29,399 nucleotides of DNA from positions 1 through 29,399 of IMG/VR virus record IMGVR_UViG_3300023301_000062. The stretch is one strand, 5' to 3'. Under the pieces are notes generated by a model. That model made no database searches, was not told the DNA's origin, and saw only the letters and a program-made list of their open reading frames with translations. A program made the translations under genes and the position numbers. This document shows, one piece after another, positions 1 through 29,399 of the stretch (positions are counted from its first letter, which is position 1; every line of letters starts with the position of its first letter). Source of the DNA: a virus.

Positions 1-876
1 GACAAAGACACGGACAAGGCTGATAAGACCGAAGAGAAAGATGAGCCGGTCAATTACGAAACCGAATATAAGAAGTTGTTGGCGCCCTTCCGTGCAAACG
101 GTAAGGAGATGCAAATCAAGAACACCGATGAAGCCGTGCAGCTCATGCAGCAGGGCGCCAACTACAACAAGAAGATGGCAGGCCTAAAGCCGTCATTGAA
201 GACTGTGAAACTCCTGGAGAACAACGGTCTCCTGGATGAGAGTAAGTTAGGTTATTTGATTGACCTGCATAAGAAAGATCCAGCAGCGATCAAGCAACTT
301 ATTAAGGAAAGCGGTATTGATCCATTGGATGTGGATTCAGATACCGACAGCGACTACAAACCCAATACTTACACTGTAGATGATCGTGAGATGGAACTGG
401 ACGAGGTGCTGGAATCGTTATCCGATTCACCGACCTATTCAAAAACCATTGGCGTTGTCAGCAACAAGTGGGACGAAGCTAGTAAACAAACGATTGCGAA
501 CAACCCCCAAGTGCTCACTGTAATCAATGACCACATGGCCAGTGGAATCTATGACGAAGTGAGTAATGAGGTTGAGCGTGAACGTGCGTTAGGTCGCTTG
601 AAGGGGCTTTCGGACATCGACGCTTATAGAACAACCGGCGACAACATGCACAAGCAAGGCCGCTTTGTCTCCACTGGCGACAGCCAAGAGTCGGCGCCAC
701 CTGCTAAGCAAAAAGTTGTTTCCTCACGTAAAACAGTTGATGACCCAAAGCTGAAAAGTAAGAAGCGAGCTGCAAGCTCCACTAAAGCTAAACCCGCTGC
801 CAAAGCTCCTGAGATGAATCCATTGGCTATGTCCGATGAGGAGTATGAACGGCAGTACAACGATCAACTCATGTAA
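1..876 (+). CDS. Capsid scaffold-like protein, 5' end outside window
   Basis: The reading frame is open from base 1, so the true start lies upstream; the TTG at 76 is unlikely to be the start because the frame continues before it with an acidic Asp/Lys/Glu-rich stretch. The visible 291 residues are highly charged and predicted helical, with no Cys. A conserved-looking central block runs from about residue 22 to 115 (APFRANGKEMQI, then MQQGANYNKKM and GIDPLDVD). The C-terminal 70 residues are low-complexity, rich in Lys, Ala, Ser and Pro, and the protein ends in an acidic/amphipathic segment. A charged helical protein ending 13 bp before the capsid gene is the usual arrangement for a capsid scaffold. 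Relatives of this block are, from memory, sometimes labelled tape-measure in N4-like annotations. Function is inferred from position and composition, not from a catalytic motif. Confidence 0.6.
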   Translation, partial: DKDTDKADKTEEKDEPVNYETEYKKLLAPFRANGKEMQIKNTDEAVQLMQQGANYNKKMAGLKPSLKTVKLLENNGLLDESKLGYLIDLHKKDPAAIKQLIKESGIDPLDVDSDTDSDYKPNTYTVDDREMELDEVLESLSDSPTYSKTIGVVSNKWDEASKQTIANNPQVLTVINDHMASGIYDEVSNEVERERALGRLKGLSDIDAYRTTGDNMHKQGRFVSTGDSQESAPPAKQKVVSSRKTVDDPKLKSKKRAASSTKAKPAAKAPEMNPLAMSDEEYERQYNDQLM

Positions 877-889
877 GTAAGGAATATTT

Positions 890-2059
890 ATGTCACAAAC
901 CTATAACGATCCAACCGGTGGTACTGAGTCCTCAGTTGGTAGTCAGATTCGTACCGATGTGTACGAAAAACGCGCCCTCATTGAGCTAAGCAAGACGCAA
1001 TTCTTTGGTCAATTGGCCAACGTAAAGTCTATGCCAAAGCACATGGGTAAGAGCATGAAGATGTTCCATTACCTGCCTCTGCTCGATGACGAGAACGTCA
1101 ACGACCAAGGCCTGGATGCCGGTGGCGCCGTGATTGCTAACGGTAATCTGTATGGCTCCAGCAAGGACGTAGGCTCTATCCCAGGCAAGATGCCGGTACT
1201 GTCTGAGTCAGGCGGTCGTGTTAACCGTGTGGGCTTCAAGCGTAAGGAAATTGAAGGTTCCATTTCCAAGTTCGGTTTCTTCGATGAGTACACCCAGGAA
1301 TCTCTGGACTTCGATACCGATGCGGATCTGTTGATGCATATCAACCGCGAGATGTTGAATGGTGCCGGTGAAATTACCGAAGACCTTCTACAGATCGACC
1401 TGTTGATGTCTGCGGGCGTTGTGAAGTACGCCGGTGCTGCAACCCTTGACTCCGAAGTAGATGACACATCTATCGTCACGTATGACGACCTGCTGCGCCT
1501 GTCTATTGACCTGGATAACAACCGCACCCCGAAGCAAACCAAAGTCATTACCGGCACACGCATGGTAGACACCAAAACCATCGCGGGCGGTCGGATTATA
1601 TACGTTGGTTCCGAGATGCAGCCTACTCTGGAAGCCATGGTCGATCTGCATGGTAACCAAGCCTTTATCCCGATTCAGAAGTACGGTGCCGGTGGCACTA
1701 TTCTGCCCGGTGAGATTGGTACCGCAGGTTACTTCCGCATCATTGTGGTTCCCGAGATGATGAAGTTTGCGGGTGCGGGTGCTGACGCATCTCTCACCTC
1801 AACTCATTACGAAACCGGTGAGTTCTACGACGTGTTCCCGATGCTCGTGGTGGGTGATGCTTCCTTCTCTACGATTGGTTTCCAGACCGATGGTAAGACC
1901 GTGAAGTTCAAGATCAAGCACAGCAAGCCTGGCTCAGAAGCGAGCTACGCCCTGGACCCTTATGGTGAGACCGGCTTCATGTCCATCAAATGGTTCTATG
2001 GCTTCTTGCTTGAGCGTGCCGAGCGTATTGCGATGATCAAGACCGCTGCGACCCTGTAA
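890..2059 (+). CDS. Major capsid protein, N4-gp56 family
   Basis: A 389-residue protein that should build the icosahedral head shell. Its N-terminal pattern (TDVYEKRALIELSKTQFFGQ, then MPKHMGKSMKMFHYLPLLDD) and the later segment RIIVVPEMMKFAGAG are what I recognise from the N4-gp56 major capsid family, and the length is close to N4 gp56 (about 400 residues). The ATG is preceded by AAGGA at a 7-8 nt distance and lies 13 bp after the scaffold stop. The following 74 bp hold a strong hairpin that probably tunes expression of this very abundant product relative to downstream genes. No signal peptide or membrane segment is seen. Family assignment rests on remembered sequence patterns; an HHpred or Pfam run would settle it. 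Confidence 0.9.
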   Translation: MSQTYNDPTGGTESSVGSQIRTDVYEKRALIELSKTQFFGQLANVKSMPKHMGKSMKMFHYLPLLDDENVNDQGLDAGGAVIANGNLYGSSKDVGSIPGKMPVLSESGGRVNRVGFKRKEIEGSISKFGFFDEYTQESLDFDTDADLLMHINREMLNGAGEITEDLLQIDLLMSAGVVKYAGAATLDSEVDDTSIVTYDDLLRLSIDLDNNRTPKQTKVITGTRMVDTKTIAGGRIIYVGSEMQPTLEAMVDLHGNQAFIPIQKYGAGGTILPGEIGTAGYFRIIVVPEMMKFAGAGADASLTSTHYETGEFYDVFPMLVVGDASFSTIGFQTDGKTVKFKIKHSKPGSEASYALDPYGETGFMSIKWFYGFLLERAERIAMIKTAATL

Positions 2060-2078
2060 TCAGGTAAGTCGTTGATTA

Positions 2079-2104
2079 CTGAGGGGTGGTTCGCCGCCCC
2101 TCAG
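2079..2104 (+). promoter_or_regulatory. 11-bp hairpin with TTCG tetraloop after the capsid gene
   Basis: CTGAGGGG at 2079-2086 pairs perfectly with CCCCTCAG at 2097-2104. Three further inner pairs (one T-G) close a TTCG tetraloop at 2090-2093. It starts 19 bp after the capsid stop codon. The 3' flank (CCTTATACATT) has no T-run, so it is not a canonical intrinsic terminator. It more likely acts as a partial terminator or as a 3' stabiliser or processing site that raises capsid mRNA over the downstream genes. Confidence 0.55.
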
Positions 2105-2133
2105 CCTTATACATTGAAGTTGGAGCCAAGTAC

Positions 2134-2694
2134 ATGAGCGAAGATGCCATCACACTAGAGAAGACACTCCCAACCGAACTGGAAGAACTGAAGGCGCGTG
2201 CCGATACACTCGGACTCTCCTATCACCCCAGTATTGGCGTGGACAAGTTGCGTGAGAAAGTAGCCGCTGAAACGGATAAGCCCGTTGCAACTAAACTACA
2301 GGTTGAAGCTGAAGTTGAAACCAAGAATGCCTTTCGCCTACGTAAGAAGCGTGAAGCGTCTGAATTGGTCCGTATTCAAATTACCTGCATGAATCCCAAT
2401 AAACGGGAATACGATGGTGAGATTTTCATGGCTGGTAATAACGTTGTTGGTACCTACCGTAATTTTGTGCCTTTTGATACCGAATGGCATGTACCACGCA
2501 TGGTCTTCAATATGATCAAGCAACGCAAGTGTCAGATATTTACCACCCGTAAAGGCCCTAAGAACCGGCCTATTAAAGAAGGCAAGTTGATCCGTGAATA
2601 CAGTGTTGTGGAGCTTGACCCTCTGACCCCTGAAGAGTTGCAAGAATTGGCACAACGCCAGGCTATGGCGAAAGGCACAGCCGCAACTGATTAA
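2134..2694 (+). CDS. HeH/LEM-like domain virion protein (N4 gp55 position)
   Basis: A 186-residue protein. An in-frame GTG at 2086 would lengthen it, but it lies inside the capsid-distal hairpin; the ATG at 2134 has GGAG 8 nt upstream and gives a natural N-terminus, so I use it. Residues about 14-46 (ELEELKARADTLGLSYHP, then GVDKLREKV) match the short helix-extension-helix (HeH/LEM) pattern often seen in phage structural proteins next to capsid genes. The remainder (about 70-165) is a compact mixed-charge domain containing RIQITCMNPNKREYDGE and WHVPRMVFNMI. It sits directly downstream of the capsid gene, where N4 has gene 55. A head or head-tail accessory role is inferred; no enzymatic motif is visible. 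Confidence 0.7.
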   Translation: MSEDAITLEKTLPTELEELKARADTLGLSYHPSIGVDKLREKVAAETDKPVATKLQVEAEVETKNAFRLRKKREASELVRIQITCMNPNKREYDGEIFMAGNNVVGTYRNFVPFDTEWHVPRMVFNMIKQRKCQIFTTRKGPKNRPIKEGKLIREYSVVELDPLTPEELQELAQRQAMAKGTAATD

Positions 2695-2719
2695 TACACG
2701 GAACGATTGAGGTAGACCT

Positions 2720-3604
2720 ATGGCAGCAATTACGGTAACCGACCTGACGACAGGTGTTGTAGACGGGACTGGCGTCTTCGATGTACTGATGAAGGCCACC
2801 AACGCGCACATCCAGGTAGAGTACCAAAAGAACCGTATTAAGGGTTCTGAGTATGCCACGGTCTACCTCGGGGCCATGCAGTCTGTGATGAGCCAATCAT
2901 TACAGCTTATGCTGACCCAACAAAAAGTGGACCTTGAAGCTCAATTGTTGGTCAAGCAACTTGAGTCAGAGAATCTGAAGCAAGCACAGATTACAGAACA
3001 AACCGCTAACCTGATCACAGAGCGAGATCAGATCACGGCCCAGACAGCCTTGATAAAACAGCAGGAAGACAACCTCCTGAGTGAGAGCTTAAACATTCCC
3101 AAGCAAGGGCAGTTGTTGGATGCACAGGTAGCGGTTCAGGCACAGCAAGAACTTAGTCTGCAAGCTGCGAAGCTCCAAACCGAGGCCCAGACATCGTTGG
3201 TAGAACAGCAAACGGCTAACGCCATTATCGAGGGTACGGTACTAACCGCCCAAGAATGCAAGCTCAGTGCTGAGTTTGACCTGATCAATGAGCAGAAACT
3301 CAAGACGATTACTGAGACCGCTCTCCTAAGCCAGAAGAAGGTAACCGAACAAGCACAGACTTCGGGTGCAGGTATTGGTGTAGACAGTGTTGTAGGCAAG
3401 CAGATCGCCTTGTACGACGCACAGAAAAACGGGTTTATCCGGGATTCTGAGCAGAAGGCCGCCAAGCTTATGGTCGATACTTGGAACGTACGTAAGACGA
3501 TGGATAGTAGTGGTACAGACGTAAACTCTATCAACAAATTGGATGACACCTTCGTCGGTGAAACCATTGGGATGTTACTGGATGGAATTAGAACGACACC
3601 ATAA
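2720..3604 (+). CDS. Gln-rich coiled-coil virion protein (N4 gp54 position)
   Basis: A 294-residue protein, about 32 kDa, starting at an ATG with GAGG 7 nt upstream, 25 bp after the HeH gene. Residues about 60-220 are almost entirely Gln/Glu/Ala/Leu/Thr heptad-like sequence with degenerate repeats of the type EQTANLI, AQTALIK, EQQTANAII and TETALLSQ, predicting a long helical rod. The C-terminal segment RDSEQKAAKLMVDTWNVRKT is a block I associate with phage structural proteins of this kind. N4 gp54 is a tail-associated protein of about 30 kDa at the same place in the gene order, so a tail or tail-tube role is plausible, but this is inferred from synteny and size. The gene is followed by an intrinsic terminator. 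Confidence 0.65.
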   Translation: MAAITVTDLTTGVVDGTGVFDVLMKATNAHIQVEYQKNRIKGSEYATVYLGAMQSVMSQSLQLMLTQQKVDLEAQLLVKQLESENLKQAQITEQTANLITERDQITAQTALIKQQEDNLLSESLNIPKQGQLLDAQVAVQAQQELSLQAAKLQTEAQTSLVEQQTANAIIEGTVLTAQECKLSAEFDLINEQKLKTITETALLSQKKVTEQAQTSGAGIGVDSVVGKQIALYDAQKNGFIRDSEQKAAKLMVDTWNVRKTMDSSGTDVNSINKLDDTFVGETIGMLLDGIRTTP

Positions 3605-3628
3605 TTAATAGTGGTTTATTAACGTAAT

Positions 3629-3660
3629 AAGAAAGGGGCTACGGCCCCTTTCTTTGTATT
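3629..3660 (+). terminator. Intrinsic terminator after the coiled-coil gene
   Basis: GAAAGGGGC at 3631-3639 pairs perfectly with GCCCCTTTC at 3644-3652 around a TACG tetraloop. The stem extends by two A-T pairs (3629-3630 with 3653-3654) and is followed by a T-rich TTTGTATTT. It lies 25 bp after the stop at 3604, dividing the late block into an assembly part and an ejection-protein part. Confidence 0.85.
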
Positions 3661-3681
3661 TAGATAGAAAAGGCGATACGT

Positions 3682-6000
3682 ATGGGAGTGTTCAGTAGCA
3701 AGAAGAAAACACACGTCGGGACGCAGGTATCCCGGGTCATTCAGGACTCTCAGATACCGGATTTACGGCAGAAAAACCTCATCGACTCTATCTTTGGGGA
3801 CACTCGGATTACCCATACGATCGTCAATAATGCGATGCAGAGTTTTTCCTTGAAAGCTGAACGTGCCTACCGCAGTGCAGCCCGAGGTGAGTATTACTAC
3901 GGCACCTTGGAAGCCAGCATACTCAGTGCGTCTGATGGTAAGGATACCCTCAAAAACATCCTGGAGCTTGAGGTAGGCCAACCCATTGATATGGACTACT
4001 TCTACTTTGCGCCCATGAATAACCTACACGTGGGCTGGCAGAAGCTGACCCAGGAGTATGACTACGACGAGTTCACCAATGAGGTAAGGGCGTTGTCTGT
4101 CCAGAAAGGTCATAAAGTCTGGGTCAAGGATATGGTGGGATACATTAACACCACAACTATGACACCGGCAGCCGGGTCTACAGGGGAGTCAGCGATGGCA
4201 CCTGACGATGGCACCATGGATGTCTGGGACAGGCACCCACAGGATCGGTACATACCCTCTCGTGGCGCCGGTATCAAAACACCTGTGTGGCAGATGGGGG
4301 ATGCCATATCCGAAGGTGTCATGGTGTATTTGATCGAGGAAGATGGGTATGAGAGTACGTTGTTCTTCAACCTGGAAAGTTACGACGACAACCTGGAATG
4401 TTTCCAATCCAAGTACCGGTACACTTTAGGAGGTAAACCTCAGATTGGGTACTTCACGTATGAGTATGCCTCCGGTGCTTACCCTGTACTAGATAACGTC
4501 CACAGACGCGACCCAGAAGCCAGTGGCACCTTCATGCCGGCCGTCCTGTTCCGTCATAACGATACCAACCGCACGGCTTCACAATACCACGACACGGAGG
4601 AGTACAAGAGCACGAGTAAGCTGTTGGATATGCTGGGTATGGATTATCAGGCCCTGGGCGATACGATCCATGAGAATCCAGACATCAACAAGATAGATCA
4701 AGCCGTGATGATGTTTGCGGTACCGGCCAGCTCAGAGAACCCGGCTGAGATTGAATATCTGTACAAGTTTTTTAACTGGCTCTATTTACGAAGCTCTAAC
4801 ACCCAGCGGGTAAAGACGGTTGCCGGTATTGTTCACACACGTCCAGACCACGCGATCCATTTCACGGACGCAGATTTTGATTGTACGTTGAGTTTTACCA
4901 ACCTCAAGCGCCGGCGCCAAGGCGGTGTGATCGGGGAGGTAGATACCTACACCCACGAGATCATTAAAGAAACCCGGTACCGGACGGTATGGCGCACCGT
5001 ATGTACCGGTGTAGGTGACTCACGTACCTGTGAAGGGGAGGAGGTAGTGGAACCTTACGTGGTTGATTTACTTCGTTACCGGCACCAGGTGCAGGCCAAC
5101 CTGTACGATGAAATAGTCATTGATAACCTGCAAATGCGTTACAACATCGTAGGCTCCTTTGAAATAGATATACTTGGGGGTATGTCCTTCCCTGGTAAAG
5201 GCGTCACCGCCAACATTGGCTCCGATAAGTTACTTATCCCTATTGATTACACCATTGCCAGAACACTTAGGTTCGATGATAAAGAGGTACTGTTCTCAAG
5301 GTCATTGCACTTTGTTATGAACTCTCGGGTAGTTGAAACTGTTAAGTGGTACCAGACGGGTATATTCCAGGTGTTAATGGTCATTGTTGCGGTTGTCATA
5401 ATTATATGGACAGCCGGTGCAGGTACGCCCCTAGCACTTGCGTTGGAAGCCGGTACTTATGGGATGGTGGCGTTGTACGTATTACAAGCGTTGGTTATTA
5501 ATTATATCGGAGCAGCGATTGTAACTAAAGGAATACAAATGGTCGCTGATGAACTAGGCCTAGATGTAACTATTGTACTTGCTGTTGCGGCCTTCATTGC
5601 GGCGGGTTACGGCGTGTACGTTGAAGCTGAGTGGGTTAACTATGCCATTGCAGCGGCTAATGGGTTGGTTGATGCATCAACACAATTAATGCAAGAACAA
5701 GTGCTGGTGTATAAAACAGAGGCACAAGAGTTTGCTTTGTTAGCAGAAAGTAAGATGGAGGAGCTAGAAGAGATTGATAACTTATTAAACAGTTACGATT
5801 TACTTGACCCACGTTCATTTACAGGTATGGTTCCCTCTATAAACCCAGGTGAATCTCCCGATGCCTTATATAATAGAACCGTCCATTCAGGAAACATCGG
5901 CACAGTTGCTTTTGATTATATAGAATCGTATGTAGATATTAACGTACAGCTTCCGACGTTCAATGATTTAGTAGGGGATACATTTTATGGATTTAGGTGA
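3682..6000 (+). CDS. Large virion protein with C-terminal membrane segments (N4 gp53 position)
   Basis: A 772-residue protein of unrecognised family, first gene after the terminator. The N-terminal 550 residues look globular and beta-rich, with one possible Cys pair (C441 and C450 in TVCTGVGDSRTCEGEE). Residues about 561-645 contain three strongly hydrophobic stretches (561-577, 594-615, 629-645), followed by an acidic helical segment at 675-700. Hydrophobic segments in a protein encoded between the capsid block and the vRNAP suggest it is packaged and interacts with the host envelope during DNA ejection. The last third of the gene is visibly richer in A+T (33-43 percent GC in sampled 60-bp stretches) than its first two thirds (58 percent in a sampled stretch). 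The next gene overlaps its last 14 bp. Function is inferred from context only. Confidence 0.65.
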   Translation: MGVFSSKKKTHVGTQVSRVIQDSQIPDLRQKNLIDSIFGDTRITHTIVNNAMQSFSLKAERAYRSAARGEYYYGTLEASILSASDGKDTLKNILELEVGQPIDMDYFYFAPMNNLHVGWQKLTQEYDYDEFTNEVRALSVQKGHKVWVKDMVGYINTTTMTPAAGSTGESAMAPDDGTMDVWDRHPQDRYIPSRGAGIKTPVWQMGDAISEGVMVYLIEEDGYESTLFFNLESYDDNLECFQSKYRYTLGGKPQIGYFTYEYASGAYPVLDNVHRRDPEASGTFMPAVLFRHNDTNRTASQYHDTEEYKSTSKLLDMLGMDYQALGDTIHENPDINKIDQAVMMFAVPASSENPAEIEYLYKFFNWLYLRSSNTQRVKTVAGIVHTRPDHAIHFTDADFDCTLSFTNLKRRRQGGVIGEVDTYTHEIIKETRYRTVWRTVCTGVGDSRTCEGEEVVEPYVVDLLRYRHQVQANLYDEIVIDNLQMRYNIVGSFEIDILGGMSFPGKGVTANIGSDKLLIPIDYTIARTLRFDDKEVLFSRSLHFVMNSRVVETVKWYQTGIFQVLMVIVAVVIIIWTAGAGTPLALALEAGTYGMVALYVLQALVINYIGAAIVTKGIQMVADELGLDVTIVLAVAAFIAAGYGVYVEAEWVNYAIAAANGLVDASTQLMQEQVLVYKTEAQEFALLAESKMEELEEIDNLLNSYDLLDPRSFTGMVPSINPGESPDALYNRTVHSGNIGTVAFDYIESYVDINVQLPTFNDLVGDTFYGFR

Positions 6001-6469
6001 TAAATACAGCATTGACTCAGGTTGGGGCAAAGGCCCAGGCCCCGGTATGATGAACATGGGTAACTTCAATACGTCTATAGGTACTGACGGTATATCTAAT
6101 GAGTACACCGGTACAGACTTTGGTAACTGGGTAAATGGCGGTGGCCAGCAATCCGTACTTGATAGTGTCCCCGGTGCAGGTGGCGAAACCGAAGGTGGTT
6201 TTATGGACGGTATGTTGGGCGAAGACGGCTGGGGCAATCTGGCCTTGAGTGGCGTCTCTGCCGGCCTACAAGGGTTTATGGGTATGAAGCAGCTTGGTCT
6301 GGCCAAAGACCAATTGAACTTCCAGAAGGAATCGTTTAACAAGAATTATGACGCCCAAAAACGAACTACTAATTCACAACTCCGTGATCGCCAAGCACAA
6401 CGCCACAGACAGAACCCGAATACCTACGTGAGCCCAGGTGAGTACATGAAACAGAACGGGATTAAATAA
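5987..6469 (+). CDS. Small internal virion protein, gp14-like (N4 gp52 position)
   Basis: A 160-residue protein whose ATG overlaps the upstream stop by 14 bp, so the two are probably translationally coupled. The first 80 residues are Gly-rich and probably disordered. Residues about 85-105 are a weakly hydrophobic Gly/Ala segment (LALSGVSAGLQGFMGMKQ). After that comes a polar helix rich in Gln, Asn and Arg (GLAKDQLNFQKESFNKN, then NSQLRDRQAQRHRQ). This layout, a Gly/Ala segment followed by an N/Q/R-rich helix, resembles small ejection proteins such as T7 gp14, and N4 has a protein of about 16 kDa (gp52) at this place. It is likely packaged with vRNAP and delivered into the cell envelope. No enzymatic motif is seen. 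Confidence 0.7.
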   Translation: MDLGDKYSIDSGWGKGPGPGMMNMGNFNTSIGTDGISNEYTGTDFGNWVNGGGQQSVLDSVPGAGGETEGGFMDGMLGEDGWGNLALSGVSAGLQGFMGMKQLGLAKDQLNFQKESFNKNYDAQKRTTNSQLRDRQAQRHRQNPNTYVSPGEYMKQNGIK

Positions 6470-6470
6470 T

Positions 6471-8171
6471 ATGCCGATAACCTGGAGAAACGTAAACGGC
6501 CCTGACTTTAGTGGTGTGTCTGAAACACTAGGTCGTGCAGGTGAGTCCCTTACAGAAGGCGTTGATGCCATTCGGAAAGGTAAGGATACCTTCGAGAAAG
6601 GCCGTACCGATCGCAACACACAGGCGTTCATGGATCAACTGGCTCAGTACGGATCACCCGAGGAGCTGGCAGCGGCCCAGGAGTCCGGTCAGGTAGCCAA
6701 GATGCGTGACCAGTTCGGTAGCATGATCAACCGTGACAGGACCGACTCTGATGCCATCACAGACCGTGTGACGGGGCTGCGTAAAGAACAAACAGCCAAC
6801 CGTAATTATGACGCATCTGAAAAAGCGTTCGGCAACCGTGATGCTTTGAACCAGTTTCAAGAGGCCATCGCTGCCCGTGATATGGAAGGCGCTCAAGCCA
6901 TTAAAGATAATAATGACTTTGCTAACGATGGGCAATTACAGCAGCAGATTACCGGTGTAGCTGACTACCGAGCTAATGAGTTTATTAAAGGAGAAGATCG
7001 TCAGTTTGCCTTAGATAAACGCAACATCACACGTCAAGATTGGAAACGTGAGAAAGATAAACGCCAACTTACTGAACGTATTAGTGGTCTGGTCTCTGAA
7101 AGCATCAGTGGGTATGACGAGAAGACGGACAGCGTTACATCGGTCCGTAACCGTCTACGTAAAGGGATGCCTGACAATGCAACACCCGCACAGGTACAGC
7201 AGGCTGAAGACCTACTCACACAGCGCCTTGATAGTCGTGGAAAATTGGCAACCTCAGACCGCAGAGACCTGGACAATACACTCAACACGTTCGATGAGAA
7301 CTTCAACGATGGTCAAGGTATCGGTTCCAACATTTATTATGGAAATACACCTGAGAATGCTGGCATGGTTTCGCAGGAGCTGGCTGATAAGTACACCGTT
7401 GATGGTGAGTTACTAGGTGAGGGTGATAATGAAAATCGTTTGGATATACGTAACCAGATGCGACGTATGTTGGGTGAGGGTGTCACAATCAATGGTGAAA
7501 ACATTCCTGTCCCTAAAGAGGTCATGGACGCTACCTTATCATCCGTAAAAGACAGTGATTACAACTGGAACTCTTACGACGATCTTGAGGTCATGGTTAT
7601 CCAAACCATGAAAGACCCTTTCTTCGGTGATCAGATGGAACAACATGACACCTGGAAGAATCAACGTACTCGTTTAGAAGCCGCTGGTTTACAGGCATAT
7701 ATCCAAGGTAACCCGGCCGCACCTAAAGCTACCCCAGCCGACGCTCCTACGACCCGCCTAAACCCTCCCCCACAAGCCGGTGCAACCGGTGGGTGGGGTA
7801 ATAATGCACCGTCTCCACAGCAAACACCAGCTACCGAGCCGACCCCTACACCCCTACCTAAACCTAGACCTAACCCCCGATCACAGAGCGATGTACCTGT
7901 GATGGATCGTAAGTTAGGGCCTTATTTAGAGTTAGGAGCACTAGCTGTTGGGGACTGGTTTAGTGACATGCGTGCAGGCAACAAAGCGAGTATTGTTAAG
8001 GGCTTACGTGGTATTGCGAACAGTACAGACCAACCTGATATGGGGTCACGTTATGCATTAACAAAAGTACTTCGTACCAACGCCTTTGCATTGAAAGAAC
8101 TCAACTCAGAAGAACGTAACGCCTTACGAGACAAGTTTGGTGCTGCTACTATTAACCGATACATGGATTAA
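6471..8171 (+). CDS. Helical internal virion protein (N4 gp51 position)
   Basis: A 566-residue, highly charged protein beginning 1 bp after the previous stop. Residues 1-420 are mostly helical with many Arg, Glu, Gln and Asp and no Cys. Residues about 420-480 are a Pro/Thr/Ala-rich linker with repeated PT, PK and PR steps. A small C-terminal domain (about 485-566) contains LGPYLELGALAVGDWFSDM and ends in NRYMD. The gene lies directly before the vRNAP gene, where N4 has gene 51. I infer a structural or ejected internal protein, perhaps a partner that stores vRNAP in the head. I do not recognise a domain with a known activity. Confidence 0.65.
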   Translation: MPITWRNVNGPDFSGVSETLGRAGESLTEGVDAIRKGKDTFEKGRTDRNTQAFMDQLAQYGSPEELAAAQESGQVAKMRDQFGSMINRDRTDSDAITDRVTGLRKEQTANRNYDASEKAFGNRDALNQFQEAIAARDMEGAQAIKDNNDFANDGQLQQQITGVADYRANEFIKGEDRQFALDKRNITRQDWKREKDKRQLTERISGLVSESISGYDEKTDSVTSVRNRLRKGMPDNATPAQVQQAEDLLTQRLDSRGKLATSDRRDLDNTLNTFDENFNDGQGIGSNIYYGNTPENAGMVSQELADKYTVDGELLGEGDNENRLDIRNQMRRMLGEGVTINGENIPVPKEVMDATLSSVKDSDYNWNSYDDLEVMVIQTMKDPFFGDQMEQHDTWKNQRTRLEAAGLQAYIQGNPAAPKATPADAPTTRLNPPPQAGATGGWGNNAPSPQQTPATEPTPTPLPKPRPNPRSQSDVPVMDRKLGPYLELGALAVGDWFSDMRAGNKASIVKGLRGIANSTDQPDMGSRYALTKVLRTNAFALKELNSEERNALRDKFGAATINRYMD

Positions 8172-8187
8172 TAATAAGGGTTTTTGA

Positions 8188-11100
8188 ATGGCTGATTTTA
8201 ATGCAAATGAGTATTTCTCCAACGCACAAGCCAACACCCCAAACCCTGATGGTATGGACTCGTTTCGTGCCCTGGCTCGCGGTAGTAACAAGGAGGTTAG
8301 TGTGGTCAATGCGACACAACGTAAGGTTACCGCGCTTCGTGAAGCAGCCTATAAGCGTGAACAAACATGGGCGGGTCAGTTAGACCTTAACCCTGGTGAC
8401 GTAGCGGGTGATGTCGTGAACCTAGGTGCTAGTGCTGCGGCTGCAACCACAGATGCTGTAGGTGCCTTAGTAAGTGCACCAAACAATCTTGTGGCTATGG
8501 GCATAGAGTTAGGTACCTCGGACGAGGCCAAAGAAGCGTATGCCCGCCATAAACGTGGTGAAGCGACAGAAGCGGATATGGTTATCCTGAACCAAGGCAA
8601 TGAAGGGGATAATAAGTTGAACGCGGCCGACGGGTATGTACCGGCAGAGCGTACCAACGCACAAGGGCCTGAACAATCTACTATTCTGAGCCGGTTGGAT
8701 CGCTCAGGCGAATTACGGGAGCAGGCTCAGGATATTAATGAGTTCACGGATATACGTTCCATTGTCGATACCACAGCCCGCGAAGGTATGTCAGATGACT
8801 TACGTAGTGGTGGCGCCGAAGGTATCAAACAACTGGATCAGGCGAGTCAGGATTACGAGAACGGTGAACTGTTCTCTGCGGCCAAGAATTTGGCTCTGGG
8901 CTTAACTGATCTCGTCGTTGAGGGTGGTGGTGCCATTCTCAATAACAAGCAGGCAGTACTGGAATATGTGGCTGAGTTGGCGCCGGACTTGATTCTAGGT
9001 TACGCCAGTAGGTCTGCACTGCTGCTACGTAACGTAGGCATGGGTATGAATGCCTTCAACAGTGGCATGGACAAATACGCCAAAGAGAATGACGGTGCCT
9101 TGCCTCCCAAGGCGTTACAAAGGTACATGAGTGCCAATGCGTTTGGTTCAGCCTTGTTGGATACCGTAGGTGAGTTGAGTATTCTCAAGAGTATGCAATC
9201 CGGTATTACGGCAGGTGTCAGCCTAAGTCGTATCGGTAAAGCCACGGCTAGGGAAGCCGTTATTGAGGGCTCCACCGAAGGTCTACAAACCAAGTTGGAA
9301 GCCGAGGCCAGGCTGGACCCGGCTTCCGGCGCTGCTATATATGAGGGTGCGGTTATCGGTACCGCAGCCGGTGGTACAGCCACGGGCGCTGGTCGTTCAG
9401 TCGGTGAGCTTACGGGCAGCACCCGTGAGCAGAGGCAGGCGAAAGAAAACATAGCTGAGGATAAAGCTACGGCTACGGAGACCTTCACCAAGGCAACAGA
9501 ATCCGGTAACCCGTCTGTGTATCTTGACCCAAAAGACACCAAGAACTACGACAAGTCCAAAGCGGCGGCAGTGTTACTGGCCAATAACCAGCGGGAAGAG
9601 ACCACACCCGAGCAACGAACCAAGAACATTGCCCAGGTAGAGGAGCTGTACAAGTCAGCCGAATCCGACCTGAAGGATATGGAAGCGGTTGCTGAGAAAT
9701 CGACCGATGAGGCAGCGGCCCGTCAGAAGCGTCAGCTCAAGAAGCAAAACGAATTGCTGGCTGCGGAGACGGACACCGATAAGGTAGCCGAGATACAAGG
9801 CAACATCGACATGCTCACGGACATGATTGAGAAGTCCGAAGAAGCCCCTGCCGAGAAGCAAAAGGTTGTTAATGCGCGATTGAAGGAAAGTCGTGAAATC
9901 TTTGAAACCATCCAACAATTCCGCAATGCCATTACCCAAACAGATGCAGTACAGAACTCTGAAGCCCTGAAGGAAACCGCAGGTATAACCGGAGATCCCA
10001 AGGCTCGTGATGACGTAGCACCCGAAGACCGGGCAGAAGCAGCCGGTAAGCTCGTCACACAGTCCATGGCAAGCCCGGATGTTCTATCCATAGTCGATGC
10101 ACAGGCCATGGTTGACGACACCAGCAATGGTCTGTCAGGGGAGCAGAGGCAGTACCTGACCTCTTTCGCAGATTCCATGCAGAAGCAAGACGATGCCAAG
10201 TCACTGAATCGAACCAAGAACGCCATCATTAAAGGTGAGGATGGTTTCCGGGGTATTCAAGATTATCGTTCACTGGTGAACAGTGCCCTGAGCAGTGGGG
10301 ATGTGGAAGTGGCTCAGGCCTATGCAGCAGACCTCAAAGCCTTTTCAGAAGGCCATACCAACAAGGCTAAAGCCTTGAGTCAGGCCATGAAGCAATTTCA
10401 GTCCACCGGTAAGCCGGTACAGGTTGTACGTGGGTTGACACAAGGTAGCTGGTCCATCTCACCGGATAAGCTCAGTGGTAAAGAGATGGCCGATAACCAA
10501 GGCCTGGTCGTTAATGCGAAGTCTAAGAATCTGGTTCAGGCGGTACGTACTGAGGAGAAAGCCTTGATTGCCGCCAATCAGGAAATGGAGAACATGATGG
10601 GGCTGGCACAGCCTTCACCATCGAAGAAGCAACCGGAGGTTGCATCATCTGCTGAGGAGACTGTTGTTGATGAGATCCCTGAAACGCAAGCCGACCAACG
10701 CACGACAAAAGATGCAACGGAAGAAGTCGATACGGTTACGGAGCCAACGGAAGAACAACCTGTTGAATCAGGAAATGTCGCTGAGCCCACCGGTGATCCT
10801 GTCGTTCGGGACGGCAATGACGCACCTGTAACTACACCTAATAAATCCAGCAATGCAGGAGTGCAAGATCTACGTAAGCTGTTGCGTGAATGGAAAGGGC
10901 TACAAGCTACTAACAGAGAAGTACAAGACACCTACGCAGCAGCCCAGAAAGACGAGTCTTTGGAAACAGAAGCACTAGAGGACTTGGCTGAGAAAGTAGA
11001 CACAGATCATAGAGAAGCCATCGACGTGTTTGACGACAACCTTGAGACTATGGAAAACCACCCAAGTCCTGCGGTTCAGGAAGCCATCAAAGACTTTAAA

Positions 11101-14100
11101 GACGATATAACTTACACCGGTGGTGAGATGGACCTTGATGCGGTTGTTGATTTCTTAATGGACATTGGCAAAAAAGCCACGGAGTATGACACCGCCACAC
11201 CAGATATGTTTGCGACCCAGAAAACCACTCCAGACTTACTACCACCGCCTGCCGAAGGTGTACCGGTTATTGATCGCAATCCGAATGCGCCAACAGAGGC
11301 TGTAGCACCGGTTATTGAGTCCGGGCGCCTGGACAGTATTAAGGGTAAAGACACACAGGTAAAAGGTGGCTTGGCCAATAACGAGTTCCGAGGTAAACAC
11401 CTGATCAGCGCGTACTTTAACCAGACAGCGGGTAAAGACGGTAGCGTGACATTGCGCCCACTGGTTCAAGTGAAGGACTTCCTCACAAACCTAATTGGTG
11501 ATAACACACTGTTAAGTCAGTTTGTGACAGACAAGCGTGAAGACCTGTCCGAGCGGGCAACTGCCCGTGACACCATGTTGACTCACTTTAAAGAGACCAG
11601 TACTCAGTGGAATGCAGCTCTGGATACACTCTTTAAGGTTCAGGACAAATCCGACCTACGTTACAAGAACCTGCCCCAGTTCCTGTTGGATGCAGAAGGC
11701 AACCTGCCTGAGAACGTGAAGACCGCGATCAGCTATGCGGCCTGGACCTACGTCGCAGAGAATGCCAACGACACCTGGATGAACTCTCCTGAGCAGATCA
11801 ACGCGATCTTGGGGCAGCCTTCCAGTAAGCCCGTTGAACCAGCGGCTACCCGATTGTTGGGTGATAAGGGTACTCGGGCCAACGTCGTTATCAACAGTCT
11901 GGGTGAGCGGGCTGTGAAGGCCCTGGGCCTGAAAGCCCATAGCGATGCCCCTGTAAACGCACAAGCCCAGCTTGAAAGCGCTATGGGCGCTTATGTGCTG
12001 GCACTGTTGATGGATCAGGGCCTGGTAAAACGTCCCGTAGTTACCAGTGAGCTGTTGGAGCGCGAAGGCGACACGACAAAACTGGGACATCCTTTCGTCA
12101 GACTGGCTCGTGATTGGGAGTCCACCAAGAAAGATCCCGTGGACGCGGCCAAGGTCATTGGTGAGAAAGTCCGTAACACACAGGGCTACTTGGATTCAGT
12201 GTTCGGTGTTGAGCCAGGACTGAAAGAGCCTTCGTTTGAAGCTGAAGACTTCACACAGGAAAAGACCAAGGGCACCTCACAAGATGTACCGGGTAACATG
12301 GCCGAGATACAGGATGTCCAAGCCAAACGAGCCTGGAAGGTTCGTACTTGGCTCAATGGCTTGTGGCAGAGTCTTGATAGCGACCTACAAGACGACATTA
12401 TCGGTATTGAAGATCCTACCACCGCCCATGTCACCGCACGTTTAGGTGTGCAGGGACGTAACGACGGTCTGGTACGTGAACGCGAGCAGTGGGATGCCTT
12501 TGTTGAGTTCATGGAAAAGCAGGGTGAAGACTCCTTGAACGCTATGGATCAGGCGTTCTACTTCATGCCGAACCTGTGGATCAACCAGCGTGCGGGGCTA
12601 CTGTCCAACACGGTTAACCCTCAGTCCAGTAAATTACACAGAGAGTTAATGGGTATGGATGCCTGGAAGGGTGAGGTCTCCATTGACCGAAGCAACGAAA
12701 TTAACAAATTGTTCCGGGCCAATGTGGCCTTGGGTCTAGGTATTAAAGCAGACAAAAAGCCGATGGCTGGTAAAGACGGATCACTGGCTGAGCTGGATCA
12801 GAGGATCAAGGGACCACTGTTTCAGGCTGCGTTGGCTGCTATTAAGAGACAGCAAAGAGGTGAGGATTACTTACCCGCAGACCAGGAAAACATTGCAGGC
12901 GCCGTTAAGAAGGCTGGAGAGAATATGCACTCGTTGAGTGCCTTACACGCCTACGCCCGTATGGAAGTGGCCGTAAAGGATGGTCAGAAAACCTTCGATC
13001 CTGACATGTTAATGATGGAAGTCGATGGCGTAACCAACGGGCCTATGCTGACTTTGTTAATGTTGGGTGCCGCTAACACAACGTCAGGTTTGTTTACGTT
13101 TCTTAATAAAGGGGGCTTCTACGAGCAGGGGTCTGGACACAAGAACTTTGTGTCGTACAAGGCAGAGGAAGGCGCGGAAGATCTGTATGAGACCACTACC
13201 AAAACGGTGAACACGAAGATGGCGTCTATTGTGGCGTCAACCAAGCGTTTGGCGCCCGTAGCATCCGCGATCCAGTATGTGAAAGGGGACTTCCTCAGCG
13301 CGAAGACTGGTAAAGTCACCGGTGCCGGCCGTAACCTGATTAAGACGCCCTTGACCGGGATGATGTTTGGTCAGGAAGTAAAGAACGGTGTCGGCAGTAT
13401 GTTCAACGAGTTCATTGATGATACCTACGCCAAGGTGTCGCAGATCGCCCGTTCCACAGATACAGACCTACAGAAACAAGAGGATGTAGCTGTCTGGGTC
13501 GGTCACGTCAATGCGATGATTGTAGATAAAGCGTTGGCTGTGCCCACGGACATTACACCGGATGCGGCTTTGGAGTATGAGTTCAGTAAAGAGCAATCCA
13601 AAAAGATCCGTAATGGTTTTAACGCCACAGTTGGTGCAGCGGTTGAGACCACCATGGATGAGATGTTTGGGGTGTTCCTGGCGCGCCGTAAAGTATTGAA
13701 CCAAGGCGCACAGGTATCAGCGCAACTCTACACCGCGATGTTTGAGCACTTGGCTGAAATGAAAGTTCAGAGCCTGATCAAGCAGGGACAACTGGCGTCA
13801 CGAGAAGGAACCAGTAAAAAGAACAAAGGTAAGACCCAAGCCCTACAGGACTTGTCACCTACAGAAATCGCAGAGATCAAGGAGCAACTAAAAGCACTCA
13901 AGCCAGTTGCTCACAGTGCGATGTCACAGGCTGAAAATAATTTGGATGCGGGCCTGTTCCTACCAAAAGAAAGCCGCAAGTTGAGTAATGACATCAACTA
14001 CTCACAGGATGTAGGCCTGAATAAAACCGTACCATCCAACACGGACAGTGACGGCGTTAAGTCAATGAAGACCAAGGGCTACAAGTCTGTCCTGGAAGAC

Positions 14101-17100
14101 CCGGGTGTTCGGACACTGATCTTGATGGTTCACTCCGCAGACAGTGCCATTTCGGCCTATGCCTACAAGCAGCTTTCAGCCCTGAACATACACGATGCCA
14201 ATGGTTTGAGTATTGCTGATGTGGCTAAGGGCGCCCGTAACCTGAACGAAGCGACCCATAAGGTCATGCTGGCGTTCTCGGTACCACTGGAAATCAAAGC
14301 GACGATGGAACGTACCGTGTCCGGGCTGCATGAGTTCGCTTCGATGATTGAGGAAAGTCCTGAGTTACAGGCACGCCTCAAGCAGTTGGAAGCGGATTAC
14401 GTTGAGCGTCTTGATGAGGTAGAGAACGCGATGTTTGCGGCCTCTGGTTTGGATTGGGTCAGTTACGTTATGAAAGATGTGACGGACGTGGCTTACAGAG
14501 CTGAGATAACCAAACTTGAAGCCATGAGTGTGTTGGCGTATGTGGATCAGTACGCGCAAGAAGGCGGCGAGTTTGAGGTCACCGATGCATTGCGCCAAGA
14601 AGCCCTGGATAAATTGGAGCAGGTTCGTACTGAATCAACAGGCACCAATGCAGCCGAGATGCAGGTACTGAGCCAGCGTATTAACGCTGCCGTAACGGGT
14701 AACACTGAGGTCAAGGCACCGGCCGCCAAAGAGGTGCAAGATGTTGAGTCCTCCTACGAGCCACAGGTAATCGCGTCTGCGTTGAAAGACTGGTTCAGTA
14801 CCAAGCTCAACGATCTGGAAACCCTGGTACGTAACACCGGTACCCGGGACACCATACAGCGCGAAGCTGTAGCACGATTGAAGGTGATTGCCGAGACCTA
14901 CCCGGCACTGAAGTCCATTAATGCGACCTTGGAGAAAGTCTTCCCAGGTACAGACCAGGCCAAGCGTCGGGCAAGCTGGAAGTCAGCTATCCTGGCTCAA
15001 GTACAGGGCCGACCGGTCACCACAAACAGTGTGTTGCACGCACCGATCCACGCGGTTCTACCCTTGATCGATCAGTTGCTGACCTCAGAAGACACCAGTG
15101 CGGAGCTGAAAGAAGGCCTGACCACAGCACGTGACGCCATGGTGGCACAGCAGGCTACTCTGGCACAGGCAGCAGATCGGTCGTTGAGTGGCGCCATGAA
15201 CGCTGAGGTGGTGGAAGCACTGGCCTCGGTTTACAACGGTACCCGTCAGACCGCTTACGGTGAGCTTGGGACACCGGCCATCAATAGCGATACCGACATG
15301 GTCGCGTTTATGGAAGGCAACCCTGAGATGACCGCTAAGGATCTTATGAGGTATCTGGATCAACGCTTCAAGGCAACCAACACCAACCTGGACAGAACCA
15401 ACCGGCAGTTGCTGGCGTTTCTGAAGCAGACGGTGAAAGGCGATATGCCTGTCAGGTACATCACCCGCGACACCGCTGAGACGGGGCTACCCCAGGGTGA
15501 CGTAAGCCGCGCCAAGGGCTGGTATGAGCCAGATGTTAATAACGAGCACATTGGTATCAAGAGCCCGGACTTCACCCATTCAGGCGTTAGCCCGGAGCTG
15601 GTGCTGCACGAACTGGTTCACCAGGCACTGGGAAGCATTGTGGCGAACGAGCAAGCCAAGCCTGTCTCAGAACGGGGCGATGCGTATGAGTTGGTCAACG
15701 ACCTTGAGAACCTACGTAAAGAAGCTAAGAAAGCGATCGACTCCAGTGAGGATGTCACTCTGGATCTGAAATACCGGGAAGCGGTTTCAGACCTGCATGA
15801 GTTCATTGCCTGGGGCATGACGAATCGGGACTTCCAAAAGGATGTTCTGAATACCCTGGTCTACGACAGCACGGTTAAGAAAGGTAATAAGTTCATCACT
15901 GGGATGCAGAAGTTCATTGATAAGATTGCCGGTTTGTTGTTTGGTGCCCGTAAAGACGAAGCCAAGACCCGGGGCCTGTCGGTACTGGTGGCGAACGTGT
16001 CTGGTTTGTTTGGTGCTGCAAAAGAAGCCCGTACACAGGCGACAACCGGGACACAGAAGACCCAGACTCAGCAGAGTACCGACCCGTTTGACACGGTGAA
16101 GGCCTACAGCTCAGAGCAGATATTTGATGCACTGGGTCGGAACCAGACAGAGACACTAGACCCTACGTATAACGAACACCTCAAAGATGTGTTGGGTGGA
16201 GTCGTGACACAGCTCCACGGGCCTTATGGCGCCTACAAGGTAGAAGCCGAGCAGAGCGCCACCTACGGCAGCGAAGACGTGTTTCTGACCTCCCTGATGG
16301 GCAAGCTGCCTTTTGCCTCAGAGATTATCGGCCAACCACTCAAGATCAGCCAGCAAGAAGCGTTTGTGTTGGAGCAGGTAGAGGCCACGGTGAAAGCGTC
16401 CTTGAACACTTCAACGGCGGCTTACCGTGAACTGGCCAAACTCTATAAAGAGACTAGGACCCGCTTGAAGCCACAGGATTTGTTTGAGGGTGACTGGTCA
16501 CAGGCCACACCTAATGAACGGGCAGAAGCAGAAGCCCAGTACACATTCATATTCACACCGAAGGCGAACGCTGATGGAACCTCAGATTTCTTGAGTCGGT
16601 TTGCGGCCATGGGTCTGGCGTACCGTCCACTGCAAAGCAAGATGATGGTGGCCACAGCCCGGGACACTAGCAACCTACGGGACATGAAACTAGGTGAGAA
16701 ACTGAAGACGATCTTTGACCGGTTGTTGGTGCTAATTAACGGCCGATTGACTAAGACCTATGCAGGTCAGCGGGCGGATCAGAAGCTCAGTGATCTGATG
16801 GATCAATTGGTGAGTATTGAGTCCCGTCGTCGGACTTCCTTGGCCCGTCATAAAAATGCAGCCCCTTCAGCGATTGAGGGTTCATATAATAAACTCAGTG
16901 AAGGGATGAAAGCCAAGGCAGATAAGTTTGGTCAGTCCAAGTTCTTCCGTAACTCCAAGAACAGTTTTGTTGAGGGTACGGGCGTCGTGGTTAGTATGGT
17001 GGCCGGTGAGCGTGTACGGGCTACCTTTGATAACCTAGAGAATGTACGTAATCGTAATTTTAAGGAACGGCAAGGCCTAATCTCCTCGGTGGTTACTGAG

Positions 17101-19545
17101 TTTAAAGGCGCTAACGAGACTAACCTGACCGCCCATGAACTGTTGCGAATGGGTAAGCACAACGATCAGGAACGTAAAACGGTCATTGAACAGACCACCA
17201 AAATGGTCCTTGAAAGCTACGCCGAGGCCGGGAAAACCCTGACCGAGGCGGGTACTAAGGCGATTACCCGGGTTATGTTGCGTACCGACATGGCGGCATT
17301 ACTGGGTAAATATAACCAGGCAGAACTGTTGGAACTGGTTCGAGATGAACAGGCACTGGATACTGCCATTGCGACCCACGAGAAGCAGATACAGGCCAGT
17401 GGACCTCAGCGACATTACTGGTCAAAGGGCGCGAAAGACCTGGGTTACTTTATGACGACCAACATCAACCGTAACGATAACCTAATGAAGAATGCCTATA
17501 ACCTGGCTCGACTGTTTGAGACTGATCAGGCCGGCAAGATCACCGAGACCAAAGCTGCCGAAGTTGAGGGTATTCTGGATAAGCTGGCGTCACTGTATGC
17601 CTTGAAGTACAGCCCCAGTAAAGATCGGGGACTGATGACAGAGATCATGAAGACAGAGCTTCAGCGAGGCAATGAAAGCGGTATTGAGATGACGTTGTTG
17701 ATGCACAAGAACATGAAAGAAAAGTCCATGGAAAGCCTGTTTGATAACAAACCGGCGCTGTTCATCAAGGGCTACACTAAAGAGATCTACAATCCCCACA
17801 AAGAAGTGGTGATTGCGGAAGGGGTAGACGGTGAGAACCTGGTTCGTAGTGGTGCACGTAAAGGCGCCCTGGTTCCCAATGACTCAGCCGACACGCCGAG
17901 TGAGAAGCACATCTACACCATAGAAGACGGTGGGCTCAATACCCGTGTGACAGGCATAACCTCTAATACGGGTAGCCGTAGACGAGGAGCCAGTGTGACC
18001 CGGGACCAGAGTGGTCAGCTTCGTAAAGACACCCTAAAGGACATCAAGCAGCAGAAGGCAGCGGCGATTGCCGATCAGTTCAAGCCTAATCCGAATTACG
18101 ATCCACGCAGGGAAGCCCCACAGAAAATGGTACCGCTGATGAATAATTACGGTCAGGCGGTTAACTACCAGTACATGATGAATGCCCAGACCAAGGACAC
18201 CTTGCTGGAGCGGAACAACCACATGCAGGATGTAATGGGCGCGATGGCCGGTAACATTGTGGACAAGGTAAATACCAAGGTTCACAACGAGACAGCCGTC
18301 AAGGCCTTGCACGAGCAATACACTGAGGAAGGTTTCAGCCGCCCGGATGCGTTCATCGAGATCAGCATGAACAGTACCGATCCTCAAATTCGTGAGATCT
18401 ACCAACTGTTACCAGACAATACCAAACGGGACATCCGTAAAGTATGGGGCCGTGAAGCCATGATGGTGCGTGTGGATCTGGTTGATTTGTTCTTTGGTTA
18501 CCGCAAAAAGAGCCTGTCGACAGCCTTTGATAAAAACGCCGATGAACGTAACGCAATGGAAAAAATATTCGTAGGTTTACTGGAATCCCCTGTATTCAGG
18601 ATGAATAAGAAAGCCGCGTTACGGGTGAGCCAAGCAGAAGACGTATGGCAGGCCCTGGTCAAAGAGATCAAGGATTTCCTAGTGATCAAGAACTTCTTCA
18701 CCTTACTAGGTAACACCACCAGTAACGTCAGTGAGTTGGTCTGGATGGGTGTACCTATCACCGACATAGTGAAGAATCACCGAATTGCTTTTAACGGAGC
18801 CATAAGTTATCAGCGGGATCTACACGAACTGATGAAGCTGGAATCTATGCGGGATATTGGGTACAACACCCAGTCTATAACCGAGCTGGATGCTCGAATC
18901 GTTGAACTGACCGATGCCCTGGCACGTAACCCTGTGAAGAATCTGGTCGATGCAGGGTTGTTCCAGACCATCGTAGAAGACGTGGATACCGTGGATGACA
19001 ACTACTCTTACAAATCCAAGTTGATGCGTAAGGTGGACAGTAAAACTCAGTGGATGCCAGAGGCTGTCAAGAACACTGGTAAGTTCTTCTATATGTCTCA
19101 TGACACACCGCTGTACAAGTTGATGTATCAAGGTACTCACCTGAGTGACTTCATTGCCCGGTACACCCTGTACGAGCACATGGTCAGCCGTAAGAAGAAC
19201 CCACTGACAGAACAAGAAGCTATACAGTTGTCGGTGGAGGCCTTCGTAAACTACGACATACCCACGCACCGGTTAATCCAGTATTTGAATGACATGGGCA
19301 TACTCTGGTTCACTAAGTATTACATGAGAATCCAGAAGGTCATTATGTTCCTAATGCGAGATAACCCGGGTCGGACAGTAGCTATGGGGTTGTTTGCCAA
19401 CTTCTTTGCAGGCTTCACAACGCTGATAGAGTCTGGCTTCTGGAACAAATTAGATACCAACCCACTTGGGGGCGGTGCCTTTGAGTACGTAGGTGCGGTT
19501 GATGAGGGCATCACCACACACTTGGCACAGAGTCTGATCAACTAA
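8188..19545 (+). CDS. Giant virion RNA polymerase, N4 vRNAP type
   Basis: A 3785-residue protein (N4 vRNAP is about 3500), ATG preceded by AAGGG. Residues about 1040-2080 hold a T7-family RNA polymerase. Motif A is EVDGVTNGP with catalytic D1613. Motif B, GRNLIKTPLTGMMFG, has R1715, K1719 and F1727, aligning residue for residue with T7 R627, K631 and Y639. Motif C, NIHDANG, has H2002 and D2003, preceded by MVHSADSA like the T7 VHSQDG segment. The DxxGR element appears as WINQR ending at R1468, just before NPQSSKLHR. N-terminal parts include a Gly/Ala-rich hydrophobic stretch (about 385-405) and a coiled coil (about 465-570). A zincin-like HELVH sits at 2474-2478. The long helical C-terminus is unrecognised. 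By analogy with N4 it is packaged, ejected with the DNA and transcribes early genes. Confidence 0.93.
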   Translation: MADFNANEYFSNAQANTPNPDGMDSFRALARGSNKEVSVVNATQRKVTALREAAYKREQTWAGQLDLNPGDVAGDVVNLGASAAAATTDAVGALVSAPNNLVAMGIELGTSDEAKEAYARHKRGEATEADMVILNQGNEGDNKLNAADGYVPAERTNAQGPEQSTILSRLDRSGELREQAQDINEFTDIRSIVDTTAREGMSDDLRSGGAEGIKQLDQASQDYENGELFSAAKNLALGLTDLVVEGGGAILNNKQAVLEYVAELAPDLILGYASRSALLLRNVGMGMNAFNSGMDKYAKENDGALPPKALQRYMSANAFGSALLDTVGELSILKSMQSGITAGVSLSRIGKATAREAVIEGSTEGLQTKLEAEARLDPASGAAIYEGAVIGTAAGGTATGAGRSVGELTGSTREQRQAKENIAEDKATATETFTKATESGNPSVYLDPKDTKNYDKSKAAAVLLANNQREETTPEQRTKNIAQVEELYKSAESDLKDMEAVAEKSTDEAAARQKRQLKKQNELLAAETDTDKVAEIQGNIDMLTDMIEKSEEAPAEKQKVVNARLKESREIFETIQQFRNAITQTDAVQNSEALKETAGITGDPKARDDVAPEDRAEAAGKLVTQSMASPDVLSIVDAQAMVDDTSNGLSGEQRQYLTSFADSMQKQDDAKSLNRTKNAIIKGEDGFRGIQDYRSLVNSALSSGDVEVAQAYAADLKAFSEGHTNKAKALSQAMKQFQSTGKPVQVVRGLTQGSWSISPDKLSGKEMADNQGLVVNAKSKNLVQAVRTEEKALIAANQEMENMMGLAQPSPSKKQPEVASSAEETVVDEIPETQADQRTTKDATEEVDTVTEPTEEQPVESGNVAEPTGDPVVRDGNDAPVTTPNKSSNAGVQDLRKLLREWKGLQATNREVQDTYAAAQKDESLETEALEDLAEKVDTDHREAIDVFDDNLETMENHPSPAVQEAIKDFKDDITYTGGEMDLDAVVDFLMDIGKKATEYDTATPDMFATQKTTPDLLPPPAEGVPVIDRNPNAPTEAVAPVIESGRLDSIKGKDTQVKGGLANNEFRGKHLISAYFNQTAGKDGSVTLRPLVQVKDFLTNLIGDNTLLSQFVTDKREDLSERATARDTMLTHFKETSTQWNAALDTLFKVQDKSDLRYKNLPQFLLDAEGNLPENVKTAISYAAWTYVAENANDTWMNSPEQINAILGQPSSKPVEPAATRLLGDKGTRANVVINSLGERAVKALGLKAHSDAPVNAQAQLESAMGAYVLALLMDQGLVKRPVVTSELLEREGDTTKLGHPFVRLARDWESTKKDPVDAAKVIGEKVRNTQGYLDSVFGVEPGLKEPSFEAEDFTQEKTKGTSQDVPGNMAEIQDVQAKRAWKVRTWLNGLWQSLDSDLQDDIIGIEDPTTAHVTARLGVQGRNDGLVREREQWDAFVEFMEKQGEDSLNAMDQAFYFMPNLWINQRAGLLSNTVNPQSSKLHRELMGMDAWKGEVSIDRSNEINKLFRANVALGLGIKADKKPMAGKDGSLAELDQRIKGPLFQAALAAIKRQQRGEDYLPADQENIAGAVKKAGENMHSLSALHAYARMEVAVKDGQKTFDPDMLMMEVDGVTNGPMLTLLMLGAANTTSGLFTFLNKGGFYEQGSGHKNFVSYKAEEGAEDLYETTTKTVNTKMASIVASTKRLAPVASAIQYVKGDFLSAKTGKVTGAGRNLIKTPLTGMMFGQEVKNGVGSMFNEFIDDTYAKVSQIARSTDTDLQKQEDVAVWVGHVNAMIVDKALAVPTDITPDAALEYEFSKEQSKKIRNGFNATVGAAVETTMDEMFGVFLARRKVLNQGAQVSAQLYTAMFEHLAEMKVQSLIKQGQLASREGTSKKNKGKTQALQDLSPTEIAEIKEQLKALKPVAHSAMSQAENNLDAGLFLPKESRKLSNDINYSQDVGLNKTVPSNTDSDGVKSMKTKGYKSVLEDPGVRTLILMVHSADSAISAYAYKQLSALNIHDANGLSIADVAKGARNLNEATHKVMLAFSVPLEIKATMERTVSGLHEFASMIEESPELQARLKQLEADYVERLDEVENAMFAASGLDWVSYVMKDVTDVAYRAEITKLEAMSVLAYVDQYAQEGGEFEVTDALRQEALDKLEQVRTESTGTNAAEMQVLSQRINAAVTGNTEVKAPAAKEVQDVESSYEPQVIASALKDWFSTKLNDLETLVRNTGTRDTIQREAVARLKVIAETYPALKSINATLEKVFPGTDQAKRRASWKSAILAQVQGRPVTTNSVLHAPIHAVLPLIDQLLTSEDTSAELKEGLTTARDAMVAQQATLAQAADRSLSGAMNAEVVEALASVYNGTRQTAYGELGTPAINSDTDMVAFMEGNPEMTAKDLMRYLDQRFKATNTNLDRTNRQLLAFLKQTVKGDMPVRYITRDTAETGLPQGDVSRAKGWYEPDVNNEHIGIKSPDFTHSGVSPELVLHELVHQALGSIVANEQAKPVSERGDAYELVNDLENLRKEAKKAIDSSEDVTLDLKYREAVSDLHEFIAWGMTNRDFQKDVLNTLVYDSTVKKGNKFITGMQKFIDKIAGLLFGARKDEAKTRGLSVLVANVSGLFGAAKEARTQATTGTQKTQTQQSTDPFDTVKAYSSEQIFDALGRNQTETLDPTYNEHLKDVLGGVVTQLHGPYGAYKVEAEQSATYGSEDVFLTSLMGKLPFASEIIGQPLKISQQEAFVLEQVEATVKASLNTSTAAYRELAKLYKETRTRLKPQDLFEGDWSQATPNERAEAEAQYTFIFTPKANADGTSDFLSRFAAMGLAYRPLQSKMMVATARDTSNLRDMKLGEKLKTIFDRLLVLINGRLTKTYAGQRADQKLSDLMDQLVSIESRRRTSLARHKNAAPSAIEGSYNKLSEGMKAKADKFGQSKFFRNSKNSFVEGTGVVVSMVAGERVRATFDNLENVRNRNFKERQGLISSVVTEFKGANETNLTAHELLRMGKHNDQERKTVIEQTTKMVLESYAEAGKTLTEAGTKAITRVMLRTDMAALLGKYNQAELLELVRDEQALDTAIATHEKQIQASGPQRHYWSKGAKDLGYFMTTNINRNDNLMKNAYNLARLFETDQAGKITETKAAEVEGILDKLASLYALKYSPSKDRGLMTEIMKTELQRGNESGIEMTLLMHKNMKEKSMESLFDNKPALFIKGYTKEIYNPHKEVVIAEGVDGENLVRSGARKGALVPNDSADTPSEKHIYTIEDGGLNTRVTGITSNTGSRRRGASVTRDQSGQLRKDTLKDIKQQKAAAIADQFKPNPNYDPRREAPQKMVPLMNNYGQAVNYQYMMNAQTKDTLLERNNHMQDVMGAMAGNIVDKVNTKVHNETAVKALHEQYTEEGFSRPDAFIEISMNSTDPQIREIYQLLPDNTKRDIRKVWGREAMMVRVDLVDLFFGYRKKSLSTAFDKNADERNAMEKIFVGLLESPVFRMNKKAALRVSQAEDVWQALVKEIKDFLVIKNFFTLLGNTTSNVSELVWMGVPITDIVKNHRIAFNGAISYQRDLHELMKLESMRDIGYNTQSITELDARIVELTDALARNPVKNLVDAGLFQTIVEDVDTVDDNYSYKSKLMRKVDSKTQWMPEAVKNTGKFFYMSHDTPLYKLMYQGTHLSDFIARYTLYEHMVSRKKNPLTEQEAIQLSVEAFVNYDIPTHRLIQYLNDMGILWFTKYYMRIQKVIMFLMRDNPGRTVAMGLFANFFAGFTTLIESGFWNKLDTNPLGGGAFEYVGAVDEGITTHLAQSLIN

Positions 19546-19549
19546 ACAC

Positions 19550-19582
19550 AAAAAAGCCCTGAGTAGGTATCAGGGCTTTTTT
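19550..19582. terminator. Bidirectional intrinsic terminator 1
   Basis: AAAAAAGCCCTGA at 19550-19562 pairs perfectly with TCAGGGCTTTTTT at 19570-19582 around a 7-nt loop. The A-run on the left and T-run on the right make it competent in both directions. It begins 4 bp after the vRNAP stop, so its main role is to end the rightward late transcript. Confidence 0.93.
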
Positions 19583-19604
19583 CTATTCACAAGTAATCGA
19601 GGTG

Positions 19605-19636
19605 AAAAGCCCCAGTAAATTTACTGGGGCTTTTTT
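19605..19636. terminator. Bidirectional intrinsic terminator 2
   Basis: A perfect 30-bp palindrome (19605-19634, arms AAAAGCCCCAGTAAA and its complement) extended by two more T. It starts 2 bp beyond the stop of the last leftward gene and so probably terminates the leftward transcript, while also backing up the rightward terminator 22 bp away. Confidence 0.92.
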
Positions 19637-19638
19637 GG

Positions 19639-19836
19639 TTACTTCTTTTGTTTGCGTCGGTCTCTGTCCTGTTGGGACTCCCATATTAGGTAGAAGATAC
19701 CTACGAAGATACCCACTACCAGTAAGATAAGTGAGCTTACTGTAGTAATAACAAAGAGGATGCTACTACTAAAGAAGATCAACACAGTAACAATGCCGGC
19801 CATTATGGCCATGCCTATAGTCCTTAAAAACCCCAT
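19639..19836 (-). CDS. Small membrane protein, two probable transmembrane segments
   Basis: A 65-residue protein; ATG preceded by AAGGGG at about 7 nt. Residues 5-52 are almost wholly hydrophobic (TIGMAIMAGIVTVLIFF, then ILFVITTVSSLILLVVGIFV), enough for two transmembrane helices with a short SSS-containing turn. The tail is strongly basic and charged (ESQQDRDRRKQKK) and probably cytoplasmic. It is the last gene of the leftward block. Size, topology and charged C-terminus would suit a small holin or another membrane-active phage protein, but no lysis partner is next to it, so the holin reading is only a possibility. Confidence 0.65.
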   Translation of the reverse strand: MGFLRTIGMAIMAGIVTVLIFFSSSILFVITTVSSLILLVVGIFVGIFYLIWESQQDRDRRKQKK

Positions 19837-19846
19837 AGGTTACCCC

Positions 19847-20269
19847 TTATGCAAAGAGGCTCTTGCTCTTAGGTGGGGCCACTGCTTCTTCTTCTTCCGC
19901 AGCGTCGTTACCCGCTTCAGCCGTGACATTCGGCTCAAAGGGAGGCGTGTCTTCTGCTTCCATTTTCACGTTATCGGGATCAGCTTCATCCACAGGTGTG
20001 GGTTCCACGACTGCTTTTGCCTTGGGTTTGTCGGGCGTAGGGGCTGTGCGTTTAACCGGTGCGGCCGGAGTGTCCTCTACCGTAGGTTGTGTGACTGCTT
20101 CGTTCACCGCACCGGAACCCAGGATGACTTCTGCATCAATGCTGGTGCCGCCTTTGCGGGTGACGGTGAACTTCACTTCTTGCACCGGACTGGTGATACC
20201 GTTCTTAGCAACGTAATCGCGGATTGCTTCTTCGATGCTGGATTGATCCATCGTGATATTGATTTTCAT
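19847..20269 (-). CDS. Acidic-tailed protein ending in KSLFA, function unknown
   Basis: A 140-residue protein; ATG preceded by AAAAGG at about 8 nt. Residues 1-55 look like a small alpha/beta domain (MKINITMDQSSIEEAIRDYV, then VKFTVTRKGGTSIDAEVILG). Residues 60-130 are a low-complexity, acidic, Pro/Ala/Glu-rich linker. The C-terminus PKSKSLFA closely resembles the PTKSLFN end of the putative ssDNA-binding protein encoded three genes upstream in the same direction. Lying between resolvase and membrane-protein genes, it is likely part of replication or recombination, but I do not recognise the domain. The acidic tail could mimic DNA or act as a docking arm. Confidence 0.7.
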   Translation of the reverse strand: MKINITMDQSSIEEAIRDYVAKNGITSPVQEVKFTVTRKGGTSIDAEVILGSGAVNEAVTQPTVEDTPAAPVKRTAPTPDKPKAKAVVEPTPVDEADPDNVKMEAEDTPPFEPNVTAEAGNDAAEEEEAVAPPKSKSLFA

Positions 20270-20287
20270 GGTTCTACCTTTTAGTGG

Positions 20288-20869
20288 TTATGCAGCTTGT
20301 GCTGCTTTTATGAACGAAACAGTTTGTTGAAACTGTGAGGTATTGATGCCGGCTTCAATCGCACCTATGGCATCAGCCATATGTTCAGCCTTGCCAGCAA
20401 TGACGGTGCGTAAGCCTTTCTTGGTTTGCATGGGCCAGAAGTCACCAGGATGATGTGTCATGGCTCGATCAATGATTTCGGCCTTACTGGCTGTCTTCTT
20501 GCCGACTGTGGCCAGCTTGACCTCCGTAGGAGTCACCTCAAAGAAGGGGGTACCGTTGGCGCGTAATGCACCTAGTATACCCACACATATGCCGTAAGAG
20601 GCCATGGCCCTGGCAGACTGGCTACCGACTGGGACTTCTACAAAGATCGCTTGAGCGTCCTGTACGGACAGCTTAATGCCTTGAGCCAGTTGATAGGCAC
20701 GCTCCAGATCCTTACTGTTTTGACGTACCTGCTTACCCGTTGGGAAAACAGGTGTGATCAGATCCAGACCTTTGATGTGAAGCGTGCCTGTGTCGGTGTC
20801 ATAGAGACCACCGGCTATACCCCAATTAGATAGGGATGGATCGAACCCAAGCACCCGGATTAAGCTCAT
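20288..20869 (-). CDS. RuvC-like Holliday-junction resolvase
   Basis: A 193-residue protein with the RNase H-fold layout of RuvC-type resolvases: first acidic residue D10 in LGFDPSLSNWG, second E78 in AIFVEVPVG, and C-terminal acidic motif AEHMADAIGAI with E162, H163 and D166. It would cleave branched DNA made during replication and recombination so that the genome can be packaged. Residues 85-130 (MASYGICVGILGAL, then VTPTEVKLATVGKKTASK) fit the family core. Its ATG overlaps the TGA of the upstream small gene (ATGA arrangement), giving translational coupling. The length is slightly above bacterial RuvC (about 170 residues). Confidence 0.88.
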   Translation of the reverse strand: MSLIRVLGFDPSLSNWGIAGGLYDTDTGTLHIKGLDLITPVFPTGKQVRQNSKDLERAYQLAQGIKLSVQDAQAIFVEVPVGSQSARAMASYGICVGILGALRANGTPFFEVTPTEVKLATVGKKTASKAEIIDRAMTHHPGDFWPMQTKKGLRTVIAGKAEHMADAIGAIEAGINTSQFQQTVSFIKAAQAA

Positions 20870-21129
20870 GAAACCTTGGCTCCTTGGCTCGCCTTGGGCA
20901 TCACGGTACCGGGTGGAATTTCCAGGTAGCCTTCTTCAAAGACAGTCTTGGGTGACCAGGAGTGGTACTCGTCTTCCGTGTCTTTGCTGTAGATGACGTG
21001 GTAGCCGGCTGCCAATGGGTCCATGTTCCCCGCCCGTGAAATCTGACGGATGGTGAGGAAGCCCCCGAAGGTCATAGGCTCAGCGTGTGCCTGCTTAATG
21101 CACTGGTAGTACTTGAGACGATCACGCAC
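20866..21129 (-). CDS. Small phage protein with YHSWSPKTVFEEGY motif, function unknown
   Basis: An 87-residue protein starting at GTG with GGAG 7 nt upstream; no ATG in frame fits better. It contains AEPMTFGGFL near residue 17 and GYHVIY followed by YHSWSPKTVFEEGYLEI in the C-terminal half. I recognise this pattern from small proteins in many unrelated phages, but know of no demonstrated function. Its stop overlaps the resolvase start, so both come from one message. A 15-codon leader ORF overlaps its start. Possibilities include a host-takeover or accessory recombination factor; the sequence gives no catalytic motif. Confidence 0.75.
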   Translation of the reverse strand: MRDRLKYYQCIKQAHAEPMTFGGFLTIRQISRAGNMDPLAAGYHVIYSKDTEDEYHSWSPKTVFEEGYLEIPPGTVMPKASQGAKVS

Positions 21130-21169
21130 TGGACATCTCCGCTTCCATTTTGGTATCCGTGTGGGACAT
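21122..21169 (-). CDS. Possible 15-residue leader ORF
   Basis: An ATG at 21169 with an AAGGA ribosome site 6 nt upstream opens a 15-codon frame (MSHTDTKMEAEMSSA) whose TGA overlaps the GTG start of the next gene. It contains the ribosome site of that gene. It may be a coupling or leader peptide, or just a spurious start upstream of the GTG. No family is recognisable at this length. Confidence 0.35.
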   Translation of the reverse strand: MSHTDTKMEAEMSSA

Positions 21170-21193
21170 GATTATTCCTTATTGGGGGTTATA

Positions 21194-21212
21194 GGGACCA
21201 CGTAGCGGTCCC
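21194..21212 (-). promoter_or_regulatory. Hairpin downstream of the ssDNA-binding protein gene
   Basis: GGGACC at 21194-21199 pairs with GGTCCC at 21207-21212 around a 7-nt loop, 16 bp beyond the stop of the ssDNA-binding protein gene. On the minus strand it is followed by TATAACC, not a T-run, so it looks like a weak terminator or mRNA-stabilising element. Confidence 0.45.
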
Positions 21213-21228
21213 CTTGATGAGACTTAAC

Positions 21229-21963
21229 TCAGTTGAACAGGGACTTGGTAGGCTTAGTGCCACCGCCTGCGGCCGCTGCCTTGGCTGGTGCGCCGGATGC
21301 ATCGTTTGCAGCAGAGGCCTTGTTACGAGTCTTACCGGTGTTCTTTTGGTCCCAAGTGTTGTAGAACGTAGGCTCCTCAGCGCCGGCCATGATTTCAGCA
21401 GTAGTCATCTGATCGCGCTCACGGAAGAACTTATCGATCTCGTTGGTTTCACGAGTTTCTCCAGTGTTGACGTAAACGCCGCTGTCGTTCTTGGCTTGCT
21501 TATCTACAATTTGCTTTTGCAGGCCTACAATGCCGCGTGTGCCCAGCAGTTCCATAGCCACTTCGACCTTAGTCATGATTTCGGCTTTGGCGTCAAAGTT
21601 GTAAACACCGATGGTTTTTTCTTCGGTATCTAGCTCAAGAACAGATTTACCACAAGCCAGACGTGTCAGGCTATTGGCGTGGTTAAAGCCAGGTAGGCCA
21701 TGCTTTTCACCCTTGGCGTTTTCATAGTAGTTCTTGTTGCCTTTGGCATCGCCGGATGCAATGCACAGACCTTCTTTGTACTCACCACCGTCATCGAACT
21801 TTAGGGTGAGGTTCATGAACAATGCACCGCTGGTTTTTTTCTCTAACCAAGCCATGGTGACTTCGTAAGGATAAAGACCACTTTCGCGTGGGCCAGTTGA
21901 GCCGGCAAAGTCTGTGCCTTCGGTAGTTTCTTGGTCTGTTTTTACTGTGTTAAGTAGTGACAT
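21229..21963 (-). CDS. Putative single-stranded DNA-binding protein (N4 gp45-like role)
   Basis: A 244-residue protein; ATG preceded by AAGGAA at about 7 nt. Residues about 20-165 form the likely binding domain (ESGLYPYEVTMAWLEKK, ALFMNLTLKFDDGGEYKEGL, then KNYYENAKGEKHGLPGF), rich in aromatic and basic residues as in phage OB-fold ssDNA-binding proteins. Residues 205-244 are a flexible Ala/Gly/Lys tail ending PTKSLFN. It lies between a Sak4-like ATPase and a resolvase, the usual recombination neighbourhood, and N4 encodes its ssDNA-binding protein in the comparable cluster. The tail is not the acidic type of bacterial SSB; it shares KSLF with a nearby protein. The assignment is from pattern and context. 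Confidence 0.7.
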   Translation of the reverse strand: MSLLNTVKTDQETTEGTDFAGSTGPRESGLYPYEVTMAWLEKKTSGALFMNLTLKFDDGGEYKEGLCIASGDAKGNKNYYENAKGEKHGLPGFNHANSLTRLACGKSVLELDTEEKTIGVYNFDAKAEIMTKVEVAMELLGTRGIVGLQKQIVDKQAKNDSGVYVNTGETRETNEIDKFFRERDQMTTAEIMAGAEEPTFYNTWDQKNTGKTRNKASAANDASGAPAKAAAAGGGTKPTKSLFN

Positions 21964-22018
21964 GAGATAATTCCTTCGGGTTTATGTTGTTTGGGCTGGT
22001 AACTTGGACTGCCTGAGA

Positions 22019-22750
22019 TCAGGCGTAGTATTCGTTCAAACGGTTGAAGACCAATTGCATGTTGTTGTCGGTGTAGGTTTCTTTGTTGTCGAACATTCCC
22101 ATGGGACCGCGAAGCCGTTCGTTGACGGTCTCTTTGGTCAGCTTGGTTTGGAAGACGTATTTGAATCCCAACATTTCTTCTTCGTCGGTGATGCTCAGGA
22201 GCTTGGATTCGTACTTGGACACATCCTTGAGCTTCACTTTCTTGGCGGCAACGACGCAGGAGAAGAACGACTCAATACCATTGTTCTTCAACGAACCTTT
22301 CACCGGTACTTTGGTTTCCATGACCATTTCACCTTCGTTGTAGGTATCGAGGGTGTGGGCAATGAAGACCACGTTCTTGCTGGACTTGGCGACGTACTGT
22401 TGCATTAGTTCCCGGAAGAACTCCGCAAAATCACCCCATGCACGCATCCCATTGGTGGAGTTACGGACGTAAAGGGATTCGTACAGATCCATCATGTACG
22501 TCAGGCTGTCCACGACAATCGTGTGGATGTTGTCCATACCTTCGGCGGCACCAAAGGCTTCGTGGACTTGGAGTGGGTCGGTGATGGTGTATTCATTGAA
22601 CTTGGATCGGAAGGGGAGGCGTTTTCCCGATTCGCAATTCAAATACATGACACCTTCTGGTTTATCCAGTGCCATCAGGGAGGCGGATTTACCGGCAGCC
22701 GATTTACCCACCAGCAGTACCAGGTGATCGTTAACGTCTTCTTGTTTCAT
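22019..22750 (-). CDS. Sak4-like RecA-family ATPase
   Basis: A 243-residue protein with Walker A GKSAAGKS (residues 15-22), Walker B TIVVDSL (about residues 77-83) and a conserved VVFIAHT segment (about 127-133), the layout of the phage AAA_24/Sak4 single-strand annealing or strand-exchange ATPases. N-terminal residues LVLLVGKSAAGKSASLMAL leave no room for an extra domain, so it is a bare RecA core. It probably works with the ssDNA-binding protein encoded next, which follows after 55 bp. An intrinsic terminator lies upstream of it, so it may be transcribed partly from its own promoter or by read-through. ATPase fold is firm; the Sak4 subfamily is inferred from size and neighbours. Confidence 0.85.
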   Translation of the reverse strand: MKQEDVNDHLVLLVGKSAAGKSASLMALDKPEGVMYLNCESGKRLPFRSKFNEYTITDPLQVHEAFGAAEGMDNIHTIVVDSLTYMMDLYESLYVRNSTNGMRAWGDFAEFFRELMQQYVAKSSKNVVFIAHTLDTYNEGEMVMETKVPVKGSLKNNGIESFFSCVVAAKKVKLKDVSKYESKLLSITDEEEMLGFKYVFQTKLTKETVNERLRGPMGMFDNKETYTDNNMQLVFNRLNEYYA

Positions 22751-22781
22751 AATATGGTTCCTATGTTTCTTAATGGATCAC

Positions 22782-22800
22782 AAAAGGGGCCGGAGCCCCC
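22782..22800 (-). terminator. Intrinsic terminator after the primase gene
   Basis: On the minus strand GGGGC (22799-22795) and GCCCC (22790-22786) enclose a TCCG tetraloop and are followed directly by TTTTGTGA. It starts 13 bp past the primase stop. It should reduce transcription into the ATPase and ssDNA-binding protein genes unless an antitermination or phage polymerase ignores it. Confidence 0.75.
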
Positions 22801-22812
22801 TGTGTAAAGTGG

Positions 22813-24738
22813 TTACGCAGCCCGCTTACTTAGGGCTTTTGAAATGGTGGTCATGATAGTGCCGAGCAATTCTGCTTCGGTGAGTTTGTCCACAAGCTTG
22901 TTGTTCAATTGAGCTACCCGCTTATGGATCTCATCGTAGTCAAACTGGGCATCCAGTAAGATGTAGGCGTACTTGATCAGTTGGTTGTTGCGGTTACCGT
23001 CACCGGTGTTGTTGATCACCCAACGCTCCAGGTTGTCCAGAGACTGTTGAGAGTCCACCACACGCTTACGTTCCTCGTTCTTACTGGTCTTCGGTATGAA
23101 CGCCAGGGCATCCAACAACTGGCCGTCGTTGTACTCGTAGTGGCCGTCATGGGACAGCCATTTGCGGGCACGTTGACTGGTCGCTGTGTCCACCTCGAAG
23201 GGGAGCCATTCATAAATGTTGTGCATGAACTCCTTGAAGTCCTTGGCATCCAGCTTCAACTCATAATTGATCGGCAGAATGATCCGGTACCGGTTCTCCT
23301 CTTCGGTGTGGCGCTTGGTGCAGTAGATTAGGGAGGTGTAGTCCTTCAGCAGACTTTGTGCCGTTGCCATAGGTACACCGTGATCCACATCAATAACCAC
23401 AATATTGAACCCAGGTAGGGCATTCTCTTCTTGACGGTGCCCGTCCTTCAGGTGGTGATTGACCCAGTGCATCCCACTGGCTTGCGTAAGCTGGTGCAGC
23501 TTGGTGAAGGGTGCCACTTCGTTGGCGTAGCCCACGGCGATGTCTTCGCTGTAACTGATACAGATCTTGTTGAGATCGGTCTTCTTCAACGTCTCACCCC
23601 GTAAGAACTCAATCCCATCGGTGTAGGTCTTCTTGATGATGATGTTGTTCTTGTACCCGTGACCAATGGCTAGGTTCAGCATGTCGGTACGGGCACTGTT
23701 GGTTTTAGGGTAGAACGGTAGGTCGTTCACCAGGTCGGCGTGGGTCACGTCTTCTTGTAATTCAGCGATGTACTTCGCCAGTTTAACGTAAGGCTTGTCC
23801 CGGGTGAGTAGGCTGTCAAACGCGACACCGGATTCCTCGACCAGCTTGATTGCTTGTTCAAGGTTGGCTTCGGTAATGTCCGGTGAACCATCTACGAACG
23901 CATAGGCGCCGGCCAGTTTGGTGGCCTTGAAATAACGGTGAGCCATTTCTGCCTTACGCATCTCATCGTGTTCCCGGAAGTGCGTTGCACGTTCTTCACA
24001 GGTCAGGCGGTACAGGATAAACAGCTTGGCCACACGTTCACTCATCACCAGTTTGCGGTTGATGTTGATCATGTCAGCAAGTGATTCAAAATGATCCGAG
24101 ATCTGCTCCAGGTACGAGTCCGTATCGGTGTTGGTCAACAGTGCGTAGACCTCATCCACGGTCATCGAGATGTCACGTTCATGGCCCTTGGCGTATCCAA
24201 AGAGGCAGCGCCGTGCATAACCCGTATCGAGCCAGGAGTAGAACTCTTCCTCGACCTTGGCACCATCAAAGACTTTACTAGGTGTGCCATACATCATCAT
24301 GTTGGTGGGGGTATTGCCTTGCAGATCCTCAGCCCGGATGTTTTCCTTGGTGTTCTTGGTCATCTTCTGTTTGATCTTGCCTACGTCGTACAGTTCCAGG
24401 TACGCATTTAGGGCTTCACCGGAACCGGTGAGGTTCGAACCAATCTCATCAATTTGAAGGTTCAGGGCACCGGCGTCTGCCATCTGCAACTTGTACCTTG
24501 CTTGCTTGAGAGCCGCTTCGGTACCGTTGTCAAAGGAGAACAGTAAGGCGCCTTGTGCTTTGAATTCTGCCTTGGTTCGTTCCAACTCCTCATCCGGGTC
24601 GGTGCCTTCTGCACTGGCTCGGCGTATGGAGATTTTAGGTAGGTTGTCTTCTGCCAGGAGCTTGAAGGTTTCATGGACGAACCGTTGTTGGAATTGACCT
24701 ACCACCTGTTCTTCCATGACGTTCGTAGACAAGCCTTT
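22813..24738 (-). CDS. Primase/ATPase, exon 2 (residues 82-722)
   Basis: This 641-codon exon joins to exon 1 (25969-25727) after removal of a group I intron, giving 722 residues. The apparent TTG start at 24750 is intron sequence. Exon 2 opens with the P-loop lysine (K82 GLST), followed by Walker B LQIDEIG (D178, E179) and MYGTPSKVFDG with LDTGYARRCLFGY, a layout I associate with DUF3987-like phage ATPases. The C-terminal part carries the archaeo-eukaryotic primase signature: VVIDVDHG (D531, D533), CTKRHT (H558) with NRYRIILP, and VDTATSQRARKWL (D598). It should unwind DNA and make primers at the fork. It lies between RecB-type nuclease and RecA-like ATPase genes. Confidence 0.88.
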   Translation of the reverse strand, partial: KGLSTNVMEEQVVGQFQQRFVHETFKLLAEDNLPKISIRRASAEGTDPDEELERTKAEFKAQGALLFSFDNGTEAALKQARYKLQMADAGALNLQIDEIGSNLTGSGEALNAYLELYDVGKIKQKMTKNTKENIRAEDLQGNTPTNMMMYGTPSKVFDGAKVEEEFYSWLDTGYARRCLFGYAKGHERDISMTVDEVYALLTNTDTDSYLEQISDHFESLADMININRKLVMSERVAKLFILYRLTCEERATHFREHDEMRKAEMAHRYFKATKLAGAYAFVDGSPDITEANLEQAIKLVEESGVAFDSLLTRDKPYVKLAKYIAELQEDVTHADLVNDLPFYPKTNSARTDMLNLAIGHGYKNNIIIKKTYTDGIEFLRGETLKKTDLNKICISYSEDIAVGYANEVAPFTKLHQLTQASGMHWVNHHLKDGHRQEENALPGFNIVVIDVDHGVPMATAQSLLKDYTSLIYCTKRHTEEENRYRIILPINYELKLDAKDFKEFMHNIYEWLPFEVDTATSQRARKWLSHDGHYEYNDGQLLDALAFIPKTSKNEERKRVVDSQQSLDNLERWVINNTGDGNRNNQLIKYAYILLDAQFDYDEIHKRVAQLNNKLVDKLTEAELLGTIMTTISKALSKRAA

Positions 24739-24820
24739 CGTTATGTTCAAGGAGGCTCGTTACACCTCCCCCGCAACATTACTTGCAGCTTATGCTTTCA
24801 CATAAGACCAGACTATATCT

Positions 24821-25447
24821 TCATCTCCACAAATCATTGAATACACATTTCTTACACGCGGTAATCTCTGCTCGCCTAATACGACCTACTTCAATATTCT
24901 GGTTTTTACCACATATACATGTACATTTAATATAGTGTTTCTTACACCTGTACTCTGCGTATGCGCCTATAGACCAGGCATTTACGGTAGTGCCACTTAG
25001 GACTGCAAACTCGAAGGATAGATTTTCTAATGCCTTCTTACCTGCGGCTTTACCTGCGTTACTTTGAGAGGTGAATAACCTACCTTGCTTTTGTGCATGT
25101 AGCATATTCTCTGTGTGTGTACACCATTCCAAATTACTACGGACGTTGTGCTGACCGTTATTGTCTTTATGGTTTACGCAAACCTGATTGATGTTACCAC
25201 CAGGTATAAATGCTTGGGCCACTAGACGATGTACCTGGTGCCGCTTCACAGAATGATTCTTACTCAGAGTAACCCGGCAGTATGTGGTGTGATCCCGTTT
25301 AATTAATTCTTTCCGTAATAAACACTCAGGGTAATTTTGTAGGTTACCTCTAACATTAATAACGGATCGTTTTAATGACTTCACATCACCACAATCACTG
25401 ACTTGGTATAAACCTTCGTATCCTTTAATGTCTTTCCAAAGCTTCAT
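24821..25447 (-). CDS. Intron-encoded NUMOD4/HNH homing endonuclease
   Basis: A 208-residue protein in the P6a loop of the intron; ATG preceded by AAGGA at about 8 nt. Residues 4-25 (WKDIKGYEGLYQVSDCGDVK) are a NUMOD4 DNA-binding motif. The HNH nuclease core follows: HRLVAQAFIPGG (H73), VNHKDNNG (H93) and NVRSNLEWCTHTEN (N105). The C-terminus YIKCTCICG, then ACKKC, looks like a zinc-binding DNA-recognition domain (C175, C177, C179 with C198 and C201). It should nick or cut intronless alleles of the primase gene and so spread the intron. Its stop codon lies inside the 3' strand of P6a, so translation reaches the ribozyme core. It is more A+T-rich than its neighbours, as expected of a mobile ORF. 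A 7-bp hairpin (25466-25488) lies upstream of its ribosome site. Confidence 0.93.
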   Translation of the reverse strand: MKLWKDIKGYEGLYQVSDCGDVKSLKRSVINVRGNLQNYPECLLRKELIKRDHTTYCRVTLSKNHSVKRHQVHRLVAQAFIPGGNINQVCVNHKDNNGQHNVRSNLEWCTHTENMLHAQKQGRLFTSQSNAGKAAGKKALENLSFEFAVLSGTTVNAWSIGAYAEYRCKKHYIKCTCICGKNQNIEVGRIRRAEITACKKCVFNDLWR

Positions 25448-25465
25448 ATTACTTTCCTTTTGGTA

Positions 25466-25488
25466 GTTGCTAGATTAATAGTAGCAAC
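25466..25488 (-). promoter_or_regulatory. Hairpin upstream of the homing endonuclease ribosome site
   Basis: GTTGCTA at 25466-25472 pairs with TAGCAAC at 25482-25488 around a 9-nt loop, within the P6a loop and just 5' of the HNH ribosome site. T4 intron ORFs are translationally controlled by hairpins in this place; here the AAGGA itself is not inside the stem, so any control would be indirect. Confidence 0.4.
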
Positions 25489-25726
25489 AACGCATAAGGA
25501 AAGTGGAGTTGTCTCCCGTTTCGAGTTCACTTGAACCCTAAGTCTTTCGACTAGTCGTTGAACGTTCACCTAGACGGTGCTTCGCTGCTGATTGCCTAAT
25601 CCGTATGCTTTTTAACATTCACGCTTACCTTTTCAAGTTACGTTGTAGTGCATAAGGCTCTAAAGGGTTTCCAGCAATTAGAGAGATTTGCTATACCCAT
25701 CGCTGGGTAAAGGGGCTAATATTTCA

Positions 25727-25969
25727 ACCCGCGCCAGACGTAGCCAAATTTATGGCATACAGGTTCACTGGTATCTTGCCCCGGTCGTGCGTGATGATTG
25801 TGGTACGCATCATGGAAGCCATGACGGAGAAGTAGTAACCCACCAGGACTCGGAAGAACAGGGGATTGGTGTTCTGGGTTTTACTGCACAGTATCTGTGC
25901 CAGCTTGTCTGCAACGGGATGATGGTCCATCTCGTCGTAAGGCCGTAGCCTAAGATCGTCGGAAGACAT
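25727..25969 (-). CDS. Primase/ATPase, exon 1 (residues 1-81)
   Basis: An 81-codon exon from an ATG with AGGA 8 nt upstream, 14 bp after the nuclease stop. In-frame codons further upstream lie inside the nuclease gene, so this ATG is preferred. The protein begins MSSDDLRLRPYDEMDHHP, has a hydrophobic FFRVLVGYYFSVMAS, and ends INLATSGAG, the first half of the Walker A loop. The next triplet in genomic sequence is a TGA stop inside the intron, so without splicing the product would be an 81-residue stub ending in the middle of the ATP-binding site. Exon 2 supplies K82 and everything downstream. Confidence 0.9.
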
Positions 25970-25983
25970 AGGAGGTGTCCTGT

Positions 25984-26958
25984 TTATAGTTGGAGTGATC
26001 CATCTGCAATCAATTCGGCTGCCTGCGTGCAGATAGGAAAGGCTGGGCAATACTTGCAAGCCAGTACTTGGCCGGGTTTTTCAACCACAATGCCTACGCC
26101 ACCGTCTTTCGCCATACGGGAATAGGCTTCCTGTTTGGTGTCAAAGTTCTTAGTGGAGCGGGTGCGTTTTTCAGGGTTCTTGTAGTACTTGTATTCTGGA
26201 TCAGAGCGCCACAGATCCTTGTCGGAACAGTAAGGCAGTTCCTCTTCAGGCGTGTCCTTGTGCTGCCCAACCTGATTCAGTTTGTTGGTGATATAGGCTT
26301 GCGTCTCATCCACTGACAGCAAAGGAATCAGTCTTTGTGGTGTGCTGGAGTTGGGGTAGTTCGGATCATTGGCGGCACGAGCCGGCATGAAATCGACCAG
26401 TAGGAAATTGATGGCAATGACATCATCAGTAATAATGTCAGGGTTAAGCCAACGGTAAATCGAGCCCTGTAGGCTGTAGTCGTCATCTTTGGTGCCTTTG
26501 GTGAACATGAAGACAGACGTTGATTTGAAATCCTCAACACGACCTTCTGCTACAAAATCGAATTTGCCCGATACCCTCTGCCCATTGACGGTCTTGTAGG
26601 AGCGTCGTTCCAGGTACACCGGGATGGTGTCCTGTTCTACGGAGTCTAGGGACGGGTTGACGCGAACCTTATCAATGACGCCCTTGGGGTAGCCCAGGGC
26701 AGTCATGGCATCGACGTGGTTGTCTGTCCAGGCCTTCTCAATGGAGTCGTGCAGGGCAGTGCCCAGTCGGGATTTGAACAAACCTCCGATGTCCACTAAG
26801 GATTTTTCCTGAGGCACTCGGCCACCCAGAATGAGCTGACGTACTGGCTTCATCAGCTTGGTGGCACTGACCACATCTTCTTCGTGGTCATAAGAATCTG
26901 TTGCTAAAAACACAGCAACAGATAACGGTACATTATTGCCGTTGAGATACTTACGCAT
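25984..26958 (-). CDS. RecB/Cas4-type PD-(D/E)XK nuclease
   Basis: A 324-residue protein; ATG preceded by AGGAA at about 9 nt. It has the RecB-family order: H70 in GTALHDSIE, D134 in GKFDFV, D143-F-K145 in VEDFKST, and QxxxY (Q164, Y168) in YSLQGSIYRW. Four Cys may bind a metal or Fe-S cluster: C244 in LPYCSDKDLW and C301, C304, C310 in CKYCPAFPIC, recalling the C-terminal Cys triad of Cas4/AddB, although here the first Cys is not at the N-terminus. It should digest DNA ends during recombination or host DNA breakdown. It lies just upstream of the primase gene and in N4 a nuclease occupies a comparable place. Confidence 0.85.
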   Translation of the reverse strand: MRKYLNGNNVPLSVAVFLATDSYDHEEDVVSATKLMKPVRQLILGGRVPQEKSLVDIGGLFKSRLGTALHDSIEKAWTDNHVDAMTALGYPKGVIDKVRVNPSLDSVEQDTIPVYLERRSYKTVNGQRVSGKFDFVAEGRVEDFKSTSVFMFTKGTKDDDYSLQGSIYRWLNPDIITDDVIAINFLLVDFMPARAANDPNYPNSSTPQRLIPLLSVDETQAYITNKLNQVGQHKDTPEEELPYCSDKDLWRSDPEYKYYKNPEKRTRSTKNFDTKQEAYSRMAKDGGVGIVVEKPGQVLACKYCPAFPICTQAAELIADGSLQL

Positions 26959-26986
26959 AACAGTAATTCCTGTTTGTTTTGGGTAA

Positions 26987-27017
26987 TTAAATAACGGATT
27001 ATGTACTCGTTATTTAA
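26987..27017. repeat. 10-bp perfect inverted repeat between two genes
   Basis: TTAAATAACG at 26987-26996 pairs with CGTTATTTAA at 27008-27017 around an 11-nt spacer. It contains the stop codon of the 68-residue ORF and lies 29 bp before the nuclease start. On the minus strand no T-run follows. It could be an operator, a promoter-embedded repeat or a weak terminator. Confidence 0.5.
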
Positions 27018-27220
27018 GGGGTGTAGGTTGAGAGTATGCGGGGGTAAACCATGAAACCAAGGACATTAAAATACTCGACCTTGGTTATTTTGAATTTGGA
27101 GGACGGTGATATATGTACAGCACCGGTTAACAGTTTGTATGTAGGATTACCCCATTGGTCAGTACGTAATGAGAACGTACCGACCGTAGGGGTAAAGTAA
27201 CAAGATATTAAGTCTCGCAT
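27014..27220 (-). CDS. Small protein of unknown function
   Basis: A 68-residue ORF whose ATG overlaps the stop of the upstream gene by 13 bp, with GAG about 9 nt before the start. The protein is polar with alternating hydrophobic residues (TVGTFSLRTDQWGNPTYKLL, then FKITKVEYFNVLGFMVYP), suggesting a small beta-rich fold; one Cys, no membrane segment, no recognised motif. The overlap and the lack of any better frame on either strand favour a real gene, but the evidence is limited to that. Confidence 0.5.
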   Translation of the reverse strand: MRDLISCYFTPTVGTFSLRTDQWGNPTYKLLTGAVHISPSSKFKITKVEYFNVLGFMVYPRILSTYTP

Positions 27221-27630
27221 TCCAGCTCACGTTCTTCCATAGCAATCATTCGGTTACCATAGTGAGCTACTTTTTGTGCGTTACGTAAGGGTGTATCACC
27301 GGGCTTACCTTCACCAATACGAGCTGCGCCTTTACGCCATAGTGCTTTGAAGGCTTCGCCTTCTGGGTAGGTCATTTTGAAGTGTTCCATTACGTCGTCA
27401 CACTCCACTAGGCAAGGCTCCAACCGTCTGGGGTCTGAGATGATTGCGATCCAGTAATCATTGTCGCCGCCTATGGACTCTTGTTGTGGTTCTACTTCTG
27501 CTTCAAAACCATGTGACCTTGGGACATCACTTACGGCAACATCCAATAAGGATGAGCACTTAGGACAAAATTCTTCTTCTTCGTCATATATAGCGACGGA
27601 AATACAGCCAATGGCTCTACATTGCTTCAT
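27208..27630 (-). CDS. Zn-ribbon-like small protein, function unknown
   Basis: A 140-residue protein; ATG preceded by AAGGA at about 6 nt. The N-terminus has paired cysteines (C4, C9, then C22 and C25 in EEEFCPKCSSLL), suggesting a zinc ribbon, though the first pair has four residues between Cys instead of two. The middle contains DNDYWIAIISDPRRLEPCLVECDDVMEHFKM and the C-terminal part is basic-acidic helical (WRKGAARIGEGKPGDTPL, then VAHYGNRMIAMEERELE). I do not recognise the family. It follows a terminator hairpin and so probably starts a transcription unit with the 68-residue ORF and perhaps the nuclease and primase. Confidence 0.7.
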   Translation of the reverse strand: MKQCRAIGCISVAIYDEEEEFCPKCSSLLDVAVSDVPRSHGFEAEVEPQQESIGGDNDYWIAIISDPRRLEPCLVECDDVMEHFKMTYPEGEAFKALWRKGAARIGEGKPGDTPLRNAQKVAHYGNRMIAMEERELECET

Positions 27631-27663
27631 ATGGTTCCTTTGATTAGTTGTGAGGTTGTTATT

Positions 27664-27714
27664 AAAACAGATTAGAGGGGTAAACGTAATAGGGTTACGT
27701 TACTTATCTGTTTT
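27664..27714 (-). terminator. Terminator hairpin after the HTH-like gene
   Basis: On the minus strand AAAACAGAT (27714-27706) pairs perfectly with ATCTGTTTT (27672-27664). The inner arms GTAACGTAA and TTACGTTTAC pair with one bulged A. The structure contains the TAA stop of the upstream gene, and its descending arm ends in TTTT. It is a long terminator-like stem, but the T-run is in the stem, so efficiency is uncertain. Confidence 0.6.
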
Positions 27715-28113
27715 AATTATTGCATTCAAGTGAGGCATAACAAACTTAACGGCACGGACATAACGCTGAGCTTGGCGTTTATCCACGGCCATCATTGTCA
27801 TTACTTCACGTGTGTTAACTACTTCGATGGATTGAAGCACGCTATAGAGACGATTAACACTTAACGGTAAGCTGTGGCCTGCATCCATATTGGCAGCACC
27901 CTGAAGTACATCCGATATGGGGCAACCATAGTCCGTAGTACGTTTGAACTGCATCTGTGCGATGACACTGTTCGGTATATTGGTTGCACATTTGAGGTGT
28001 GTAGTGTCGGCATTGCCGGCGTAACGTACCCGGTCAGACCGGGCTTTGCCCAATCGGGCCTTGAGGTACGGCATATCATCAATACTAGGTATATCTCTAA
28101 TAAAATCCTCCAC
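27700..28113 (-). CDS. HTH-like DNA-binding protein (predicted), start uncertain
   Basis: Up to 137 residues, read from GTG at 28113; an in-frame TAA lies immediately upstream. The GTG has no ribosome site before it, while a perfect GGAGGA (28111-28106) overlaps it and sits 5 nt before an in-frame ATT at 28101, so the real start may be ATT (about 133 residues) or a later ATG (residue 14). Residues about 98-128 (VNTREVMTMMAVDKRQAQRY) look like a helix-turn-helix with a resolvase/replication-initiator flavour, and the C-terminus is basic. A regulatory or replication-initiation role is inferred only from this motif and from the structured non-coding segment just upstream. Confidence 0.65.
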   Translation of the reverse strand: MEDFIRDIPSIDDMPYLKARLGKARSDRVRYAGNADTTHLKCATNIPNSVIAQMQFKRTTDYGCPISDVLQGAANMDAGHSLPLSVNRLYSVLQSIEVVNTREVMTMMAVDKRQAQRYVRAVKFVMPHLNAIIKTDK

Positions 28114-28146
28114 TTAGGGTGTGTGGACAAAACGACGTATATATAA

Positions 28147-28176
28147 GGGGGACTTCCCCCCAAGGTTCTGTGAACC
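28147..28176 (-). promoter_or_regulatory. Two small hairpins upstream of the HTH-like gene
   Basis: GGGGG/CCCCC (28147-28160, ACTT loop on the plus strand) is followed by GGTTC-TGT-GAACC (28164-28176), a 5-bp stem with a 3-nt loop. On the minus strand they are followed by TTATATATACG and the start region of the HTH-like gene. They form part of its leader. Short stems with 3-nt loops are the form of N4 vRNAP promoters, but the loop sequence does not match those I know. Confidence 0.35.
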
Positions 28177-28192
28177 CTGAGTGAAACTCCCT

Positions 28193-28214
28193 GGGCTCTG
28201 TTGAAGCAGAGCCC
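28193..28214. promoter_or_regulatory. 8-bp hairpin in the intergenic segment
   Basis: GGGCTCTG at 28193-28200 pairs perfectly with CAGAGCCC at 28207-28214 around a 6-nt loop. No T-run follows on either strand, so it is not a typical terminator. It belongs to the row of hairpins filling 28147-28262. Confidence 0.45.
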
Positions 28215-28239
28215 CTAAAGACCTACCTCCCATACATAG

Positions 28240-28371
28240 TCACAAAAGGGTTCGGAGAACCCATGATCCAGTGTCTTTAAAATGAGAGGGGTTGATCCCG
28301 TGGGCCTGGAGTATGGCAAGCACGTCGCGCAGCGTAAGTGCGTAGTCATACGGAGGGCACAGAGGGATCAA
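28240..28371 (-). CDS. Possible 43-residue ORF or gene remnant
   Basis: A frame open from TTG at 28371 to TGA at 28240 encodes a protein-like sequence (YDYALTLRDVLAILQAHGIN, then PSHFKDTGSWVLRTLL). There is no ATG and no ribosome site before the TTG, and the last codons lie in a terminator-like hairpin. Either it is a decayed 3' end of an older gene or chance coding potential. Listed because it occupies most of an otherwise gene-free stretch. Confidence 0.25.
   Translation of the reverse strand: MIPLCPPYDYALTLRDVLAILQAHGINPSHFKDTGSWVLRTLL
28244..28262 (-). terminator. Intrinsic terminator downstream of the reductase gene
   Basis: On the minus strand GGGTTC (28262-28257) and GAACCC (28253-28248) enclose a TCC loop and are followed by TTTTGTGA. 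The same TCCG core and CCCTTTTGTGA tail occurs in the terminator at 22782-22800, which supports function. It probably ends the ribonucleotide reductase transcript. Confidence 0.6.
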
Positions 28372-28403
28372 AGGGTAGGTAAGAAAGGGTGTATGTGTTG
28401 TTA
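28263..28403. other. Central part of the gene-free segment
   Basis: The segment 28114-28470 holds no convincing gene. This middle part has no strong hairpin, no tRNA-like cloverleaf and no clear promoter. The plus strand offers a 43-codon ATG frame at 28282 without a ribosome site, and the minus strand the possible remnant described separately. Nothing else can be supported here. Confidence 0.5.
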
Positions 28404-28453
28404 CCGAATGTGACGCACCGTTTCGGCTACGCCTTCACTCACGTCACATTCGG
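28404..28453. repeat. 12-bp perfect inverted repeat with 26-nt loop
   Basis: CCGAATGTGACG at 28404-28415 is the exact complement of CGTCACATTCGG at 28442-28453. It lies 17 bp downstream of the reductase stop on the minus strand. No T-run follows, so terminator function is doubtful. It could be a protein-binding cruciform, an mRNA end-stabiliser or part of a small RNA. Confidence 0.6.
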
Positions 28454-28470
28454 GTCAGCTAGGGTTAAAC

Positions 28471-29399
28471 CTATATCTCACAAGATCCACCTGCACAGGC
28501 TTGGGCACCCATGGTGTCTACTTCCGTGTAAGCCTGTTCGCCCAACTCCTTCGTGAAGTTGATAGGTTGGATCTCGCGTGCGACCGTCTCCCACTTATGT
28601 AACAGGTGACAATCCTTGAGACAGTCCGTCATATGCAGAGTCTGATCCGCGAAGTAGTTGTGTGCGAACTGCTCTGCTCGACGTACCCAATCGCGCTTGA
28701 GAAGGTCATGACTGCCATGCTGACTCAATTCCTTACCAGCGCCCATCACAGACGTGCAGGCCTTCCACAAGTCACCCTGGAAGGCGTGAAGCCCATCGAC
28801 AATCAAGCCAGAGGCAAAGATTGAGGCAGCCCCATACATTTCCTGGATCTGCTGTGCGGTCTTGACCTCAGTAAAAGGAGACTGTGGGTAAGCTTTGTCA
28901 CCGGCTGCTGACATCAGACTGATACCCGCGAAGTACTGACGGTTGTCCCAGATATAATCGAACACCTCATCCCAATCATCCACTGAAATGGTGTTGGAGA
29001 CGTTGTGTCGGTTACGTGAGTCGGTACATAGATCCACATTGGTTCCGTGTTCCACCCAGTTCTGTTGGGCCTTCTTGACGAACTTCAGTTGCTTCACACC
29101 TTGCAGGTGATCCTTGTAGATCGAGCCTTCGTCGGAGATCACCGGGAAACTGACGATACGGTCGGTTCCGTTAGGATTCCACACACTGGTTTCAACCATG
29201 CAGGGGTTAACCTGCTCGATCAGCTCCAGACAGCCGTCAGTCTCATTCATCTGCACGTTGCGGAAATACCTGGGTGAGTGCTCACCGTGGATACCGGAGG
29301 CTGTGCCAAGCAGTACAGAGGCGTTGCCCGAAGGTTTTACGCAAGTCGTGCGAGCGGCTGGGTTAATCCCAATGAGGTCAGCCACTTCCTTGTTGACGT
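28471..29399 (-). CDS. B12-dependent (class II) ribonucleoside-triphosphate reductase, C-terminal part
   Basis: The frame runs in from beyond the right edge (the codons before the GTG at 29385 read VNKE in frame), so only the last 309 residues are visible. They contain TTCVKPSGNASVLLG and SGIHGEHSPRYFRNVQMNE, the conserved block of monomeric adenosylcobalamin-dependent reductases, then VSFPVISDEG and ISLMSAAGDKAYPQSPFTEV. The C-terminus CAGGSCEI carries the C-x4-C redox pair that re-reduces the active site. The enzyme converts NTPs to dNTPs for phage replication and needs host cobalamin. Catalytic Cys and Asn-Pro-Cys motifs must lie outside the window. Several N4-like marine phages carry such a gene. 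Confidence 0.92.
   Translation of the reverse strand, partial: VNKEVADLIGINPAARTTCVKPSGNASVLLGTASGIHGEHSPRYFRNVQMNETDGCLELIEQVNPCMVETSVWNPNGTDRIVSFPVISDEGSIYKDHLQGVKQLKFVKKAQQNWVEHGTNVDLCTDSRNRHNVSNTISVDDWDEVFDYIWDNRQYFAGISLMSAAGDKAYPQSPFTEVKTAQQIQEMYGAASIFASGLIVDGLHAFQGDLWKACTSVMGAGKELSQHGSHDLLKRDWVRRAEQFAHNYFADQTLHMTDCLKDCHLLHKWETVAREIQPINFTKELGEQAYTEVDTMGAQACAGGSCEI

What the first reader, a model, noticed from the sequence alone, without database searches (positions are those of the whole stretch)
24739..25726. td-like group I intron splits the P-loop codons of a phage primase/ATPase
Seen directly: exon 1 ends ...SGAG, the next genomic codon is TGA, and 988 nt later the frame resumes KGLST. 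Joining GGT to AAA restores a P-loop and one 722-residue protein with Walker B and AEP primase motifs. The intervening RNA matches the T4 td core, P8, P9 and 3' end almost motif by motif. An intron exactly between the Gly and Lys of Walker A targets the codons least able to change, so an intronless copy is always a homing target, and loss must be precise. The intron may also act as a switch on primase production. I know of no such intron in this gene of N4-like phages.
Basis: partly seen in the sequence, partly recalled or inferred. Interest (0 to 1): 0.8.

Follow-up and report, generated by a model that had tools for sequence, protein, structure and literature searches.

The report
Mobile intron inside a phage ATP-binding motif
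A self-splicing RNA intron carrying its own DNA-cutting enzyme sits exactly in the ATP-binding codons of a virus's primase gene; the same position was already interrupted in known cholera phages, and its relatives turn up in the ATP-binding motif of several unrelated genes, as if the family specialises in that motif.

Summary
Window 25726-24739 (minus strand, 988 nt) is a group I intron (RF00028, 58.6 bits, E 1.2e-12). Splicing 25727 to 24738 restores a 722-aa N4 gp43-type primase/ATPase, and two 82%-identical (DNA) relatives are uninterrupted there.

The claim that no such intron is known in this gene is wrong: Vibrio phages JA-1, VCO139 and JSF3 carry a homologous intron at the identical codon boundary (SGYG|KG), and Fouts et al. 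2013 noted the split gp43 as a possible intron. So the element is a new member of a known kind.

The larger result is new to me. The endonuclease belongs to a clade in which 18 of 22 recognisable introns lie in Walker A codons of different ATPases (gp43 primase, gp24 MoxR, other AAA, PhoH, SF1 helicase); 11 of these were recovered by endonuclease similarity alone. Most likely this is a P-loop-homing intron lineage. A switch on primase production is unsupported. Splicing and cleavage remain untested experimentally.

The parts
25727..25969 (-). exon 1 of gp43-type primase/ATPase (81 codons, ends ...ATSGAG, last nt U)
24739..25726 (-). group I intron, 988 nt (IA-type, P7.1/P7.2 present), ends in G
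   Evidence: RF00028 58.6 bits E 1.2e-12; helices and covariation; empty alleles L007/L008
22813..24738 (-). exon 2 of primase/ATPase (KGLST... to stop)
24821..25447 (-). intron ORF, 208-aa NUMOD4-HNH homing endonuclease with C-terminal Cys pairs; its 3' end overlaps the P8 3' strand
   Evidence: NUMOD4 E 5.7e-11, HNH_3 E 4.5e-5 (slightly below cut-off); phrog_59 E 4.1e-37
25724..25730 (-). P1 5' strand GGGU^UGA across the 5' splice site
   Evidence: sequence
25713..25719 (-). P1 3' strand / internal guide UUAGCCC
   Evidence: sequence
25552..25556 (-). P7 5' strand GACUA
24811..24815 (-). P7 3' strand UAGUC
25503..25508 (-). P8 5' strand CUCCAC
24825..24830 (-). P8 3' strand GUGGAG (last codons of the endonuclease ORF)
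25451..25504 (-). hairpin burying the Shine-Dalgarno AAGGA of the endonuclease ORF (about -21.6 kcal/mol for the folded region)

Best explanation
A mobile, self-splicing group IA intron interrupts the Walker A codons (Gly|Lys) of the gp43 primase/ATPase of an N4-like (Schitoviridae) phage. Step 1 (strongly inferred from RNA anatomy): the transcript splices itself at U(25727)/G(24739), restoring the intact primase. Step 2 (inferred): the HNH endonuclease encoded in the P8 extension cuts intronless gp43 alleles near the P-loop codons, and repair copies the intron in. Step 3 (inferred): a hairpin hides the endonuclease's ribosome-binding site in the long transcript, so ribosomes do not disturb the intron core and endonuclease output stays low. 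At the lineage level this endonuclease belongs to a clade that has colonised P-loop codons of several non-orthologous ATPases; most likely its DNA recognition is matched to P-loop coding sequence, while the ribozyme's guide sequence pairs with the motif's glycine codons. The confidence below is for the mobile-intron reading; for lineage specialisation see the section on the most novel reading.
For: Intron: (U at exon 1 end, G at intron end; guide covaries with exon codons, e.g. GGUGUU/GACACC against GGAAUU/GAUUCC). Empty sites: L007/L008 at 82% nt; JA-1 intron-plus versus phi 1 intron-minus with no differences in the first 236 nt of gp43 coding sequence, which span the site. Endonuclease. Hairpin in 7 of 7 ORF-bearing introns tested, T4 precedent PMC2988022. 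Lineage: same gp43 site in JA-1/VCO139/JSF3, L181, L187, L280, L338, L341, L342; about two codons upstream in L281 and L334; gp24 MoxR P-loop in JA-1, L088, L172 and Pollock; AAA in L287 and L360; PhoH in L282 (PF02562 E 7.8e-36); SF1 helicase in L345 and L352. Trees.
Against: No RNA or protein data: splicing and cleavage are unproven. In the broadest tree the clade (93/90, bootstrap not settled) also holds two introns in GHKL-type glycine loops (L357, L363), two at other sites (L349, L353) and four HNH genes without a recognised intron, so P-loop preference is not absolute. pSb-1/PW8 carry related HNH introns in gp24 outside the P-loop. The internal promoter seen in 4 of 7 relatives is not significant in the window (p = 0.575). 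The insertion register differs between genes (G|K, x|GK, G|xGK), and DNA similarity of the gp24 and gp43 sites is modest (39-43% in P-loop register, 22% in junction register).
Confidence: 0.9

Rival explanations
1. Ordinary group I intron with no P-loop specialisation: introns and inteins survive best in conserved motifs in general, and P-loops are simply conserved, so repeated P-loop occupancy is convergence.
For: PMC2814812 shows the general bias. P-loop inteins are common (PMC5050341). The same 3'-end pattern also finds introns at a conserved RpoB-like NKG site. Registers differ between genes.
Against: The P-loop introns carry mutually closest endonucleases: 11 of 11 in one clade at 100/99 against the 40 nearest others then known. 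Eleven P-loop cases were recovered by endonuclease similarity alone. Convergence would scatter them over the HNH tree.
Confidence: 0.3
2. The intron mainly serves the phage: the endonuclease is a weapon against co-infecting intronless relatives, or splicing times primase production.
For: An intron endonuclease of phage PhiPA3 contributes to interference competition (abstract of PMC11620839, listed). Intron-minus relatives exist.
Against: No regulatory feature acting on splicing was found. Uninterrupted gp43 is the rule: in 461 of 470 phage records one place covers at least 80% of the query. The competition role is untested here and compatible with the best explanation.
Confidence: 0.15
3. The element is a decaying copy: it splices but its endonuclease is dead or the intron no longer homes.
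For: The HNH_3 match is just under the Pfam cut-off (23.4 against 24.8 bits). No clear promoter in the window copy.
Against: The ORF is intact at 208 aa and keeps the residues invariant among relatives at 34-51% identity. A second contig carries the identical intron although the two contigs differ at 43 positions over about 7.4 kb.
Confidence: 0.15
4. The insert is coding (intein or extra domain) or an assembly artefact.
For: None found.
Against: Stops in all frames; second contig L009 with the identical intron; conserved RNA structure.
Confidence: 0.01

Closest known systems
gp43 intron of Vibrio phages JA-1, VCO139 and JSF3 (Pacinivirus; HNH genes M612_gp56 / HYO77_gp56 / HYP07_gp045)
   Same: Same gene, same codon boundary (SGxG|KG), same NUMOD4-HNH family (48% identity), ORF in the P8 extension, hairpin over the ribosome-binding site
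   Different: Different phage; exon 2 products about 43% identical; 1047 nt instead of 988; near-consensus promoter inside the hairpin (TTGACA-17-TAGATT) that the window copy lacks
P-loop introns of N4 gp24 (MoxR AAA+) in JA-1 and Escherichia phage Pollock
   Same: Related IA-type intron in Walker A codons; the JA-1 copy has a related HNH gene
   Different: Non-orthologous host gene; insertion one codon earlier (GSPGx|GKS); the Pollock copy has no ORF
T4 td intron / I-TevI
   Same: Similar P7'-P9-3' end (71% over 89 nt); hairpin-hidden ribosome-binding site (PMC2988022)
   Different: GIY-YIG enzyme, ORF upstream of P7 rather than in P8, host gene thymidylate synthase
P-loop inteins (e.g. mycobacteriophage TerL1-a/b)
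   Same: Homing elements in Walker A codons of many ATPases (PMC5050341)
   Different: Protein splicing rather than RNA splicing; inserted before Cys/Ser/Thr (PMC2814812)
td intron of N4-like phage pVa5
   Same: Group I intron with HNH gene in an N4-like phage (PMC5746245)
   Different: Different host gene

Membership tests
Group I catalytic intron (RF00028) | covariance-model match over the gathering score | tested here: met
   58.6 bits against 50, full model length
Group I catalytic intron (RF00028) | U at 5' exon end paired with G of the guide; G at intron end | tested here: met
   GGGU/GCCC in P1, last intron nt G at 24739
Group I catalytic intron (RF00028) | conserved P3-P9 core incl. 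P3/P7 pseudoknot, with covariation | tested here: met
   17 of 36 pairs with two-sided changes, 0/500 shuffles
Group I catalytic intron (RF00028) | GTP-dependent self-splicing | not testable with these tools
   needs in vitro transcription or RT-PCR
Subgroup IA2 (td-like) | P7.1 and P7.2 helices between P7 and P3 | tested here: met
   both present and covarying; the subgroup definition is from own knowledge
td intron proper | td gene site and GIY-YIG ORF | tested here: not met
   different gene, HNH ORF in P8 extension
NUMOD4-HNH homing endonuclease | NUMOD4 and HNH_3 domains | tested here: met
   NUMOD4 42.9 bits, over cut-off; HNH_3 23.4 against 24.8, but PHROG 59 HNH E 4.1e-37
NUMOD4-HNH homing endonuclease | cuts intronless target DNA | not testable with these tools
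   no biochemistry
N4 gp43 DNA primase family | spliced product matches phrog_2135 over full length | tested here: met
   1076 bits, residues 10-719
P-loop (Walker A) at the junction | strand, Gly-rich loop, Lys starting a helix; usually GK[ST] | tested here: met
   geometry in model; invariant SGxGK in 68 proteins, GKT in some; weak Foldseek match to MCM AAA+. The window protein itself has GKG

The most novel reading that the evidence does not exclude
There is a lineage of phage group I introns whose NUMOD4-HNH endonucleases are specialised on Walker A coding DNA. It has moved between at least four non-orthologous ATPase families (primase gp43, MoxR/AAA, PhoH, SF1 helicase). This RNA-splicing counterpart of P-loop inteins would aim at a protein motif rather than at one gene, with the ribozyme's guide re-adapting to the glycine codons at each new site.
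Probability: 0.6. Interest if true: 0.7.

Novelty: new member of a known kind. Interest (0 to 1): 0.5.

Why it matters
The single intron is ordinary in mechanism and its site was already occupied in published phages. The lineage matters more: it gives natural replicates of an intron family found in the same protein motif in unrelated genes. That makes testable how homing elements jump between genes: does one endonuclease read P-loop codons across ATPases, and does the ribozyme guide evolve to fit? It also shows that gp43 and gp24 entries annotated as short 'hypothetical protein' or 'ATPase' fragments in phage genomes are exons of spliced conserved genes.

Tried and rejected
Coding or intein insertion: rejected, stops in all frames.
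Novelty of the site: rejected after finding JA-1/VCO139/JSF3.
Internal promoter in the window copy: not significant (p 0.575), although 4 of 7 relatives have one at p <= 0.003.
Direct DNA-level identity of gp24 and gp43 targets: only modest, best in P-loop register.
P-loop-only clade: clean in two trees, but wider sampling nested non-P-loop members in it, so the claim was weakened to strong enrichment.
Co-conversion scar around the JA-1 site: not supported; the flanks are more similar to phi 1 near the site, not less.
T4 td was looked for at the wrong coordinates first.
An automatic P-loop junction screen missed true cases and gave false ones, so final junctions were read by hand and checked. 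The L334 junction read on codon boundaries broke the U/G rule; reading it one nt later (TCAGGGT| ... AATATG|TCGGTAAG) restores it, by eye only.

Full report
OBSERVATION. The minus strand reads exon 1 (25969-25727) to SGAG with GGT, then TGA; the frame resumes at 24738 with AAAGGCTTG (KGLST). Joining them gives 722 residues. The spliced protein matches the N4 gp43 primase family over its whole length (phrog_2135, 1076 bits; DNA primase in hundreds of N4-like phage records). Rfam finds one group I intron in the window, RF00028, 58.6 bits, E 1.2e-12. Two viral contigs, L007 and L008, encode the same protein at 89% (82% DNA) with no interruption, so the empty site is real. A second contig, L009, carries the identical intron although it differs from the window at 43 positions over about 7.4 kb.

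ANATOMY. P1 spans the 5' splice site as GGGU^UGA/UUAGCCC with a U.G wobble; the intron ends in G. P3, P4, P6a, P7, P7.1, P7.2, P8, P9, P9.1 and P9.2 can all form (helices picked by hand). On eight related introns 95.4% of base-pair cells are standard, 17 of 36 pairs change on both sides, and no shuffle out of 500 reaches this; sliding the partners drops pairing to 34-45%. The structure was drawn from these sequences, so the slid control flatters it somewhat. The 988 nt hold a 208-aa ORF (25447-24821) with NUMOD4 and HNH motifs, placed in an extension of P8; its last codons form the P8 3' strand. Just upstream the Shine-Dalgarno sequence lies in a strong hairpin, as in all seven ORF-bearing introns tested; four of the seven also hold a near-consensus sigma-70 promoter inside it, but the window copy does not. 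This copies the layout of the three T4 intron endonucleases (PMC2988022), where the hairpin protects splicing.

THE SITE. The junction falls between the Gly and Lys of SGAGKG. SGxGK is invariant in 68 uninterrupted homologues, some with GKT. An AlphaFold model of the L007 protein (pLDDT 87) shows strand 70-74, a loop, and a helix starting at that Lys; Foldseek gives weak matches to MCM-type AAA+ helicases. It is a P-loop.

WHAT IS ALREADY KNOWN. Vibrio phages JA-1, VCO139 and JSF3 have gp43 cut at the identical boundary, SGYG|KGHAT, by a 1047-nt intron with a 48%-identical HNH gene, while their relative phi 1 is uninterrupted and identical through the first 236 nt of the gene. Fouts et al. 2013 (PMC3670811) reported that HNH genes split gp24, DNA polymerase and gp43 and may be carried on introns. 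Another N4-like phage, pVa5, has a td intron (PMC5746245). My literature searches found no description of the P-loop position, but only open-licence papers are held.

THE LINEAGE. Following the endonuclease rather than the gene gave the unexpected part. Related introns sit in Walker A codons of: gp43 in L181, L187, L280, L338, L341, L342 (G|K, as here), L281 and L334 (G|xGK); gp24 MoxR in JA-1, L088, L172 and Pollock (GxPGx|GKS; Pollock's has no ORF); AAA proteins in L287 (GPPGG|GKT) and L360 (GQAGN|SKS); a PhoH-like protein in L282 (AGTG|KT; PF02562 E 7.8e-36); SF1 helicases in L345 and L352 (GAAGx|GK[TS]). All read with U before and G at the end of the intron (directly; L334 only after shifting by one nt, by eye). 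Only some reach Rfam's cut-off, probably because of the long ORF. L181, L187, L172 and Pollock were found with P-loop patterns and are biased; L280, L281, L282, L287, L334, L338, L341, L342, L345, L352 and L360 were fetched by HNH similarity alone, and are 11 of 15 such clade members with a recognisable intron.

TREES. With 89 HNH proteins the seven P-loop enzymes then known form one group (99/86) split by host gene. With 51, eleven of eleven group at 100/99. With wider sampling the clade (93/90, bootstrap unsettled) has 26 rows: 18 Walker A introns (17 labelled in the run, L360 recognised afterwards), two in GHKL-type glycine loops (L357, L363), two at other sites (L349, L353), four with no intron recognised. 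So the lineage is strongly enriched for P-loops but not confined to them.

MECHANISM. Shown by sequence: intron structure, splice-site rules, intact ORF, hairpin, empty alleles, shared clade. Inferred: self-splicing, cleavage of intronless DNA, repair-mediated homing, recognition of P-loop coding DNA. Changing registers within the motif fit an enzyme that reads the conserved motif at a distance while the ribozyme guide pairs with whichever glycine codon lies at the insertion point. Conserved sites also hinder loss and escape (PMC2814812), and P-loops are a favourite site of inteins (PMC5050341), so convergence on a conserved motif remains the main rival.

VERDICT. The element is a new member of a known kind, embedded in a lineage pattern that I judge worth a specialist's attention.

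Noticed in passing
L192:2878-3340 (Escherichia phage Pollock NC_027381): An ORF-less group I intron (RF00028, 101 bits) splits the gp24 P-loop; exon 1 is annotated only as an 87-nt hypothetical protein (ACQ44_gp30). A second HNH gene interrupts the same gene downstream.
   Followed up: partly
L193:2171-3250, L194:2171-3250 (phages pSb-1, PW8): gp24 ATPase split by an HNH-bearing intron about 30 codons after the P-loop (APEDLN|), another intron position in the same gene.
   Followed up: partly
L357:2122-3203 and L363:1877-2960 (approximate): Introns of the same clade inside a glycine-rich loop (GTFG|IGRMAGLA) of what looks like a GHKL-type ATPase, analogous to but not a Walker A motif.
   Followed up: partly
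L175, L177, L182, L189, L191: Introns with the same 3' end pattern lie before a KGV codon pair in what looks like the RpoB HGNKGV motif of large phages.
   Followed up: no
L187:7316-7550 (-): A second group I intron match (60 bits) on the same contig as the gp43 intron.
   Followed up: no
L350:3100-3320: A helicase-like frame with a stop at the P-loop codons (SAVAGA*LASKTYT) downstream of a related HNH gene, with a second similar exon-1-like stretch upstream of it; possibly a rearranged or decayed intron site.
   Followed up: no
window:28471-29397 (-): Ribonucleotide-reductase-like ORF cut by the window end; only its first 179 residues match the family profile (positions 500-668), leaving about 125 unmatched C-terminal residues.
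   Followed up: no
L007:2195-4357: The N-terminal half of N4 gp43-type primase models as a P-loop ATPase with weak structural similarity to MCM AAA+ helicases.
   Followed up: partly
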